Shown here in pieces: positions 1-64,000 of a DNA stretch of 64,000 bases (within the stretch, counting starts at the first letter, position 1; every line of letters starts with the position of its first letter). The stretch lies in NCBI RefSeq assembly GCF_030816965.1, contig NZ_JAUSYQ010000002.1, positions 5,305,501-5,369,500 of the forward strand, in the 5' to 3' direction. The translations under genes and the position numbers were made by a program. Source of the DNA: Streptomyces canus (GTDB lineage Bacteria; Actinomycetota; Actinomycetes; Streptomycetales; Streptomycetaceae). The notes beneath the pieces were generated by a model, which did no database searches, was not told where the DNA came from, and was given only the letters and a program-made list of their open reading frames with translations.

Positions 1-1
1 G

Positions 2-943
2 CTGGTGGCCGGCCGCAAGACCGGTGACACCTGGCTCCTCATCACCGCGAAGAGCCGGCCGGAGGTGCTGGACCCCTATCTGGCGAACGCCGACCACGCC
101 CTGGGCAACCCGTCGTGGATCATGGGCCGGATCGTCACGGCCACCGGAGCGATCGGCTTCAACTTCCTCGACACCATCTACGGCCAGCTCGCGGTGGCCG
201 CGGTGGTCGTCGCGCTGTACCAACTGCGCAACGTGGCGGCGGAGCGCTGCTTCCCGCGCCACCACCTGGTGCGCACCTTCCTGCTGATCGGCCTGCTCGG
301 ACCGGCCGTCTACATGATCTTCCCGGTGGTCGGCCCGGTCTTCGCCTACGGCACCGGCACCGACCACTGGGCGTCGATCGCCCTGTGGTCGCCGCAGATA
401 CCGAGCGACGGGCACTGGGCGGTGGCGAACCTGTGGCCGCAGACACCGCCGCCGATATCCGCCCCCCACTCCATACCCTTCGACGAGGTCACCCCCCGCA
501 ACTGCATGCCCAGCCTGCACACGGCGTGGGCCACCGCGATCTTCATCCATTCCCGCAAGGGCCCACGCCTGCTGCGCTATGCGGGCACCTTCTGGCTGAT
601 CGCCACCCTCTGCGCCACGCTGGGCTTCGGCTACCACTACGGCGTGGACCTCGTCGCCGGCGTGGTGTTCACCCTCACCATCGAGGCGGGACTGCGCTCG
701 TTCGACCGCGACTGGGACCGGTCCGGGCTGCGGCTGACCGCCTACGGCGCGACGGTCTTCGTCGCGCTCCTGGTGTCGTACCGCTTCCTGCCCGTGCGCA
801 TGGCCGAGTACCCCTGGCTGGCCGGACCGCTTCTCCTGCTGGCGATGGTCTCGGTGATCTACGGCTATGTCCGCACCGTCGCCCGGTGGGAACCGGCGAC
901 CGCGCCGGTGCGACAGCCGCAGCCGGAGCCCGAACTGCTGTGA
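2..943 (+). CDS. PAP2-superfamily membrane phosphatase / inositolphosphotransferase-like protein (5' end outside window)
   Basis: Integral membrane protein of the PAP2 (type 2 phosphatidic acid phosphatase) superfamily, about 312 residues visible. The signature is seen as NCMPSLHTAWATA near residues 165-177 and GYHYGVDLVAGV near residues 205-216, which hold the Ser-His and His...Asp residues of the phosphatase site. Several hydrophobic segments lie at about 55-75, 90-110, 190-210 and 245-290. The frame is open to the window edge, so the GTG at 5 may not be the real start and the N-terminus may be missing. Substrate (lipid phosphate or inositol phospholipid head group) cannot be told from sequence. 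It is convergent with the next gene, only 19 bases away. Confidence 0.75.
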   Translation: MVAGRKTGDTWLLITAKSRPEVLDPYLANADHALGNPSWIMGRIVTATGAIGFNFLDTIYGQLAVAAVVVALYQLRNVAAERCFPRHHLVRTFLLIGLLGPAVYMIFPVVGPVFAYGTGTDHWASIALWSPQIPSDGHWAVANLWPQTPPPISAPHSIPFDEVTPRNCMPSLHTAWATAIFIHSRKGPRLLRYAGTFWLIATLCATLGFGYHYGVDLVAGVVFTLTIEAGLRSFDRDWDRSGLRLTAYGATVFVALLVSYRFLPVRMAEYPWLAGPLLLLAMVSVIYGYVRTVARWEPATAPVRQPQPEPELL

Positions 944-962
944 AACGCCGCCTACGCCCGGA

Positions 963-2267
963 TCAGCCGCCCACCCGCTCGATCCACTCGCTGCTGCCCA
1001 GCGGATAGTCGTAACCCGGGCGGCCCACATCGGCGCTGGTGCGGAACGGCCTGCCGGCGTTGTCGATGCGGACGGTGCCGCTGCGGTCGCCGCTGGACCA
1101 GTCCAGGCTGAGGTCCCAGCGGACGTCGTGCGCCGTGGTGTGGGCGGTGACGTAGAAGACCTCCGGGTCGGACTCGCTGACCTTGTAGGGGAAGTCGCGC
1201 TGGCCGTTCTTGACGGTGACGGTGGGACTGCCGTCGTCCAGGTCGACGTCGAACGACTTGGTGCCGACACCGCCGCCGCAGCCGACGCCCATCGAGTAGT
1301 CGTTCCAGGCGAGCGGCGCGCCCTTGGTGAGGACGCGGACGTGCAGGGAGTTCAGGACGACGGTGCCCTCGCCGGTGCCCTGGACGGTGAGCGCGACCCG
1401 CTGCTCGCCGGAGGAGACCGCCCCGTAGGCGGCGGACCAGCGCGGCGCGTCCTGCTCGCTCGCCGGCGGGCCGACCTGCTCGGAGTCGCTGTCGACGAGG
1501 AAGTGCTGGCTGCACGGGTCCTCGTAGACGTAGGGGCGGATGGCGACGGCGAGGGGGACGGCGGTGGCGGGCCGGTTCGCGCCCTGTTCGCCGTCGCCCG
1601 TCGAGGCGCTGGACCCGGCATCCCCTGAACCGGCCGTCCCGGTGGGGGAGACGGAGGCCGGTGCGGACGGCTTGGGTCCGCTTCCGCTCGGGGACGGGGT
1701 GGCGGAAGGCTTCGCGGGCTCGCCGACGTCCGGGGTGCCGGTGACCGTCGGCGTCGTGGTGTCCCCGGCGCGGACGGCCACCGGACGCAGGGCAAATGCG
1801 ACGGCACCCAGCGCGGCGACCACCGCGACGGCGGCGATCAGCGCGGTACGGCGACGGCGGAGCCACGAGGGCCGTCGAGGAGGCACGGCCACGGCCGCCG
1901 TATCGATGACGACCGGCTCACCGTTCTCGCCCTGTGCGGGTTCCGCCGTACCGTCCGAACCGGCTTGCTGAGCGGGCCCCCGCGTCGCGCCCTGATCCGT
2001 CTTGCGTCCACGTGCCGCGTCCGCCAGGATCCAGCGCCGGTGCAGCTCCACCAACTCCTGCGGTGTGGCCCGACAGACCCTCGCGAGGCGCTCCACCGGG
2101 GCGTACTCGACCGGCACCGCGGTGCCGTTGCAGTAGCGGTGCAGCGTCGACGTGCTCATGTGCAGACGCTTGGCGAGGGTCCCGTAACTCAGCCCCGACC
2201 GGTCCTTGAGCTCGCGCAGCAGCTGCGCGAACTCCTCCGTCCGCGCGGTCCCCGTTTCCTCCGACAC
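963..2267 (-). CDS. Membrane-anchored XRE-family helix-turn-helix protein
   Basis: A 434-residue protein with an N-terminal HTH (about residues 12-70, including LSYGTLAKRLHMSTSTLHRY), a single transmembrane segment at about 141-160 preceded by an Arg-rich stop (WLRRRRTAL), a Pro/Ser/Thr-rich linker to about residue 235, and an extracytoplasmic C-terminal domain with two cysteines. This architecture is common in Streptomyces. The known idea is a DNA-binding cytoplasmic end tethered to an outside sensor, but ligand and targets are unknown. It is divergent from the DUF4232 lipoprotein gene, so the 188-base gap probably holds both promoters and a control site. ATG start fits the HTH boundary. Confidence 0.85.
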   Translation of the reverse strand: MSEETGTARTEEFAQLLRELKDRSGLSYGTLAKRLHMSTSTLHRYCNGTAVPVEYAPVERLARVCRATPQELVELHRRWILADAARGRKTDQGATRGPAQQAGSDGTAEPAQGENGEPVVIDTAAVAVPPRRPSWLRRRRTALIAAVAVVAALGAVAFALRPVAVRAGDTTTPTVTGTPDVGEPAKPSATPSPSGSGPKPSAPASVSPTGTAGSGDAGSSASTGDGEQGANRPATAVPLAVAIRPYVYEDPCSQHFLVDSDSEQVGPPASEQDAPRWSAAYGAVSSGEQRVALTVQGTGEGTVVLNSLHVRVLTKGAPLAWNDYSMGVGCGGGVGTKSFDVDLDDGSPTVTVKNGQRDFPYKVSESDPEVFYVTAHTTAHDVRWDLSLDWSSGDRSGTVRIDNAGRPFRTSADVGRPGYDYPLGSSEWIERVGG

Positions 2268-2455
2268 CCGTTTCCCTCAACCCCCCGCATCCCAGTCACT
2301 CATTCCAGGGTCACCGAATTCTCCCTGGTCAGAGCCCATTTCGGCGTTCCAGCATCCCCAACTGCCCGCTGAACATGGCGGTCGGGACGGATCACCTCAC
2401 AAGCTTCGGTCATCCAATCACCACCGCCACCCGAACACCGAAGGGGCGCCACACC

Positions 2456-3208
2456 ATGTCCAGCCTCCGCACCTCCCGCACCCGTCTCGTCGCCGCTGCC
2501 GCCACCGCCGTCCTCGCCACGCTCTCGCTGAGCGCGTGCAACGACGGGACGGGCACCCAGGACGAGGGCATCGGGTCGAGCACGAGCCCTTCGTCCGCTG
2601 CCCCTTCTGCGACCACGGCCCCCGACTCGCCGGCCCCCTCGGGCTCCTCGGGAGGCAAGGCCCCGTCGGCCGCCACGGGCTCCTCCGGCGCCGGATCCGC
2701 AGGAGGCTCCGGGTCCGCGGGCGGCACCACGGCGCCCGAAGCGCGCACCCCCGCCCCGAAGGCGCCCGCCTCCTCCGGCAAGCCGGTCACCTGCGAGGGC
2801 TCCACCACGAAGACGGTCGCGGCCCCGTTGACCCGTCCCGTGAACCACATGCTGCTCACGGTGACCAACACCGGCAGCAAGAGCTGCTACCTGTACGGCT
2901 ACCCGGCCGTCCGCTTCGGCGAGGCCCAGGCCGTGCCCCCGGTCATCGAGGGCTCGCAGCCGCAGGCGGTCGTCACGCTCAAGCCGGGCGAGTCCGGCTA
3001 CGCCTCCGTGAACCTGTCCGCCACCGACGGCAGCGGCGCGAACGGCTACACCGCGAAGTCCCTGACCGTCTACTTCCAGGGCCGCTCCGGCAACGGGAGC
3101 GTCGGCGCGGGCGCCCACCCGTCGCTGCCCGCGACGGGCCTCTACGTCGACGACTCGCTCAAGGTCACGTACTGGCAGCAGTCGATGGACGACGCCGTGA
3201 GCTGGTGA
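2456..3208 (+). CDS. DUF4232-family secreted lipoprotein
   Basis: A 250-residue lipoprotein. The start at 2456 is chosen because it gives a clean type II signal peptide: Arg-rich n-region, hydrophobic core and lipobox LSAC with Cys28 as lipidation site. Residues 30-105 are a Ser/Gly/Ala/Pro-rich linker. Residues 108-250 match the DUF4232 pattern (conserved paired Cys, as in CEGSTTKT and SKSCYLYGYP, then GESGYASV and a C-terminal LKVTYW). DUF4232 proteins are exported to the cell surface and their function is unknown. Its divergent neighbour is a membrane-anchored HTH protein, so the two may form a surface-sensing pair; that is inference. Confidence 0.85.
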   Translation: MSSLRTSRTRLVAAAATAVLATLSLSACNDGTGTQDEGIGSSTSPSSAAPSATTAPDSPAPSGSSGGKAPSAATGSSGAGSAGGSGSAGGTTAPEARTPAPKAPASSGKPVTCEGSTTKTVAAPLTRPVNHMLLTVTNTGSKSCYLYGYPAVRFGEAQAVPPVIEGSQPQAVVTLKPGESGYASVNLSATDGSGANGYTAKSLTVYFQGRSGNGSVGAGAHPSLPATGLYVDDSLKVTYWQQSMDDAVSW

Positions 3209-3229
3209 CACCGTCCATTCCCGATGAAG

Positions 3230-3490
3230 CGGAACGGGCTCCCGGCCGTCGCCGCACCGGTGGTCAACAAGTCGGCCGGTGGCGTTCCGTTCGCGATCAG
3301 CTTCGACCGGAGCGGGAAGCGGATGCTGGTCGCCGAGGCCCCGCCTGACAGGTGGTGACCGTGGACTTCTCGTGGACGGACACGGCAAGCTCTCCTTGAC
3401 CGGAGATCGACGGCGCCCTCACTCAGGTGACGACGGTCACGGACCTGCCCGCCTTCGGCGAGTCGGGGAGGGAGGGGACCGCCGCGGTCT
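3230..3490 (+). pseudogene. Decayed beta-propeller / lactonase-like fragment
   Basis: No intact gene lies between 3209 and 3529. Frame 1 first reads VVNKSAGGVPFAISFDRSG and MLVAEA, then ends at a TGA near 3358. Further on, another frame reads DGALTQVTTVTDLPAFGE near 3408-3461. These phrases resemble those of secreted YVTN-type propeller/lactonase proteins, so I read the stretch as a frameshifted C-terminal remnant. It could be chance in GC-rich DNA. A protein-level search of all frames would decide. Confidence 0.35.
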
Positions 3491-3529
3491 GAGCCGCGGT
3501 GCGCTCTGGGCCGTACCGCGTCCGTGTGG

Positions 3530-3880
3530 TCAGCCCGAACCCGGCCCGGAACTGTCGGCCGTCGCGTTCGCGGCGCGGCGGTACTCGGCGTTGATGCGCT
3601 GAGCTTCCTCGAGCTGGTCCTCGAGGATGACGATGCGGCACGCGGCCTCGATCGGGGTCCCCTTGTCGACCAGCTCGCGGGCGCGCGCGGCGATCCGCAG
3701 TTGGTAGCGGGAGTACCGGCGATGTCCGCCCTCCGAGCGCAGCGGAGTGATCAGACGGGCCTCGCCGATGGCTCGGAGGAAGCCCGGAGTGGTGCCGAGC
3801 ATCTCGGCGGCCCGGCCCATGGTGTACGCCGGGTAGTCGTCGTCGTCCAGGCGGTCGCCCAGGGGAATATCTGCTGCCAT
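3530..3880 (-). CDS. MerR-family transcriptional regulator
   Basis: A 116-residue protein with a winged-helix MerR domain at the N-terminal end: YTMGRAAEMLGTTPGFLRA then ARLITPLRSEGGHRRYS, the hallmark recognition wing. A helical tail (about 70-105, EEAQRINAEYRR) could dimerise. There is no C-terminal effector-binding domain. The start at 3880 is preferred to the longer upstream frame because it has a good ribosome site (GAGGTG) 5 bases before ATG. It is followed downstream in the window by the cold-shock helicase and Csp on the same strand, which suggests a stress context but no proof of control. Confidence 0.8.
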   Translation of the reverse strand: MAADIPLGDRLDDDDYPAYTMGRAAEMLGTTPGFLRAIGEARLITPLRSEGGHRRYSRYQLRIAARARELVDKGTPIEAACRIVILEDQLEEAQRINAEYRRAANATADSSGPGSG

Positions 3881-3905
3881 GTCACCTCGTTGTACAACGC
3901 GTCGA

Positions 3906-3937
3906 GGGGCCCTGATGCCGTACGGCACCAGGGCCCC
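3906..3937. terminator. Perfect GGGGCCCTG hairpin upstream of the MerR gene
   Basis: Inverted repeat with arms GGGGCCCTG (3906-3914) and CAGGGCCCC (3929-3937), with an inner TGCCGTACGGCA self-complementary core, so almost the whole 32 bases can fold. It lies 25 bases upstream of the MerR start. It is most simply a transcription terminator, but it sits in that gene's leader, so it could also act as an attenuator. Confidence 0.6.
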
Positions 3938-4305
3938 GAAGGGAATTCAACACCATCTGTCGGCCCTCATGCTGCGCCGACCTTCGGTTTCCGCTACCCG
4001 GCCCGGTGACGGGAGGGGTGCGGGGATCGCGGCTGCGTGACCGGGGACCACCATCCAATCCGGGGTCTTGCGGTACCCGGACCGAGTGCTTCGGGCCGGG
4101 CGATCCTGATGGCGTCTGCTCCTCCGTCCTTGCTCCGAACCCCGCCAGTTCGTGTCTGGCGGGTCTCGCTTGACCATGTCTACGAGAAAAACAGTAACCG
4201 CGCCAGCGGCCAATGTCTACTCTGACAAGAGGAGATTTTGGCGCTCGAGTGATGCAGACATCCTGAGGCAGCCGACATGTGGGCTGGACTGCGCGGCGAT
4301 ACGGC
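3938..4305. other. Intergenic stretch, no gene seen
   Basis: About 370 bases with no supportable gene. It contains a short hairpin with 8-base arms CCCGCCAG (4141-4148) and CTGGCGGG (4156-4163) and a locally A-rich segment near 4186-4235. Short open frames here lack ribosome sites and family features. Confidence 0.5.
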
Positions 4306-4343
4306 AGTGGGGCCCTGCCGACGTGCGTCGGCAGGGCCCCACT
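4306..4343. terminator. Long perfect inverted repeat, terminator of the DEAD-box helicase gene
   Basis: Arms of 17 bases (4306-4322 and 4327-4343) are perfectly complementary around a GTGC loop; the arm core is GTGGGGCCCTGCCGAC. It lies 23 bases after the helicase stop on the minus strand, a typical place and form for an actinomycete intrinsic terminator without U-tract. Confidence 0.75.
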
Positions 4344-4365
4344 GGGAGGTGAGAGGGATGTCGCC

Positions 4366-5829
4366 CTAGGCGGCGGAGCCGAAGCCGGTCCGTCGCGGTC
4401 CGCCGCGGCGTGCGCCTTCGCCCGCGGGGCGGCCCTGGCCGGACTGGCCCCGGCGGCTCCGACGCCCCCGGGAAGAGGACGCGGAGGACGCGCCGCGGGG
4501 GCGTTCCGCCTGCGGCGCGGTGATGACGACCGGGACACCGGAAGGCGCCTGGGCCCCGGTGATGCGGCTCAGCTCCGCCTCGCCCGAACGCACCTGGGCG
4601 ATCCGGGGGGTGATCCCCGCCGAAACCATCAGCCGGCTCATGTCGCGGCGCTGGTTGGGGGTGACCAGGGTGACGACGCTGCCGGACTCGCCGGCGCGGG
4701 CCGTACGGCCGCCGCGGTGCAGGTAGTCCTTGTGGTCCGTCGGCGGATCCACGTTCACGACGAGGTCGAGGTTGTCGACGTGGATGCCACGCGCCGCGAC
4801 GTTGGTCGCCACCAGTACGTTGACGTGCCCGGTCTTGAACTGCGTCAGCGTGCGGGTGCGCTGCGGCTGGGACTTGCCGCCGTGCAGGGCCGCGGCGCGG
4901 ACGCCGCTGCTGAGCAGGTGCTTGGTCAGCCGGTCCACCGCGTGCTTGGTGTCGAGGAACATGATCACCCGGCCGTCCCGGGCCGCGATCTCGGTGGTCG
5001 TCCGGTGCTTGTCCGCGTCGTGCACATGCAGGACGTGGTGCTCCATCGTGGTGACCGCGCCGGCGGAGGGGTCGACCGAATGGACGACGGGGTCGTGCAG
5101 GTAGCTGCGCACCAGCCGGTCGACGTTGCGGTCCAGGGTGGCCGAGAAGAGCATGCGCTGCCCACCGGGACGCACCTGGTCGAGCAGCGCGGTGACCTGG
5201 GGCATGAAGCCCATGTCGGCCATCTGGTCGGCCTCGTCGAGGACCGTGATGGCCACCTCGTCCAACCGGCAGTCGCCCCGGTCGATGAGGTCCTTGAGGC
5301 GCCCGGGCGTCGCGACGACCATCTCGGCCCCGGCGCGCAGCGCGCCTGCCTGCCTGCCGATGGACATCCCGCCGACGACGGTGGCCAGCCGCAGGCCCAC
5401 GGAGCGGGCGTAGGGCGTGAGCGCGTCGGTGACCTGCTGGGCGAGCTCGCGGGTGGGGACGAGGACGAGGGCGAGCGGCTGCCGCGGCTCGGCACGGCGT
5501 CCCGCCGTGCGGGCCAGTGCGGCCAGGCCGAAGGCGAGGGTCTTGCCCGAGCCGGTGCGGCCGCGGCCGAGGACGTCACGGCCGGCCAGGGAGTTCGGCA
5601 GGGTCGCCGCCTGGATCGGGAACGGTACGGTCACGCCCTCCTGGGCCAGCGTGGCCAACAGCCGTGCGGGCATGGCGAGATCGGCGAACGCCTCGACGGG
5701 GGGCAGCCCGGGCGTGATCGTCCGGGGCGGCGCGAACTCGCCCGACACGGCCGGTCGACTTCCGTGGGGCTTGGAACGACGCGGGCCGGCGGAGCGGCCA
5801 CGGGCGGGAGTTGTGCGTGTGCGATTCAT
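4366..5829 (-). CDS. DEAD-box ATP-dependent RNA helicase (RhlE/CsdA-like)
   Basis: A 487-residue RNA helicase with all family motifs in order: Q motif region (FPIQ near 70-73), Walker A GRTGSGKT (90-97), PTRELAQQ (125-132), TPGRL (174-178), DEAD (199-202), SAT, then the second RecA domain with RGIHVDN and HRGGRTARAG. An Arg/Gly/Ser-rich tail after about residue 440 probably helps RNA binding. Such enzymes unwind structured mRNA and rRNA, often during cold stress. It lies directly downstream of a Csp gene on the same strand, each with its own hairpin, in keeping with a cold-response role. Start ATG at 5829 has a GGAAGG site just upstream. Confidence 0.92.
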   Translation of the reverse strand: MNRTRTTPARGRSAGPRRSKPHGSRPAVSGEFAPPRTITPGLPPVEAFADLAMPARLLATLAQEGVTVPFPIQAATLPNSLAGRDVLGRGRTGSGKTLAFGLAALARTAGRRAEPRQPLALVLVPTRELAQQVTDALTPYARSVGLRLATVVGGMSIGRQAGALRAGAEMVVATPGRLKDLIDRGDCRLDEVAITVLDEADQMADMGFMPQVTALLDQVRPGGQRMLFSATLDRNVDRLVRSYLHDPVVHSVDPSAGAVTTMEHHVLHVHDADKHRTTTEIAARDGRVIMFLDTKHAVDRLTKHLLSSGVRAAALHGGKSQPQRTRTLTQFKTGHVNVLVATNVAARGIHVDNLDLVVNVDPPTDHKDYLHRGGRTARAGESGSVVTLVTPNQRRDMSRLMVSAGITPRIAQVRSGEAELSRITGAQAPSGVPVVITAPQAERPRGASSASSSRGRRSRRGQSGQGRPAGEGARRGGPRRTGFGSAA

Positions 5830-5943
5830 GCGAAACCTTCCTTGATACGGCGCGTATCAAGGAATTCCCGCAGCAGATGAGCGGCGCAGAGAATCGCGAG
5901 AACGAGCCGAAGGCGATGTGTGATGCGCCCTGAAAATGCCGCG

Positions 5944-5979
5944 AGCTGGGGCCCGCACCGCAAGGTGCGGGCCCCAGCT
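5944..5979. terminator. Terminator hairpin after the cold-shock gene
   Basis: Perfect inverted repeat: AGCTGGGGCCCGCACC (5944-5959), loop GCAA, then GGTGCGGGCCCCAGCT (5964-5979). It is 26 bases beyond the Csp stop on the minus strand. GCAA is a stable GNRA-type tetraloop. Confidence 0.75.
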
Positions 5980-6005
5980 ACGAAGTATGCGCGGCGGTGC
6001 CGATG

Positions 6006-6209
6006 TCAGGCGGTAACGATGTTCTCGGCCGTCGGGCCCTTCTGGCCCTGCGCGATGTCGAACGACACCTTCTGGCCTTCCTGCAGCTCGCGGAAGCCCT
6101 GGGCGGCGATGTTCGAGTAGTGGGCGAAGACGTCGGGGCCGCCGCCGTCCTGCTCGATGAAGCCGAAGCCCTTTTCCGCGTTGAACCACTTCACGGTGCC
6201 AGTAGCCAT
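6006..6209 (-). CDS. Cold-shock domain protein (CspA family)
   Basis: A 67-residue single-domain OB-fold protein that begins [20 protein letters not shown] and contains RNP1 (KGFGFI) and RNP2 (VFAHY) nucleic-acid-binding motifs. Length is exactly usual for the family. The ATG at 6209 is preferred over the upstream extension because GAAGGAG lies 8 bases before it. It acts as an RNA chaperone or antiterminator in the cytoplasm. A leader region lies upstream and the helicase gene downstream; together they look like a cold-adaptation pair. Confidence 0.95.
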
Positions 6210-6704
6210 GTTGTTTCTCCTTCGGAGGCGGTTTCGGAAATTCACCCTGTGTGAATCTCCGTGTCGCCGTGCTGATTAACCCGTCGGAAAAAACCTTCTG
6301 GCAACCACACCTGCAACTGAGATCGACAGTAGCACGGGGGGTCGGACCTGTGGGTTCGCTAATTCTGCATCCGGCCCTGGTCCGGGGAATACTCGCCGGG
6401 CCCCGAGTCTATTTCTCACACCACGGGCACAGATATTGCTCCGCGTGCACGAGCGTTCCTGCCGTCCGCCTGCGTCCACAGCCCTGTGACCTCCGACGAC
6501 GAGAGATGCCCCGCCGTCACCGGCGTCAGTGGCCGGTACGCCCGTCACGATGAAAGTCACATCTTGCCGAAGCCGGTCAGGACACGCGCCGGCGGGCCGA
6601 CAGACGCTGGTCCGGTTCCGGCCGCTGTGAGCACCGCTCCGTGACACGCCGTCGGATGGTCTATCCAGCCCGTTCGCGACATCTCGGGCCATAACGTACC
6701 GAAT
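6210..6704. promoter_or_regulatory. Divergent leader/promoter region between the Csp gene and the beta-helix gene
   Basis: About 495 bases without a supportable gene. It must hold the promoter and likely long 5' leader of the minus-strand Csp gene (the segment next to the gene is locally A/T-richer) and the promoter of the plus-strand beta-helix gene. I could not define individual promoter boxes with confidence. Confidence 0.45.
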
Positions 6705-7769
6705 ATGATGAGATTTCATATCTCCCGCCTGGCATGCGCCGCCGCGGCGATCATCGGGGCCGTGTTCGGGGCCGCCCCGCCCGTCGCCGCCGACCAGATG
6801 ACCCACGTGGTCTTTCCCGGACAGTCGATCCAGCGGGCGGTGGACGCCGCCGAGCCGGGAGACACCGTCCTCCTTGCCCCCGGCACCTATCGCGAGAGCG
6901 TCACGGTGAGCACCCCCAAGATCACCCTGACCGGCATGGGCCGCAGCACCGTCATCGAGCCGGACACGAAGACGTCCGGCCGTTGTGCCGAGACCGGAAA
7001 CGGCATCTGCGTGATCGGTACGAAGGCCCACGACGTCGAGGGCGTCACCATCGCCTCCCTCACCGTGACCGGCTTCACCGGGAGCGGCGTGTTCGCCATG
7101 GGGACCGACGGGCTCACCGTGCGGAACGTGACGGCGGTGAAGAACGGGGTGTGGGGAATCGCCCAGGAGCGTTCGGCCCACGGGGTGTTCCGGAAGAACA
7201 CCGCGCGGGACAACGGTGACGCCGGCCTGTTCCTCGCGAACACGATCAAGGAAGAGGCGGGCGCCGCGGACACCGGGGGAACCGTGGTCGAGGACAACCG
7301 CCTGGAGGGCAACCGGATCGGCATCACCGTCCGGCGCCTGAGGAACCTCACCGTCGCGGGCAACCACCTCACCGGCAACTGCGTGGGCGTGTTCGTCGTG
7401 GGCGACGAGAACAAGCCGAGGGCCGGAGCGCTGACCGTGCGCGACAACACCCTCGTGAAGAACAACAAGTCCTGCCCGAAGACCGCGCGGCTGGACGCGC
7501 TGCAGGGCTCCGGCATCGTGCTGACCGGCGCCGAGGACACCCTGGTGACGCGCAACCGCGTCATCGGCAACGTCGGCACCTCCCCGCTGTCGGGCGGCAT
7601 CGTCCTGTTCAAGAGCTTCGTGGGCACCACCAGCGAGCGGAACCGGATCGCCGACAACGTGCTCGAGGGCAACGCCCCGGCGGACCTCGTCAACACGGAC
7701 ACCACCGCCAAGAGCAACGTCTTCGAAGGCAACACCTGCGGGGCGTCCATGCCCGCGGGACTGTGCTGA
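6705..7769 (+). CDS. Secreted right-handed parallel beta-helix repeat protein
   Basis: A 354-residue exported protein. A signal peptide covers about residues 1-30 (hydrophobic core IIGAVFGAA, cleavage likely after PVAA). The mature part starts GQSIQRAVDAAEPGDTVLLA, the standard opening of NosD/polysaccharide-lyase-like beta-helices, and continues with repeated N-rich turns (NRLEGNRIGITV, NHLTGNCVGVFV, NRVIGNV). Such folds bind or cleave polysaccharides, but no catalytic residues are clear here. Two adjacent ATG codons (6705 and 6708) are possible; no strong ribosome site is seen. The methyltransferase gene follows after 42 bases and may be co-transcribed. Confidence 0.8.
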   Translation: MMRFHISRLACAAAAIIGAVFGAAPPVAADQMTHVVFPGQSIQRAVDAAEPGDTVLLAPGTYRESVTVSTPKITLTGMGRSTVIEPDTKTSGRCAETGNGICVIGTKAHDVEGVTIASLTVTGFTGSGVFAMGTDGLTVRNVTAVKNGVWGIAQERSAHGVFRKNTARDNGDAGLFLANTIKEEAGAADTGGTVVEDNRLEGNRIGITVRRLRNLTVAGNHLTGNCVGVFVVGDENKPRAGALTVRDNTLVKNNKSCPKTARLDALQGSGIVLTGAEDTLVTRNRVIGNVGTSPLSGGIVLFKSFVGTTSERNRIADNVLEGNAPADLVNTDTTAKSNVFEGNTCGASMPAGLC

Positions 7770-7811
7770 CCGGCCGTGGCCACTCATGAACTCGACGAAG
7801 GAAGAGTGCAC

Positions 7812-8846
7812 ATGACTACCGCACAGACCGCCGCCGCCCCACCGCCGTCCATGCGGCTCAGGGAGCTCGTGTTCGGGGCGGCATGTGCGGCCGCCGTCCG
7901 CGCGGCCGCCCGGCTGGGGGTCGCCGACGCCCTCGACGACAGCCCACTGGCCGTGGAGGACCTCGCGGCGGCGGTGAAGACCGAGCCGAAGACCCTGCGA
8001 CGGCTGTTGCGTGCCCTGTCCTGCTACGGCCTCTTCGCCGAGCAGCCGGACGGGACGTTCGCGCACACCGACATGTCCCGGCTGCTGCGCGAGGACGATC
8101 CGCACAGCCTGCGCGCCATCGCCCTGTGGTGCACCGAGCCGTGGACCTGGGACGCGTGGCCGATGCTGGACGAGGCGGTGCGCTCCGGCCGCAACGTCGT
8201 GGAGGATCTGTACGGCAAGGAGTTCTTCCACTACCTCAACGAGGACGCCCCGGAATCGGCCGACGTCTTCAATCGCGCCATGACGACCTCCAGCGTGCAG
8301 TCCGCGCGGGACGTGGCACAGTTCCTCGATCTGTCGGGGAGCACGTCGGTCGCCGACATCGGGGGTGGCCAGGGGCATGTGGTGGCGAGCCTGCTGGAGA
8401 AGTATCCGGCGCTCCACGGCACCCTGCTCGACCTGCCGCGTGTGGTCGACAACGTCGACCCACGGCTGCGCGCGGGAGGGGCGCTCGCGGACCGGACGCG
8501 CCTGGTGCCCGGCGACTGCCGCGAGGCCGTCCCGGTCCGGGCCGACGTGTACATCATCAAGAACATCCTGGAGTGGGACGACGACAGCACGACCCGCGTC
8601 CTGCGCAACGTCATCGCGGCGGGCGGGCCGGGAGCGCGGGTCGTGGTCATCGAGAACCTCGTCGACGACTCGCCGTCGATGCGGTTCAGCACCGCCATGG
8701 ACCTGCTGCTGCTCCTGAACGTCGGAGGGGCCAAGCACACCACCGAGAGCCTGACCGGCAGGCTGACGGAGGCGGGCCTGGTCATCGACGACGTCCGCCC
8801 GGTCAATCCCTATCTGCACGCGTTCGACTGCACGATCCCCGCCTGA
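7812..8846 (+). CDS. SAM-dependent O-methyltransferase (TcmO/DnrK-like)
   Basis: A 344-residue class I methyltransferase. The N-terminal winged helix (about 15-95) is the dimerisation and substrate domain of the aromatic O-methyltransferase family; the SAM loop VADIGGGQGHVVASLL lies near 180-195, and the later IIKNILEWDDD corresponds to the usual catalytic HDW-type region, here without His. Start 7812 is preferred to 7776 because GAAGGAAGAG precedes it. It converges on the spore-pigment PKS genes with a shared terminator, so a role in methylating that polyketide is likely but inferred. The missing motif His may change the catalytic mechanism. Confidence 0.85.
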   Translation: MTTAQTAAAPPPSMRLRELVFGAACAAAVRAAARLGVADALDDSPLAVEDLAAAVKTEPKTLRRLLRALSCYGLFAEQPDGTFAHTDMSRLLREDDPHSLRAIALWCTEPWTWDAWPMLDEAVRSGRNVVEDLYGKEFFHYLNEDAPESADVFNRAMTTSSVQSARDVAQFLDLSGSTSVADIGGGQGHVVASLLEKYPALHGTLLDLPRVVDNVDPRLRAGGALADRTRLVPGDCREAVPVRADVYIIKNILEWDDDSTTRVLRNVIAAGGPGARVVVIENLVDDSPSMRFSTAMDLLLLLNVGGAKHTTESLTGRLTEAGLVIDDVRPVNPYLHAFDCTIPA

Positions 8847-8890
8847 CCCCGTCCCGGACGGACCCGGCGGACCCGGCGGACCGACGCTCG

Positions 8891-8917
8891 CCGGGCACGC
8901 GAACAGTGCGTGCCCGG
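8891..8917. terminator. Bidirectional terminator between O-methyltransferase and cyclase genes
   Basis: Perfect 10-base arms CCGGGCACGC (8891-8900) and GCGTGCCCGG (8908-8917) with a 7-base loop, placed between two converging genes. Confidence 0.75.
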
Positions 8918-8938
8918 TGGGCGGCGGTCCGCGGCGGT

Positions 8939-9277
8939 TCAGGAGCGGGCGTCCCGCTCCCAGCGGTAGAAGCATCGTGCCATCGCGTCCTTCGGCGAAC
9001 GCCAGGTCGCCGGGTCGTACGCGGTGACGTACGCCGACAGCCGTTCGCTGATGTCCCGGAACTCGGGGTGACCGGCCACCTTCGCGATGGCCGGCCCGGG
9101 GTCCCGCTCGGACTCGATGAGGTGCAGGTACACGTCGTCGAACTGGAAGAGACTGCGCCGGGCGACCCCGACGAGGTGCGGCAGTTCTCCCCGGTCCGAC
9201 TCCTCGAACACCTTGGCGATGTCCGGGGCCGACTCCGGGGCCATACGGGCGACGATCAGGGACTGATGCATCGTCAT
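8939..9277 (-). CDS. TcmI-family polyketide cyclase (WhiE ORFVII-like)
   Basis: A 112-residue protein, the normal length for TcmI-type cyclases, which close later rings of aromatic polyketides in the cytosol. Visible family features include the MTMHQSLIVARM start, HPEFRDISERLSAYV in the middle and a C-terminal FYRWER. The start at 9277 carries GGAGGAC just upstream; the longer open frame above it is antisense-like. It is the last gene of a whiE-order operon, 14 bases after the aromatase gene. Family knowledge gives the function; the exact ring closed is not deducible. Confidence 0.88.
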   Translation of the reverse strand: MTMHQSLIVARMAPESAPDIAKVFEESDRGELPHLVGVARRSLFQFDDVYLHLIESERDPGPAIAKVAGHPEFRDISERLSAYVTAYDPATWRSPKDAMARCFYRWERDARS

Positions 9278-9291
9278 GTCCTCCGTCCCGT

Positions 9292-10030
<739 letters not shown>

Positions 10031-10072
10031 GCGGTTCCTCTCCTTGCTTGGTGATGGGTGTGCGACGCCTCG

Positions 10073-11323
10073 CTACGAGGCGTCGGCGGCACCGCGCCGT
10101 AGCACCAGCGCCGCGTTCGACCCCATGAGTCCTCGGCTGAGGACCAGCGCCGTGCGCATCTCGGTGGCTCGCGCGCGGGCGGTGACGAGGTCGAGGTCGT
10201 GGCAGATGTCGAAGACGTTGGGGGTGGGTGGGATCAGACCGTGCTCCATCGCGAGCACCGCGGCGGCGACGTCCAGCAGGGGCGCCGCGCCGCAGGCCCG
10301 GCCGACGGCGGTCTTCGGCGCCGTGACGGGGACGCGGGTGCCGTGCGGGCCGAGCGCGTCCGCGATCGCCAGCGCTTCGGCACGGTCGGCCGCCGGGACA
10401 CCGAGGGCGTCGGCGAAGACCACGTCGATCTCCTCGGGCGCGCACCCGGCCTCGTCCAGGGCGCCCCGGATCGCCTGGGCCAGTCCCTCCCGGGACTGCT
10501 CCCAGCGGGAGGCGCCGGTGAACGTCGCCGCGTGACCCGCCAGGGTGGCCCGCACCGGCACGCCCCGTTCCCGGGCCGAGGTCTCGGCCTCCACGACGAC
10601 CATGGCACCGCCCTCGGCGGGCACGAATCCGCAGGCCGCGGTGGTGAACGGGCGGTAGGCGCGGTCCGGTTCGGCGATGGTGCTCAGCTCCTCGTAGCCG
10701 AGCTGGCAGACCATCGAGTAGGGGGCCAGCGGCGCCTCGGTCGCGCCGGCCACCATCACGTCGGTGCCGCGCCGCACGGCCCGCGCCGCATGCGCCAGGG
10801 CGTCCAGGCCGCCTGCCTCGTCGGCGGCGACCACCCCGCAGGGGCCCTTGAAGCCGCGCCGGATGGAGATCTGGCCGGTGCTCGCGGCGTAGAACCAGGC
10901 GATGGACTGGTACGGCCCGACGAAGCGGCTTCCCTTGCTCCACAGTTGTTGCAGCTCGCGCTGCCCGAACTCGCCGCCGCCGGATCCGGCGGCGGTGACC
11001 ACGCCCACGGAGAACGGCGCGGCGTCGGTGTCGGACCGGCTGAGCCCGGCGTTGTCCAGTGCCAGGTCTGCCGCGGCCATCGCGAAGTGCGTGAACCGGT
11101 CGGTCTGGACGAGGTAGCGTTCCTCGATCGCCGCCTGCGGGTCGAAGTCCCGGATCTGGCCGGCCACCCGCAGCGGCAGGTGCTCGCACCCCTCACGGGT
11201 GATCCGGTCCAGGACGACGACACCCTCGCTGGTGGCCTTCCAGAAGGCCTCGGTGCTGTTTCCGTTGGGCGCGACCACGCCGATTCCGGTGACGGCCGCG
11301 CGCCGGGGATGCGGTGCGCTCAT
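10073..11323 (-). CDS. Ketosynthase beta / chain length factor (WhiE ORFIV-like)
   Basis: A 416-residue KS-fold subunit that pairs with KS-alpha and sets chain length. The start at 11323 gives the family opening [18 protein letters not shown] and overlaps the KS-alpha stop by 4 bases. It lacks the active-site Cys: the aligned position reads [10 protein letters not shown] with Glu169, exactly in register with KS-alpha Cys169. In most chain length factors this position is Gln, which helps malonyl decarboxylation. Other catalytic His are also absent, as expected. Glu here is worth checking against other spore-pigment CLFs. Confidence 0.93.
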
Positions 11324-12588
11324 TCGGTCCTCTCCCTCGGCAGGTTCATGATCACCGCGGACTGGAAGCCGCCGAACCCACTGCCCACGGAGAGCACGCT
11401 GCGCAGTCTGCGCTCGCGAGCGACGCGCGGGACGTAGTCCAGGTCGCACTCGGGGTCCGGGGTCTCGTAGTTCGCGGTGGGCGGGACGACCTGGCGGGCC
11501 AGGGCCAGCGCGCAGGCGACGACCTCGATCGCCCCGATCGCGCCGAGGGAATGGCCCACCATGGATTTGATGGAGCTCATGGGCGTGTCATAGGCGTGCG
11601 CGCCCAGAGCCCGTTTGACCGCCGCCGTCTCGTGCCGGTCGTTCTGCTGGGTGCCCGACCCGTGCGCGTTGACGTAGTCGATCGCCGTGGGGTCGAGCCG
11701 GGCCTGGCCGAGGGCGTCCTCGATGGCCCGGGCCATCTCCAGGCCCTCACGGGTCAGACCGGTCATGTGGTAGGCGTTGCCGAAGGTGGCGTAGCCCCCT
11801 ATCTCGCAGTACACGTGCGCGTCGCGGGCCCGGGCGTGCTCCAGCTCCTCCAGGACGAGCACCGCGCCGCCCTCGCCCATGACGAACCCGTTGCGGTGGG
11901 CGTCGAAGGGGCGTGAGGCGTGGGCGGGGTCGTCGTTGCTCGGGGAGGTGGCCTTGATCGCGTCGAAGCAGGCCATGGTGATCGGTGAGATCGGCGAGTC
12001 CGAGGCGCCGGTTATGCACACGTCGGCCCTGCCCTCCTCGATCGTGTGGAAGGCGTACCCGACCGCGTCGAGCCCCGAGGTGCAGCCCGTGGACACGGTC
12101 TGCACCGGCCCACGTGCCTCGAACCGCTCCGCCACCGCCGAGGCGAGGGTGCTGGGCGTGAACGCCCGCTGCAGGTGTGGGCCGGCCTTGCGATGGTCCA
12201 CGTCCCAGTGCTGCCCGCGGTCGCTGACCAGCACGTAGTCGTTCTCCAGCCGGGTGGTTCCGCCGACCGCGGTGCCCAGGGAGACCCCGACCCGCCACGG
12301 GTTCTCCCCGGCGAGGTCGAGACCGGAGTCCTTTATCGCCTCCTCCCCGGCGACCAGGGCGAACTGGAGGTAGCGGTCGCTCCGTGCGATCTGCTCCGCG
12401 TCCAGCCCATGGGCCGCCGGGTCGAAGTCGCACTCGGCGGCGATCTGCGAACGCAACCCGGACGGGTCGAAGAACGTGATGCCGCGGGTCGCCGTACGAC
12501 CGCTGGTCAGCAGATCCCAGAAGGCCGGGACACCGATGCCGCCCGGGGCGACGATTCCTATGCCGGTGACCGCCACGCGCCTCCTCAT
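11320..12588 (-). CDS. Ketosynthase alpha (WhiE ORFIII-like)
   Basis: A 422-residue beta-ketoacyl synthase, the catalytic half of the minimal type II PKS. Active-site Cys169 lies in [13 protein letters not shown], with His309 ([11 protein letters not shown]) and His346 ([10 protein letters not shown]) completing the triad. It elongates the polyketide on the ACP together with KS-beta, whose gene overlaps its stop by 4 bases. Its own ATG overlaps the cupin stop. Order and sequence style match spore-pigment rather than antibiotic PKS clusters; that call rests mainly on gene order and the presence of the SchA/CurD-like and cupin genes. Confidence 0.95.
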
Positions 12589-13046
12589 GAGCGCAGCCGG
12601 GATCGTTCGGCCGGCCCGCCCGCACCCGCATGGGCCGCCTCCGCCGGGATCGGCCTGCCGTCGGCGTCCTCGGTGTCGACGTGCCCGAGCGGCGGGCTCG
12701 GCGCCAGTGGGCCGAGGTGGAAGACCATGCGGGCCTCCACGTTGCCGACGTTGCGGAAGCGGTGCCGCATGTGGGACGGGATCAGGAGCCCCTGCTCGGG
12801 TTGGAGCGGGTGCGGCTCGCCGTCCAGGTCCACTTCGAGCTGTCCGCAGACGACGTAGATGAACTCCTCGGAGTACGGGTGGTAGTGCTCGGCGATGCGG
12901 TCGCCGGGCTGCACGATGGCCACGCCCATGAAACCGCTGGTGGAGCCGACCGTGGTGGGGGTGAGCATGGCGCGCAGATCGCCCCCGCGCCGGGTGTTGG
13001 GCTCGACCTCGCTGAGATCCACTACTCCGGGATGACGTTTGATCAC
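12585..13046 (-). CDS. Cupin-domain protein (WhiE ORFII-like)
   Basis: A 153-residue small cupin. The metal-binding pattern is visible as [18 protein letters not shown] (first cupin motif, with two His and a Glu) and [14 protein letters not shown] (second motif His). Cupins in whiE clusters are thought to act in pigment tailoring or cyclisation, but the reaction is not firmly known. It overlaps the KS-alpha start by 4 bases and follows the SchA/CurD-like gene after 68 bases. Confidence 0.88.
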
Positions 13047-13114
13047 GACGTACCTCCGAACATGTGCTGCATCGACATGAGGGCGTGGCCGGTCACGGGC
13101 CGGTGGCCGGCGAA

Positions 13115-14272
13115 TCAGGCGCCGGGCGCGCGGCGGTCGGTGACGAGGTCCATGCGGGACACCGCGAGGAGGTGAGCGGGGGTGCTGTCCTTCAGCGCCC
13201 GGCCGTCCAGTCCGAGGGCTTCACCGTCGAGCAGTGCCGTCAGCTCGGCCGCCCGGCCGTGGTCCGTGAGACCGAGCACGGGACCGGGGTCGCTGTCGAG
13301 GGCTCCGCGCACGTCGACCAGCCGCATCACGACGTCGTCGCGCTGGAAGATCGTGCTGCGCAGCACCGGTCCCCGGGGATCGTCGGCCGCCGCCTCGTCC
13401 TGCCGGGCGAGCAGCTCGGCCAGTCGCATACCGCACCCTTCACGGGCCGGGTAGTACAGCGCGTGCCGCTCGGCCTCCGGGCTCTCCTGACCGGTGGTCA
13501 CATGGTGTACGGCGGGCAGCGCCGCGCGGGTGAAGAAGAGCCGGGCGGACTCGGGGTCGTCCAGGTCCCGGTCCTGCTCCAGATAGGGGTTGATGGCTTC
13601 CTCGACGGCCCGCACCTCGGGCTGCCGGGCGACGTGGCGCAGCGCGGCGAGCAGGTCGCCCCGTACCTCGATGGCCCGGACCACCCGGTTGCCGTGCATG
13701 AAGAGCGAGGTGCGGCACAGCCGGGTGGAGTCGTCGACCCGCGGCTCCGGCGAGGTGTAGCCGGCGAGGATCTTGGCGACGGTCTCCTCACTGCCCGGCT
13801 TGACCGTGAAGGTGAGCGCGTGACGGATCAGGCCGTCACCGATCCTGGGGGACGCCTGGAGCCGGCGCTTGCCGGGCCCGGTCTGCACCGCCGGGCCGCC
13901 GGTCTCGCGGACGATGTGGAAGCGCAGCGACCTGGTGTCCCGGACGCAACTGTGCAGCGGCTCCACCATCCGCACGTGTTCCTCGCTGTTCACCCAGGTG
14001 AGGAAGGGCGGTGCGCTCTCCCACTCACTGGTGATGAGCCACTGGGAGGGGTTCTCGATGGACTGGCACAGCTGATCGCTGACATGTCCGGGAACGGAGG
14101 CGACCTGGCTGCACAGGCTCTCGTACGCCTCGAGGAACTGCTGCTGGGCCCCGTCGTAGACGTCCACCAACAGGACGACACGGAGCCTGGAGCCGTCGAA
14201 CACGGACTGGGAGACCCGCTGCGAAGCCTGTTGCTCAGGCGCTTTCGAAGCACGGTCGGACGTGGTGGTCAT
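13115..14272 (-). CDS. SchA/CurD-like domain protein (WhiE ORFI-like)
   Basis: A 385-residue protein of the SchA/CurD family, always the first gene of spore-pigment clusters. It has two ferredoxin-like alpha/beta repeats resembling antibiotic-biosynthesis monooxygenase folds: [20 protein letters not shown] at about 31-50 and a related segment [19 protein letters not shown] near 185-203. Biochemical role is unproven; mutants in the family affect pigment. GAAGGAG lies 10 bases upstream of the ATG. It heads the minus-strand operon that runs to the TcmI cyclase. Confidence 0.85.
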
Positions 14273-14415
14273 CCTGTGTACATCTCCTTCGGGGCAGAGG
14301 CGGACGAACGTCGGTCACGGGGATGACGTCGGCGTTCCTCGATCGTCAGCCCGCCCCCGCAAGTGCGCGACTCGTATGCACCGTGGGGGTGACCCGTCGG
14401 CCCGGCGGGGCGGGC

Positions 14416-15108
14416 TCAGAGGAGGTGGGCGAAGACCACGAGGTTGTCCGTGTAGTCCCTGGCCGTACGGTCGTAATCACCCGCACAGGTGATGAGGCGG
14501 ACCTGGGCCGTGGCCGTGTCCTCGTACACCCGCCGACTGGGGAAGTGGTCCTTGTCGAACGTCTCCGCGCTGTCGACCACGAAGGACGCTCTGCGCCCGT
14601 CGGCCCGGTCGACGTGGAAGACGTCCCCCTTCGCAAGTTCTCCGAGGTCCACGAAGACGGCCGCCGACGTCGCCGTGTCCACATGCCCGGCGATGATCGC
14701 CGTGCCCGTCTCCCCGGGGGAGGCGCCCTTGGCGTGCCAGCCGACGAGGTTGACGTCGTGGGCGGGAGGCGGCTCGAGACGGCCCGCGGGATCGATGGCG
14801 AGGTCCGTGAAGGGGGCGTCGACCGAGATCTTCGGAATGAGCAGACGTACGGGCCTCGATCGCGGCAGATGCCTGCCGGACGGCTGCCCGGCCGCCTGCC
14901 GGGGCGGCGAAGCCGACGCGGAGACGGGTGCGGCCCGCGGCGGCACAGGGGGGTCGGACGAGGACTCGTCGTGACCGCCGAACAGTCCCACGGCCAGCAC
15001 CAGGATCGCCACGGCACTCAGCATCATCTTGGTGTGGGATCCCTGCCCGGTCGGGGCGGGCTCCTCGGGGCCGGGGTTGTCTGCGGGGGTAGGGGGAGGG
15101 ACTGCCAT
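14416..15108 (-). CDS. Class F sortase
   Basis: A 230-residue membrane-anchored transpeptidase. A signal anchor lies at 29-43, followed by a Pro/Ser/Ala-rich spacer to about residue 85 and the sortase beta-barrel. Catalytic residues are seen as His142 (AGHVDT) and Cys208 (LITCAGDYD), with Arg215 or a nearby Arg as the third. Sortases join surface proteins to the wall or trim them. Start 15108 is chosen by the GGTGG site and the position of the anchor. The small exported protein just upstream is its probable partner. Confidence 0.88.
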   Translation of the reverse strand: MAVPPPTPADNPGPEEPAPTGQGSHTKMMLSAVAILVLAVGLFGGHDESSSDPPVPPRAAPVSASASPPRQAAGQPSGRHLPRSRPVRLLIPKISVDAPFTDLAIDPAGRLEPPPAHDVNLVGWHAKGASPGETGTAIIAGHVDTATSAAVFVDLGELAKGDVFHVDRADGRRASFVVDSAETFDKDHFPSRRVYEDTATAQVRLITCAGDYDRTARDYTDNLVVFAHLL

Positions 15109-15227
15109 CGGACACCACCTCACCAGGGGACGGCAGCAGATCGGACGTACGGGGCACGGGGAGGGCCGGCCGGGCCGCCACGCGGCACGCGCGTGGCGGC
15201 CACAGTGGCTATGGCGTCCGGCATGGC

Positions 15228-15593
15228 TCAGGCCATGCTTCCGGCGACCTTCTTACGGCGTGTCGCGTACAGGCCGGTTCCGGCGACCGCCAGCACCGCG
15301 AGCCCGCCCGCGGTCATCGCCGGTGAGGCCAGCCCGCCGCCCCCGGTGTGCATGCCGCCGCTGGGCTTCTCGTGACCGCCGCTCCAGCCGCCGCCGTCGT
15401 GCTTGCCGCCGGAGTCCTGGCCGTGCTCCTTGTCCTTGTAGGTCTCCGGGTCGTACTTCGGGTCCTTGTTCTCCTTGCTGTAGGAGGAGTCCGACGAGTC
15501 CCAGTCGTCCCCGGCCGCGTAAGCGCCGGGGGCGCCGAGAGCGAGGACGGCCGAGGCCGCCGCGGTGGTCAGGAGGATGCGAGCAGAGCGCAT
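15228..15593 (-). CDS. Small surface-type protein beside a sortase
   Basis: A 121-residue protein with a signal peptide (about 1-26, ending GAYAAG), a short charged Asp/Ser/Lys-rich and Gly/His-rich body, then a C-terminal hydrophobic segment (about 92-111) and a basic end (TRRKK). This is the sorting-signal shape, but no LPxTG or LAxTG motif is visible; the pre-membrane stretch is Gly-rich (HTGGGGLASP). It precedes the sortase by 119 bases, so it may be a non-canonical substrate or merely a membrane-anchored protein. Confidence 0.75.
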   Translation of the reverse strand: MRSARILLTTAAASAVLALGAPGAYAAGDDWDSSDSSYSKENKDPKYDPETYKDKEHGQDSGGKHDGGGWSGGHEKPSGGMHTGGGGLASPAMTAGGLAVLAVAGTGLYATRRKKVAGSMA

Positions 15594-15740
15594 TGTGACG
15601 TTCCTTCCGTCGGCGGCCGGGCAGCTGGTGCTTCGTCAGCTGAATTGGCCCTGCCCCGACGTGATCCACCGTCAGTCAGCCCAGCGCGGGCCACCACTCG
15701 GGGCGGTCACCCGGGTGAACGCGCCCGGATCGGGCCGGAG

Positions 15741-17402
15741 TCAGACCGCCCCCAGCAGTGTGGTCAGGACCTGGCGCAGCGCCGACTCGGCATCCGGGAC
15801 CGAGCCGGGCGATCGCCAGGCCACGAATCCGTCGGGCCTGACGAGTACGGCGCCTTCGGGCGTCGTGCCGTGGGCGGCCGACCAGTCCGCGTCGCCTTCG
15901 GGCGTCAGCTCGGCACCGGAGCCGTGGCCCACCCGGTACGCGGTCAGCGGGACGGACGTCTCTTCGGTGAGGCGGACGGCGGCCTCGTGCCAGCCACTTG
16001 GGTCATCGGCGTCAGTGAGCAGGACGAACGACGTCTCGTAGAGGTCCAGGGTGGAGATCCGTTCACCCCGGTGCCGTACCGTCATGTGGGGGGCCCTGCT
16101 GCCGGGTTCGCCGGACAGGTCGAGGCGCTCCGGGACGACCGGAGTCGCGGGGTCGGCGCCGACGACGGCGCCCTGCGGATAGCGGTAGCCGAGGGCCACG
16201 TTGAGGATGCCGCGCTGCGGGCCACCGCCGCCGCCCGCGCCGGGCGACGGGGCGAAACCGGGATGGCTGTGCTCGACCGACCGTGCGGCGGCGCGGGCGC
16301 TGGTCGCCTCCGCGACCGGGCGGCGCTCGGCGTCGTACGTGTCCAGCAGCGCCTCCCCGGCCCAGCCGCCGAGTACCGCGGCGAGCTTCCAGGCGAGGTT
16401 GTGCGCGTCCTGGATACCGGTGTTGGAGCCGAACGCCCCGGTGGGGGACATCTCGTGGGCCGAGTCGCCGGCCAGGAAGACGCGTCCCGCGCGGTAGCTC
16501 CGGGCGACCCGTTGGGCGGCGTGCCAGGGGGCCCTGCCGGTGATCTGTACGTCGAGGTCGGCGACGCCGACCGCGCGACGGATGTGTTCGACACACCGCT
16601 CGTCGGTGAAGTCCTCGAGCGTTTCACCGCGTTCGGGGTGCCAGGGAGCGTGGAAGACCCAGTTCTCCCGGTTGTCCACGGGGAGCAGCGCGCCGTCGGC
16701 CGCCGGATCGGTCAGATAGCAGACGATGAAACGACGTTCGCCCACGACGTCGGCGAGACGACGGGAGCGGAAGGTGATGCTGACGTTGCTGAACAGGTCG
16801 CCGGGACCGCTCTGGCCGATGCCGAGCTGCTCGCGGACGGGGCTGCGGGGGCCGTCGGCGGCGACGAGGTAGTCCGCGAGGAAGGTGGTGTGCTCGCCGG
16901 TCTCCCGGCTCTTGACCACCGCGGTGACGCCGGAGGACCTGCTCTCGAACGACAGCAGTTCGGTGGCGTACCGCAGGTCGCCGCCGAGCCGCCTGGCATG
17001 TTCGAGCAGCACCGGCTCCAGGTCGTTCTGGCTGCACAGGCACCACGAGCTGGGGCTGAAGCGGGCCAGTCCGCCGCCCGGGTCGATCTCCCGGAAGAGC
17101 CACTCGCCCGCGTCGCCGACCAGGGTGGGTGTCTGAAGGATCCCGTGGTTGCCGGCCAGCGTGGCGGCGGCGTCCCGGATCCCCGCTTCCACGTCGGCCG
17201 TCCGGAACAGCTCCATCGTGCGGACGTTGTTGCCCCGTCCGCGGGGGTGGATGGAGGTGCCGGCGTGCCGCTCCACCAGGGAGTGCCGTACGCCCAAACG
17301 GCCCAGGAACAGCGAGGTCGACAGGCCGACGAGGGAACCGCCGACGATGAGGACCGGGACCCGGTGAGTCGTGTGGCCGGTCTGGACCTGTTTCTGATTC
17401 AT
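15741..17402 (-). CDS. FAD-dependent aromatic hydroxylase (WhiE ORFVIII-like)
   Basis: A 553-residue class A flavin monooxygenase. The dinucleotide-binding fold opens PVLIVGGSLVGLSTSLFLGR (about 16-35), the DG motif is VAADGPRSPV near 185, and the GD motif is VFLAGDSAHEMSP near 310. A thioredoxin-like C-terminal domain closes the protein. These enzymes hydroxylate phenolic polyketides with NAD(P)H and oxygen. ATG at 17402 is preferred over the GTG just before it because GGAGG is spaced correctly. It lies on the same strand as the PKS operon but is separated from it by the sortase pair; in whiE clusters the hydroxylase is usually divergent. Confidence 0.87.
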   Translation of the reverse strand: MNQKQVQTGHTTHRVPVLIVGGSLVGLSTSLFLGRLGVRHSLVERHAGTSIHPRGRGNNVRTMELFRTADVEAGIRDAAATLAGNHGILQTPTLVGDAGEWLFREIDPGGGLARFSPSSWCLCSQNDLEPVLLEHARRLGGDLRYATELLSFESRSSGVTAVVKSRETGEHTTFLADYLVAADGPRSPVREQLGIGQSGPGDLFSNVSITFRSRRLADVVGERRFIVCYLTDPAADGALLPVDNRENWVFHAPWHPERGETLEDFTDERCVEHIRRAVGVADLDVQITGRAPWHAAQRVARSYRAGRVFLAGDSAHEMSPTGAFGSNTGIQDAHNLAWKLAAVLGGWAGEALLDTYDAERRPVAEATSARAAARSVEHSHPGFAPSPGAGGGGGPQRGILNVALGYRYPQGAVVGADPATPVVPERLDLSGEPGSRAPHMTVRHRGERISTLDLYETSFVLLTDADDPSGWHEAAVRLTEETSVPLTAYRVGHGSGAELTPEGDADWSAAHGTTPEGAVLVRPDGFVAWRSPGSVPDAESALRQVLTTLLGAV

Positions 17403-17604
17403 CACTCGCCTCCAGCGCGTCGTGTCCGCCGACTCGTCCGGATACGGCGGGGAGCTTCATCCATGCCCCGCGGCGCGTACGCGAGCCCAAGCTTCACCCG
17501 CTCAACACGCCAGGTTCGCCGACTCGGCAGATTGCCCCTCGGGCGCTCAGCGCAAGCGGCGCTCCTGGCGCTTGATGCAGCGGCTCTGCGAGCGCCTCAC
17601 GCGG

Positions 17605-18333
17605 TCACCGTTTCGGCAGCGCCGTCTCCGGGTTGCCGTAGTAGGCGCCGGGGCCGTGTTTGCGGGTGTAGTGGCGCTCGAGCAGGTGTGCGGGTGGCGG
17701 GGCGGTCGGGGACAGGGACAGGGTGTGGAGGGCGATGTCGGCGACGGCCTCGCAGATGATCGCGTGTTCCAGGGACTTGCGGGCGGAGGTGCCCCAGGTG
17801 AAGGGGCCGTGGTTCGCCACGAGGGCCGCCGGGACCTCTACCGCCTTCCGGTCCTCCTCCCCCAGTAGATCCACGATGACGACGCCGGTGTTGTACTCGT
17901 AGTCCTTCGCGCACTCCTCGGGGGTGAGGTCACGAGTGACGGGGATGGGTCCGTTGAAGGTGTCGGCGTGGGTGGTGCCGAGGACCGGGATGTCGCGGCG
18001 GGCCTGGGCGAAGGCGACGGCGTGGGTGGAGTGGGTGTGGGTGACGCCGCCGATGGAGGGGAAGGCGCGGTAGAGGCAGCGGTGGGTCTCGGTGTCGGTG
18101 GAGGGGCGCAGGTCGCCGTCCACCACGGCGCCGTCGGACAGACGGACCGTCACCAGGTCGTCGATCGTGAGGGACTCGTACGGGACCCCCGAGGGCTTGA
18201 TGACGAAGACCCCCGCCTCGCGGTCGACGCCGCTGACGTTTCCCCAGGTCAGGGTCGCGAGGCCGACCTGGGGGATGGTGAGGTTCGCGTCCAGGACCTC
18301 CTGGCGCAGGCCCTCGCGAACGTGCACGCTCAT
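17605..18333 (-). CDS. araD: L-ribulose-5-phosphate 4-epimerase
   Basis: A 242-residue class II aldolase-fold zinc enzyme that converts L-ribulose 5-phosphate to D-xylulose 5-phosphate, the last step of L-arabinose catabolism. Visible features: WGNVSG (substrate loop), KPSGVPY, the zinc-binding HTHSTHAVAFAQ, and ANHGPFTWG near residue 165-175 with the third metal His. Length is normal (about 230). It is the last gene of a minus-strand arabinan operon, 25 bases after araA. Confidence 0.95.
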   Translation of the reverse strand: MSVHVREGLRQEVLDANLTIPQVGLATLTWGNVSGVDREAGVFVIKPSGVPYESLTIDDLVTVRLSDGAVVDGDLRPSTDTETHRCLYRAFPSIGGVTHTHSTHAVAFAQARRDIPVLGTTHADTFNGPIPVTRDLTPEECAKDYEYNTGVVIVDLLGEEDRKAVEVPAALVANHGPFTWGTSARKSLEHAIICEAVADIALHTLSLSPTAPPPAHLLERHYTRKHGPGAYYGNPETALPKR

Positions 18334-18358
18334 CGGTCGTCTCCTTCGGTGCCGGTGG

Positions 18359-19876
18359 TCACAGGGCCTGGGCCAGTCGGTGGTAGGCGGCGTTCCAGCG
18401 GATCTCCTTGGCGAACTGCTCGGTGGTGGTGTGTTCGTCGATGGTGAGCAGTTCGACGCCGGTCATGGCGGCGTAGTCGGCCAGCGTCTCGGCGTCGACG
18501 GCGGAGCTGAGCACGGTGTGGTGCGGGGCGCCGGCCAGCAGCCAGCTCTCGGCGGACTCGGCCAGCGAGGGACGCGGCGTCCACACGGCCCGGGCGACCG
18601 GGAGCTGGGGCAGCGGCTGGCTCGGGGCGACGACGTCGACGGCGTTGGCGGTGAGGCGGAAGCGGTCGCCGAGGTCGGACAGGCCGACGACGACGGCGGG
18701 GCCCTCGGCCGCGTTGAAGACCAGGCGGACGGGGTCCTCGCGGCCGCCGATGGACAGCGGGTGGATCTCGCAGCTGGGGCGGTCGGCGGCGATGGAGGGG
18801 CAGACCTCGAGCATGTGGGCGCCCAGGATGCGGGGGGTGCCGGGGCCCAGGTGGTAGGTGTAGTCCTCCATGAAGCTGGTGCCGCCGGGCTGTCCGGCGC
18901 CCATGACCTTCATGGTGCGCAGCAGGGCGGAGGTCTTCCAGTCGCCCTCGCCGCCGAAGCCGTAGCCGTCGGCCATCAGGCGCTGCACGGCCAGGCCGGG
19001 CAGCTGGCGCAGCCCGCCCAGGTCCTCGAAGTTGGTGGTGAACGCGGCGAAGCCGCCCTCGGTGAGGAAGGTGCGCAGGCCCAGTTCCTGGCGCGCGGCG
19101 TACAGCAGGGAGTCGTGGCGGATGCCGCCGGGCCGCAGGGTCGGGACAACGTCGTACAACTCCACGTACTCGGCGGCGAGTTCGGCCGCCTGCTTGTCCT
19201 CGACGGCGTCGACCACGGCCACCAGGTCGTTGACCCCGTAGGTGTTCACCGAGAACCCGAACCGCAGCTGGGCCTCGACCTTGTCGCCCTCGGTGACCGC
19301 GACATCGCGCATGTTGTCGCCGAAGCGGGCCAGACGGAGGGTGCGCGAGGCGTGGCGGCCCAGGGCGGCGCGGGTCCAGGCGGCGATGCGGCGGATGACG
19401 CGGGGGTCGGTGGCGTGACCGGCGACGATCTTGCGGTCGATGCCGACGCGGGACTCGATGTGGCCGAACTCGCGGTCGCCGTGGGCGGCCTGGTTGAGGT
19501 TCATGAAGTCCATGTCGATGCTCGACCAGGGCAGCGACAGGTTGTACTGGGTGTGCAGGTGCAGCAGCGGCACGTCCAGGGCGCTGAGTCCGGCGATCCA
19601 CATCTTGGCCGGGGAGAAGGTGTGCATCCACACGATCACGCCGACGCAGGTGTCGGAGGCGGTGGCCTCCAGGCACATCCGGCGGATCGAGTCGGCGTCC
19701 GTGAGGACGGGCTTCCACACGATGCGGGCCGGGATCTTGCCGGGGCCGCCGAGGATCTCGGCGATGTTCCTGGACTGCTGGGCGACCTGCTGCAGCGTCT
19801 CGTCGCCGTACAGGCCCTGGCTGCCGGTCAGGAACCAGATCTCCTGGTCGGAGTGGGCGGTGGTGTTGGTGTCCAT
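18359..19876 (-). CDS. araA: L-arabinose isomerase
   Basis: A 505-residue cytosolic isomerase converting L-arabinose to L-ribulose with Mn2+. Family marks are [15 protein letters not shown] at the N-terminus, [31 protein letters not shown] and [11 protein letters not shown], which include the metal-binding Glu and His residues. Length equals that of E. coli AraA (500). It lies 13 bases after araB and 25 before araD, so all three are co-transcribed. Confidence 0.97.
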
Positions 19877-19889
19877 GAGGGTTTTCCTT

Positions 19890-21551
19890 TCAGGAGGACG
19901 CGGAGACTTCGGTGCGGATGCGGCGCAGGCGGCGCATGACGTCGTTGGTGCCGCGGCCGAAGTAGTCGTGCAGCACGCGGTACTCCGCGTACAGGCGCTC
20001 GTAGGCCGCGGCCCGCTGTGGGTCCGGCTGATAGAGACCGCGGTGGACCTTGCCCATGGCGTGGGCGGCGGCGCGGATGTCGGGGTACGCCCCGGCGGCG
20101 ACCGCGGCGTGCATCGCGGCGCCGAGCGCCGGGCCCTGGGCGGAGCCGATGACGCCCAGCGGGCGGCCGGTGACGTCGGCGTAGATCTGCATGAGCAGGG
20201 CGTTCTTCGTCAGGCCGCCCGCGATGATCAGTTCTCGTACCGGTACGGCGGCGGACTCGAAGGCGTCGATGATGGTGCGGGTGCCGAAGGCGGTGGCCTC
20301 CAGCAGGGCGCGGTAGACGTCTTCCGGGCGGGTGGACAGCGTCTGGCCGATCAGCAGGCCGCTGAGGTCGTGGTCGACCAGCACCGAGCGGTTGCCGCTG
20401 TGCCAGTCCAGGGCCACGAGTCCGTGCTCGCCGACCTTCTGCCGGGCGGCCAGCTCGGTCAGGTACTCGTGCGCGCTCTGCCCGGCCGCCGCGGCCTTCT
20501 CGGCGTACTCGGCGGGGAATCCGGTCCGTACGAACCAGCCGAAGATGTCCCCGACACCGCTCTGCCCGGCCTCGTAACCCCACAGTCCCGGCAGGATGCC
20601 GCCGTCGACGACACCGCACATGCCGGGCACGGTGCCGAGCTGGTCGGAGCTCATCACATGGCAGGTGGAGGTGCCCATGATGGCGACCATCTGACCGGGC
20701 TCCACGGCCGCCGCCGCCGGGGCGGTGACATGCGCGTCGACGTTGCCGACGCAGACCGTGATGCCCTCGGGCAGTCCCGTCCAGGCGGCGGCCTCGGCGG
20801 TCAGCGTCCCGGCCTGGTCGCCGAGTTGTCCGATGGGCTGGTCCAGCTTGTCGGTGACGAAACCGGCGAAGTCCGGGTGCAGGGCCCCCAGATGGGCGGG
20901 CGACGGATAGCCCCCGTCCTGGTACTGGCCCTTGTAGCCGGCGGTGCAGGCGTTGCGGACGTACGTCCCGCACAGCCGCCACACGATCCAGTCCGCCACC
21001 TCCACCCATCGCTCCATGCGCTGGTAGATCTCCGGGTCCTCCTCCAGGACCTGGAGCGCCTTCGCGAACTCCCACTCCGAGGAGATCTTCCCGCCGTACC
21101 GCGGCAGCCACGGCTCCTTCGTCTCGGCGGCCAGTGCGTTGATGCGGTCGGCCTGGCCCTGCGCCGCGTGGTGGCGCCACAGCTTGACGTAGGCGTGCGG
21201 GCGGGCGGTGTACTCGGGCAGCTCGCACAGGGGCGTGCCGTCGGCGAGCGCTGGCAGGACCGTGCAGGCGGTGAAGTCGGTGCCGATGCCGATGACCTGC
21301 TCGGGCGCCACCCCAGCGCGGGCGAGGGCCTCGGGTACGGCGGTGCGCAGCACGTCGATGTAGTCCGACGGCACCTGAAGGGCCCAGTCGGGGGGCAGCC
21401 GGGTGCCGTCCGGCAGCTCGCGGTCCAGGACCGCGTGCGGATAGGCGTGCTCCGCCGACGCGAGCTCCTCACCGTCACGGACGCGGACGACGACGGCACG
21501 GCCGGACAGGGTGCCGAAGTCGACACCCACGACGCAGGGTTCCTCGGGCAT
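19890..21551 (-). CDS. araB: Ribulokinase
   Basis: A 553-residue FGGY-family kinase that phosphorylates L-ribulose. It starts [14 protein letters not shown] (ATP phosphate-1 loop of the actin-like fold), has GTDFTACT near 90, a central [19 protein letters not shown], and the adenosine-binding [15 protein letters not shown]. Length matches other AraB proteins. The ATG at 21551 has GAGAGGTGG upstream. It heads the araBAD part of the locus behind a terminator and an imperfect palindrome. Confidence 0.96.
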
Positions 21552-21568
21552 GGCGCCCCACCTCTCTT

Positions 21569-21584
21569 GTTCGATATCTCGATC
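21569..21584. promoter_or_regulatory. Imperfect palindrome upstream of araB
   Basis: GTTCGATATCTCGATC matches its reverse complement at 12 of 16 positions and lies 18 bases upstream of the araB start. It is different from the CAGCGCTG operators next to the LacI gene, so a second regulator of araBAD is possible. It could also be chance. Confidence 0.3.
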
Positions 21585-21612
21585 ACCGTTCGGGATCTAG
21601 AGCAGAGGATAA

Positions 21613-21636
21613 GGGGTCCGGCCTCGGCCGGACCCC
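21613..21636. terminator. Terminator after the GH93 gene
   Basis: Perfect hairpin GGGGTCCGGCC (21613-21623), 2-base centre, GGCCGGACCCC (21626-21636), followed on the minus strand by the araB upstream region. It sits 9 bases beyond the GH93 stop and separates the extracellular-enzyme/transport genes from araBAD. Confidence 0.7.
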
Positions 21637-21644
21637 CCCACGGG

Positions 21645-23690
21645 TCAGTTAATCCGCACGACCTGCCACAGTTCGTCATCGGCGCCGTTGTCCGCCGACT
21701 GCACGATCAGCGCGCCGTTGGCGGTGGAGGCCGAGGCGACGTCCGCCACCAGGCCGCTGCCGGCGTTGACGAGCTTGTAGTAGCCGCCTCCCGCGTCCGT
21801 GAGCGTCCACTTCTGGGAGCTCGCGGTGGACGACGCGTTCTGGACGACGGCCGCGCCGGCCGAGGTCGAACCGTTGGTGTCGAGGAACAGACCGCTGTTG
21901 GCGTTCTTCACGGTCCACGCCCCGCCGCTCTGGGACTGGAACGTCCACAGCTGGCAGTTGTTGGCGGTGTTCACCCACTGGCCGGCCTGCTTGCCCACGG
22001 TGGTGGAGGCGCCGGGGATCTCCAGGAGCTTGCCGCTGTTCTTGTTGACCAGGCGGTACTGGCCGGTGGCCAGGTTCGGCAGGGCGGTCTGGGTGAGGTT
22101 CCAGCGCTGGCAGGCGCAGCCGGTCGGACCCCACTGCCCGGCGATCGTGCCCACGGTGGTGGAGGCGCTGGGGATCTCCAGGAGCTTGCCGCTGTTGCGG
22201 TTGACGACGGTGAAGCCGCCCGCCGGGTCCGGGGCGACGGCCCACTCGTGGTCGAGGGTGCCGTTGTCGTCCCACTGCACGACCTTGGCGCCGTTGGCGG
22301 TGGACTGGTTCTCCACGCCCAGCACCTTGCCGCTCGCCACGTTGAAGATCTTGAAGTAGCCGGACGTCTGCTGGACGAACTTCCACTTCTGGTCGCCGGC
22401 GTTGTCGGCGTTCTGCTGGGTGGCGTTGACGCCGTTGGTGGTGGAGCCGCCCGCGATGGTCAGCATCAGGTGGCTGTTGGCGTTGGACGCGGTGTAGGTC
22501 GCGCCGTCCGAGATGCCGCCGCCCAGGTCGATCGTGCCGTAGCTGATCGGGTTCAGGCCGGTGCTGGTCAGGTGGCCGCCGCTGAGGACCAGCAGGCTGT
22601 GGCCGTCGGCCAGCGGGAGCAGGCCGCGGCTGTAGCCGCCGGGCACGGTGGAGGCGATGCGCGTCCAGGTGTTCGCGGCGCCGTTCTGCGTGTTCAGGAA
22701 CAGGTCGTCGCTGCTGTTGGCGCTCACCACCAAGGTGCCGTTGGCGCCGCCGGTCGGCAGCCAGGTGATGTACGGGGAGCTCTTGGGCTGGGTGCCGTCG
22801 GTCGCCTTGAGGGCGATACCGGTGGCGGAGCCGAACGCCTCCGGGTTGGCGGAGATCTTGTAGTAGACGGCGAAGCCGCCCTCGGGGGCGCCCCAGAACT
22901 CGTACGTCATCACGTAGTTGCCGTTGGGCAGCTTGGCGATCACCGGCATGCCCGGACGATCGCCGTACGTCGATGTGGCGACGTCGTTCACCACGGAGCC
23001 CCAGGTCAGGCCGTCCGTGGAGACCTGGTGGACGATCTTCTGGCCGTAGTTCGGGTCACGCTGGTCGGAGTAGTACACGATCAGCTTCGAGCCGGACACC
23101 ATCAGGAACGGCTCCCACACCGGGGTCTTGCCGTTGGTGGGGTCGGCCTCGCCGCCCTGCGCGATGGTGCTGACGTACGACCAGCTGACGCCGTGGTCGG
23201 TGCTCGCGTACAGGTCCAGCTCGGTCGAGGACAGGTCGCTGGGGATGGAGTTGCCGGCGGCGAGGATCGTGCCTGCCGGGAAGTTGCCTATGGCGGTGGG
23301 CAGTTCGTACAGGAACGGCTGGTAGCGGTTGCCGAAGCCGTTGTGGGTGTCGCTGATGCTGGAGATCTGGCTCCAGCTGTTGCCGTTGTCCGTGCTGCGG
23401 TAGATCGGGAAGACAGGGGTGCCCGAGCTGTACTGCTCGAACGTGGCGAGCAGCGTGCCGTTGGACGAACCGCTGTTCTGCAGGCGGATCGCGCGCGGGT
23501 AGAGCGAGCCGGGCGACGGGGCGTTCGACGGCGGGGTGTACATCGTCTGCGAGGCGCGGGAGATCGCGTGCGCCTGGCCGGAGGAGGGCAGGACGAGGGC
23601 GACGGCGGCTGCGAGCAGGGCCAGCAGCAGCGTGATCGCCTGGGTGCGGGGTATGGCGCGGTGTCCGGCGCCTTCCCTGGTGGTGGACAT
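21645..23690 (-). CDS. Secreted exo-alpha-1,5-L-arabinanase/arabinofuranosidase (GH93-like) with ricin-type domains
   Basis: A 681-residue exported protein. The signal peptide spans about 1-42 (LLLALLAAAVALVLPSS then AHA). Residues 45-390 form a sialidase-like six-bladed propeller with Asp-box motifs (STDNGNSWS, STDHGVSWS), in line with GH93 exo-arabinanases that release arabinobiose from arabinan. Residues 395-681 hold two ricin-B/CBM13-like carbohydrate-binding trefoils with repeated NxxSGKxLxxPxAST and QW patterns. The arabinan locus context supports GH93 over a sialidase. The catalytic Glu pair was not pinned down. The 104-base gap to the GH51 gene suggests one transcript. Confidence 0.85.
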   Translation of the reverse strand: MSTTREGAGHRAIPRTQAITLLLALLAAAVALVLPSSGQAHAISRASQTMYTPPSNAPSPGSLYPRAIRLQNSGSSNGTLLATFEQYSSGTPVFPIYRSTDNGNSWSQISSISDTHNGFGNRYQPFLYELPTAIGNFPAGTILAAGNSIPSDLSSTELDLYASTDHGVSWSYVSTIAQGGEADPTNGKTPVWEPFLMVSGSKLIVYYSDQRDPNYGQKIVHQVSTDGLTWGSVVNDVATSTYGDRPGMPVIAKLPNGNYVMTYEFWGAPEGGFAVYYKISANPEAFGSATGIALKATDGTQPKSSPYITWLPTGGANGTLVVSANSSDDLFLNTQNGAANTWTRIASTVPGGYSRGLLPLADGHSLLVLSGGHLTSTGLNPISYGTIDLGGGISDGATYTASNANSHLMLTIAGGSTTNGVNATQQNADNAGDQKWKFVQQTSGYFKIFNVASGKVLGVENQSTANGAKVVQWDDNGTLDHEWAVAPDPAGGFTVVNRNSGKLLEIPSASTTVGTIAGQWGPTGCACQRWNLTQTALPNLATGQYRLVNKNSGKLLEIPGASTTVGKQAGQWVNTANNCQLWTFQSQSGGAWTVKNANSGLFLDTNGSTSAGAAVVQNASSTASSQKWTLTDAGGGYYKLVNAGSGLVADVASASTANGALIVQSADNGADDELWQVVRIN

Positions 23691-23794
23691 GGGCGGCTCC
23701 CAAGGGATGTCCGGGAAGAGGGGATGGTGCGGGGCCCGCCGCTCCCGGGGAAAACGGGGGGAGACGGGAGCGGCGGGTGTCTGAGGGGGAGTGG

Positions 23795-25300
23795 TCAGCC
23801 GGCGCGGCGCAGCCGGACGACGTTCCAGGAGACGGGCGGCAGGCTCACGGTGAGGCGGCCGTCGGTGACCGAACCGGTGTCGGCGGCGTAGGGGCGGACC
23901 CGGTCGGGGTCGTCCTGGGTGTTGGTGGCGCGCACGTCGGGGTCGCTCAGCACCGCGTGCTCCACCGGGGTGTACCCGGCGAAAGCCCTGAGGTCCAGGG
24001 CGAGTTCGACGTTGTCGCTCTGGTGCCGGTTGATGGCGAAGACGGTGAGCTCGTCGCCGTCGTGGGTGGCCACGGCATCCACGACGGAGACATCGCCGAA
24101 ACGTTTCGTCTCATACGTCGGCGCGACCGGCTCGACCCGCAGGACCGTGCCGCGGGCGTGCCGGGCCGCCTGGGCGAAGGGGTGGAAGGTGGTCTGCCGC
24201 CAGCTCGGGCCGCCGGGTTCGCTGCGGATGGGGGCGATGACGTTGACGAGCTGGGCGAGGCAGGCGGCGGTGACCCGGTCGCTGTTGCGCAGCAGGCTGA
24301 TGAGCAGGCCTCCGACCACGACGGCGTCGGCGACGTTGTACTCGTCCTCGATCACCCGTGGCGCCACGGCCCAGTCGGTGGGCTTGTCCCGCGCCTCGAA
24401 ACGGGTGTTGTACCAGACGTTCCACTCGTCGAAGGAGAGGTTGATCCGCTTCTTCCGACCCAGCTTCGCCCGGATGTGGTCGGCGGTGGCGACCACCGAC
24501 TCGACGAAGTGGTCCATGTCGACCCCGGAGGCCAGGAAGCTGCCGAGGTCGCCGTCGAGTTCCTCGTAGTAGGCGTGGCAGGAGATGTAGTCGACCTGGT
24601 CGTAGGCCTCTTCCAGGACGGTGGCCTCCCAGGCGCCGAAGGTCGGCATCGAGGAGCTCGAACTGCCGCAGGCCACCAGCTCGAGGCCGGGATCGACCAT
24701 GCGCATGGCCCGGGCGGTCTCGGCGGCGATCCGGCCGTACTCCTGGGCGGTCTTGTGGCCGGTCTGCCAGGGGCCGTCCATCTCGTTGCCCAGGCACCAC
24801 ATGCGGATGCCGAACGGGTCACGGGCGCCGTTCTTGATCCGCTGGTCGGACCAGGCGGTCCCGCCCGGGTGGTTGCAGTACTCCAGCAGGTCCAGGGCCT
24901 CGGCGACGCCGCGGGTGCCGAGGTTGACGGCCATCATCGGCTCGACGCCGGCCTTCTCGGCCCAGCGCTGGAACTCGTGCAGGCCGAAGGCGTTGGTCTC
25001 GGTGCTGTGCCAGGCGAGGTCCAGGCGGGTGGGGCGGTCGGCGACCGGGCCGACGCTGTCCTCCCAGCGGAAGCCGGAGACGAAGTTGCCGCCGGGATAG
25101 CGCACGGCGGTCACACCCAGCTCGCGCACCAGGTCCAGGACGTCACGGCGCAGGCCGTCCTCGTCGGCGGACGAGTGGCCGGGCTCGTAGATGCCGGTGT
25201 AGACGCAGCGGCCCATGTGCTCGACGAACGAGCCGAAGGTACGGGGATTGACGTCGGCGACGCGGAAGGCGGGGTCGACGGTCAGGGAGGCGTGCAGCAT
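23795..25300 (-). CDS. Alpha-L-arabinofuranosidase, GH51
   Basis: A 501-residue intracellular glycosidase that frees L-arabinose from arabino-oligosaccharides. The acid/base Glu173 lies in MWCLGNEMDGPWQ and the nucleophile Glu292 in NLSFDEWNVWYNT, both classical GH51 sites. The opening FGSFVEHMGRCVYTGIYEP and RYPGGNFVSGF are also typical. There is no signal peptide, so imported oligosaccharides are the likely substrate. It lies between the permease and GH93 genes. Confidence 0.95.
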   Translation of the reverse strand: MLHASLTVDPAFRVADVNPRTFGSFVEHMGRCVYTGIYEPGHSSADEDGLRRDVLDLVRELGVTAVRYPGGNFVSGFRWEDSVGPVADRPTRLDLAWHSTETNAFGLHEFQRWAEKAGVEPMMAVNLGTRGVAEALDLLEYCNHPGGTAWSDQRIKNGARDPFGIRMWCLGNEMDGPWQTGHKTAQEYGRIAAETARAMRMVDPGLELVACGSSSSSMPTFGAWEATVLEEAYDQVDYISCHAYYEELDGDLGSFLASGVDMDHFVESVVATADHIRAKLGRKKRINLSFDEWNVWYNTRFEARDKPTDWAVAPRVIEDEYNVADAVVVGGLLISLLRNSDRVTAACLAQLVNVIAPIRSEPGGPSWRQTTFHPFAQAARHARGTVLRVEPVAPTYETKRFGDVSVVDAVATHDGDELTVFAINRHQSDNVELALDLRAFAGYTPVEHAVLSDPDVRATNTQDDPDRVRPYAADTGSVTDGRLTVSLPPVSWNVVRLRRAG

Positions 25301-25351
25301 GAAGGTCGCTCCGGGAGGTGCGCAGAACGGGAGGGGACTGGGCGGCTGGAC

Positions 25352-26254
25352 TTACTTGAGGCTTCCGACGGTCAGACCGCCGCGCCAGTACCGCTGGAGG
25401 AGGAGGAAGGCGACGATCAGGGGGAGGACCGCCACGAGAGAACCCGCGATGACGAGCGTGAACAGCGTGTTGGCGCCGGACTGGACCAGCGCGCCCTGGT
25501 ACCAGGACTGCAGGCCGACGGTCAGCGGGAACAGCTTGTCGTTGTTGAGCATCACCAGCGGCAGGAAGAAGTTGTTCCAGGTGCCGACCATGGAGAACAG
25601 CAGCACGGTCACGAGCGCGGGCTTCAGCGTCGGCAGCGCCACGTTGAACAGCACCCGCAGCTCACCGGCCCCGTCGACCCGGGCCGCCTCGAGGAGTTCG
25701 TCCGGCAGCGACTCCTGCACGTACACCCGCACCAGGTACACGCCGAACGGGTTGAGGAGCGAGGGCAGGATGACCGCCCACATCGTGTTGGTCAGCGCCA
25801 CCTTGCTCAGCAGCAGATAGGTGGGGATGGCCAGCGCGGTCGCCGGGACCATGATGGCGCCCAGCAGGCTGGAGAAGAGCAGGTTGCGGCCGGGGAAGCG
25901 GTACTTGGCGAACGCGTACCCCGCGAAGGTGGCCACGGCGGTGGCGCCGACACCGCTGACGCCCGCGTAGACGGCGGTGTTGCCCATCCAGCGCAGGTAC
26001 TCGCCGTCGTTGTAGGTGAACAGCTGCCGCAGGTTGCCGAAGAAGGCACCCGGCGAGTGGAACCACAGGGCCGCGGTGGAGAACAGCGCGTCGTTGTCCT
26101 TGGTGGCGGCGACGACCAGCCACCAGAACGGCATCAGGAAGTACAGGATCATCGCCACCATCACCGCGTTGACGGTGACGCGCCCTCTCGTGGAGGACGT
26201 ACGGCGGGGCGCCGGGACGGCGACGGCGGGGACGGGGGCAGCGGCGGTGGTCAC
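25352..26254 (-). CDS. Carbohydrate ABC transporter permease (MalG type)
   Basis: A 300-residue inner-membrane permease with six predicted transmembrane segments and the EAA loop ELLEAARVDGAGELRVLFNV followed by LPTLKPALVTV. GTG at 26254 is chosen because it overlaps the preceding permease stop as GTGA; the longer open frame is antisense-like. It pairs with the upstream MalF-type permease and the lipoprotein for uptake of arabinose or arabino-oligosaccharides. No ATPase gene is present; such systems usually borrow a shared MsiK-type ATPase in Streptomyces. Confidence 0.92.
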   Translation of the reverse strand: MTTAAAPVPAVAVPAPRRTSSTRGRVTVNAVMVAMILYFLMPFWWLVVAATKDNDALFSTAALWFHSPGAFFGNLRQLFTYNDGEYLRWMGNTAVYAGVSGVGATAVATFAGYAFAKYRFPGRNLLFSSLLGAIMVPATALAIPTYLLLSKVALTNTMWAVILPSLLNPFGVYLVRVYVQESLPDELLEAARVDGAGELRVLFNVALPTLKPALVTVLLFSMVGTWNNFFLPLVMLNNDKLFPLTVGLQSWYQGALVQSGANTLFTLVIAGSLVAVLPLIVAFLLLQRYWRGGLTVGSLK

Positions 26255-27246
26255 TTCAGTCCGCTCCTTTTGCGCGCGGCGAACAGGAAGAGGTAGGAGC
26301 CGATGAAGACCACCGCTCCGAGGGAGAAGGAGATGGCGGCGGAGTAGTTGAACTCCGAGTACTGGAAGGCGAGGTTGTAGGCGTAGAGGTTGGGCGTGTA
26401 GTCCGGGGTGATCACCGAGGACGCCGTCGGCTCCAGCACCCGCGGCTCGGTGAAGAACTGAAGGGTGCCGATGATGGTGAACATCAGCGTGAGCACCATG
26501 GCCGAGGAGATCATCGGGATCTTGATGCGCAGGGCCGTCTGGATCTGGCCGGCGCCGTCGAGCTTGGCCGCCTCGTAGACCTCGCGGGGCAGCCCCTGCA
26601 AGGCCGCGTACAGGACGATCATGTTGTAGCCGGTCCACTGCCAGGTCACGATGTTGCCGAGCGAGGTCAGCATCAGGCTGTGGCCGAGCAGGTCGACCTT
26701 GCCCGTGCCCAGGGCGTGGCTGAGGGAGTTCACCGGGCCGAAGGTGGGGCTGTAGAGGAAGCCCCACATCAGGGCGCCGATCACCGCGGGGACGGCGTAC
26801 GGCATGAACAGCGTCATCCGGAAGACCTTGGCGAGGCGGCTGGAGACCTCGTCGATGATGAGGGCGCCGAGCAGCGCGAGCCCCAGCATGACCGGGATCT
26901 GCACCAGCCCGAAGACCGCCACGCGCCGCACACCGGCCAGGAAGTGCGGGTCGGTGAAGGTCTGCTGGTAGTTGGCGAACCAGCTGAAGTGGTCACCGCC
27001 GACCAGGGTGGAGGTCCTCAGGCTCAGCCAGAAGGCGTACGCCAGTGGTGCCACCAGGAAGGCCGCGAAGAGCAGGCCGAACGGGGTGATCAGCAGCAGG
27101 CCCATGGCCTGGTGGCGGGTGTGGGCGGACTGCCGTCCGTTCCGGCGGCCCGTGCCCGCACCGGTCACGGGGGAGCGAAGTCCCTTTGTGCGGACGGTAC
27201 TCGGGGGCGCGGCCGTCGCGGGTCCCTGCTGTCGGAGCAGGCTCAT
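26251..27246 (-). CDS. Sugar ABC transporter permease (MalF type)
   Basis: A 331-residue permease with a cytoplasmic N-terminal extension of about 45 residues, then six transmembrane segments and the EAA loop EVYEAAKLDGAGQIQTALRI. ATG at 27246 is chosen by AAGGAG five bases upstream. It overlaps the next permease by 4 bases. A strong intercistronic hairpin lies between it and the binding-protein gene, which probably keeps its expression lower than that of the binding protein. Confidence 0.92.
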   Translation of the reverse strand: MSLLRQQGPATAAPPSTVRTKGLRSPVTGAGTGRRNGRQSAHTRHQAMGLLLITPFGLLFAAFLVAPLAYAFWLSLRTSTLVGGDHFSWFANYQQTFTDPHFLAGVRRVAVFGLVQIPVMLGLALLGALIIDEVSSRLAKVFRMTLFMPYAVPAVIGALMWGFLYSPTFGPVNSLSHALGTGKVDLLGHSLMLTSLGNIVTWQWTGYNMIVLYAALQGLPREVYEAAKLDGAGQIQTALRIKIPMISSAMVLTLMFTIIGTLQFFTEPRVLEPTASSVITPDYTPNLYAYNLAFQYSEFNYSAAISFSLGAVVFIGSYLFLFAARKRSGLK

Positions 27247-27271
27247 CACATCTCCTTGCGCGTCTTACGGA

Positions 27272-27315
27272 GCCCCCGCCGGCGGGCGGTGCGACGCGCG
27301 GGCGCCGACGGGGGC
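27272..27315. promoter_or_regulatory. Intercistronic stem-loop between solute-binding protein and permease genes
   Basis: Arms GCCCCCGCCGGCG (27272-27284) and CGCCGACGGGGGC (27303-27315) match at 12 of 13 pairs around an 18-base loop. It lies 25 bases after the binding-protein stop and 25 before the permease start on the minus strand. In ABC operons such loops protect the upstream mRNA or partly terminate, giving more binding protein than permease. Confidence 0.65.
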
Positions 27316-27340
27316 AGTGGGAGTCGGGGACTCGGGCCGG

Positions 27341-28696
27341 TTACTTGCTGACCTTGAATCCCTGCTTGGACGCGTAGGAGCTCACCTGGTCCTGGACGTT
27401 GTCGTTCACGGAGGACCAGGCGGTCTGGCCCTGAAGGGCCTTGCCCACCTCACCGGTGTCGGTGTTGTAGGCGAAGTCCTGGAACGGGCTCCAGTCGAAG
27501 GTCCCGATGCCGTTCGCGGCGGGCACGAAGACCTTGTTGATCTGCTGGCCGCCGAAGAAGTCGTACTTCTTGTCCCCGAAGTACGCCCCGTTGAGGATCG
27601 GCTTGACCAGCGGGAAGAGGTAGGCCTGGTCGATGCCGATCTTCCAGGCGGCCTCGGAGGTGCCGAAGAGCTCCCGGGCGACCTCGGTGGCCTCCTTGGG
27701 GTGCTGGGTCTGCGAGGTCACCGCGAAACTGGAACCGCCCCAGTCGCCCTGGGCGTTGCCGCCCGCCGTCCACTGCGGCAGCGGGGCCACGCGCCACTTG
27801 CCCGCGGTCTTCTTGGCGACGCTGGAGAGGTAGCCCGGACCCCAGCCGGCCGCGATGTAGGTGGCGTACTTGCCGGTGCTGAGGCCGTTGTAGAAGTCCG
27901 TGGTGGCGTACGACTGGGTGTCGACCAGCTTGTTCTTGACCAGGTCGCCCCAGTATTCGTACACCTTCTTGGCGTTGTCGTCGTTGAGCTTGACCCCGAT
28001 GTCCGGCAGCTTGCTCGCCGAGTAGGTGTAGGGGCGGGAGCCGGCCTGCCACGTCAGGCCCTGGCGCCAGCCGGCGGCCGTCTCGTCGCTGCCGAAGTCG
28101 GTCATGTACGCGTTGGGGTCGGCCTTGTGCAGCTTGGCGGCCTCCTCCTTGTACTCCGCCCAGGTGGTCGGCACCTTCAGGTCGTACTTCTTGAAGAGGT
28201 CGGCGCGGTACATCATCGCCATCGGGCCGCCGTCGACCGGGATCGCGTAGACGTGGTCGCCGTCGGAGGACTGCTTCCAGGCCCAGTCGACGTAGTTGCC
28301 CTTGTCCGCGTTCGCGCCGTACTTGCCCATGTCGAGCAGGCCCTTGGTGAGCTGGATGGTGGGCAGCTCCTGGAACTCCAGCATGACGACGTCGGGGGCG
28401 CCCTGGCCCGCCTTGAGCGCGGTCTTCAGCTTGGTGTACTCGTCCTGGCCGACGCCCGCCTGCACCCAGTCGACCTGGACGTCCTTGTGGGTCTTGTTGA
28501 ACTCGGCCACGACCTGCTTGAACTGCGGGTACCAGGCCCACACCTTGATGTGCACCGGGCCGCTGCCCGTGGTGCCGCTCCCGCTGCCGCCGCCCGACCC
28601 GCAGGCCGCGAGGAGCACGCCGGCGAGGGCGGCGGAGGTCGCCGCGACCGCGGTCCGCCGCAGCGAACGGGACTTGGGCCTTCTGGTGGAGGACAT
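27341..28696 (-). CDS. Extracellular sugar-binding lipoprotein of an ABC transporter
   Basis: A 451-residue family 1 solute-binding protein. Signal peptide with twin-Arg-like basic start and lipobox LLAAC, lipid anchor Cys32, then a Gly/Ser linker. The mature part reads HIKVWAWYPQFKQVVAEFNK at its start and contains YAIPVDGGPMAMMYR and GWGPGYLSS, typical of MalE-like proteins. ATG at 28696 is used rather than TTG at 28702 because AGGAG is correctly spaced. It is the first gene of the arabinan operon, facing the LacI gene, and is expected to bind arabinose oligomers. Confidence 0.92.
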   Translation of the reverse strand: MSSTRRPKSRSLRRTAVAATSAALAGVLLAACGSGGGSGSGTTGSGPVHIKVWAWYPQFKQVVAEFNKTHKDVQVDWVQAGVGQDEYTKLKTALKAGQGAPDVVMLEFQELPTIQLTKGLLDMGKYGANADKGNYVDWAWKQSSDGDHVYAIPVDGGPMAMMYRADLFKKYDLKVPTTWAEYKEEAAKLHKADPNAYMTDFGSDETAAGWRQGLTWQAGSRPYTYSASKLPDIGVKLNDDNAKKVYEYWGDLVKNKLVDTQSYATTDFYNGLSTGKYATYIAAGWGPGYLSSVAKKTAGKWRVAPLPQWTAGGNAQGDWGGSSFAVTSQTQHPKEATEVARELFGTSEAAWKIGIDQAYLFPLVKPILNGAYFGDKKYDFFGGQQINKVFVPAANGIGTFDWSPFQDFAYNTDTGEVGKALQGQTAWSSVNDNVQDQVSSYASKQGFKVSK

Positions 28697-29074
28697 GAGC
28701 AATCTCCTGGGTGTGGTGCCTGAGGGCAGGGGCGAGGGAGGCAGGGCGGAGGTACGCCGGACCGACGGGGGGTACGGCGGGGACGGGCCGAGGGCATGCG
28801 GGCACTGCGGCTCGGTGAGGGGACGAACGTCAACGGGCGCGGAAGGGTGGGCGCTACATGACGTCGGTGAAGGTGAGAGTGAGCTCGGTGATCAGCGCAG
28901 GGGCGCTGTCAGACCACCACGAGTAAAGAGTGAAGCCCTGTCGTGGCCGGTGCGGCTCCCGGCCCGTGCGTGGTGGCTGTTCCCACTGCGGCTCCTACTG
29001 TCCGGTCCGCGACGCGGTGACGTCACGGTCCCTGGGTTCCCGACCCGACTGGATCAGGCCCCCTTCTGCTACGC
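28697..29074. promoter_or_regulatory. Divergent promoter region of the arabinan operon and its LacI gene
   Basis: No gene is seen in these 380 bases. They must hold the minus-strand promoter of the binding-protein gene. One split inverted repeat, CAGCGC (28893-28898) AGGG GCGCTG (28903-28908), has the half-sites of the nearby LacI operators moved apart by four bases, so it may or may not be functional. Confidence 0.4.
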
Positions 29075-29090
29075 TCTGCAGCGCTGCAAA
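29075..29090. promoter_or_regulatory. Putative LacI-family operator 1
   Basis: Contains a perfect 12-base palindrome TGCAGCGCTGCA (29077-29088) with the central CG typical of LacI-family operators. Centre at 29082.5, about 97 bases before the regulator start. Confidence 0.65.
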
Positions 29091-29105
29091 AGTGTTAACC
29101 GAGAA

Positions 29106-29121
29106 CTTGCCGCGCTGCAAG
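29106..29121. promoter_or_regulatory. Putative LacI-family operator 2
   Basis: CTTGCCGCGCTGCAAG is palindromic at all but one pair and shares the core of its neighbours. Its centre is 31 bases (about three helical turns) from operator 1. Confidence 0.65.
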
Positions 29122-29140
29122 AGGTAACCGGGAAGAAACT

Positions 29141-29154
29141 TTTCAGCGCTGAAA
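29141..29154. promoter_or_regulatory. Putative LacI-family operator 3
   Basis: TTTCAGCGCTGAAA is a perfect 14-base palindrome, 34 bases centre-to-centre from operator 2 and only 25 bases before the LacI start codon, in a place where binding would block transcription of the regulator itself. Confidence 0.7.
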
Positions 29155-29179
29155 CCGTCATCCGGGACGAAGGTGACAT

Positions 29180-30220
29180 ATGGGTAGAGGCGTCACACTC
29201 CGCGACGTCGCGGCGCTCGCCGGCGTCTCCAGCCGGACCGTGTCCAACGTGGTCAACGGCTACGCACCGGTCTCCGAGGCCATGCGGGCCCGGGTGCAGA
29301 AGGCGGTCGACGAGCTCGGCTACCAGCCGAACGTCCTGGCCCGCAATCTCGCCTCCGGCCGGTCGGGGCAGATCGCGGTGGTGGTGCCGTATCTGGACAC
29401 GCCCTACTTCGCCGAGCTGGCGCAGGGCATCATCCGGGCGGCCCGGGTGCAGGGGTACAACGTCCTGATCGACCAGACCGACGGCGACGCGGAGCACGAG
29501 AAGCTGTTCCTCAGCCGCCGCTCCCAGCAGCTGCTGTTCGACGGCGTCATCTTCAGCCCGCTGGGGCTGGCCCAGTCCGACCTGGGCGAGCGCGACGCGG
29601 ACCTCCCGCTGGTCGTGCTCGGAGAGCGGGTCAGCGACGGCGGGTTCGACCACATCGGCATCGACGACGTCACCGCCTCCCGGGAGGCCACGGAGCATCT
29701 GCTCGGCCTCGGCCGGCGCCGCGTCGCCGCGATCGGCGACCAGCCCTACCGCACCGGTGAGGCCGCCCAACTGCGCACCCAGGGCTACCGGTTGGCCCAC
29801 GAGCGGGCCGGCATACCGGTCCGCGAGGAACTCGTCATCTCCACTCCGCGCTTCAACCGCTCCGACGGCGCGAGCGCCATGGCCCACCTGCTCGATCTGG
29901 CGGAACCGCCCGACGCGGTCTTCTGCTACAGCGACCTGGTGGCCCTGGGCGCCCTGCACACGCTGGCCGCTCGCGGGCTGCGCGTCCCCGAGGACGTCGC
30001 CGTCGTCGGCTACGACGACATCGAGGACGCCCGCTACTCGAACCCACCCGTCACGACGGTCTCGCCGGACAAGAAGATGATCGCCGAGACGGCCGTGGAG
30101 CGGCTGCTCAAGCGGATCGGCAGCTCGACTCCTGTCCCCGGCATGGAGATCCGGGCCCCGCACCGGCTCGTCCCCCGGGCGAGCACCATGGGGCGGCAGG
30201 CGACGGGCGCGGCCGAGTGA
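29180..30220 (+). CDS. LacI-family transcriptional regulator of the arabinan locus
   Basis: A 346-residue repressor. The N-terminal HTH is LRDVAALAGVSSRTVSNVVN with the hinge VLARNLASGRSGQ, followed by a periplasmic-binding-like sugar-sensing domain (PYLDTPYFAELAQGI, VFCYSDLVALGAL, VAVVGYDDIEDARY). It is divergent from the transport/catabolic genes, and three operator-like palindromes lie immediately upstream. It most likely represses the arabinan genes until arabinose or an oligomer binds. GAAGGTG lies before the ATG. Confidence 0.93.
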   Translation: MGRGVTLRDVAALAGVSSRTVSNVVNGYAPVSEAMRARVQKAVDELGYQPNVLARNLASGRSGQIAVVVPYLDTPYFAELAQGIIRAARVQGYNVLIDQTDGDAEHEKLFLSRRSQQLLFDGVIFSPLGLAQSDLGERDADLPLVVLGERVSDGGFDHIGIDDVTASREATEHLLGLGRRRVAAIGDQPYRTGEAAQLRTQGYRLAHERAGIPVREELVISTPRFNRSDGASAMAHLLDLAEPPDAVFCYSDLVALGALHTLAARGLRVPEDVAVVGYDDIEDARYSNPPVTTVSPDKKMIAETAVERLLKRIGSSTPVPGMEIRAPHRLVPRASTMGRQATGAAE

Positions 30221-30326
30221 GCGGTTTCATCACCCCATTTGCACTAATTGGGGAACGCGGAGGATTCCACACCCCTCCTGCTGTGTGAAGGAAACCGCAC
30301 AGGTAGGGAAATCGGGGATCAACCGG

Positions 30327-31619
30327 ATGGGTCTGACCAGCGAGACGACCGTGTATGTGATGGCGGCCCTCGCCGCCGTGTGTGTGGGACTGCTGGTCTG
30401 GTCGTGGCCACGGTTCGCCCGGCAGGGACTGTGGCAGGTGCTCGGACGCCTGCTGGCCGTCGGGACGACCCAGGTGGTGATGATCGCGGCGTTCGCGTGC
30501 TGGTTGAACTCCTCCTACCAGTTCTTCGGATCGTGGGGCGAGCTCTTCGGCCGTGTCGAGACGGCCCCCGTCGGAGTGACACAGGCGGGGGACGACGACG
30601 GCGGCACGGGCACGGTGAACGACGTCGCCGTGAAAGGGGCACTGGTGCAGCCCGCCGACGACGAGCAGCTGAGCCGGGTCAGCGGACTGCCCACCGGCCC
30701 CGCCGCGGTGAACGGGCGAGTGGAGTCCGTGAAGGTCATCGGCCGCCGCACGGGCGTGGTCGACCCGGCGTTCGTCTACCTGCCGCCGCAGTACTTCCAG
30801 AAGGCGTACCAGCGCCAGCGCTTCCCGGTGATCGTCGCGCTCAGCGGCTACCCGGGCAGCATCTTCAACCTCGCACAGCATCTGCGGGTGTCACAGACCG
30901 CCGGTGAACTGCAGAAGAGCGGTCGGATGCAGCCGACCGTCATGGTGATGATCCGGCCGACGATCGCCCCGCCGCGCGACACCGAGTGCGTGAACGTACC
31001 GGGCGGCCCGCAGACCGAGACCTTCCTGGCCAAGGATCTCCCCGACGCCCTGAAGTCCGCCTACCGGGTGGGCCACGACGCCAGTGCCTGGGGTGTCATG
31101 GGTTACTCCTCCGGTGGCAGCTGCGCCCTCCAGCTGACGATGCGCGATCCGCACGTGTATACGACGGCCGCCGCGCTGTCGCCCGACTACAGGGTCAAGG
31201 ACGACCCGACGACCGGCAGTCTCTTCGGGAGCGGACCGGACCGCACCGAGCGGATGAACGGTCACGACTTGATGTGGCGGCTCAAGCACCTGCCCGTCCC
31301 CCAGGTCTCCGTCCTGGTGGCCGAGAGCAAGCACGGCGAGCGCGGTTATCCGCAGACGCAGGCCTTCATCAGGGCAGTGAAGGCACCCATGCGTGTCGCG
31401 TCGATCCTGCCCGAGCACGGCAGCCACAACTTCCCGACCTGGGTTCAGGAGATGCCCCCCGCCCTGAAGTGGATGAACCAGCAGCTGACGTTCCCTCAGG
31501 ACGTCGTGCCCCGTCACCACACGAAGGGGCCAGTGGTCGCCGACCCCCCGAGGCCCGGTCCCGACCCTCTGCGCGCCGACGGCCCGGAGCCCACGCCCAC
31601 CGCCACGACCCGCAGGTGA
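30327..31619 (+). CDS. Membrane-anchored alpha/beta-hydrolase of the esterase D / mycolyltransferase-like family
   Basis: A 430-residue protein. Two or three N-terminal transmembrane segments (about 8-26, 40-65) tether an exported hydrolase domain. The nucleophile elbow is GYSSGGSCAL with Ser261; a likely catalytic His367 is in HGSHNF. The family includes S-formylglutathione-hydrolase-like and antigen 85-like enzymes that act on esters at the cell surface. The Pro/Thr-rich tail after about residue 400 is disordered. The ATG at 30327 is preferred since the GTG at 30285 has no ribosome site. Its relation to the neighbouring clusters is unclear. Confidence 0.8.
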   Translation: MGLTSETTVYVMAALAAVCVGLLVWSWPRFARQGLWQVLGRLLAVGTTQVVMIAAFACWLNSSYQFFGSWGELFGRVETAPVGVTQAGDDDGGTGTVNDVAVKGALVQPADDEQLSRVSGLPTGPAAVNGRVESVKVIGRRTGVVDPAFVYLPPQYFQKAYQRQRFPVIVALSGYPGSIFNLAQHLRVSQTAGELQKSGRMQPTVMVMIRPTIAPPRDTECVNVPGGPQTETFLAKDLPDALKSAYRVGHDASAWGVMGYSSGGSCALQLTMRDPHVYTTAAALSPDYRVKDDPTTGSLFGSGPDRTERMNGHDLMWRLKHLPVPQVSVLVAESKHGERGYPQTQAFIRAVKAPMRVASILPEHGSHNFPTWVQEMPPALKWMNQQLTFPQDVVPRHHTKGPVVADPPRPGPDPLRADGPEPTPTATTRR

Positions 31620-31748
31620 AGGCTCCGTCGGCCCGACGGGACGGCGTAGTGGATCCGGCGTCCGGCGAAGTGGTCCGAGCCTCAACTCACCTACAACTCT
31701 TGCCAATTACTCATCCGGCGGCGCCAGAGTGCCGTTTAGGGTGGGGCG

Positions 31749-33536
31749 ATGGAGCACGAGCACAGAAGCTTCGTCGAACTCATGTGTGCGAGGGCGGCGC
31801 AGCACGGTGACCGGACCGCCCTGATCTTCAGTGCGGATCCGCTCCGCGCCGAGGCCGACGAGACCATGACGTACGGGGAACTCGACCGGTCCGCCCGCCA
31901 GGTCGCCGCGCTGTTGCAGGATCGGTTCTCCGCCGGTGACCGGCTGCTCATCCTGCATCCCTCCGGGCCGGGGTTCGCACGATCCCTCCTGGGCTGCATG
32001 TACGCGGGCCTGGTCCCGGTGCCCGCGCCGCCGCCCGACGGCCGTCCGGGGCGGCAGGCCGACCGGCTCGCCGCGATCGCCCGGGACGCGGGAGCGGCCG
32101 GGGCCCTGGCCGACGGCACGGACCTGGAAGTGCTCGTGTCCTGGACCAAGGAACAGGACCTCGCGGGCGTGAGCGTGCTCGCGCCCCACTGCGCCGAAGC
32201 CGCGGACGAGCTGCCCGCGGCGCACCGGTGGCGGCCGCCCCTGGCCGACCCGCATGCGCTGGCCTTCCTCCAGTACACCTCAGGGTCCACCGACGACCCG
32301 AAGGGCGTCATGGTCGACCACGCCAACCTGCTGGCCAACGCCCGGATCCTCGCGGCGATCGCCGACATGAGCGCCGACCGGCCGGTGGGCGGCTGGCTGC
32401 CGCTCTACCACGACTTCGGCCTGATCGGGCTGCTGCTCACACCGCTCGTCCTGGGCGGTCGCAGCGTGCTGATGCCGCCGACGGCCTTCCTCAAGCGCCC
32501 GCACACGTGGCTGACGCTGATCGACCGGCACGGCATCGACTTCTCTCCCGCTCCGAACTTCGCCTACGACCTGTGCCTCCAGCGGATCACCGACGAGCAG
32601 TTGGCCCGGCTGGACCTCTCGCGCTGGCGGTGCGCGGTGAACGGCGCCGAGCCCGTCCAGGCAGCCACCGTCGAGGCGTTCACCCGGCGGTTCGCCGCCG
32701 CCGGGCTGCGTCCCGAGGCGATGCTCCCCGGCTACGGCATGGCCGAGACGACCCTGGTCGTCTCCGGCGACCGGCCTGCCCGCCGCGCCGTGATCACCGA
32801 GGTGGACGCCGCCGCGTTCGAGCGCGGTGAGCTGCTGTCCCCGGCCCCCGGCACACCCGCGCACCGCATCGTCAGCAGCGGCCCCGCCGAGCACCTCGAC
32901 ATCCGGATCATCGACGCCGAGGCGGGCATGACGCTGCCGGACGGCCGGGTCGGCGAGATCTGGGTGCGCGGACCGAACGTCGCCCGGGGCTACTGGGGAC
33001 GGCCCGCCGAGACCCGGCGCGTCTTCGACGCCGTCACACCCGACGGGGAGAGCGGCTTCCTTCGCACCGGGGATCTGGGGATCCTGCACGAGGGCGAGCT
33101 GTACGTCACGGGCCGCAGCAAGGAGCTGATCATCGTCCGCGGCCGCAACCTCTACCCGCAGGACCTGGAGGCGGCGACGCGGGAAGCCCACCCGGCCCTG
33201 GAACGCGGGGTCGGGGCGGCCTTCTCCGTCCCGGTGCCCGAGGAGGAGGTCGTGGTGGTCCGCGAGTGCCGGGCCGACCGGATCCCGCCGGACGAGCTGG
33301 CCCACGTCGCCGCGCGTGTCCGCGACCGCCTCACCCGCGACGTCGGGGTGCCCGCCCACAACGTCGTACTCGTGCCTCCCGGCACGGTGGCGCGGACCAC
33401 CAGCGGCAAGATCCAGCGGCGGCTGCTGCGCCGACGGTTCCTCGGCGGCGAGCTTCCGATCCTCCACGCTGAACTGTCGCCGGGCGTCCGCGCCCGGCTG
33501 GACGACGCGGCGGGCGGTGATGCCTCGTGGCGGTGA
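31749..33536 (+). CDS. Fatty acyl-AMP ligase (FAAL)
   Basis: A 595-residue adenylate-forming enzyme. The P-loop is LQYTSGSTDDPKGVMV (about residues 178-193), followed by GWLPLYHDFGLIG, PGYGMAETTL, the YWGRP and FLRTGDLG motifs, and a C-terminal SGKIQRRLLR with the catalytic Lys. FAAL-type proteins, unlike acyl-CoA ligases, activate fatty acids as acyl-AMP and pass them to an ACP. Two ACP genes are downstream. It is the first gene of the operon; GGGTGGGG precedes the ATG. Its stop forms a GTGA overlap with the first micro-ORF of the 74-bp array. Confidence 0.93.
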   Translation: MEHEHRSFVELMCARAAQHGDRTALIFSADPLRAEADETMTYGELDRSARQVAALLQDRFSAGDRLLILHPSGPGFARSLLGCMYAGLVPVPAPPPDGRPGRQADRLAAIARDAGAAGALADGTDLEVLVSWTKEQDLAGVSVLAPHCAEAADELPAAHRWRPPLADPHALAFLQYTSGSTDDPKGVMVDHANLLANARILAAIADMSADRPVGGWLPLYHDFGLIGLLLTPLVLGGRSVLMPPTAFLKRPHTWLTLIDRHGIDFSPAPNFAYDLCLQRITDEQLARLDLSRWRCAVNGAEPVQAATVEAFTRRFAAAGLRPEAMLPGYGMAETTLVVSGDRPARRAVITEVDAAAFERGELLSPAPGTPAHRIVSSGPAEHLDIRIIDAEAGMTLPDGRVGEIWVRGPNVARGYWGRPAETRRVFDAVTPDGESGFLRTGDLGILHEGELYVTGRSKELIIVRGRNLYPQDLEAATREAHPALERGVGAAFSVPVPEEEVVVVRECRADRIPPDELAHVAARVRDRLTRDVGVPAHNVVLVPPGTVARTTSGKIQRRLLRRRFLGGELPILHAELSPGVRARLDDAAGGDASWR

Positions 33537-33604
33537 CCGACCTGTTGATCGCTACCCGCCAGGTTCGCCTCGGCGGTTCCGACGTGGGCGGTGACGTCTG
33601 GTGA
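33527..33604 (+). CDS. Micro-ORF 1 of the 74-bp array
   Basis: Codes for a 25-residue peptide beginning VAVTDLLIATRQVRLGG. An in-frame GTG at 33533 overlaps the FAAL stop as GTGA, so translation could pass straight from FAAL. Its own stop overlaps micro-ORF 2 as GTGA. Whether a stable product is made is unknown. Confidence 0.35.
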   Translation: MAVTDLLIATRQVRLGGSDVGGDVW

Positions 33605-33678
33605 AAGTCACCGAGCGGCTGATCGACACCGGCAGGGTCGGCCTCGGCGGTTCCGATGGGGGCGGTGGCGCCTCGTGA
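33601..33678 (+). CDS. Micro-ORF 2 of the 74-bp array
   Basis: 25-residue peptide beginning VKVTERLIDTGRVGLGG; GTG start, stop overlapping micro-ORF 3 as GTGA. The LIDTGRV core is shared with the N-terminus of the following dehydrogenase. Confidence 0.35.
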   Translation: MKVTERLIDTGRVGLGGSDGGGGAS

Positions 33679-33752
33679 CGGTCATCGAGCGGCTGATCGC
33701 CGCGGGCCGTGTTCGCCTCGCCGGCTTCGTCGCGGGTGGCGATGCCTCATGA
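33675..33752 (+). CDS. Micro-ORF 3 of the 74-bp array
   Basis: 25-residue peptide beginning VTVIERLIAAGRVRLAGF; GTG start, stop overlapping micro-ORF 4 as ATGA. Confidence 0.35.
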   Translation: MTVIERLIAAGRVRLAGFVAGGDAS

Positions 33753-33826
33753 CGGTGACCGACCTGTTGATCGACATGGGCCGTGTTCGCCTCGCCGGCT
33801 TCGACGGGGGCGGTGACGTCTCGTGA
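33749..33826 (+). CDS. Micro-ORF 4 of the 74-bp array
   Basis: 25-residue peptide beginning MTVTDLLIDMGRVRLAGF, the only copy with ATG and the closest to the dehydrogenase N-terminus (MNATDLLIDTGRVDLGGF). Its stop overlaps the dehydrogenase start as GTGA. Confidence 0.4.
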   Translation: MTVTDLLIDMGRVRLAGFDGGGDVS

Positions 33827-35538
33827 ACGCCACCGACCTGCTGATCGACACCGGCCGGGTCGACCTCGGCGGCTTCGACCGGGCACTCGGCGATCCCGCC
33901 GACCCCGCGGCGCTCCTCTCCTACGCCCGCAGCGCCGAGCTGGACCGGGGTGAGTCGTTCCCCGTCGACATCTGTCGGGAGCTCGACCGGATGGGGCTGC
34001 CGCGCCTGTACGTGCCGGCCGAGTTCGGCGGGGCGCTGACCCGCTACGACGAGCTCGTCGCGGCGCTGCGGGCGGTGGCGCGCCGCGACCTGACGGTCGC
34101 GATCGGGCACGGCAAAACGTTTCTCGGGGGCGTCTGCATGTGGCTGGCGGGCCGCGCGGAGCAGGCGCGCGAGCTCGGCGCCGACATCATCGCCGGGGCA
34201 CCGGTGTCATGGGGACTGACCGAGCGCGGCCACGGCAGTGACCTGCTCGCCGGCGAGACGGCCGCCACGCCGGAGCCCGGCGGATTCCGCGTGAACGGCG
34301 AGAAATGGCTGATCAACAATGCCACCCGAGGCACGCTGCTCTGCCTTCTCGTGCGCACCCGGCCGGAGGGCGGGCCGCGCGGCTTCAGCCTGCTGCTGGC
34401 CGACAAACGGCGCCTCCCGGCGGACCGCTGGCGGCCCCTGCCCAAGGTGCCCACGCACGGCATCCGGGGCGCCGACATCAGCGGGATCACGCTGGAGGAC
34501 TGCCCGTTCCCGGCCGACGCGCTGATCGGCGAGCAGGGCGCCGGTCTGGAGATCGTGCTCAAGGCGTTGCAGCTCACCCGGACCGCCTGCACGGCCCTGT
34601 CGCTGGGCGCCGCCGACCAGGCGGTGCGGCTGGCCGAGGAGTTCGCCGCGCGACGCGAGCTCTACGGCCGTCGGCTGATCGACCTGCCGCACGTACGCCG
34701 CGTGCTCGGAGAGGCGTACGCCGCGCTTCACGCCGCCGAGATCGTGAGCGTGCTGGCGGCGCGCAGCGTGCACACCCTGCCGCAGGAGATGACCGTCATC
34801 TCCGCGGTGGCCAAGTCGTACGTCCCGACCCGCGCCGACGAGCTGATCGCCGCCTGCGGCGAGCTGCTGGGCGCCCGCGCCTTCCTCACCGAGGTCCACG
34901 AGCACGGCGCGTTCCAGAAGCTGGAACGCGACCACCGGGTGGTCGGCATCTTCGACGGGAGCACCTTCGTCAACCAGCACGTCCTGATCAACCACTTTCC
35001 GCTGCTGGTCCGCGGCCATCAGGAGGGCACCGCCGACGAAGACGCCGTACGCCGTACCGCCGACCTGTCGGCCCCGCCGCCCCCGGCCCGGCTCGATCGG
35101 CTGAGCCTGCTGGCGCGCGGCGGGTGCAGTCTCACGCAGAGCCTGCACACCGCGAGCGGCGAACTGCGTGCGCCGGCGTCCGCGGGTCGGGCGCCCGCTC
35201 GCGTGGCCGAACTCGCCGAGGAACTCACCGACAGCTGCGACCGGCTCCACCGCGAGCTGGCGCAGAGCCCGCCCGCCTCCCAGTACGCGCAGCCGGAGGC
35301 CTTCGCGCTTGCGCGCCGCTACGAGGACTGCTTCGCGGGTGCGGCCGCCCTGAGGGTGTGGCTGCACAACCGCACGCCCGGCGAGGACCCGCTGTGGCTG
35401 GAGGCCGTCCTCACCTACGTGCTGCGGTCGCTGCGCCCGCCGGGACGGCCGACCGACGGCGAGGTGTTCGACCGGCTCCTCGACGCACGTACGGCCGGCC
35501 GTCCCAGCGCCCCTCCGACCTCGGTGGTCACCTCGTGA
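33823..35538 (+). CDS. Acyl-CoA dehydrogenase family protein, divergent (first of three)
   Basis: A 571-residue flavoprotein of the acyl-CoA dehydrogenase fold: helical N-domain, middle beta-domain with GLTERGHGSDLLAGE (FAD/acyl site) and NGEKWLINNATRG, and a C-terminal helical bundle plus an extra 150-residue helical extension. At the position of the catalytic base motif YEGT it reads IFDGSTF with Asp378, so the Glu base is replaced by a shorter acid. It probably acts on an ACP-bound acyl chain supplied by the FAAL. It overlaps the next dehydrogenase by 4 bases. Its N-terminal codons form the last unit of the 74-bp array. Confidence 0.88.
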   Translation: MNATDLLIDTGRVDLGGFDRALGDPADPAALLSYARSAELDRGESFPVDICRELDRMGLPRLYVPAEFGGALTRYDELVAALRAVARRDLTVAIGHGKTFLGGVCMWLAGRAEQARELGADIIAGAPVSWGLTERGHGSDLLAGETAATPEPGGFRVNGEKWLINNATRGTLLCLLVRTRPEGGPRGFSLLLADKRRLPADRWRPLPKVPTHGIRGADISGITLEDCPFPADALIGEQGAGLEIVLKALQLTRTACTALSLGAADQAVRLAEEFAARRELYGRRLIDLPHVRRVLGEAYAALHAAEIVSVLAARSVHTLPQEMTVISAVAKSYVPTRADELIAACGELLGARAFLTEVHEHGAFQKLERDHRVVGIFDGSTFVNQHVLINHFPLLVRGHQEGTADEDAVRRTADLSAPPPPARLDRLSLLARGGCSLTQSLHTASGELRAPASAGRAPARVAELAEELTDSCDRLHRELAQSPPASQYAQPEAFALARRYEDCFAGAAALRVWLHNRTPGEDPLWLEAVLTYVLRSLRPPGRPTDGEVFDRLLDARTAGRPSAPPTSVVTS

Positions 35539-37289
35539 TCGACAGGACCGGGTCGCGCGACGCCCGCTCGGGCATCGCGCGGCCGGAAGACGATCCTGCG
35601 GCCGCCTCCGTCGCCGACCTCGAACGCCGGTTCGGCGACCCCTGGGATCCGGGCAATCCGACCGGCCACGCCGCGGTGCTGGCGGCCGACGAGGCGGGCG
35701 AGATGCTCGCCGCGGGCGAACGGCTGCTGGACGACTACGGGTTGAACGCCGCATTCGTCCCGCCCGAACTGGGCGGGCGGCTGACCCGGCTCGACCACCT
35801 CATCGAGGTGATGCGGGTCGTCTTCCGGCACGACCCCTGCCTGGGACTCGGATACGGAGCCGGCAGCCTCATCCCCGCGGTCAACGTCTGGACCGCGGGC
35901 GACGAGCGGCAGCGCCGCCGGATGGCCGACGTGCTGCTGGCGGGTGGCCGGGCCGTCTCCGGCTACCACGAGCTGGCACACGGCAACGACTTCGCGCGGG
36001 CCGAGTTCTCGGCGCTGCCGGGCGACGACGGGCGGCTACGGCTCAACGGGCGCAAGGAAGTGATCGCCAATGCCCGGCGCGCCGAGGCCATGGTGCTCTT
36101 CGCGCGCACCTCGCCCGCTCCGGGCAGCCGCAGCCACTCGCAACTGTTCGTGGAGAAGGCGGACCTGCCCGCGGGCGCGCCGGTGCATCTGCCGCGCTTC
36201 CACAGCGCGGGGATGCGCGGGGTCCAGCTCGGCGGGCTGGAGTTCCGGGACTGCCCGATCCCGGCGGACGCGGTGCTGGGGGCACCCGGGCTCGGCGTGG
36301 AGATGGCGCTGCGCTCCTTCCAGGTCACCCGCACCGCATTGCCGGCGATGACCGCGGGCATCCTGGAGACCGGCCTGGAGGTCACCGCCCGGTTCACGGA
36401 GGAGCGCGTCCTGTACGGGCGGTCGCTGGCCGAGATGCCGTACATCCGCTCGATCCTCGCCGACGCCTTCACCGACCTGCTGATCTGCGACTGCCTGGCC
36501 ACCGTGACCGCGCGCGCGGTACATCTGCTCCCCGGCGAGACCAGCCTGTACGCCTCGGCCGCCAAGTACTTCGTGGCCACCCTCCTGATGGACGCCATGG
36601 AGGCGCTGTCGCGGGTGCTGGGCGCTCAGTTCTACCTCCGCGACGGCGGCTACGGGATCTTCCAGAAGCACCTGCGCGACCTGGCGCCCGCGGGCTTCGG
36701 CCACACCGCACGCGTGGCCTGCCTCAGCACGGTGCTGCCTCAGCTGCCCCGGCTGGCCCGCAAGGGGTGGCTGGACGACACCCAGCCGCCCGCCGGGGTG
36801 TTCCGCCTCGGCGCGGACCTGCCACCGCTGCCCTTCGAGCGGCTGTCGGTCGGCTCGGGCGGGCGTGACAGCCTCAGCGCCTCGCTCTCGGCTGCCCTCG
36901 GCTCCCCCGAACTGGACGGCGAGCTGCGCCACTTGGTCTCCGTCATCGCGGCCGAGCAGGCCGACCTACGACGCGAATGCGCAGCCCTGACCCCCGCCGA
37001 CCTCTCCGTCGCCGCCCGGCCCGAGGCGCTGCGGCTGGCGGCGCGGTACGCCGCGGTGCTCGCGGCGATCGCCTGCGTGAACGTCTGGCTCCACAACCAG
37101 GGGCGGCGCGACGCGTTCCTCAGCGATCCTCTCTGGGCCGTCGCGGCGCTGGGCCGGATCGCCGAACGGGTGGGCCGCGACCCCGGGCAGCGGCCCCCGC
37201 ACATCACCGAACGACTGTCGGCGGAGGTCCTCGCCCGGCACCGCGACCGCCGCGGGCTGGGCCTGTCGAACCGGCGTCTGCCCGGATAG
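35535..37289 (+). CDS. Acyl-CoA dehydrogenase-like protein lacking the catalytic base (second of three)
   Basis: A 584-residue paralogue of the preceding protein with the same layout and length, including the long C-terminal helical extension. It has GYHELAHGND in place of the TEPxxGSD-type FAD loop, and where the EGT base motif should be it reads GFGHTARVAC (near 388-397), so no Glu or Asp is available. It may be a non-catalytic partner or carry out another reaction. GTG start overlaps the upstream stop (GTGA). The pair may form a heteromer, as seen for some mycobacterial FadE pairs. Confidence 0.85.
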   Translation: MIDRTGSRDARSGIARPEDDPAAASVADLERRFGDPWDPGNPTGHAAVLAADEAGEMLAAGERLLDDYGLNAAFVPPELGGRLTRLDHLIEVMRVVFRHDPCLGLGYGAGSLIPAVNVWTAGDERQRRRMADVLLAGGRAVSGYHELAHGNDFARAEFSALPGDDGRLRLNGRKEVIANARRAEAMVLFARTSPAPGSRSHSQLFVEKADLPAGAPVHLPRFHSAGMRGVQLGGLEFRDCPIPADAVLGAPGLGVEMALRSFQVTRTALPAMTAGILETGLEVTARFTEERVLYGRSLAEMPYIRSILADAFTDLLICDCLATVTARAVHLLPGETSLYASAAKYFVATLLMDAMEALSRVLGAQFYLRDGGYGIFQKHLRDLAPAGFGHTARVACLSTVLPQLPRLARKGWLDDTQPPAGVFRLGADLPPLPFERLSVGSGGRDSLSASLSAALGSPELDGELRHLVSVIAAEQADLRRECAALTPADLSVAARPEALRLAARYAAVLAAIACVNVWLHNQGRRDAFLSDPLWAVAALGRIAERVGRDPGQRPPHITERLSAEVLARHRDRRGLGLSNRRLPG

Positions 37290-37336
37290 CGCCGCCCATT
37301 GATGACGCCGCCGCCATTGAGGACAAGGAGAATGGG

Positions 37337-37642
37337 ATGAACAGCCCCGAACCGGCCCCATCGGCCCCGACGCCCCCGCCGGACACCGAACTGCGGAGTT
37401 GGCTGCGCGCGCGGGTCGGCCACTACGCCCAACTCGACGCCGCCGCCATCGACCCCACCGCCACGCTGACGACGTACGGGCTCGACTCGGTCTACGCGCT
37501 GATCCTCTGCGGCGACATCGAGGACCACCTCGGCCTGGCTCTGGAGCCGACGGTGGCCTGGGACCACCCGACGATCGACGCCCTGGCGCGGCATCTGGAG
37601 GAGACGCTCGCCCAGGCGTCCCCGTCGGGGGAGAGCCGATGA
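37337..37642 (+). CDS. Acyl carrier protein 1 of the FAAL cluster
   Basis: A 101-residue carrier protein with a disordered Pro-rich N-terminus and the attachment motif TYGLDSVYALIL (Ser in GLDS). It resembles PKS-type ACPs. Likely receives the acyl group from the FAAL. AAGGAG precedes the ATG; its stop overlaps the KAS III-like start as ATGA. The start is far inside a longer open frame that belongs to antisense bias. Confidence 0.88.
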   Translation: MNSPEPAPSAPTPPPDTELRSWLRARVGHYAQLDAAAIDPTATLTTYGLDSVYALILCGDIEDHLGLALEPTVAWDHPTIDALARHLEETLAQASPSGESR

Positions 37643-38571
37643 CGTCGCTGGAGGAGGTGGCGGCCCACCTGCCGTCGGCACGCATACCCATCGGCGAGCT
37701 GAGCGACGAACTGGGCCTCAGTGCCGCGGAGATGAAGGTGTACCGGCGCTTCTACGGCCTGGCAGAGGTCTGCCGCGAGCCCCGCGGCACGCTCACCGAT
37801 CTGCTGCTGGCCGCCGCGGGCAAGCTCGACGGACTGCGCGGCAGGGAGGAGCGGGTGCGGTACGTGGTCCAGGCGCGGACCATGCCGGTGGTCGTCCCCC
37901 ACCCGGTCAACCCCGTGCACGAGGTGCGTGACGCGCTCGGGCTCGGACACGCCACGGCGTTCGCGGTGACCCACCACGCCTGCGCCTCGGGGCTGCTGGC
38001 GGTGGACCTGGTCGGCAAGCTGCTGGCGAGCGACGGTGATCCGGACGCGCTCGCCTTGGTCCTCACCGGCGAGAAGACCTTCACCCTGGCCGCACAGACG
38101 GTGCCGGGTACGGCCGCCAACAGCGAGGGCGCGGCCGCGGTGCTCGTCGGCATCCGCGACGACAGGGACCGGATGCTGAGCTACGCCGCCCGCACCCACG
38201 GCCGCTTCTACGAGTGCCTGTCGCTCGACGACGAACTGGCCGGTGAATACCAGCAGATCTACACCGAGGCGCTGGCCGAGGTCATGCTGGCGGCCGTCGC
38301 GAAGGCGGGCCTGGGACTGGACGACATCGCCGTGGTCTTCCCGCACAACGTCAACCGGCTGTCGTGGGCGCGGCTCGCCAGACATCTCGGGCTCCCGCTG
38401 GAGCGCATCTTCCTGGACAACGTGCCGGTCACCGGACACTGCTTCTGCGCGGACCCCTTCATCAACTACCGCACGGCCCTCGACCTCGGCCGGCTGCGCC
38501 CGGGGGACCGCTATCTGCTCGCCACGGTCGGTCTCGGCTCGACCTTCGCGGCCATGGTCTTCGAGCACTGA
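37639..38571 (+). CDS. KAS III (FabH)-like thiolase-fold enzyme
   Basis: A 310-residue thiolase-fold protein. The nucleophile Cys115 lies in THHACASGLL and His236 in FPHNVNRLSW, as in FabH. The third residue, Asn of a GNT motif in FabH, is replaced: the segment reads VTGHCFCADP with His267. Such changes occur in KAS III relatives that transfer acyl groups to O or N acceptors (CerJ type) instead of making C-C bonds. In this cluster it could join the FAAL-derived acyl chain to a carrier-bound amine; that is inference. Confidence 0.85.
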   Translation: MTSLEEVAAHLPSARIPIGELSDELGLSAAEMKVYRRFYGLAEVCREPRGTLTDLLLAAAGKLDGLRGREERVRYVVQARTMPVVVPHPVNPVHEVRDALGLGHATAFAVTHHACASGLLAVDLVGKLLASDGDPDALALVLTGEKTFTLAAQTVPGTAANSEGAAAVLVGIRDDRDRMLSYAARTHGRFYECLSLDDELAGEYQQIYTEALAEVMLAAVAKAGLGLDDIAVVFPHNVNRLSWARLARHLGLPLERIFLDNVPVTGHCFCADPFINYRTALDLGRLRPGDRYLLATVGLGSTFAAMVFEH

Positions 38572-38588
38572 AAGGGGGCACGGGCGAG

Positions 38589-39986
38589 ATGACCGGGCAT
38601 TTCACCGGCCGCCTGAAGGCGGCCCTGACCGGGACCTGTGACGCGGAGCTGGTGTTCCTCGGCAACTTCGAGGTCGAGGACCAGTGGGCCCGCGGCGAAC
38701 CCGGGCTGCCGAGGCTGACGTTCGGCTCCGGCAGCGTCATCGTCAACCGGATGGACGAGTTCGCCCTGCTGCTCGCGGGCAAGGGCGACCACGTCGTGCT
38801 GAAGGGCGAACCCGACCCCGACTACCTGGGCCATCTGGAGGAACTCGGCTTCGACCTGCCGGGGATGCTCGTGGTGGAGCGCCAGGACCCGGGCAGCACC
38901 GTCACCCAGGACGCGCTGGAGGACCGGCCGGTGCTGCGCGAGCTGGGCAGACTCGGTGCGCGCGGTGGCGTCGTCTGCGCGCACGGGGTCAGCGAGCTGG
39001 AGGAGCGGCTGGCCGACCGGGCCGGGATCCCGCTGGCCGCCCCGCCGGCGGCGATCTGCAAGGCGGTCAACAGCAAGATCTACAGCCGGCGGCTGGCCGG
39101 CGAGCTGGGCATCCGGCAGACCCGCGGCTGGACCTGCGCGAGCCTGGCCGAGCTCGACGCGGCGGTCGAGGCCGCCCGCGCGCTGCTCGCCGACGGCCGC
39201 CGGGTCGTGTTCAAGGACGCCTTCGGGGTCTCCGGCAAGGGCATCGAGGTGGTCGCGGACGAACGCCGCCTGGACCGGCTGCACCGCATGGTCCGCAGCC
39301 GGGCCCGGAAGGCCGGCGACGACCGGGTCGGCCTGGTGGTGGAGGAGTGGGTGGCCAAGCGCGCCGACCTCAACTACCAGTTCACCGTCGGCCGGGACGG
39401 CCGCGTGCACGTCGACTTCGTCAAGGAGGCCCTGACCGAGGGCGGCGTGCACCTGGGCCACCGGATCCCGGCGCGGCTCACCGAGCGGCAGACGGCCGAA
39501 CTGACGGAGGTCTCCGGGCTGCTGGGCGGGCGGCTGGCCGACGACGGCTACTTCGGGGTCGTCGGCGTCGACGCGATGGTCGATCCCGACGGTGGTCTCT
39601 ACCCGATCGTCGAGATCAACGCGCGCCACAACATGTCCACGTACCAGGCCTCGATCCAGGAGGCCTTCATCGGGTCCGGGAGCACGGCGCTGGTGCGCAG
39701 GTATCCCCTGCGGCTCGGCGCGCCGCTGCCGTTCGGGTCGCTCCGCCGCGCCCTGGCGGACCTGTTGTTCGACCCCGCCCGGGGCTCCGGGCTGCTGATC
39801 AACAACCACGCCACCGTCAACGCGGCCGCGCCGCCCGGCGAACGGGCCCCGGGGACGGAGTTCGCCGGGCGTCTCCACGGGGTCGTCGTCGCCGACTCGG
39901 CGGACCGGACGGCGGCACTGGACGACGAGGTCGGCCGCAGGCTGGCCGCTCTCGCGCAGGGCACAAGGGGAGAGGAACGAGGATGA
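38589..39986 (+). CDS. ATP-grasp ligase with pre-ATP-grasp domain (BtrJ/PGM1-like)
   Basis: A 465-residue ligase. Residues 1-150 form a pre-ATP-grasp domain; residues about 165-390 the ATP-grasp fold with VFKDAFGVSGKGIEVV (ATP loop), VVEEWVAKRADLNYQF and the metal-binding YPIVEINARHNMSTYQ. The closest known logic is BtrJ of butirosin biosynthesis, which links an amino acid to an ACP, or PGM1-type peptide ligases. Here the ACP and a PLP decarboxylase are adjacent, which supports aminoacylation of a carrier. The amino acid is unknown. It starts after a 17-base gap and overlaps the decarboxylase by 4 bases. Confidence 0.88.
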   Translation: MTGHFTGRLKAALTGTCDAELVFLGNFEVEDQWARGEPGLPRLTFGSGSVIVNRMDEFALLLAGKGDHVVLKGEPDPDYLGHLEELGFDLPGMLVVERQDPGSTVTQDALEDRPVLRELGRLGARGGVVCAHGVSELEERLADRAGIPLAAPPAAICKAVNSKIYSRRLAGELGIRQTRGWTCASLAELDAAVEAARALLADGRRVVFKDAFGVSGKGIEVVADERRLDRLHRMVRSRARKAGDDRVGLVVEEWVAKRADLNYQFTVGRDGRVHVDFVKEALTEGGVHLGHRIPARLTERQTAELTEVSGLLGGRLADDGYFGVVGVDAMVDPDGGLYPIVEINARHNMSTYQASIQEAFIGSGSTALVRRYPLRLGAPLPFGSLRRALADLLFDPARGSGLLINNHATVNAAAPPGERAPGTEFAGRLHGVVVADSADRTAALDDEVGRRLAALAQGTRGEERG

Positions 39987-41278
39987 CACGTGAGTTCCAG
40001 GTGCAGGGCGTGCGGGTGTCCGAGCTGGCCCGGCGGTACGGCACCCCGTTGTTCGTCTACGACGGGACCGTGCTGCGGGACCGGTTCCACGGGCTGCGCG
40101 ACCGGCTGCACCCGGCCATGGAGATCTTCTACTCGCTCAAGGCCAACCCGAACATCTCGATCTGCGCGCTGCTGCACTCGTTCGGCGCGCGGGCCGAGGT
40201 CTCGTCACTGGTGGAACTGACGACCGCGCTCCGGGCCGGCGTGCCACCGCAGCAGGTGATCTTCCTCGGCCCGGGCAAGAGCCGCCAGGAGCTGGCCGCC
40301 TGCCTGGACACCGGGATCTACGCCGTCGTATGCGAGTCGATTCCCGAGGTGGCCCTCGTCGACGAGCTGGCCCGGGAGCGGGGCGTGCGGGCGCCGGTCG
40401 CGCTGCGCGTCAACCCGCGCTTCGCGGTCAAGCGCTCCGGGCTGGCGATGGGCGGCAGGCCGCGCCAGTTCGGCATCGACGAGGGGGAGTTGTTCGGACA
40501 GACCGACCTGGTGAAACGGTTCCCCGACGTCGACCTGATGGGGGTGCAGGTGTACATGGGCACCCGGATTCTCCATGAGACCGTCATCGTCGAGAACACC
40601 ACCCGCATCCTCGACCTGGCCGAGCGGCTGTCGGCCGCGCTGAGCCTCGACTTGCGGATGGTCGACGTGGGTGGCGGCCTGGGCGTCTCCTATTTCGACG
40701 GCGAGAGCGACCTGGACGCCCAGGTGCTGACCGACGGCCTCAACCCCGTCATCGAGGACTTCACGGCCCGGCACCCCGGCACCAGGCTGATCATGGAGCT
40801 GGGCCGCTACCTCACCGCCGAGGCCGGCACCTACGTCATGGGCGTCCGCTACACCAAGACCTCGATGGGGGAGCGCTTCGCGGTCGCCGACGGCGGCACC
40901 CACCACCACATGGCGGCCGTGGGCATCGGCTCGTTCGTCAAGCGCAACTTCCCGATGGCGGTGCTCAACCGGCTCGACGAACTCCCGACCGAGGAATGGA
41001 ACGTCACCGGGCCGCTCTGCACCCCGGGCGACACGATCGGCAAGAAGGTCCCGCTGCCGCCGGTGCGGCCCGGCGACCTAATCGGCGTGCACCGCTCCGG
41101 GGCCTACGGCCCGACCGCCTCGCCGGGGCTGTTCCTCGGCCATGGCTACCCGGCCGAGGTGCTGGTCCACGAGGGGCGGTGCCATCTGGTCCGGGAACGG
41201 GACCGTCCCGAGGACCTCCTGCGGCGGCAGCGACTCTACGACCCGACGGCGCACGACGCGGCCGACGTCCCCCACTGA
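39983..41278 (+). CDS. PLP-dependent decarboxylase, diaminopimelate/ornithine decarboxylase fold (BtrK-like)
   Basis: A 431-residue fold type III enzyme. PLP-Lys is in FYSLKANPNISIC near residue 53, the glycine-rich phosphate loop is DVGGGLGVSYFD near 230, and ELGRYLTAEAGTYV and CTPGDTIG follow. Free-amino-acid DAP decarboxylases belong to this family, but so does BtrK, which decarboxylates a glutamyl group bound to an ACP. Close coupling with the ATP-grasp ligase (4-base overlap) and an ACP 34 bases downstream favours the carrier-bound substrate. It is not the primary lysine enzyme by context. Confidence 0.9.
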   Translation: MTREFQVQGVRVSELARRYGTPLFVYDGTVLRDRFHGLRDRLHPAMEIFYSLKANPNISICALLHSFGARAEVSSLVELTTALRAGVPPQQVIFLGPGKSRQELAACLDTGIYAVVCESIPEVALVDELARERGVRAPVALRVNPRFAVKRSGLAMGGRPRQFGIDEGELFGQTDLVKRFPDVDLMGVQVYMGTRILHETVIVENTTRILDLAERLSAALSLDLRMVDVGGGLGVSYFDGESDLDAQVLTDGLNPVIEDFTARHPGTRLIMELGRYLTAEAGTYVMGVRYTKTSMGERFAVADGGTHHHMAAVGIGSFVKRNFPMAVLNRLDELPTEEWNVTGPLCTPGDTIGKKVPLPPVRPGDLIGVHRSGAYGPTASPGLFLGHGYPAEVLVHEGRCHLVRERDRPEDLLRRQRLYDPTAHDAADVPH

Positions 41279-41312
41279 CCCCCAGCACCACACGACACAC
41301 GAGAGGTGAACG

Positions 41313-41621
41313 ATGCAGCACACCACACCGGACGCCGACACCGCCGACCTGTACGGCCGGGCCGTCGCCACGATCACCGGCTCGCTCGCCAAGTCGATGA
41401 AGGTCGACCCCGACACGATCCGTGAGGACAGCCGGTTGTTCGACGAACTCGGCCTGGACTCCACGACCGTGCTGGAGCTGCTGATGACGATAGAGGAGGA
41501 ACTCGAGATGGAGTTCGACACCGACATCCTCGAGCAGCACCACTTCAAGACCGTGGGGACGCTGGCCACGTTCGTCCAGGAGCAGGCCGCCGAACAGGCC
41601 GACCAGCAGGCCGGGGCCTGA
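41313..41621 (+). CDS. Acyl carrier protein 2 of the FAAL cluster
   Basis: A 102-residue carrier protein with attachment motif FDELGLDSTTVLELL and an acidic helix II/III (TIEEELEMEFDTDILE). The acidic, PCP/ACP-like form fits a carrier for the ATP-grasp/decarboxylase pair. GAGAGGTGAACG precedes the ATG. Confidence 0.9.
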   Translation: MQHTTPDADTADLYGRAVATITGSLAKSMKVDPDTIREDSRLFDELGLDSTTVLELLMTIEEELEMEFDTDILEQHHFKTVGTLATFVQEQAAEQADQQAGA

Positions 41622-41627
41622 CCGCCG

Positions 41628-42530
41628 ATGTACCTCACCACGTCTCCCGGACCGGTCGACACACCGGCGCCCGCCCGGCGGGCACCGCTGCGCCTGTCGC
41701 GGCTGATCAGCAGGACCTTCTCCGGCGGCAGGCCCTTCCTGCCCGATCCGGTGGAGCCGAGCCTGGCCCAGATGCAGGCCGACCTCGTACGCCCGTACCC
41801 GGTGGAGTTCCGCCCGGAGCTCCTGGAGCGGGGCGAGCGCAACACCTTCCTCGAGATGACCCAGGACCTGCTCGCGGACCTGCCCCCGCTTCAGGAGCCC
41901 CTGGATCTGGTGCTCGTGGCCCACACCGTCCCGGACGCCGATCCGCGCCGCTCCCCGTCCTGCCATCTGGCCGACGTACTGCCCGGCGACCCGCTGGCCT
42001 TCAACCTCTCCGACCAGGGGACCGCCGCCGGGTTCACGGCCCTGCGTCTGGTCTCGGAGTACGCCGCCGCCGACGCCTTCCGGCGCGCCCTGGTCGTCCT
42101 CCTCGATCAGCGGACCTTCCTGTACGACACCACGGGGGCGCGGGACGTGCCCCTTCAGGACTGCGCGGTGGCGCTGCTCTTCGGCCCCGAGGGCCGCGCG
42201 GGCGAGCCGGTGACGCGGCAACTCGCCGGTGTCGCGCCGGACGAGGTCCGCTCGACGCTCGAGGCGGTGCTGAACGAGCCCGACGGGGAAGGCGCCGGCC
42301 GGCCCGTCACCCTCGTCACCGGCCAGGGCCTGGACGCCGAACGGTTCGGGCCGGGCATCGACGTGCGTCCCGCGCCGCCGGGCCGTCCGTGCACCGGCCC
42401 CTGGTCGGCCCTGGCCGACGTGCTCCCCGAGTGCGAGGGAGCCGGGCCCCGCCGCCTGGTCGTCGCCGACTACGACAGCACGCTGCGGTACCTGTGCATG
42501 AGCACCCTGGATCTCGAGGAGGGGACATGA
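41628..42530 (+). CDS. Unrecognised protein with a degenerate ketosynthase/thiolase-like segment
   Basis: A 300-residue cytosolic protein I cannot name. The region about 85-160 (LDLVLVAHTVPDADPRR, FNLSDQGTAAGFTALRLVSE) has the spacing of a thiolase-fold N-terminal half, with Gln-Gly-Thr where the nucleophile Cys would lie, so any ketosynthase activity is unlikely. It may be a structural partner of the KAS III-like enzyme, as chain length factors are to KS-alpha. It starts 6 bases after ACP 2 and overlaps the next gene by 4. Confidence 0.7.
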   Translation: MYLTTSPGPVDTPAPARRAPLRLSRLISRTFSGGRPFLPDPVEPSLAQMQADLVRPYPVEFRPELLERGERNTFLEMTQDLLADLPPLQEPLDLVLVAHTVPDADPRRSPSCHLADVLPGDPLAFNLSDQGTAAGFTALRLVSEYAAADAFRRALVVLLDQRTFLYDTTGARDVPLQDCAVALLFGPEGRAGEPVTRQLAGVAPDEVRSTLEAVLNEPDGEGAGRPVTLVTGQGLDAERFGPGIDVRPAPPGRPCTGPWSALADVLPECEGAGPRRLVVADYDSTLRYLCMSTLDLEEGT

Positions 42531-43186
42531 CCGGCCGTACGGCCGCCGCCGACGCATGGATCCGGTACCGGCGGACCGCCCGACAGGACGGCCTCGTCCG
42601 GGCGTTGACCCTGCTGTGCGAGACCGTCGGCGACGGCGGGCCGCCCCGCGGTCCGGGCGGGCACATGGTGGTGCCCGTCGGCGTCGCCGGTGCCGACGCC
42701 GGGGACGTCGTGACGACCTTGACGGTGGAGGAGGGCACCGTCGTCGCGTTGCGGAGCCGGGCCGAACCAGGCGTGTCCATGACTCCTCGGCAGGAACGGG
42801 CGGCATGGGCGCTGGGGCTGACCTGCCTGCGCTTCGGCCTCTCCGAGCGGCTGCTCGACGCGGTGCTCGCCCATCTCGGCGGCCGTACCGTCGGCGACGC
42901 GAAGCTGCTCCACCAGCAGATGGTCAAGGGCGGCGTCGCGGAGGCGGTGATCGAGCAGCTGGAGATCGAGACCATGCTCGCCGGAGCCACGCCGGGCGAC
43001 CTCGACGACGACGTCCTGGCCGGCCTGAACGCCCAGATCACCGAGACCGACCGGATGCTGCTGCGGTTGCTCGGCGCCGTGAGCTTCCTGGCGGACGGGC
43101 CGGGCCAGGTCGCCCGGGTGTCCGAGCTGATCGCCGACGTCCACTTCGGGTCGGCCCGCGCAGGGGAGCACGGGGGAGCGGCATGA
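42527..43186 (+). CDS. Helical protein resembling an isolated acyl-CoA dehydrogenase C-terminal half
   Basis: A 219-residue protein. After a short alpha/beta start (VVTTLTVEEGTVVALRS, like the dehydrogenase middle domain), the rest is helical, and LTCLRFGLSERLLDAVLAHL plus KLLHQQMVKGGVAEAVIEQL have the rhythm of the acyl-CoA dehydrogenase C-terminal bundle. No FAD-binding TEPxxGSD or catalytic EGT is present. It overlaps the complete dehydrogenase that follows by 4 bases, so it may be its non-catalytic partner subunit. Identification is tentative. Confidence 0.6.
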   Translation: MTGRTAAADAWIRYRRTARQDGLVRALTLLCETVGDGGPPRGPGGHMVVPVGVAGADAGDVVTTLTVEEGTVVALRSRAEPGVSMTPRQERAAWALGLTCLRFGLSERLLDAVLAHLGGRTVGDAKLLHQQMVKGGVAEAVIEQLEIETMLAGATPGDLDDDVLAGLNAQITETDRMLLRLLGAVSFLADGPGQVARVSELIADVHFGSARAGEHGGAA

Positions 43187-44343
43187 TCGAGCTGGACGAC
43201 AGGACACGGGCGATCCAGCGCCAGGCCCGCGCGTGGGCGCAGGAGCTCAAGCCCCTCGCCCTGGAACTCGACCAGGACCCGGACGCGATCCACCGCCATC
43301 TGGACGTGGCCATCGTGTCGTACCTGACGAGGATGACGGTGCCGCCCGAGTTCAATCCCGACCCGGTGGTCATCGACGGGCGTCCCTTCTACGGCACCGG
43401 GACCCTGGAGCGGGTCGTCTTCGCCGAGGAGGTGGCGGTCGGTGACGCCGGCATGCTGCTCGCGGCGCCCGGGCCGGTGATGTCGGGTGTGCTGGTCGAC
43501 GCCATGGGTGACGAGCAGCAGAAGAAGTGGTTCTACAGCCGGATCATGGAGAAGCCCACCTGGACCTTCTTCGCGCTGACCGAGCCGGACCGCGGCTCGG
43601 ACGCGGGGGCGATGAACACCACCCTGACCCCGGACGGCGACGACCACTTCGTGCTCCGGGGAGCCAAGCGCTACATCGGCAACGCGGCCCGCGCCGACCT
43701 GGGCATCGTCTTCGCCCGCACCCGTCCGGGGCCGCTCGGCGTGACCGCGGTCCTCACCGAGACCTCGGCCGCCGGGTTCACCGCCGAGCCCCTGGAGACC
43801 ATCGGCCTGCGCGGCCTGCGCATCACCGCCGTCACCCTCGACGACGTACGCGTGCCCGCCGGCCAGGTCCTCGGCAGGCATCTGCGGGCCACCCAGCGGG
43901 GCATGTGGAGCGCGGTGCAGGGACTGAACCGCCTGCGCCCCGGCGTCGCCGCGTTCGGTCTGGGCATCGCGCGGGCCGCGTACGAGTACGTCCTGGCCAA
44001 CCGGCGCACCCTGAACACGGCCGAACGTCACCGGCTCGACCGGCTCGGCCTGCGCCTGACGGAGCTCCGGCAGCTCATCTGGCGGTCGGCGATCGCCGTG
44101 GACGACAACGATCCGGCCGCCGGCTCCCTGGCGTCGGCGGCGAAGGCACGCGCCTCGCGCCTCGCCGAGGAGGCGACACTCGAAGCGCTCGGCTGCTTCG
44201 GCCCCGGCGCTCGACTGGACCATCCCCTGCTGGACAAGCTCGCCCGGGACGCCCGTGGTGTGGAGTTCATGGAGGGGACCGGCAACATCCAGAAGCTCAA
44301 CCTGTTCACCGGCCTGGTCCAGGGGCATCTCCGCCGTGACTGA
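43183..44343 (+). CDS. Acyl-CoA dehydrogenase, canonical (third of three)
   Basis: A 386-residue flavoenzyme of normal length. It has FALTEPDRGSDAGAMNTT (FAD/acyl loop), the RGAKRYIGNA segment, and the intact catalytic base motif FMEGTGNIQK, with Glu in the EGT. Probably desaturates an acyl-ACP in the pathway. The start at 43183 is chosen by ATGA overlap with the preceding gene. In contrast to the two upstream paralogues it lacks a C-terminal extension. Confidence 0.9.
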   Translation: MIELDDRTRAIQRQARAWAQELKPLALELDQDPDAIHRHLDVAIVSYLTRMTVPPEFNPDPVVIDGRPFYGTGTLERVVFAEEVAVGDAGMLLAAPGPVMSGVLVDAMGDEQQKKWFYSRIMEKPTWTFFALTEPDRGSDAGAMNTTLTPDGDDHFVLRGAKRYIGNAARADLGIVFARTRPGPLGVTAVLTETSAAGFTAEPLETIGLRGLRITAVTLDDVRVPAGQVLGRHLRATQRGMWSAVQGLNRLRPGVAAFGLGIARAAYEYVLANRRTLNTAERHRLDRLGLRLTELRQLIWRSAIAVDDNDPAAGSLASAAKARASRLAEEATLEALGCFGPGARLDHPLLDKLARDARGVEFMEGTGNIQKLNLFTGLVQGHLRRD

Positions 44344-45118
44344 CGGCGGCCTGGTGCCGACGGGACCGGGGCGGCGCGACGACATCGACGCCCCCGAGGT
44401 GAATGTCTGGACGGTGCCGCTGAACGGGCCGCCGGCCACGGTGGCGACGCTGTCCCGGATCCTGTCGGCGGGTGAGGCCGAGCGCGCCGACCGCTGTCGC
44501 TTCGAGAACGACCGCAGGCGTTTCATCATCGCGCATGGAGCGCTGCGGCTGATTCTGGCCGGCTGTCTCGATGTTCCACCCGAGGAACTGCGCCTGGAGC
44601 GGGGACGTCATGGCAAACCACGGCTCGCGGGCAGCTCCGAACTGCGGTTCAACCTCTCCCACTCCGGCGAACTCGCTCTGGTGGCGGTGACCCTGCACCG
44701 AGAGGTCGGGGTCGATGTGGACCGGCTGCGGCCGGGCCTGCCGGTCGAGCGGTTCGCCGAGCGTTTCTTCCCCGCATCCGACGCCCGTTTCGTGGCCGCG
44801 GCCGCCGGGCCCGCGGAACGCGCCGAACGCTTCCTGCGGCTGTGGACCCGCAAGGAGGCCGTGGTCAAGGCCGCCGGAGCGCGCCTCGCACAGGGCCTGG
44901 GCCTGACGGTGCTCACCGACACCGACACCGACACCGACGTCGACATCTACGTCGTCCGCGATCCGTCCGGGCAGATCCCGGACGCCTGGTCGGTGTGCGA
45001 TCTGCCGGTACCGGCCGGCTGTCTGGCGGCGCTGGCCGTCGCGGGGGCGGCGGCCCCCAGAATCTCGGTCAGACATACCGAACTACAGGTGGCGGCGCCT
45101 CGGCGATACATCCCGTGA
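44336..45118 (+). CDS. 4'-phosphopantetheinyl transferase (Sfp type)
   Basis: A 260-residue PPTase that turns apo-ACPs into holo form using CoA. Motifs: RRRFIIAHGALRLIL, FNLSHSGELALVAVT, GVDVDRL (Mg2+ ligand Asp) and RLWTRKEAVVKAAG. The GTG at 44336 overlaps the dehydrogenase end by 8 bases and is preferred over a longer open frame. A short Thr-Asp dipeptide run (TDTDTDTDVD near 198-207) comes from a 6-base repeat at about 44920-44938. It is the last gene of the cluster and would serve the two ACPs. Confidence 0.92.
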   Translation: MTDGGLVPTGPGRRDDIDAPEVNVWTVPLNGPPATVATLSRILSAGEAERADRCRFENDRRRFIIAHGALRLILAGCLDVPPEELRLERGRHGKPRLAGSSELRFNLSHSGELALVAVTLHREVGVDVDRLRPGLPVERFAERFFPASDARFVAAAAGPAERAERFLRLWTRKEAVVKAAGARLAQGLGLTVLTDTDTDTDVDIYVVRDPSGQIPDAWSVCDLPVPAGCLAALAVAGAAAPRISVRHTELQVAAPRRYIP

Positions 45119-45175
45119 AACTGAGGGGTCTTCACCTGCTGGTCCTCGAAGTCGGGCAAGTGAGCGTAACCATGT

Positions 45176-45775
45176 ATGAGTGAGTGTCGTTGGCAGAGTG
45201 TGAATCTGACGGAATGGGCGAAGACGCAGGGCGTGCATCCGCAGACTGCGTATCGCTGGTTCCGTGAGGGAACGTTGCCGGTACCGGCTCAGCGGGTCGG
45301 GCCACGCACGATCCTGGTGAACATCGACGCGAACACCACGCCCGAGGCCATCGGCGGTCTGGGCCTGTATGCCCGCGTGTCCTCGCACGATCAGAAGACC
45401 GATCTGGAACGCCAGGTCGCACGGCTGTCGGCATGGGCAGCGAAGGCCGGTCACCGAGTCGTTCGCGTTGAGGCGGAGATCGCTTCCGGGATGAACGGCT
45501 GCCGTGCCAAGGCCCGGCGTCTGCTGGCCGACCCGAACGTGACCACCGTGGCGGTGGAGCACAAGGACCGGCTCGGCCGGATGAACGTCGAGCTTGTCGA
45601 GGCCGCCTTGGCCGCGACGGGCCGTCGCCTGCTGGTCCTGGACGACGGCGAGGTCGAAGACGACCTGGTGCGGGACATGGTCGAGGTGCTGACCTCGTTC
45701 TGCGCCCGCCTGTATGGGCGCAGGTCGGCGAAGAACCGCGCCCGCAAGGCACTGGAAGCCGCCGAACATGGCTGA
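45176..45775 (+). CDS. tnpA: IS607-family transposase TnpA (serine recombinase)
   Basis: A 199-residue small serine recombinase. An N-terminal MerR-like HTH (NLTEWAKTQGVHPQTAYRWF) precedes the catalytic domain GLYARVSSHDQKTDLERQV with the nucleophile Ser in ARVSS, and ends in an Arg-rich helix (YGRRSAKNRARKAL). This HTH-first order is specific to IS607. Length is normal, so it may still be active and able to move related elements. tnpB starts inside its last codons. Confidence 0.9.
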   Translation: MSECRWQSVNLTEWAKTQGVHPQTAYRWFREGTLPVPAQRVGPRTILVNIDANTTPEAIGGLGLYARVSSHDQKTDLERQVARLSAWAAKAGHRVVRVEAEIASGMNGCRAKARRLLADPNVTTVAVEHKDRLGRMNVELVEAALAATGRRLLVLDDGEVEDDLVRDMVEVLTSFCARLYGRRSAKNRARKALEAAEHG

Positions 45776-45925
45776 CCTCCGCCCGATCGCCGCGCCTTTC
45801 GTGGCTCTGGGCCCGTCCGGTGTGGCGGTACGTGGCCGGCTCAGGGGCTCACGCCCGAGGATGAGAAGGTTCTGCGCTTGGTGGGTGCGCACCTGGGCTC
45901 GCTCGCTTCGAAGGACTCTTGTCCG
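45768..45925 (+). pseudogene. tnpB remnant (IS607-associated)
   Basis: The ATG at 45768 overlaps the tnpA end as in intact IS607 elements and reads MADLRPIAAPFVALGPSGVA; a frameshift near 45843 then moves the match to another frame (LTPEDEKVLRLVGAHLGSLA) up to about 45925, after which homology stops. Only about 55 of the usual 400 residues remain, so no RNA-guided nuclease can be made. Confidence 0.7.
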
Positions 45926-45934
45926 CTCGGAACT

Positions 45935-46061
45935 GCTGTCCTGCTGGCCCTACCGGTACGAGGAACTCGAAGTCGAGCTGCACCGGGTCGGACTCCGGAC
46001 GGAAGTGAGCACGTTCGATCTTGAGGCCGAGAACTACATGGTGGTCGCGAGCAAGGTATAG
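45935..46061 (+). pseudogene. C-terminal remnant of an unidentified gene
   Basis: After the tnpB fragment the frame reads YRYEELEVELHRVGLRTEVS and FDLEAENYMVVASKV then stops at 46061. The phrase has protein-like composition unlike shadow frames, so I read it as the 3' end of another gene joined to the element by deletion. Confidence 0.4.
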
Positions 46062-46425
46062 ACACCGGGCTCTCAGTCCCTGGCAGGACCGCGCGGTTGC
46101 TCGCAGGACGCTTGCGCCCTCTCATCGGTGCGGGTTCAGGCGGTCAACGCTACGCCTCGGACGAGGAGTCATGCTGCGTGCATTACGGCGAGCGGACACG
46201 GCGGCCCGCGTAGCGCGCCCAGGGTTCTGCAGGGCAGCTGATACCGGTGTGATCCGTTCCCCACCATCACCCCCTCCCGCTCCGTGGACGAGTTGTAAGG
46301 ACCTGAAGAAGCAGGTGTGCCTTGTTCGACTCGGTGTCATCGTCGCGGACTTTGCCAGTATTTTAGTCTGATGACGCGCGCCGGCGGCATGGGCCCGGCT
46401 CGCAGTCGAAGAAGGGGGTCGCCGC
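46062..46425. promoter_or_regulatory. Upstream region of the WXG100-type operon
   Basis: No gene seen in 364 bases. The part next to the operon is A/T-richer (GCCAGTATTTTAGTCTGATG near 46352-46371), a probable promoter area; GAAGAAGGGGG lies 8 bases before the first start codon. Confidence 0.45.
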
Positions 46426-46749
46426 ATGGCGGAGGAATTTAAGGTCGACCTGAGTCAATTGGACTCTTTTGGCCGGGTGTTGAAGCAGTCCGTCACGGAT
46501 CTGGAGGAAGCGCGCACCGCGCTCTCCGCTGTCAGTGCCGAGCAGATCGGAACTCCGCGGCTGGACGAGGCGTGTGAGACCTTCCAGAACAGATGGAAGT
46601 ACGGAACGGGCCAGCTGAAGGACATGATCAAAGCGGTTGACGAGGGCGTGGAGAAAACCGCGTTGAGCTACCGGCAGTTTGAGGAGAACCTCTCGAAGGC
46701 CCTCAAAAAGATGGAGGAGACTCACGCCGCGAATACCGGGGGGAAGTAG
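46426..46749 (+). CDS. WXG100-like small helical protein
   Basis: A 107-residue, all-helical protein with the size and shape of WXG100/ESAT-6 family substrates of type VII secretion. The central turn reads NRWKYGTGQL with Trp57 and Gly60, i.e. WxxG instead of strict WxG. A second helix (about 60-100) is amphipathic. It is likely secreted as a dimer or acts as the adaptor of the larger protein encoded next. The gene is 3 bases before the next one. Confidence 0.75.
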   Translation: MAEEFKVDLSQLDSFGRVLKQSVTDLEEARTALSAVSAEQIGTPRLDEACETFQNRWKYGTGQLKDMIKAVDEGVEKTALSYRQFEENLSKALKKMEETHAANTGGK

Positions 46750-46752
46750 TCT

Positions 46753-48039
46753 GTGGGCAACAATCCGTATCCGAGCCTCGGTTGGAACCCGGTACCCGGA
46801 ATTCCCGAGCAGGTCACCTCCCTCTACCGCAAGGTGAAGTCCGCGGCCGACACACTCAACAACTGCCACCGGCAGATCGAATATCTGCTCGGGGCGAGCT
46901 CCAGCTGGCAGGGAGACGCGGCGAGCGCGTTCCGGGACACGCTGGACGGCGACCTCAAGACCGCCATGATGAACGCCGGTCATTCGCTCGACAAAGCCGC
47001 TGCGGCGCTGGGCACATGGGAAGGCGATCTGACCTCCCACCGCGACCTGGCCAAGAAGTACGACGATGCCGCGCGCGAGAACAAGGGTGATGTCGAAAAG
47101 GCCCGGACCCGCTACGACCAGGCCAAGGGGAACCCGGACCTCAAGCTCGCCGGCAAGGAATACCCCAGCCAGGCGGAGGCGGATGCCGCGACGGAGCGCC
47201 TGCGGACCGCCGAGCGCGAACTGAACGCGGCCACCACCCACCTCAACAACGCCAACACCGCCTACAACGACGTCATCGCGAAGGCGAAGGAGCTGGAGGG
47301 CACCCACGCCGACGCGGCCGAGGCCGTCGCCCGCAGCCTCGACGAGGCCGACGACAAGCTGGCCCCCAAGGAACCGGGGTGGTTCAGCAAGGCCCTCAGT
47401 GCCATCGGTGAGGGTCTCAAGGCAGTCGGCGAATTCCTCGTGGAGCACGCCGGAACCATCGGAGCCATCGCAGGACTGCTGGCCCTGCTCCCCACACCGC
47501 TGGCCCCGGTCTTCGCCGGTATCGCGGTCGCGGCGAGCGCGGTCTCCATGGCCAAGAACCTTGCGAGCGAGGACTTCAGAGACTCGCTGATGGGCGAGTA
47601 CGGCTTCAAGGAAGGGGCGTTCGCCTGGGCCGCCATGGCCGGTGACAGCCTCGGCATGGTGCCCGGCGTCGGCGCCCTCGCCAGGGCCGGCAGCGAGGCG
47701 GGTCTCGCGGCGGCGGTCGCACGAGAGGGCGGCGAGGCCCTGTCGGTGGGCTCGAAGCTGGGTGCGTTCGGCAGGGAAATCGTGCCCGCGTTCAACTTCA
47801 AGGCTCTCGACGTGGCGACCGAACCCGCGACCGGAGCGCTCCAGTACGGCATCAACGGCGTCAACGTGGCGGCGAACATGGCGTCGTCCCTGGAAAGCCT
47901 GGGCGTGTTCCCGAAGAACGGTCCCGGACATGACGCGTCCGAGATCACGAAGGGTGTGGCTGCCTCGACAGGTCTGAAGGGCGGCGTGACCGACATCATG
48001 ACGGACGTCGCCGAAATGATGAGGGGTGTCCACCTGTGA
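46753..48039 (+). CDS. Putative type VII-secreted protein with WXG-like N-terminal domain
   Basis: A 428-residue protein. Residues 15-105 form a helical hairpin with SSWQGDAASAF (W52-x-G54), a WXG-like secretion domain. Residues about 105-215 are a long, charged coiled coil; a hydrophobic pair follows at about 225-262 (IGAIAGLLALLPTPLAPVFAG); residues 280-428 are Ala/Gly-rich with no toxin motif I can name. This build (WXG domain, stalk, hydrophobic region, variable end) is that of polymorphic toxin-like effectors. GTG start; the stop overlaps the next gene (GTGA). Confidence 0.75.
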   Translation: MGNNPYPSLGWNPVPGIPEQVTSLYRKVKSAADTLNNCHRQIEYLLGASSSWQGDAASAFRDTLDGDLKTAMMNAGHSLDKAAAALGTWEGDLTSHRDLAKKYDDAARENKGDVEKARTRYDQAKGNPDLKLAGKEYPSQAEADAATERLRTAERELNAATTHLNNANTAYNDVIAKAKELEGTHADAAEAVARSLDEADDKLAPKEPGWFSKALSAIGEGLKAVGEFLVEHAGTIGAIAGLLALLPTPLAPVFAGIAVAASAVSMAKNLASEDFRDSLMGEYGFKEGAFAWAAMAGDSLGMVPGVGALARAGSEAGLAAAVAREGGEALSVGSKLGAFGREIVPAFNFKALDVATEPATGALQYGINGVNVAANMASSLESLGVFPKNGPGHDASEITKGVAASTGLKGGVTDIMTDVAEMMRGVHL

Positions 48040-48755
48040 ACGGATTGCTCGACACGGTGGATGCCGAGCCGAAGCCCGAATTCTGGTACGGGCTGCCCTA
48101 CGGATACCTCCAGCTGGACCTTCAGCCGTCACCCGACGGCATCCAGGAGGTGGCCCGGCAGATCGAGGCACTTCCCGATGACGTCCGGGACCGCGCCGAC
48201 CAGGTGTTCCGGCTGTACGCCATCGTCCTGACGATGCTGCGGAGCCAGGCGGTGATGGGGTGCGCGCTCGGCATGCACCCGGACGAGCGCGGCGAGCCCA
48301 CGCTGTCCGTCCTCACGGTCTCCACTGTCCCGACTTCGGGAGCACACCCTGAAGCCGTCCTTCTCCAGATGCTGGGGGACAGCGGGACGGGGACCGGTTC
48401 GGAAAACGGCATCGTGCCCGTAGAACTGCCGACGGGCACCGGATACGTGCTGGAGACGGAGCGGACCACGCTCGCGCCGACCGCTCCCCCCGAGGGGCAG
48501 GACGAGCCCGCTCAGGGGACCGTCTGGCAGGGCACGGTGGCCATCCCGGTTCTTCGCACCTCGTCGATCATCACCGTGCAGCTGGTCAGCCCGGCGGTGG
48601 AGCTCGCCGACGACTACCGCGGCGTGCTGCTCGGCGTCGCGCGTACGGTGACGTTCGACGACCCGGCGGCACCGGACCCGGCCGAAGTGGACAACGCGCC
48701 CGGGCCGTTCTCGGATTCCGGCCAAGGGGCAGAAGAAAGGAGCCCGTTCGGATGA
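48036..48755 (+). CDS. Unrecognised cytosolic protein of the WXG100-type operon
   Basis: A 239-residue soluble alpha/beta protein without membrane segment or signal. Features: EFWYGLPYGYLQLDLQPSPD at the start, and LETERTTLA, TVWQGTVAIPVLRT and ITVQLVSPAVELADDYRGVL later. No family recognised. The size, position and lack of signal would fit an immunity protein or secretion chaperone for the preceding product. Translationally coupled on both sides (GTGA, ATGA). Confidence 0.7.
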   Translation: MNGLLDTVDAEPKPEFWYGLPYGYLQLDLQPSPDGIQEVARQIEALPDDVRDRADQVFRLYAIVLTMLRSQAVMGCALGMHPDERGEPTLSVLTVSTVPTSGAHPEAVLLQMLGDSGTGTGSENGIVPVELPTGTGYVLETERTTLAPTAPPEGQDEPAQGTVWQGTVAIPVLRTSSIITVQLVSPAVELADDYRGVLLGVARTVTFDDPAAPDPAEVDNAPGPFSDSGQGAEERSPFG

Positions 48756-49378
48756 CGGAGCGAGATCGGCGGAGAGATGATCTGGTGTCGGACACCCCGC
48801 CCGCGCCGTACGCGACCGACGGAACGGACTTCGGGGGCGCGGTGCGCTACCACTACGGTGTCGCACTGAAGAAATTCCTCAAGTTCTTCCCGGTGTTCCT
48901 GCTGCTGTGGGTCCAGCTGTTCGTGCTCCACCTCGACTATTTGCTGCCGGTGGCCATTGTCGGAATGTTCGGCACGGTCTGGACGCTGTTCCTTCTTGCC
49001 GACCGTCTGAGTTTGACCCGGAAGTGCTCGAAGGTGTTCCGGACCTATCCGCTCGAATTCCGCACCCCGGTCGAGAAGTACGGCATGGAGTCGACCCACA
49101 CGCTCTTCCTGCGCTTCGGAGATCAGGGTGGCACCCCCTTCACCCTGCGTGCGAAGCACGCGTTGGGGCGTGGTCGGTGGCCTGCCGGCATCACGGACGG
49201 TGTCTGGTTCGCGGGCGACGAGCCCTTCGGCGGCGCGGTCATCGTGCCGGGCAGCGGTGAGCTGCTCTTCCTCCAGCCCAGGGACTGGGCCGCGAGGGAC
49301 GAGGACCGCGACAGCGCCGGACCTGAGCGAACCGAGAAGGCGGGGCGCGCAGGCATCAAGCGTCCCGCTCGTCGTTAG
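48752..49378 (+). CDS. Unrecognised membrane protein of the WXG100-type operon
   Basis: A 208-residue protein with two hydrophobic segments at about 43-63 (FFPVFLLLWVQLFVLHLDYL) and 66-87, then a soluble beta-rich domain (FRTPVEKYGMESTHTLFLRF, GDEPFGGAVIVPGSGELLFL). The tail is basic. No family recognised. It closes the four-gene operon and may be a membrane immunity factor or surface partner. Confidence 0.7.
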   Translation: MTERDRRRDDLVSDTPPAPYATDGTDFGGAVRYHYGVALKKFLKFFPVFLLLWVQLFVLHLDYLLPVAIVGMFGTVWTLFLLADRLSLTRKCSKVFRTYPLEFRTPVEKYGMESTHTLFLRFGDQGGTPFTLRAKHALGRGRWPAGITDGVWFAGDEPFGGAVIVPGSGELLFLQPRDWAARDEDRDSAGPERTEKAGRAGIKRPARR

Positions 49379-49380
49379 TA

Positions 49381-49412
49381 GTCCACTCGGAGCGCAGTCC
49401 ACTCGGAGCGCA
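49381..49412 (+). repeat. Two tandem copies of a 16-bp unit
   Basis: GTCCACTCGGAGCGCA occurs twice in direct tandem (49381-49396, 49397-49412), followed by a partial copy, right after the operon stop. Too short to assign a role. Confidence 0.8.
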
Positions 49413-49428
49413 GCTCGGAAAGCGACGG

Positions 49429-49462
49429 CGTCCTGCCCGGCGTCAGAAGCTCGGGCAGGACG
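49429..49462. terminator. Bidirectional terminator between WXG100-type operon and GH74 gene
   Basis: Arms CGTCCTGCCCG (49429-49439) and CGGGCAGGACG (49452-49462) are perfectly complementary with a 12-base loop, placed between converging genes. Confidence 0.75.
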
Positions 49463-49525
49463 AAGTGGGGTCCAGCATGGCGGGGCAGCGGGTCGTTGTG
49501 GCCGCGGCCCCGCCCGGGCGTTGGG

Positions 49526-52186
49526 TCAGGACGCGTCGCCGTACTGGAGGCCGCGTCCGTTGGTGCCGACGTAGACGCGCCCGAAGGTGTCGGGGTCGCC
49601 GGTGACGACGCCGACAGCGCCGATGCTGCCCCACTGGTGGGCGTCGTCGTTGATGCGGAGCCAGGTGGCGCCCTTGTCGGTGGAGCGGAAGACTCCGGTG
49701 ACGTCCTTGACCGTACCGATCAGGTACAGGGCCTGGTAGGAGGCGCCCGGCGCGGCCTTGCCGAAGCCGAGAGCGGAGGCGGACCGCACCGTGGTGAGCG
49801 CGGTGAAGGTCCGGCCGCCGTCGGTGGAGTGCAGCAGCCCCTTGTCGCCGCCGGAGATCCACAGGTCCCCGGCGATGCCGGGGACGGCCGTGAGCCGGCC
49901 GACGGGCAGGCCGGTGGCGCGGGCGGTGAAGGTCGCGCCGCCGTCGGTGCTGGCGTAGAGCTTGCCGTCGGCCAGTGAGTAGAAGGTCCTGGCCGATGAG
50001 CGGTCGGCGACAACCACGGCGCCGCTGCCCAGGCCGCCGGCCTTCGACCAGCTCGCCCCCTTGTCGGTCGAGCGGTACGGGGCCTGACCGGCCTCGGTCC
50101 AGACGATGACGGAGCCGTCCGCCGAGAGCGCGACCCGGCCGCTGTCGGCGCTGCCCACCGGCTCCGACCTGAAGCCGCTCCAGCTGCTGCCGCCGTCGGT
50201 GGAGTAGGCGCCGTCCTGTGCGCCGCCACGGCCGACGCGGACCATCACCGAGGGGTTGGACTGGGCGAAATCGATGTCGGTGCTGGTGGTCATCTTCGGG
50301 CTGTCGAGCCGCCCGGCGGGCACCTTGGTCAGGGAGCTGCCGTACCGGAAACCGCCCAGGTCACCCATGGCGGTGATGGCGGTGGCGCCACCGGGTGGGG
50401 CGATCACGTCCGAAAGCGCGGTCTCCTCCAGTCCTCGGGCCCCCACCGTCCAGTGACTGGTGCCGCCGCTGTCGGTGGCGGTGACGTCCTTGCTGCCCCA
50501 GATGCCGCTGCCGGTGCCGTACAGCACGTGCCCGGAGTCGAAGGGATCGATGGTCAGGGCGGTCATCCAGTGCCCGATGCCGGTACCGACGTAAGGAGCG
50601 GCGGAGGCATCCCGCACCGACTTGGCGGCCAGCGCCTTCCAGGTCGTACCGCCGTCGGTGCTCCGGTAGAGCTCGTCCTCGGGCCACCAGCGGTCGAGGG
50701 TGGTGACCATCACCGTGGACGGCTTCTGCGGGTCGACGGCCAGACCGGAGAATCCGTAGCTGCCCGTGGACGGGGAGACGTTCTTCCACGTCCCGCCCCC
50801 GCCGGCCGGCGTGTACTTCCACACCGAGCCCGCGGTCACGCCGTTGGGCCCGAGGGCGTCGGTGTACGTCAGGAACAGCGAGCCGTCACCGGAGAGCACG
50901 CCGTGCTGCGGCAACTGGCCAGTGGGCTGCCCGGAGACGGCCTGCCAGGTGCTGCCCCCGTCGGTGGAGCGGTAGAGCGGGTGGGACTTGTCGGCGACGC
51001 CGACGTAGACCGTCCTGCTTCCGGCCGGGCCGTACGTCACGAAGGAGATGCCCGCGCCGCTGCCCGCCCCGTCCTTGACGGGGAACGAGGCGACCTGACC
51101 CCATGTCACGCCGCTGTCGGTGCTGCGCCACAGGCCGTTCTTGCGGGTGCCCAGCAGCAGGGTGCCGTGGTTCCCCGGGTCGATCGCGAGCCGTTCGCCC
51201 GCCCCGCGGCCGTCCTCGTTGGAGCCCAGCTTGAAGGGCAGATCGGTGCGCTGGAAGGTGCGGCCCCGGTCCGTGGAGCGCAGGATCGCACCGTTGCCCG
51301 CCCAACTGTTGGTGTAGGTGCCCGCCGCGACGTAGAGCCGGTCGGGGGCGACGGGGTCGGTGGCCAGCGAATCGATGCCCAGCAGGTTCCAGTCCTTCTC
51401 ACCGAACCGGTCGGTCAGCGGGATCCACTGCTCGGCCGCGGTGTCCCAGCGGTAGGCGCCGCCCATGTCGGTGCGCGCGTACAGCAGACCCTTCTCGACC
51501 GGGTTGAACACCAGACCGGTGACGTAACCGCCGCCCACCACCTGGGCGTTGTTCCACACGTACGGCCCGGTCGCGGCCGTGGTTCGCGCACCGCCGGCCC
51601 CCGCCGCCTGGGGCTGGGCCGTTTTCACCAGCTTCCACTGCTGGTTGGTGCTGTGTCTCTCGGGATACTGCACGACCGCCGCACCCTGGGCCGTGGAGCC
51701 TCCGGAGACGTCCAGGACCAGGCCGCTTCTGCGGGAGGTGAAGGTGACGGCGTCGGAACCGCTCACCTCGTCGATCCGCCACTGCTGGGAGGTGGAGGAG
51801 CTGTCGGTCTGCTGCTCGGCGGCCGCCTTCCCGGCGGTCGAGTCGCCCGCTATGCCCAGCACCTTGCCGCTGTTGCGGTTCACCAGCTCGTAGTAGCCGT
51901 CCCCGGTGGGCCTCAGCCTCCACTGCTGGTTGGCGGTGTTCTGGTCGGTCCACTGCTGGATACGGGTGCCGTCGGCGGTGGAGAAGCTGTTGACGTCCAG
52001 CACCTTGCCGCTGCGCACGGAGGCCAGCCGGTAATAGGCGTCGCCGTCGACCGTCGCGGCCTGCGAGTCCTCCTGCGTGAACAGGAAGTACGGCACGACG
52101 ATGGCGGGCACACCGAGCAGAAGACCGGTCGCGGTCCAGCGACGGCGGTGACGCCCGCGGCGCCCGCCGTTCGGGGGGTTGTTCAT
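49526..52186 (-). CDS. Secreted xyloglucanase, GH74, with N-terminal ricin-type domain
   Basis: An 886-residue exported enzyme. An Arg-rich start and signal/anchor segment (about 18-38) lead to a ricin-B (CBM13) trefoil at 48-188 with three QQW repeats. Residues 207-886 form the two seven-bladed propellers of GH74, with YARTDMGGAYRWD (Asp240, equivalent to the catalytic Asp of GH74) and a later IDPFDSGHVLYGTG where the second Asp lies. Many Asp-box repeats (STDGGxTW) are visible. GH74 enzymes cut xyloglucan backbones. Ricin domains at the N-terminus are less usual. ATG at 52186 is preferred over a longer upstream open frame by the signal position. Confidence 0.9.
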   Translation of the reverse strand: MNNPPNGGRRGRHRRRWTATGLLLGVPAIVVPYFLFTQEDSQAATVDGDAYYRLASVRSGKVLDVNSFSTADGTRIQQWTDQNTANQQWRLRPTGDGYYELVNRNSGKVLGIAGDSTAGKAAAEQQTDSSSTSQQWRIDEVSGSDAVTFTSRRSGLVLDVSGGSTAQGAAVVQYPERHSTNQQWKLVKTAQPQAAGAGGARTTAATGPYVWNNAQVVGGGYVTGLVFNPVEKGLLYARTDMGGAYRWDTAAEQWIPLTDRFGEKDWNLLGIDSLATDPVAPDRLYVAAGTYTNSWAGNGAILRSTDRGRTFQRTDLPFKLGSNEDGRGAGERLAIDPGNHGTLLLGTRKNGLWRSTDSGVTWGQVASFPVKDGAGSGAGISFVTYGPAGSRTVYVGVADKSHPLYRSTDGGSTWQAVSGQPTGQLPQHGVLSGDGSLFLTYTDALGPNGVTAGSVWKYTPAGGGGTWKNVSPSTGSYGFSGLAVDPQKPSTVMVTTLDRWWPEDELYRSTDGGTTWKALAAKSVRDASAAPYVGTGIGHWMTALTIDPFDSGHVLYGTGSGIWGSKDVTATDSGGTSHWTVGARGLEETALSDVIAPPGGATAITAMGDLGGFRYGSSLTKVPAGRLDSPKMTTSTDIDFAQSNPSVMVRVGRGGAQDGAYSTDGGSSWSGFRSEPVGSADSGRVALSADGSVIVWTEAGQAPYRSTDKGASWSKAGGLGSGAVVVADRSSARTFYSLADGKLYASTDGGATFTARATGLPVGRLTAVPGIAGDLWISGGDKGLLHSTDGGRTFTALTTVRSASALGFGKAAPGASYQALYLIGTVKDVTGVFRSTDKGATWLRINDDAHQWGSIGAVGVVTGDPDTFGRVYVGTNGRGLQYGDAS

Positions 52187-52533
52187 GGGACGTGCTCTCC
52201 TTGCGTACCGGTCACCAGAGAAGGCGGATCCAAGATCCGTAACGGCCGGATCCGACTCCTTGTGGTCACAGGCGACACAAAGGGTTGCTTTGAGCCGGAA
52301 ACTTTTTACCGGCCACCTCGTAAGGACGCCGAGCCGGGCGTGGGCACGCGGTCCTGAGCTCGATCGGGAACCCGGTTGCGCACGACGACGGCTCAACTCG
52401 GTTGCGGCCCAGCAGGGGTACCGGGAGCCGGCGCCGCAGTCGGCGCCTCCTGCCGAGCCGTCCGCTCCGGGGCGGCCGCACGGCGTGCGCGGTTCACTCG
52501 TAGGGCGCACACGGGTCGCGCGTTCTGCGTCGC
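52187..52533. promoter_or_regulatory. Divergent promoter region, GH74 gene / membrane protein gene
   Basis: No gene seen in about 350 bases. The A/T-richer stretch near 52255-52315 (GTGGTCACAGGCGACACAAA, AAACTTTTTACC) is a candidate control region for the minus-strand GH74 gene. Confidence 0.4.
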
Positions 52534-53889
52534 ATGGATCTTCTGGTGTCCATGGCCCACACAGGCGACGAGCCGCTCTCAAACGGGGAACGCAGCGAAC
52601 TGGATGAACTGCGGCACCGCGTGGGCGCCCTGGAGAGTGCGGCGCACCCGCGGGCGGCACGGCATCACTATGTCCGGTCCACGGGCTCCGTCCTGCTGAT
52701 CCTCTTCGCGGCCCTGCTGTCGCTGCTGTCCGTCATCGCGGTCTGGGCGAACAGCATTGTGCGGGACACCGACCGCTACGTCGCCACGGTGGGACCGCTG
52801 GCCTCCGATCAGGATGTGCAGAAGGCCGTCACCAACCGGGTCACCGACGTGGTGCTGGCACAGATCGACGTGGACGCGTTGGTCAAACAGTTGCAGGACG
52901 CCGTGTCGGAGAAGGGCGTGCCGCCGAAGGCGGCCCAGCTGGTCGGCGACCTGGACGGGCCGATCACGAGCGGTCTGAAGCAGCTGGTCAGCGGCATCGT
53001 GGAGCGGGTGGTCAGCAGCAGTGCCTTCGAGACGGTCTGGGTGGAGGCCAACCGCAGGGTGCACTCGTCCGTCGACAAGGCCCTGACGGGCGAGAGCGGC
53101 GGCGCGGTCTCGCTGAAGAACGACGAGGTGGCCATCGACGTGGCACCGATCGTGGCCCAGGTCAAGGAGCGCTTGGTCGGCGCAGGTCTCGGAGTCGCCG
53201 CGAAGATCCCGGACGTCCACACGGACTTCGTGGTGGTCCAGTCGAAGGACATCGGCAAGATCAGGACCTATATGCGGGTCCTGGAGATCATGGGCAGCTG
53301 GCTGCCCCTCATCGCCCTGCTGGTGGCCGCGGCGGGGGTGTACACCGCGTTCAACCGCCGGCACGCGCTGATCGGGGCCGGGTCGGCGGTGTTCGTGGCC
53401 ATGCTGGTCCTCGGCATCACCCTCACCGTCTTCCGGGACGTCTACCTCGACCATCTGCCCTCCGGCGCGTCCCCGGCCGCCGCCGGAGCGGTGTACGACG
53501 CGCTGATCAAGTTCCTGCGCGCCGGTGTACGGGCGCTCGGTGCCGTCGCCCTCATCGTCGCCGTCGGCGCTTTCCTCAGTGGCCCGTCCCGGATCGCCGT
53601 CCTCGTCCGCATCGGCTGCCGCGGGAGTATCGGCGCCCTGCGCGACGTGGCGGTCTCCGGAGGGCTTCGGCTGGGGGCGGTCGGGCGGTTCGTGCACCGC
53701 TTCAAGCGCTGGATCGGGGGCGCGATCCTGGTGGTCGCCGCGATCGTCCTGTTCACCTGGACCTACCCGACCACGATGGTCGTGGTGTGGACCACGGTCG
53801 TCGTGCTGGTGGGCTTCGCGATCCGTGAGTTCCTGGACACCGGCTCCGCCCCGGCCGCCACCGGGTCCCGGACCACCGCGGCTTCCTGA
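52534..53889 (+). CDS. Polytopic membrane protein, function unknown
   Basis: A 451-residue protein. TM1 lies at about 51-73, followed by a 175-residue extracytoplasmic helical domain (DTDRYVATVGPLASDQDVQK then VTDVVLAQIDVDALVKQL), then at least four further membrane segments (about 247-267, 275-296, 325-350, 385-415). This is a common actinobacterial membrane family without known role. The start is uncertain; ATG at 52552 is an alternative. The stop is 11 bases from a converging gene. Confidence 0.8.
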   Translation: MDLLVSMAHTGDEPLSNGERSELDELRHRVGALESAAHPRAARHHYVRSTGSVLLILFAALLSLLSVIAVWANSIVRDTDRYVATVGPLASDQDVQKAVTNRVTDVVLAQIDVDALVKQLQDAVSEKGVPPKAAQLVGDLDGPITSGLKQLVSGIVERVVSSSAFETVWVEANRRVHSSVDKALTGESGGAVSLKNDEVAIDVAPIVAQVKERLVGAGLGVAAKIPDVHTDFVVVQSKDIGKIRTYMRVLEIMGSWLPLIALLVAAAGVYTAFNRRHALIGAGSAVFVAMLVLGITLTVFRDVYLDHLPSGASPAAAGAVYDALIKFLRAGVRALGAVALIVAVGAFLSGPSRIAVLVRIGCRGSIGALRDVAVSGGLRLGAVGRFVHRFKRWIGGAILVVAAIVLFTWTYPTTMVVVWTTVVVLVGFAIREFLDTGSAPAATGSRTTAAS

Positions 53890-53900
53890 GACCGCTGGGC

Positions 53901-54392
53901 TCATGCGGGCCCGTGCGGCGGAGACGACATCCGGTGCGACTGACGCTCCTCGGACATCGGACGCTGGTCGGACGCGGCGAAGAGGTTGTCGCGCTGGACC
54001 ACGCACAGGGCCCAGATGATGAAGCCCGAGATCGCGATCATCACGACCGACCACACCGGGTAGTACGGCAGGGAGAGGAAGTTGGCGATGATGACGAGCC
54101 CGGCGATGGCCACGCCGAGGATGCGCGCCCACGTCGAGGTCCGGAGCAGCCCGATGCTGACGAGCACGGCGACCGCGCCCAGCGCGAGGTGGATCCAGCC
54201 CCAGCCGGTCAGGTCGAACTCGAACGCGTAGTTGCGCGTCGTGACGAAGATGTCGTCCTCGGCGATGGCCATGATGCCCCGGAAGATGTCGAGCAGACCG
54301 ACGAGGAAGAGCATCACGGCACCGAAGGCGGTCAGGCCCGTTGCCCATTCCTGCTTCGCGGTGTGTGCCTGCTGAGTGTGTGTCTCAGTCAT
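53901..54392 (-). CDS. DUF7144-type four-helix membrane protein
   Basis: A 163-residue membrane protein with four transmembrane segments (about 20-42, 65-85, 90-108, 113-132). The opening EWATGLTAFGAVMLFLVGLL and central FDLTGWGWIHLALGAVAVLV are typical of this actinobacterial family, whose function is unknown and which often sits among stress genes. It is 30 bases downstream of the SHOCT-domain gene and likely co-transcribed. Confidence 0.85.
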   Translation of the reverse strand: MTETHTQQAHTAKQEWATGLTAFGAVMLFLVGLLDIFRGIMAIAEDDIFVTTRNYAFEFDLTGWGWIHLALGAVAVLVSIGLLRTSTWARILGVAIAGLVIIANFLSLPYYPVWSVVMIAISGFIIWALCVVQRDNLFAASDQRPMSEERQSHRMSSPPHGPA

Positions 54393-54422
54393 CTTGTGCC
54401 TCGATTCGTGGTGTACGTACGC

Positions 54423-54893
54423 TCAGCGACCGTTGGTGGTGTGCGTGGTGGAGCCGGCGTGCTCCGCCGGGCCGTGGCCGGCCAGGACCAGTTCCTTGGC
54501 CCTGCGGAACTCCTCGTCCGTGACGTCGCCGCGGGCGCGGAGGTCGGACAGCTTGGCGAGCTCGTCGATGCTGCTGGGCCGGCCTTGGGTGCCCGCGGCC
54601 TCCCTGATGCGGGCGTCGAGGGCTTCCTGCTGTGCTCGGGCCTGGGACATTTCCCGGCGGCCCATGTTCTTGCCGCGTGCGATCACGTAGACGAAGACGC
54701 CCAGGAAGGGCAGCAGGATGGTGAACGCCAGCCAGCCGGCCTTCGCCCAGCCGCTCATGTCGTCGTCACGGAAGATGTCGACGACGACGCGGAAGAGCAG
54801 GACGAACCACATGATCCACAGGAAGAACAAGAGCATGCTCCAGAAGACGCTCAGCAGGGGATAGTCGTATGCGAGGTACGTCTGCGTGCTCAT
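54423..54893 (-). CDS. PLDc_N / SHOCT-domain membrane protein
   Basis: A 156-residue protein with two transmembrane segments (about 14-38 and 50-71; WFVLLFRVVVDIFRDDDMSG is the PLDc_N signature) and a C-terminal SHOCT helix-pair (SIDELAKLSDLRARGDVTDE, about 117-140). SHOCT modules are thought to mediate oligomerisation. Common in Streptomyces stress loci. Confidence 0.88.
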   Translation of the reverse strand: MSTQTYLAYDYPLLSVFWSMLLFFLWIMWFVLLFRVVVDIFRDDDMSGWAKAGWLAFTILLPFLGVFVYVIARGKNMGRREMSQARAQQEALDARIREAAGTQGRPSSIDELAKLSDLRARGDVTDEEFRRAKELVLAGHGPAEHAGSTTHTTNGR

Positions 54894-55399
54894 GTCTCTC
54901 CTCCGTCCCGGGCGCTCGCCCGGCTGCCGTTGCGTGCAGTCTCAGCGTGGGCACGGCCGGGGCCGGTTGGCCTCACCCGACGCGGGTGACCTTGCGGGGG
55001 TTCGGCCCGCGTACGGCGGGGGCGGCGGCTGCCCCGTGCCCGTCGCGGAGGTGACCGCACGGTCCGGGTGCGCGCGCCGGAGTGGCGGACGCGGTGTCAG
55101 ACCCTCGCGGCCGGACGCCACGAAGAGACACGAGATGAGCGATCCGAGCACTGCCCGGTCGCTCACCACCCCTGTCTGCCGGGGTCAGGTCACGGGCGGC
55201 GCTTCCTCCACCAGCATCCCAGCCTCTCCGCCACGACGCGCGTCACACCGGGCCACTGGCCGTTCACCAGCCCTTATGCAGCGAACTGCTCACCGGGAAC
55301 GCGCCTGTCGGGCACCCCGACATGCGCAGCGAACCCAAGAGGACGAGATGGGAGGTGGCCCGACCGGCCGAGCGTGCCGTATCCGGATCGGAGACATCC
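54894..55399. other. Intergenic region, no gene seen
   Basis: About 500 bases between divergent genes. It must hold promoters for the SHOCT gene (minus) and the amphi-Trp gene (plus). Open frames here lack ribosome sites and recognisable proteins. Confidence 0.45.
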
Positions 55400-55783
55400 A
55401 TGAAGGACCTCAAGTTCGAACAGAAGCGCTCCCTGTCCCGCCTTGAGGCGGCTGACCAGCTCACGGCACTCGCGGCCGCGCTGAGGGAAGGCGGGGATGC
55501 CGAACTGGAACTCGGCCCGGGAACGCTGAGCCTGCGGATACCCGACGACCTTCGCAGCGAGATGGAGGTCGAAATCGGTGAGGGGGAGATCGAGCTGGAG
55601 ATCGAGTTCAAGTGGCCGACTGCACCGACCCGGACAGCGCCGTCGCGGACGGACACAGGCACGGATAAAGCAGGCACGGAGAAAGCAGGCACGGAGAAAG
55701 CCACCACGCGCAGGCGCACGCCCGCAAAGTCGGAGCGCAGCGGTACGAGCACCAGCAGAAGCAAAGGCACGAAGGGCCCGTGA
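55400..55783 (+). CDS. amphi-Trp domain protein
   Basis: A 127-residue protein. The first 75 residues are the amphi-Trp domain: FEQKRSLSRLEAADQLTALA, a central ELELGPGTLSLRIPDD strand pair, and a closing IELEIEFKWP with the conserved Trp. The rest is a Thr/Lys/Arg-rich disordered tail partly built from a repeated GTEKA unit. ATG at 55400 is chosen because it begins the domain and has GGAG upstream. Function unknown; may bind nucleic acid or the envelope. Confidence 0.85.
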   Translation: MKDLKFEQKRSLSRLEAADQLTALAAALREGGDAELELGPGTLSLRIPDDLRSEMEVEIGEGEIELEIEFKWPTAPTRTAPSRTDTGTDKAGTEKAGTEKATTRRRTPAKSERSGTSTSRSKGTKGP

Positions 55784-55795
55784 TCCGCTGACGCG

Positions 55796-56632
55796 TCACG
55801 CCGGTTCCGGGACGAAGCGGTGCAACTCGTCGGCTCCGGCATGTACGACGCCGTAGCTGCTCTCCGGCACCTCGTTCCAGGCACCCGGCAGATCACCGAG
55901 GGGCTCGGACACGATGAGACGGGTCTCGTCGGACACTTCCCGCAGGAACGCCAGGTCGGGGTGCAGCTCTCTCAGCGTGTCCACGCGGGTGCTGTAGAAC
56001 AACGACCGGGAAGCGCCCTGGCTCGAGTAGCGGAAGGCCCACAGGCGTTCGCCGTCCGTCACGGCGATGGTCATCTGGACCGGGAACTCCACACCGTGGG
56101 CACGGCCGCTGCGTTCCACCAGTCCCACCATCCGGGCCACGGCGCCCGGCGGATCCTCATCCAGGCCGAAGGTGACCGCCAGGTAGAACATCATCTCCGA
56201 GTCCGTGGTGCCCTCGATGTCGGAGTACAGCCCGGGGTCGACGAGCAGGGACAGCTCGCGACGCATGAGGTGGAAACCTGTGATGGCACCGTTGTGCATC
56301 CACATCCAGCGGCCGTGCCGGAACGGGTGGCAATTCGTCTGCTGCACGGCCGTACCGGTCGACGCCCGAATGTGGGCGAAGAACAACGGAGAGCGGACAT
56401 GATCCGCGATCTCCCTCAGGTTGCGGTTGTTCCAGGCGGGGCCGATGTCCTTGAGCAGGGCTGGGGTGTTGATGTCTTCCTGCGCGTACCACCCGACGCC
56501 GAAACCGTCGCCGTTCGTCGTCTCGACTCCCAGTCGGGAGTGGAGGCTCTGATCGATCAGGGAGTGGGTCGGTCTGTAGAGAATGGTGTCGAGCAGCAGG
56601 GGTGTTCCCGAGTAAGCGAGCCATCGGCACAT
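55796..56632 (-). CDS. Class II glutamine amidotransferase (EgtC/YafJ-like)
   Basis: A 278-residue Ntn-hydrolase. The N-terminal nucleophile Cys2 is in MCRWLAYSG, followed by the family marks NGDGFGVGWY, FAHIRASTGTAVQQTNCHPF and MWMHNGAITGF (oxyanion Asn and Gly). These proteins cleave glutamine or gamma-glutamyl amides. No ergothioneine genes are near, so the substrate is unknown. It converges on the amphi-Trp gene with 12 bases between stops. Confidence 0.92.
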   Translation of the reverse strand: MCRWLAYSGTPLLLDTILYRPTHSLIDQSLHSRLGVETTNGDGFGVGWYAQEDINTPALLKDIGPAWNNRNLREIADHVRSPLFFAHIRASTGTAVQQTNCHPFRHGRWMWMHNGAITGFHLMRRELSLLVDPGLYSDIEGTTDSEMMFYLAVTFGLDEDPPGAVARMVGLVERSGRAHGVEFPVQMTIAVTDGERLWAFRYSSQGASRSLFYSTRVDTLRELHPDLAFLREVSDETRLIVSEPLGDLPGAWNEVPESSYGVVHAGADELHRFVPEPA

Positions 56633-57589
56633 GAGCGATCACCTGTGTTCCTGGCGGCACCTTCGATGAGTCCGCCGATGAGTCCGCCGGTCATCTGGCT
56701 GCTGCACCCCACCCATCCCATTTTCGCCCCCCTCGCCGGGCATCGCCATGCGGACACGGACCGGCCGGTCCATCGCTCCGGCGGTGTCGAACGGGCTCGT
56801 GGGATCCGTTGGCAGGAGGGGGTCCTCGATCCGGCGGCTCAGGATGATGATCAACGCGATCACCAGGGCCTGGAAGCGAAGGTCGCCCGCCGGCCGATGG
56901 CGGAGGTGATGAGTCCTTCTCGACTCCCGGTTGGCCCGAGCAGTGCCGTCGCGGCTGCACACGGATGCCCGGCCCTGCCTTTACGGACGGCTCCGCGACG
57001 TGATCCGCCGGCGCCGACTCACTTCGATCGCCGCATCGCGTGGGCCCAGCGAGGGGGCCCTGCAAGCCCGGGTGGTGTCGTCGAGGGGGACGAAGACCAA
57101 TGTGTCCACGTAGACCGCGTTGAGCACGTCGCTGTTGTGGCCCGTCGGATCGATGACCCGGCGATCGCGCCACTCGATATCCATTGCCTGGATGCCTTCT
57201 CATTCCGACCCGCGCGCCTGACGCGCAGTCTGCAACGACTCCGGCGTAACACGCCGGAGTCGCCCTTCCGGGTGGTTCACGTGAGAGTGAACCGACCCAC
57301 AGCCAATAATACTGCGGACAGTGCGGCACGGCGGATCTTCTGGCGGTGGTCTCCCGTTCCGTCGATCGTGCCGGATGGCCGTCTCTGGCGATAGTTCAGA
57401 TTTTTTCAGAGCCATCCAGCCCATTAAGTATTCCTATGTATTCCGAGGTTCATTCAGTGATTCCGGATAACTCACTCACATAAATCATCGACCGGCACGC
57501 TCCTCAGTAATATGCCAACGCCGGAAACAGGCGATTCTGTGCGACCGGGATCTGCCAAGACTTCATCCGTACAAGGAGTTGGCCCCTCG
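56633..57589. other. Long intergenic region, mostly without gene
   Basis: About 950 bases. A 12-base unit GATGAGTCCGCC is repeated twice at about 56665-56688. Composition becomes A/T-richer from about 57300 to 57500 (ATTTTTTCAGAGCC, TAAGTATTCCTATG), which I take as the promoter region of the ice-binding-like gene. Only one small open frame (next entry) has protein-like features. Confidence 0.5.
56981..57184 (-). CDS. Possible small protein or gene remnant
   Basis: A 67-residue frame that begins MDIEWRDRRVIDPTGHNSDV and LNAVYVDTLVFVPLDDTT, which reads like a real protein for about 38 residues before becoming Arg-rich and random. GAAGG lies 11 bases upstream of ATG. It may be the 5' part of a gene later frameshifted. 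Unrecognised. Confidence 0.3.
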   Translation of the reverse strand: MDIEWRDRRVIDPTGHNSDVLNAVYVDTLVFVPLDDTTRACRAPSLGPRDAAIEVSRRRRITSRSRP

Positions 57590-58918
57590 ATGACGCTGAA
57601 CATTCCTGATGCGCCGCTACGGCGCCCCATGGCGGTGTGGTTCGCGGCGGTGATGGCCGTAGTGATCGCCGCCGCCGTCCTCGCTCTGACGCCGACACGC
57701 GCAAACGCCCTTGCCAGACCCGTTCCCTTGGGCACGGCGGGAAGCTTCGCGGTACTGGCCGGTGCGGCAGTCACCAACACCGGCCCCTCGCGGATCTACG
57801 GTGATCTCGGGGTGAGTCCGAAAACGGCCATCACCGGATTCCCGCCCGGCCTCGTGTACGGGGAGAAGCACTCCGCGGACGCTGTGGCGCTCCAAGCCAA
57901 GCTCGACCTGATCCAGGCATACAACTATGCCGCCGGCCAGTCGGCGGACGTTACGTACCCCAGCGCTCCCGCCCCCGTGGAGCTCGGTGGTAAGAGGCTG
58001 AACCCGGGCGTCTACAAGGCACCCAGCTCCGCGGGTATCACCGGCACGCTGACTCTCGACGCGCACGGCGACTCCAGTGCCGTATGGGTGTTCCAGGTCG
58101 GTTCGACTCTGACGACGGCTTCCGGCAGCAAAGTGTCTCTTGTCAACGGTGCCTCGCCGTGCAACGTGTACTGGCAGATCGGCAGCTCGGCCACCCTCGG
58201 TACCAACTCCGCCTTCGTGGGCACCATCCTGGCCGACACATCGATCACCGTCACCACGGGAGCGACCATTCGCGGCCGGGCGTTGGCCGGCAGCGGTGCG
58301 GTGACGCTGCAAAGCAATACGATCAACCGCAGTGGCTGTCCGGCCGGCGGCACCGGTGGCACCACCGGCGGTCCCACGTCAGGCGGCATCACGGGCGCTA
58401 CCACGGGCGCCGTCATCGGTGGCGTGCCGACGGGTGGCGTTATCGGTGGCGTGCCGACGGGTGGCGTTATCGGTGGCGTGCCGACGGGTGGTGGAACCGG
58501 TGGCGTGCCGACGGGTGGCGGAACCGGTGGCGACCAGGGTGGTGTCATCGGCGGCGTCCTGCCGTCGGGCGGAATCATTGGTGGTGTCCTGGACGGTTCC
58601 GTCGCGGGCACCACATCGGGCGGCACTCCGAGCACCCCCCCGGGCGGCTCGGTCGGTGGTCCGATCGATGGCAACGGCCATGACCACGGCGGGAAGCCCG
58701 ATGACCATGACCACGGCGGGAAGCCCGATGACCAAGGCCCCGGCGGTAAGCCCGATGACCACCACCAGAGTGGCAACCCGGATGACCACCACCAGGGTGG
58801 CAACCCGGATGACCACCACCAGGGTGGGAAGCCGGATGACCACCACCAGGGTGGGAAGCCCGGCAAGGACGAGGGCTATGACAGTGATCATGAAGGCAAC
58901 GACAAGAAGTCTGCCTGA
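57590..58918 (+). CDS. Secreted ice-binding-like (DUF3494) protein with repeat tail
   Basis: A 442-residue exported protein. A signal peptide (about 1-41, VMAVVIAAAVLALTPTRANA) is followed by a DUF3494/ice-binding-like beta-helix at about 42-240: LGTAGSFAVLAGAAVTNTGP, GDLGVSPKTAITGFPPG and VFQVGSTLTT are hallmark strings. The tail is low-complexity: about five VIGGVPTGG units (276-312) and seven nine-residue units with PDDHHQGG (364-427), ending in charged residues. In the family the domain binds ice or serves as an adhesin head; here the role is unknown. The His/Asp-rich tail might bind metal or wall. Confidence 0.85.
   Translation: MTLNIPDAPLRRPMAVWFAAVMAVVIAAAVLALTPTRANALARPVPLGTAGSFAVLAGAAVTNTGPSRIYGDLGVSPKTAITGFPPGLVYGEKHSADAVALQAKLDLIQAYNYAAGQSADVTYPSAPAPVELGGKRLNPGVYKAPSSAGITGTLTLDAHGDSSAVWVFQVGSTLTTASGSKVSLVNGASPCNVYWQIGSSATLGTNSAFVGTILADTSITVTTGATIRGRALAGSGAVTLQSNTINRSGCPAGGTGGTTGGPTSGGITGATTGAVIGGVPTGGVIGGVPTGGVIGGVPTGGGTGGVPTGGGTGGDQGGVIGGVLPSGGIIGGVLDGSVAGTTSGGTPSTPPGGSVGGPIDGNGHDHGGKPDDHDHGGKPDDQGPGGKPDDHHQSGNPDDHHQGGNPDDHHQGGKPDDHHQGGKPGKDEGYDSDHEGNDKKSA
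58415..58530 (+). repeat. 27-bp tandem repeats coding for VIGGVPTGG
   Basis: About four to five near-identical 27-base units (ATCGGTGGCGTGCCGACGGG core) inside the ice-binding-like gene. Confidence 0.85.
58679..58867 (+). repeat. Seven 27-bp tandem repeats coding for PDDHHxxG(G/N)
   Basis: Units begin at 58679, 58706, 58733, 58760, 58787, 58814 and 58841, each 27 bases, graded in sequence from GACCACGGCGGGAAG to CACCAGGGTGGGAAG, in frame within the ice-binding-like gene. Confidence 0.85.
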
Positions 58919-58942
58919 CTCTGTCTGAGCGAGCAGAAAGAG

Positions 58943-58981
58943 CGGCGCGCGGCGGATCATTTTCGATTCCGTCGCGCGCCG
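58943..58981. terminator. Hairpin after the ice-binding-like gene
   Basis: Arms CGGCGCGCGGCGGA and TCCGTCGCGCGCCG pair with one mismatch around an A/T-rich loop. It lies 25 bases past the stop and 24 before the DUF5819 gene. Confidence 0.65.
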
Positions 58982-59004
58982 TTGGCGAATTCTCAGGAGA
59001 AGTG

Positions 59005-59715
59005 ATGAGAGAAGCCAGGATCAGCGCTGAGCCGACAACAGAGCAGAGGGGCGGGGGTCGGGAATTCCCTGAGTGCCAAGAACTGGATGAGAAGCCTTCC
59101 CACATCCTCCAGAAGGCGGGAACGAGTGCTGTCGTGTTCCTGTGTCTGGCGACGGCCCTGGTCCATGTTCTCCTCGTGTTTTTGCACGTGGCGCCACCGA
59201 ACCCGCTCTCCCGGCAATACAGTCGGCAGGTCAATGCCTGGGTGTTCCCGCTGTTCGAGCAGAACTGGCGGCTCTTCGCGCCGGATCCCGAGTCGGTCAA
59301 CCGGCAGATTTCGGCGAGGACCATGCACACCGCCCCGGACGGCAGTGTGCGGGTGAGCGGCTGGTTCGACCTGACCGCCGTCGACAACTCGGCGGTGGAG
59401 CACAACCCCTTCCCGAGCCACACGGCACAGAACACGCTGCGGCGGGCTTGGAGTTCGTACCTCGACACCCACGGTGGTGACGATCAGCCTCGCTCGCAGC
59501 GGGCGCTGATGATCCAGCGGTACCTGACCAACATCGCGGCGGATCGCATCACCGGCCACGGGGGCGGAACCTTCGAGTCCGTGCAGCTGCGGGTGATCAC
59601 GGTGCCCATCGCCCTGCCTGCCGCGGTCGGTGGCCCAGGCTCGGCCGCCGCCGTGCCGAAGCCTGCCGAAACGCGGTATCTGCCCTGGTGGAAGGTGACC
59701 TCCCATGGAAACTGA
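59005..59715 (+). CDS. DUF5819 (SdpA-like) membrane protein
   Basis: A 236-residue protein with a single transmembrane segment at about 40-62 (VFLCLATALVHVLLVFLHVA) and an extracytoplasmic domain opened by FPLFEQNWRLFAPDPESVNR, the DUF5819 signature (FxQxWxLFAPxP). In Bacillus the related SdpA works with the HTTM protein SdpB to mature the SdpC toxin. The next gene is an HTTM protein that overlaps this one by 11 bases, so the pair is of this type. ATG at 59005 is used rather than GTG at 59002 because AGGAG is better spaced. Confidence 0.87.
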   Translation: MREARISAEPTTEQRGGGREFPECQELDEKPSHILQKAGTSAVVFLCLATALVHVLLVFLHVAPPNPLSRQYSRQVNAWVFPLFEQNWRLFAPDPESVNRQISARTMHTAPDGSVRVSGWFDLTAVDNSAVEHNPFPSHTAQNTLRRAWSSYLDTHGGDDQPRSQRALMIQRYLTNIAADRITGHGGGTFESVQLRVITVPIALPAAVGGPGSAAAVPKPAETRYLPWWKVTSHGN

Positions 59716-60772
59716 GCAGACGCGCGCACCGCACCGGATCGGTGAGTTTCTCGCCGTTCTCACCGAGAGGCCGGTCTCCCTCCACGCCGCGGCGGTCCTG
59801 CGCATCGGATACGGCCTTCTCTACCTCGTCTTCCTGCTGCGCGAGTTTCCGCACCGCGACGAGATCTGGGGTCCCGGGTCACCGTGGACGCCGGAACTGG
59901 CCAGGCAGCTGTTCGACCAGACGGGGTGGGCCAGCATCCTCACCCTCTCGGACAGCCGAGCGTACTTCGAGGTCTGTTACGCGTTGGCCCTCGTCACGTC
60001 CGCGCTGTTCATGCTGGGCTGGCGGACCAGAGCGGTGTCCGTGCTGTTCGCTGTCGTGGTGGGCTCGTTCCACGCCAGAGCGATCTTCATGACCGACGGA
60101 GGAGACAACCTGATCCTCCTCATGGCCCTGTACCTCGTCTTCACCGCGTGCGGCAGACGCTGGTCGCTGGATGCGCGCAGAACCTCCCTTCGGGCCTCCG
60201 CGGGCACAACGCCGCGCACACCGATGGCTCTGGGCGCAGAGGAACTCTGTCGATTTCGTCGGACGTTGACGGCGGTACTCCACAACTGCGGCATGTTCGT
60301 CATCGCGGCCCAGGTCTGCTTCCTCTACGGATCCGCGGGTCTGTACAAGGTGCAGGGCGGCTCGTGGGGCAACGGCACCGCCCTCCACTACGTCCTGAAC
60401 CTTGACCTGTTCCGCCCCTGGCCCGAGCTCTCACTCATGGTGGACGAGCACGACGTAATGATCAGCATCGCCTGCTACCTGACGGTGCTGCTGCAGGTCG
60501 CGTTCCCGTTCGTCCTGTTCGGACGGCTCAAGTACCCGGTCCTGACCATGCTGCTGGGCATGCACCTGGGCATCGCCGTCCTCATGGGACTGCCCCTCTT
60601 CTCCGGCGCGATGATCATCGCGGATGCCGTGTTCCTGCCGGACCGCTTCTACCGATCACTGGGACGACTGTGGCGGCGCACTTGCAGGCGGCCAGACGCC
60701 TGGAGCACGGGGGTTCCGCCGGGCGGAGGGCCGGCACTCGTGCCGTCGCAGTCCGTACCGTCGAGCAACTGA
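59705..60772 (+). CDS. HTTM-domain membrane protein (SdpB-like)
   Basis: A 355-residue polytopic protein with at least six transmembrane segments, of the horizontally transferred transmembrane (HTTM) group related to vitamin K-dependent gamma-carboxylase membrane domains. AAAVLRIGYGLLYLVFLLRE, LMALYLVFTACGRRWSLDAR and FLYGSAGLYKVQGGSWGNGT are diagnostic. It works with the DUF5819 partner. No SdpC-like toxin gene is seen beside them; the substrate could be encoded elsewhere. Confidence 0.88.
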   Translation: METEQTRAPHRIGEFLAVLTERPVSLHAAAVLRIGYGLLYLVFLLREFPHRDEIWGPGSPWTPELARQLFDQTGWASILTLSDSRAYFEVCYALALVTSALFMLGWRTRAVSVLFAVVVGSFHARAIFMTDGGDNLILLMALYLVFTACGRRWSLDARRTSLRASAGTTPRTPMALGAEELCRFRRTLTAVLHNCGMFVIAAQVCFLYGSAGLYKVQGGSWGNGTALHYVLNLDLFRPWPELSLMVDEHDVMISIACYLTVLLQVAFPFVLFGRLKYPVLTMLLGMHLGIAVLMGLPLFSGAMIIADAVFLPDRFYRSLGRLWRRTCRRPDAWSTGVPPGGGPALVPSQSVPSSN

Positions 60773-61008
60773 AGGCCTGGTGGTCGAGTGTGTGCCGCAC
60801 AGGCACTCAGGGCCGGTCGGCATTCCCGGGCGGTCCTTGGACGGCTCTCGCCGCGGCAACGAGCAAAGCGCAGCGTGAGTCGTGGGTGCGTGGCACTCGT
60901 GCCCTCGCCCCAGACCGCTGGCCTGGGGCTTCATGAAGAGCGGGTGATGACGATCGAACTCGCGCTCTCAGTCTGGTACGTGATGGCGCTTGCTCGCCGA
61001 GTACCGCG
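60773..61008. other. Intergenic, no gene seen
   Basis: Nothing supportable; part of a 640-base gap before the esterase gene. Confidence 0.4.
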
Positions 61009-61290
61009 TTGGCCTGCGGTAACGCGGGGCCTGGGGTGCGGACGCTGCTCGGCCATCTGCGTGAGGCCGATGTCCCGAGCAGCGAGCCGGAGCGGTTCCG
61101 CTCTCTGGTGATCCGCGTCCTCCGGTATCTCTACCTGGCCGACCAGGCCGATCCCGGTGCTCTCCTGGCGGAGCTCGTACACCGGGACTGGCAGACGTGG
61201 AGGCCTCAGGTCGCCCTCGCCTGCCCGGTGGCGACGGGTCACGAGAAGAAGTGGAGGAGCAGACATGTGTCGCCTGGAGACCATCAGGTG
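61009..61290 (+). pseudogene. Remnant of an unidentified protein gene
   Basis: One frame reads VRTLLGHLREADVPSSEPER, FRSLVIRVLRYLYLADQADP and ALLAELVHRDWQTWRP, which has helical protein composition unlike shadow frames, but has no proper start and drifts into random sequence after about 61255. I read it as a broken gene; identity unknown. Confidence 0.35.
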
Positions 61291-61411
61291 ACCGCTGTCT
61301 GTCAGGTGATGTGTGGGGTCACAGGAAATGATGGGGGGAGCGTCCCGCGAGCGATCAGCCGCCGACCCGCCGCGCGAAACACCCGAACCGCCCCGGAAGG
61401 AATCTCACGCC

Positions 61412-62848
61412 ATGACCGCGACCGCGCCCAAGGCTCCGACTGCACCAGGGGTGCGGTCCTGGTGGGGAATCCCGTTCGCCACCGCCGAGCGGTACCGCCG
61501 CCCCGTGGTCGCGGATTTCGATCCGGACCGCCCCTATGACCGCAAGGGTGTCGTCTCTGTTCAGCCCGGCAGCGGCGACTGGCTCGAAGCGGACAGCGGG
61601 ATGGGCGAGGACTGCCTGAACCTGAACGTGTGGGCTCCCGAGCAGCCGGCCGGGAAGGCACTTCCGGTGGCCGTGTACATCCACGGCGGCGGATTCGAGT
61701 ACGGCGCGAACACGCAGACCACCTCGAACGCCGCCGGTCTCGCCGCGACGGGACGCGTGGTGAGCGTGTCGGTCAACTACCGGCTCGGCGCACTGGGCGC
61801 GCTCTCGCTCTCGCAGTACGGCGGACGGCTCGCCGAGGTCAGCAACCTGGGTCTCCAGGACGTCATCGCCGCGCTTGCCTGGGTCAAGCAGAACATCGCC
61901 TCCTTCGGCGGCGACCCCGACGACGTCACCGTCTTCGGCCACAGCGCCGGCGCCTACTTGGCCCTCGGGCTGCTCGGGGCCGCCTCCGCGGACGGCCTGT
62001 ACCGGCGACTGGCCGGGTTCTCCGGCGCGCCCTCGCGTCTCGTCCCGGCCTGGTGGGCCGAGGAGCTCGCGGAGCGGTTCGTCACCGAACTCGGTGTCGC
62101 GGCCAACCCCGACAAGCTGATCGATCTCGACGCGGCCTCCCTGGTGGCCGCCCTGCACAAGGTCTGCCCGACGGATCTCGGAGTCCGTGGCGGGATGGAC
62201 AACCAGAGCCTCGGCGTCGTCCTGGACGCCGAACAGCCCGGCGGGGTGCTGCGCGCCCACCCCCTGGACGTCCTGGCCTCGGGCTCGCACCGGGACATCG
62301 ACGTACTCCTGAGCACGGCCGGCGACGAGATGGGGTGGTGGGTGGCGAACGACCTCGACCGGTTCGACCCGCACACCGTCGACCGCGTCACCGACGAAGT
62401 CGCCAGGTGGCGCATTCCCCGCTCCCGCGCCAAGAAGATCGTCGACAGCTACGACCAGGGCGGCCGCACCCCTGCCGAGGTCCGCGCCGCGCTCCTGGCG
62501 GACTACATTTTCACGCTCCCCGCAGCCCGCGGCGCTCTGGCCCACGCCGCCGCAGGCGGCAACGCCCATCTTCTCGCGATCGGGCCCGCCGAGGGCGCGC
62601 CCGCCGTGCACGGCACCGAGATGTACGCCCTGGTCGGCCAGGAACAGCCGGGCCGCAGTCCCGAACAGGCCGACCGTGACACGCGTATCCGCGACATCGT
62701 GCTCGACTTCGTCACCGGCGAGCAGACCCGCCTGCGGCCCGCCGTCACGGACCGGCCCACCTCGGGAAGTGTCGGCAACCCTCCCTTCGAGCCCAGCGCC
62801 CACTACCAGGCGGTACTCGACCTGTTCGAGAACATCGCCCGCCCCTGA
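61412..62848 (+). CDS. Type B carboxylesterase
   Basis: A 478-residue alpha/beta-hydrolase. The family marks are WGIPFATAERYRRP near the start, EDCLNLNVWAP, the oxyanion-hole VYIHGGGFEYGA and nucleophile elbow FGHSAGAYLAL with Ser178 (GHSAG rather than the usual GESAG). No signal peptide, so cytosolic. Substrate unknown. ATG at 61412 has GGAAGGAA upstream. The AraC regulator farther on faces it and may control it. Confidence 0.9.
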   Translation: MTATAPKAPTAPGVRSWWGIPFATAERYRRPVVADFDPDRPYDRKGVVSVQPGSGDWLEADSGMGEDCLNLNVWAPEQPAGKALPVAVYIHGGGFEYGANTQTTSNAAGLAATGRVVSVSVNYRLGALGALSLSQYGGRLAEVSNLGLQDVIAALAWVKQNIASFGGDPDDVTVFGHSAGAYLALGLLGAASADGLYRRLAGFSGAPSRLVPAWWAEELAERFVTELGVAANPDKLIDLDAASLVAALHKVCPTDLGVRGGMDNQSLGVVLDAEQPGGVLRAHPLDVLASGSHRDIDVLLSTAGDEMGWWVANDLDRFDPHTVDRVTDEVARWRIPRSRAKKIVDSYDQGGRTPAEVRAALLADYIFTLPAARGALAHAAAGGNAHLLAIGPAEGAPAVHGTEMYALVGQEQPGRSPEQADRDTRIRDIVLDFVTGEQTRLRPAVTDRPTSGSVGNPPFEPSAHYQAVLDLFENIARP

Positions 62849-62883
62849 CGGCCGTCGGACGACAGGGAACAGCGCAGGGCCAC

Positions 62884-63054
62884 CACGGGCTGATCACCTG
62901 GGTTCCCGGTCCCGACATCGCCATCTTCTATGACCACGACGGCCAGTCCATCCCCGTCCCCGGCATCGTCATCCACGGCGAAATCGACTCGGGGGCCGAT
63001 GCCTTCAAGAAGTACGACGGCACGGTCGACGTCACCATCGAGGCCGTCGACTGA
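62884..63054 (+). pseudogene. C-terminal fragment of a cyclophilin-like-fold protein
   Basis: The frame ending at 63054 reads LITWVPGPDIAIFYDHDGQS, GIVIHGEIDSGADAF and KYDGTVDVTIE, which is the closing half of the small cyclophilin-like-fold (DUF-type) proteins of about 120 residues. The N-terminal half is absent and no start codon fits, so it is a remnant. Confidence 0.55.
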
Positions 63055-63080
63055 TACCCGGCCGGAAACCACCGAGATCG

Positions 63081-64000
63081 TCAACCAAGGAGAGGAGGGG
63101 TGGCGGTCGTGGCCTCGTCGGCCGCGAAGGCGGCCGGGGTGAGACCGGTGCGGTCGCGGAAGAAGCGGCCGAAGTTCGCGGGGTCGGTGAACCCGAGGTG
63201 GGCGGCCACAGCCCGGGCATCCCACCGGGCGCCTCCCAGCAGGCGCCGGGCTTCGAGGAGGCGCCGCTCGTCGATGAGTTCACGTACTCCCTTGCCGGTG
63301 GCGTCCCGGGCGGCACGGCTGAGGGTGCGGACGGAGCAGCCGAGCAACTCGGCGTAGTCCGCGGCTTGGTGCAGTTCGCGAAAGTGCAGCTCCAAGGCGT
63401 CCAGGAAGCGTCCGTACCTGTCGGCGCGGTCGGTGCCGGCCGTGGCCGTGCCGATGGGGGCGATGCCCGGGGAGTTGGCCAGGCGCAGCAGCAGCGATTC
63501 GAGCAGGCTGCGCCGCAGGGCGTGGTGGGTGTCGAGGGGGCGGCGCCCCAGTGCGCGGTGTTCGTCCAGGAGCTGGAGTGCCGTCTGCCGGAGCCAGGCG
63601 GTGTCTTCGGGGTGCGGGCTGAGCACGGCAGGGGCTTCATGCGCGGTGAGCGGGGCCAGGAGACGGGCGAGGTCGGGCCGCAGTACGTCCGGTTCGAACA
63701 GGATGAACGGGCCGCGGGCCGCGCCGGGCGGATGCCAGCACTGCACGTGCCCGGGACGCACCCACAGCCACTGACCGGGGGCGACGGTCCACGTGACGTG
63801 GTCGACGTCGTGCCGTAGCTCACCCTCGGTGACCGCGATGAGGTAGTGGAAGGTGGCGCGGCCCGGACGGGGCGGGTTCCACGGCCAGTCGTCGTGCTCG
63901 GCGAAGAAGTCCTCGACGGTACTCACCTCGAGGCCGTACGGAGTACCGACCGGGGGCTGGAAACCGTAGAGCGGAACCGCAGCTGGTCCGGCCTGCCTGA
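63081..64000 (-). CDS. AraC-family transcriptional regulator (5' end outside window)
   Basis: An AraC/XylS regulator. An N-terminal cupin-like sensor (ATFHYLIAVTEGELRHDVDH, VRPGHVQCWHPPG) is followed by the C-terminal double HTH (about last 100 residues: DYAELLGCSVRTLSRAARDA and VAAHLGFTDPANFGRFFRDR). GTG at 63926 gives 281 residues, but the frame is open to the window edge and reads plausible protein upstream (AVPLYGFQPPVGTPYGLEV), so the gene probably begins outside. It converges on the cyclophilin-like remnant and esterase gene. Confidence 0.88.
   Translation of the reverse strand, partial: RQAGPAAVPLYGFQPPVGTPYGLEVSTVEDFFAEHDDWPWNPPRPGRATFHYLIAVTEGELRHDVDHVTWTVAPGQWLWVRPGHVQCWHPPGAARGPFILFEPDVLRPDLARLLAPLTAHEAPAVLSPHPEDTAWLRQTALQLLDEHRALGRRPLDTHHALRRSLLESLLLRLANSPGIAPIGTATAGTDRADRYGRFLDALELHFRELHQAADYAELLGCSVRTLSRAARDATGKGVRELIDERRLLEARRLLGGARWDARAVAAHLGFTDPANFGRFFRDRTGLTPAAFAADEATTATPPLLG

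Follow-up and report, generated by a model that had tools for sequence, protein, structure and literature searches.

Coupling by termination and reinitiation of translation at an NTGA overlap, in which the stop codon of one gene shares nucleotides with the start codon of the next, is usually described as joining neighbouring genes. A related arrangement is the synthetic bicistronic design, in which the Shine-Dalgarno site for the next gene sits within a short leader ORF whose stop codon overlaps the next start. No spacing motif is nearly as common among close prokaryotic genes as the stop/start overlap, according to the sections of a coupling review considered here (PMC12548453). The available text of another report states that coupling needs no more than the last 15 nt of the upstream gene and that a spacing of about 20 nt nearly abolishes reinitiation (PMC10666635). 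However, spacing studies disagree, as undiminished coupling up to +25 nt and some coupling up to +350 nt were described in E. coli, and none of the spacing studies named in section 6 of the review was conducted in Streptomyces (PMC12548453).

The junction analysed here lies in a 64,000-nt stretch of the Streptomyces canus genome (the window), in which a fatty acyl-AMP ligase (FAAL) gene is followed by two acyl-CoA dehydrogenase (ACAD) genes and an ACP-like ORF (Table 1). Close homologues of the first gene bear the name “fatty acyl-AMP ligase”. The FAAL and first ACAD genes are separated by a 286-nt insert formed by a tandem array with the top score of the 27 TRF rows in the window; no array was found in the TRF rows at the junction of the two ACAD genes. 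The original prediction described an exact 74-bp array of five micro-ORF copies. The period was borne out by TRF (74, with 0% indels) and by a separate repeat finder (spacings of 74, 74, and 74), but exactness applies to the period and not to the sequence, since micro-units 1–4 are pairwise 70–81% identical (differing by 19–30%). Four of the copies are indeed micro-ORFs, and the fifth is the 5′ end of the ACAD gene itself. The overlaps at 33601, 33675, 33749, and 33823 read GTGA, GTGA, ATGA, and GTGA, as had been claimed. The link to FAAL is made as predicted by the GTG at 33533, which is in frame with micro-ORF 1, and not by the start of the first copy at 33527, which reads GTGG and lies clear of the FAAL stop (33534–33536); the coupled first peptide is therefore 23 aa long. 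The predicted peptide core, LIDxGRVxL, is shared by micro-ORFs 2 and 4 with ACAD, but micro-ORF 1 has LIATRQVRL and micro-ORF 3 has LIAAGRVRL.

Table 1. Features of the FAAL–ACAD junction (positions in the window; duplex energies are with the anti-Shine-Dalgarno sequence, anti-SD).
Feature	Position	Strand	Details
Fatty acyl-AMP ligase (FAAL) gene, upstream partner	31749..33536	+	PF00501, E 2.3e-70; translation
74-bp tandem array, 5.0 copies	33512..33883	+	TRF score 359, 76% matches, 0% indels
Shine-Dalgarno-like GGCGGTGA before 33527	33513..33520	+	anti-SD duplex -10.1 kcal/mol
Micro-ORF 1	33527..33604	+	25 aa, or 23 aa from the GTG at 33533
GTGA, FAAL stop / second in-frame GTG of micro-ORF 1	33533..33536	+	
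Shine-Dalgarno-like GGCGGTGA before 33601	33587..33594	+	anti-SD duplex -10.0 kcal/mol
Micro-ORF 2	33601..33678	+	25 aa; GTGA overlap at either end
Shine-Dalgarno-like GGCGGTGG before 33675	33661..33668	+	anti-SD duplex -10.9 kcal/mol
Micro-ORF 3	33675..33752	+	25 aa; enters by GTGA, leaves by ATGA
Weaker Shine-Dalgarno-like GGTGGCGA before 33749 (sole ATG start)	33735..33742	+	-7.1 kcal/mol
Micro-ORF 4	33749..33826	+	25 aa; enters by ATGA, leaves by GTGA
Shine-Dalgarno-like GGCGGTGA before ACAD start 33823	33809..33816	+	anti-SD duplex -10.8 kcal/mol
Acyl-CoA dehydrogenase (ACAD1) gene	33823..35538	+	571 aa; PF00441/PF02770/PF02771
Second acyl-CoA dehydrogenase gene	35535..37289	+	GTG start overlaps ACAD1 stop as GTGA

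The architecture, which occurs in four genomes, is composed from the gene junction itself: each repeat unit consists of the FAAL tail (about 20 nt) and the ACAD head (the first ~53 nt), and it contains one Shine-Dalgarno-like site, one start, and one stop. In the window, each of these sites is embedded in the preceding ORF and located 6 nt upstream of the start it would serve, as in the leader of a bicistronic design. At random positions the anti-SD duplex has a median of -4.5 kcal/mol, the strongest 5% beginning at -9.5 and the strongest 1% at -12.1 kcal/mol, and the GGTGGCGA site is outside the strongest 5%; over the array junctions, the duplexes range from -7.1 to -13.8 kcal/mol. A structured RNA or riboswitch was rejected, the fold of 33500–33840 having a z-score of 0.63. 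A search of Rfam with 32900–34400 (E<=0.1) gave a sole match, CRISPR-DR29 at 33479–33498, which is considered a chance match as it scores 25.6 bits against a gathering score of 39 and is located outside the array.

It is proposed that in the ancestral state the FAAL stop overlapped the ACAD start as GTGA. A tandem duplication across this overlap would copy the FAAL tail, with its Shine-Dalgarno-like site and stop, together with the ACAD head and its start. With a unit length of 2 mod 3, the start of the first copy would run to the stop of the second one, and a single event would give a complete micro-cistron with a 4-nt overlap on each side. Read at the level of sequence, the units show that an overlap-spanning duplication of this length can give a micro-cistron in one step. 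When tested, the similarity of tail and head in codon register was found to make relay-keeping lengths the commoner product (35 of the 57 strong FAAL-tail/ACAD-head matches are 2 mod 3), and this bias suggests that the duplication route to micro-cistrons may be general. Because this similarity alone favours 2 mod 3, the simple mod-3 argument was abandoned as strong evidence of selection. Amplification of the 5′ end of the gene had been predicted as a recent event; amplification is upheld, but the unit contains the FAAL tail as well, and the event was probably not very recent, because pS among micro-ORFs (0.33–0.35) is higher than pS for ACAD codons 31+ in every pairing of six genomes (0.10–0.18).

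We favour, with moderate confidence, a model in which a coupled junction has acted as a hot spot for duplication, and serial termination–reinitiation keeps the resulting array transparent to translation. Ribosomes finishing FAAL would reinitiate at each overlap and proceed via the four micro-ORFs to ACAD, which would stay coupled, with the 286-nt insert covered by ribosomes. As ACAD would lose its coupling through any duplication or indel that breaks the relay, gains, losses, and divergence of units should mostly be of kinds that preserve the relay, and the chain would be maintained by selection. The translational relay of the original prediction is in part borne out by the architecture, by the chain staying unbroken in four array genomes despite differing units and copy number, and by the Shine-Dalgarno-like sites before the starts. 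However, since each unit has its own such site, fresh initiation is possible. A lesser but real possibility is that the same duplications left an inert by-product, with ACAD initiated afresh at its own site, the micro-ORFs translated incidentally or never, and the relay-like phase resulting from codon-register similarity, which favours 2 mod 3 lengths without selection. The Shine-Dalgarno-like site of ACAD is equally strong with and without the array (-10.1 to -10.8 kcal/mol in the four array genomes; -10.1, -10.1, and -10.7 kcal/mol in three array-free ones). The wider spacing over which coupling is reported in E. coli also tells against the favoured model, because an insert outside the relay might be tolerated. 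Against an inert insert stands the Rho-dependent polarity that untranslated RNA invites, as noted in the sections of the review considered here (PMC12548453).

The same junction was compared in six genomes with ACADs about 90% or more identical (the window and five relatives), in which the number of micro-ORFs is 0, 0, 1, 4, 4, and 5. In the two genomes without an array, the genes are joined by a plain GTGA overlap. The genome designated G164 has a single micro-ORF of 37 aa that includes a 9-bp repeat insertion; S. canus DSM 40017 has micro-ORFs of 25/15/25/25 aa, with one unit of 44 bp; and S. spongiae has micro-ORFs of 16/32/64/16/41 aa in 47/48-bp units with a mostly different peptide core. 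All four array genomes keep the relay between FAAL and ACAD intact (14 micro-ORFs, 18 overlaps), and all 18 links are NTGA, the window's first via 33533. Relatives lacking the array or showing frame-breaking indels had been named as evidence that would speak against the prediction; the outcome was mixed, because two of the five close relatives manage without the array, which is thus dispensable, whereas a broken frame occurs in none of the four arrays. Both facts bear on the inert by-product: the array-free relatives speak for it, and against it speaks a chain that is intact in every array genome although units in the window differ by 19–30%. Of 87 loci surveyed, some of them near-duplicates, 3 carry arrays and 44 had no FAAL recognisable by the motif applied; among the other 40, which are array-free and in which a FAAL was identified, 38 place an in-frame start between -4 and +3 relative to the FAAL stop. 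At loci L060, L062, and L063, FAAL and ACAD are joined directly by a GTGA overlap. One 6-row group, at 100/99, contains the window, G164, and S. canus DSM 40017. No additional close relatives were found among 41 genomes of the genus of G164 or 394 of the family, and in seven plasmid records with ACADs every one had <60% identity. The array DNA had matches in 113 of 392 genus genomes (E<=0.001); outside its own locus and G164, the matches were 25–83 nt long among those listed and were treated as background. Tandem repeats can be misassembled, and this general possibility speaks for an assembly or sequencing artefact, which is nevertheless extremely unlikely here, considering that the array copies have diverged, that the window genome is in two contigs, and that arrays stand at the same place in three other genomes.

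The chance background was assessed in 864 kb of the same genome (the window and 40 stretches of 20 kb), which contains 37 NTGA-coupled chains of at least three micro-ORFs including the window's, 4 of these with at least four, and 67 mechanical relays of at least one micro-ORF that connect a pair of ORFs, each 200 codons or longer. Bare short chains are thus not rare: in DNA this rich in GC, short relays of NTGA-coupled micro-ORFs form mechanically, and the argument that they are improbable was abandoned, as background DNA contains them. Among the 67 relays, the four-link one is the window's alone, and among 50 tandem arrays (period at least 20, copies at least 1.9, score at least 80) couplings at the array period occur only here and in a two-copy 170-bp array. 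ACAD is strongly constrained in array taxa (window–G164 pN 0.014, pS 0.110). For substitutions on an 8-unit tree, stops or broken downstream junctions number 0 against 3.35 expected (P(0) 0.030), and synonymous substitutions number 31.9 against 25.1 expected (P 0.045); when the lost overlap at 33527–33530 is counted as one break, P(<=1) is 0.138. These marginal values, compatible with an inert by-product and partly post hoc, support selection for the relay only weakly, because the tail/head similarity also favours relay-keeping lengths. Where the overlap at 33527 has been lost, another in the same frame lies 6 nt further on, which speaks against the inert by-product.

Another suggestion, a tandem family of functional small peptides, was not borne out and is very unlikely. 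It could be supported by the 7 of 25 columns that are invariant across eight 25-aa micro-ORFs and by a dN/dS below 1, but the invariant positions (start, L7, V13, L15, G17, G21, and G22) are mostly residues of the ACAD head and FAAL tail, of which the peptides are fusions. The dN/dS of 0.47 among seven micro-ORFs is about equal to the 0.45 of six ACAD heads, which are loosely constrained, and gives no sign of purifying selection beyond that on the parent sequences. In S. spongiae, most units have another core, and a search with its 64-aa micro-ORF returned no relative at E<=1.

It is also possible that the array tunes the enzyme ratio. In general form, a natural rheostat whose micro-cistron number sets the passage of ribosomes between the enzymes and changes fast between strains is doubtful. 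Its adaptive version, in which copy number sets the ACAD:FAAL ratio and fast copy change retunes the pathway, as overlaps pass a part of the ribosomes or the sites load more of them, is more doubtful still. The variation of micro-ORF number among closely related genomes fits it, as do engineered tandem Shine-Dalgarno/start units in Bacillus licheniformis, with which output increases as copies are added, according to the portion of the report consulted (PMC9723656). However, the micro-ORFs are no more constrained than the ACAD head, copy number is tied to no phenotype, and any effect could go in either direction.

Duplication across a stop/start overlap, as seen at this locus, is a one-step way in which new complete small cistrons can originate, with ribosome site, start, and stop. 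As the same pair of genes is naturally joined by 0, 1, 4, or 5 links, the locus offers a test bed for repeated reinitiation and for the possible use of repeat number by operons to adjust enzyme ratios. In the open-access literature searched, by titles and beginnings of abstracts, no natural tandem stop/start micro-ORF array was found, and “repeat” and “duplicat” are absent from the main text of the coupling review (PMC12548453). The gene order is that of the FAAL–ACAD(–ACAD)–ACP lipid initiation module of lipopeptide clusters, but the part of that work consulted deals with the enzymes and not with the junction (PMC9113097), and the genes annotated further downstream here (KAS III, ATP-grasp, and PLP decarboxylase) are not NRPS genes. 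Leader peptides and upstream ORFs feeding reinitiation, in the sections seen, likewise have a short ORF whose stop is near the start of a structural gene; there a leader gene precedes the structural gene, whereas here a tandem array is derived from the gene junction itself (PMC4833913). The engineered multiple translation initiation sites share the tandem Shine-Dalgarno and start units but, as far as described in the portion consulted, are placed with hairpins in the 5′ leader of one gene (PMC9723656), unlike the overlapped micro-ORFs between genes. The bicistronic design shares the leader ORF holding the next Shine-Dalgarno site and the stop/start overlap, while the array is natural, located within an operon, tandem, and variable in copy number. 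Finally, an NTGA (-4 nt) overlap of the kind that supports coupling is found at every junction here, including the array-free FAAL–ACAD one; what distinguishes this locus is the tandem chain of four micro-ORFs, or five in a relative, between the genes.

The array ahead of the acyl-CoA dehydrogenase gene (ACAD1) is real and unusual: micro-ORFs coupled stop to start follow one another in a natural tandem chain, which differs among close relatives. Walking from the stop codon of the fatty acyl-AMP ligase (FAAL) gene, the chain is entered at a GTGA at 33533, and the stop/start overlaps follow at 33601 (GTGA), 33675 (GTGA), 33749 (ATGA) and 33823 (GTGA), where ACAD begins, 286 nt from the FAAL stop (33537-33822). 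The relay from FAAL to dehydrogenase is unbroken, as originally noted, with NTGA at every link and the GTGA at 33533 overlapping the FAAL stop. The copy-1 start at 33527 is without overlap (GTGG), and the second GTG, two codons later and in frame, yields the GTGA. Five copies with a period of 74 are also given by TRF, but they do not make five micro-ORFs, since the ACAD head itself supplies the fifth copy.

Features of the studied stretch
Feature	Position	Strand	Description
FAAL gene	31749-33536	+	PF00501; upstream flank of array
Tandem array	33512-33883	+	TRF: period 74, 5.0 copies, 76% matches, no indels
ACAD1 gene	33823-35538	+	PF00441, PF02770, PF02771; downstream flank of array
ACAD2 gene (second acyl-CoA dehydrogenase)	35535-37289	+	GTGA overlap with ACAD1
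ORF, presumably ACP-like	37337-37642		
Two ORFs	42556-45118		third acyl-CoA dehydrogenase, then 4'-phosphopantetheinyl transferase; ORF coordinates overlap
ORF	46753-48039		T7SS signal match; WXG100 match below cut-off
Direct repeat	49380-49413		16-bp, perfect, 2.1 copies
ORF, 1044 aa	49526-52660	-	ricin-type lectin, sortilin-like and BNR repeat matches
Neighbouring 27-bp tandem arrays	58403-58584; 58683-58862		5.9 and 6.7 copies; period multiple of 3

NTGA-coupled chains of at least three micro-ORFs arise by chance: they occur in the fetched loci (715 kb) and also in 864 kb from the own genome. The latter contains 67 mechanical relays, of one or more micro-ORFs each, linking ORFs of 200 codons or longer. 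Within the same 864 kb (about 8% of the genome), there was no second four-link relay at a tandem period, and other coupling at the array period was seen only in a two-copy 170-bp array (L143).

The unit consists of a start codon, about 53 nt resembling the ACAD head (MTVTDLLIDTGRV...) and about 20 nt resembling the FAAL tail (...GGDAS, stop), with boundaries judged by eye against the FAAL tails and ACAD heads of relatives without an array. The proposed amplification of the gene's 5' end thus accounts for the ACAD head, but the unit holds FAAL tail as well. The FAAL-tail part includes GGCGGTGA, six bases 5' of the next start and near to the ideal Shine-Dalgarno sequence, GGAGGTGA. Anti-Shine-Dalgarno duplex energies at the array junctions of four genomes are -7.1 to -13.8 kcal/mol; by the same measure, the median for random positions in the window is -4.5 kcal/mol, with the strongest 5% from -9.5. 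Read from its sequence, each repeat unit is a complete putative micro-cistron. One duplication across the overlap, of a length of 2 mod 3, would create a whole micro-cistron in one event, and the unit lengths 74, 47 and 44 are all 2 mod 3. With this unit make-up, a chain built from the coupled FAAL-ACAD junction is well supported.

A genus search with the ACAD as query (392 genomes, E<=1e-60) matched 111 genomes, G164 (96% identical) being the sole close match besides the own genome and the next reaching 57% among the matches listed. A species-level contig scan gave 32 loci, four of them 90-95% identical in ACAD: S. canus DSM 40017 (L059), S. canus V4I20 (L060), S. spongiae (L061) and Streptomyces sp. 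S3(2020) (L062; about 90%, 89.7% in a second comparison). Together with the window and G164, these form the close comparison set of six genomes. In V4I20 and S3(2020), FAAL and ACAD overlap directly by GTGA, without an array, as they do in an Actinomadura locus (L063, 73%). G164 has one 37-aa micro-ORF, within which a 9-bp repeat keeps the frame; the G164 FAAL tail has a 45-bp repeat, also in frame. DSM 40017 has four micro-ORFs (25, 15, 25 and 25 aa) and S. spongiae five (16, 32, 64, 16 and 41 aa); in the latter, 47-bp units stop and restart, 48-bp ones fuse in frame, and the final unit belongs to the 74-bp type. The FAAL stop to ACAD start distances in the three other array genomes are 106, 262 and 498 nt. 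The original interpretation would have been refuted by relatives lacking the array or breaking its frames through random indels; the outcome is mixed: the array is missing in V4I20 and S3(2020), whereas the frames are intact in all four array genomes, with an NTGA overlap at every FAAL-to-ACAD link.

Among 40 array-free FAAL-ACAD loci, TRF (score >=50) found one junction-near repeat only, of 6 bp, in the FAAL tail of locus L052 (11.5 copies, about 104 to 36 nt 5' of the FAAL stop), so the hot spot belongs to this close group and not to FAAL-ACAD pairs generally. Of 25 listed FAAL homologues, 18 were inspected in sequence, and three of these proteins (P0130, 649 aa; P0137; P0127) carry tails lengthened by repeats, meaning that expansion affects the junction on its FAAL side as well. 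The P0130 tail carries about five 12-aa repeats. The S. chiangmaiensis ACAD (P0018, 515 aa) has its annotated start about 56 codons inside the usual one, and its junction may be altered.

In a 24-row tree built from the ACAD protein sequence after residue 30, the window, G164 and DSM 40017 (with P0003-P0005) grouped at 100/99, and S. spongiae fell outside, in a region of the tree where the branching is not resolved. The units of the window (w) and DSM 40017 (c) interleave: w4 matches c1 at 0.84 versus at best 0.81 for another window unit, and c2 is nearest to w3 (0.84 over c2's 44 columns), so the unit types are probably older than the split of these species. The pS among units (0.33-0.35) is higher than for ACAD in every pairing of the six genomes (0.10-0.18); the array, suggested to be a recent amplification, is thus old, or faster-changing, or both.

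A neutral-placement test covered 73 inferred changes over eight full-length units, excluding c2 (shortened), g1 of G164 (expanded) and other S. spongiae units. Stops or broken downstream junctions numbered 0 versus 3.35 expected (P of none 0.030); with the lost overlap at 33527 counted as a break, the probability of one or none is 0.138. Synonymous changes were 31.9 versus 25.1 expected (P 0.045). The dN/dS is 0.58 for window units and 0.33 for S. canus units; all seven together give 0.47, close to that of the ACAD head (0.45). By eye, the relay is kept by all length changes (74, 47, 45, a 30-nt loss giving 44, 48, 9 and 12). However, in a survey of 56 mechanically found, in some cases mutually homologous, NTGA junctions between long ORFs from 36 array-free loci, 57 strong tail/head matches (>=12/16) were seen, 35 with an offset of 2 mod 3, 13 with 0 and 9 with 1. 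Because such matches favour 2 mod 3, the relay-keeping lengths are not strong evidence for selection; judged from these matches, codon register accounts for part of the length bias.

In reporter work, the last 15 nt of the upstream gene were enough for reinitiation, and a spacing of about 20 nt nearly abolished it (PMC10666635). A review gives a spacing of -4 nt as the most frequent motif and describes loss of coupling at longer spacing, with untranslated RNA subject to Rho-dependent polarity; other studies it mentions found coupling retained to +25 nt, or still seen as far as +350 nt (PMC12548453). If spacing abolishes reinitiation, an untranslated insert of 100-500 nt would uncouple ACAD and expose the mRNA, and a chain of overlapped micro-ORFs would avoid both. 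ACAD is still constrained in array genomes (window-G164 pN 0.014, pS 0.110), which fits coupling kept through the micro-ORFs. It is likely that ribosomes use the chain, and the chain may also tune the enzyme ratio.

The ORF following ACAD2, which we take to be ACP-like from its GLDS stretch, is succeeded by matches to KAS III, ATP-grasp and PLP decarboxylase. In lipopeptide clusters, the lipid-starter module is described as a run of FAAL, one or two ACADs and an ACP (PMC9113097), and the window has the same gene order, with the presumed ACP-like ORF in the place of the ACP.
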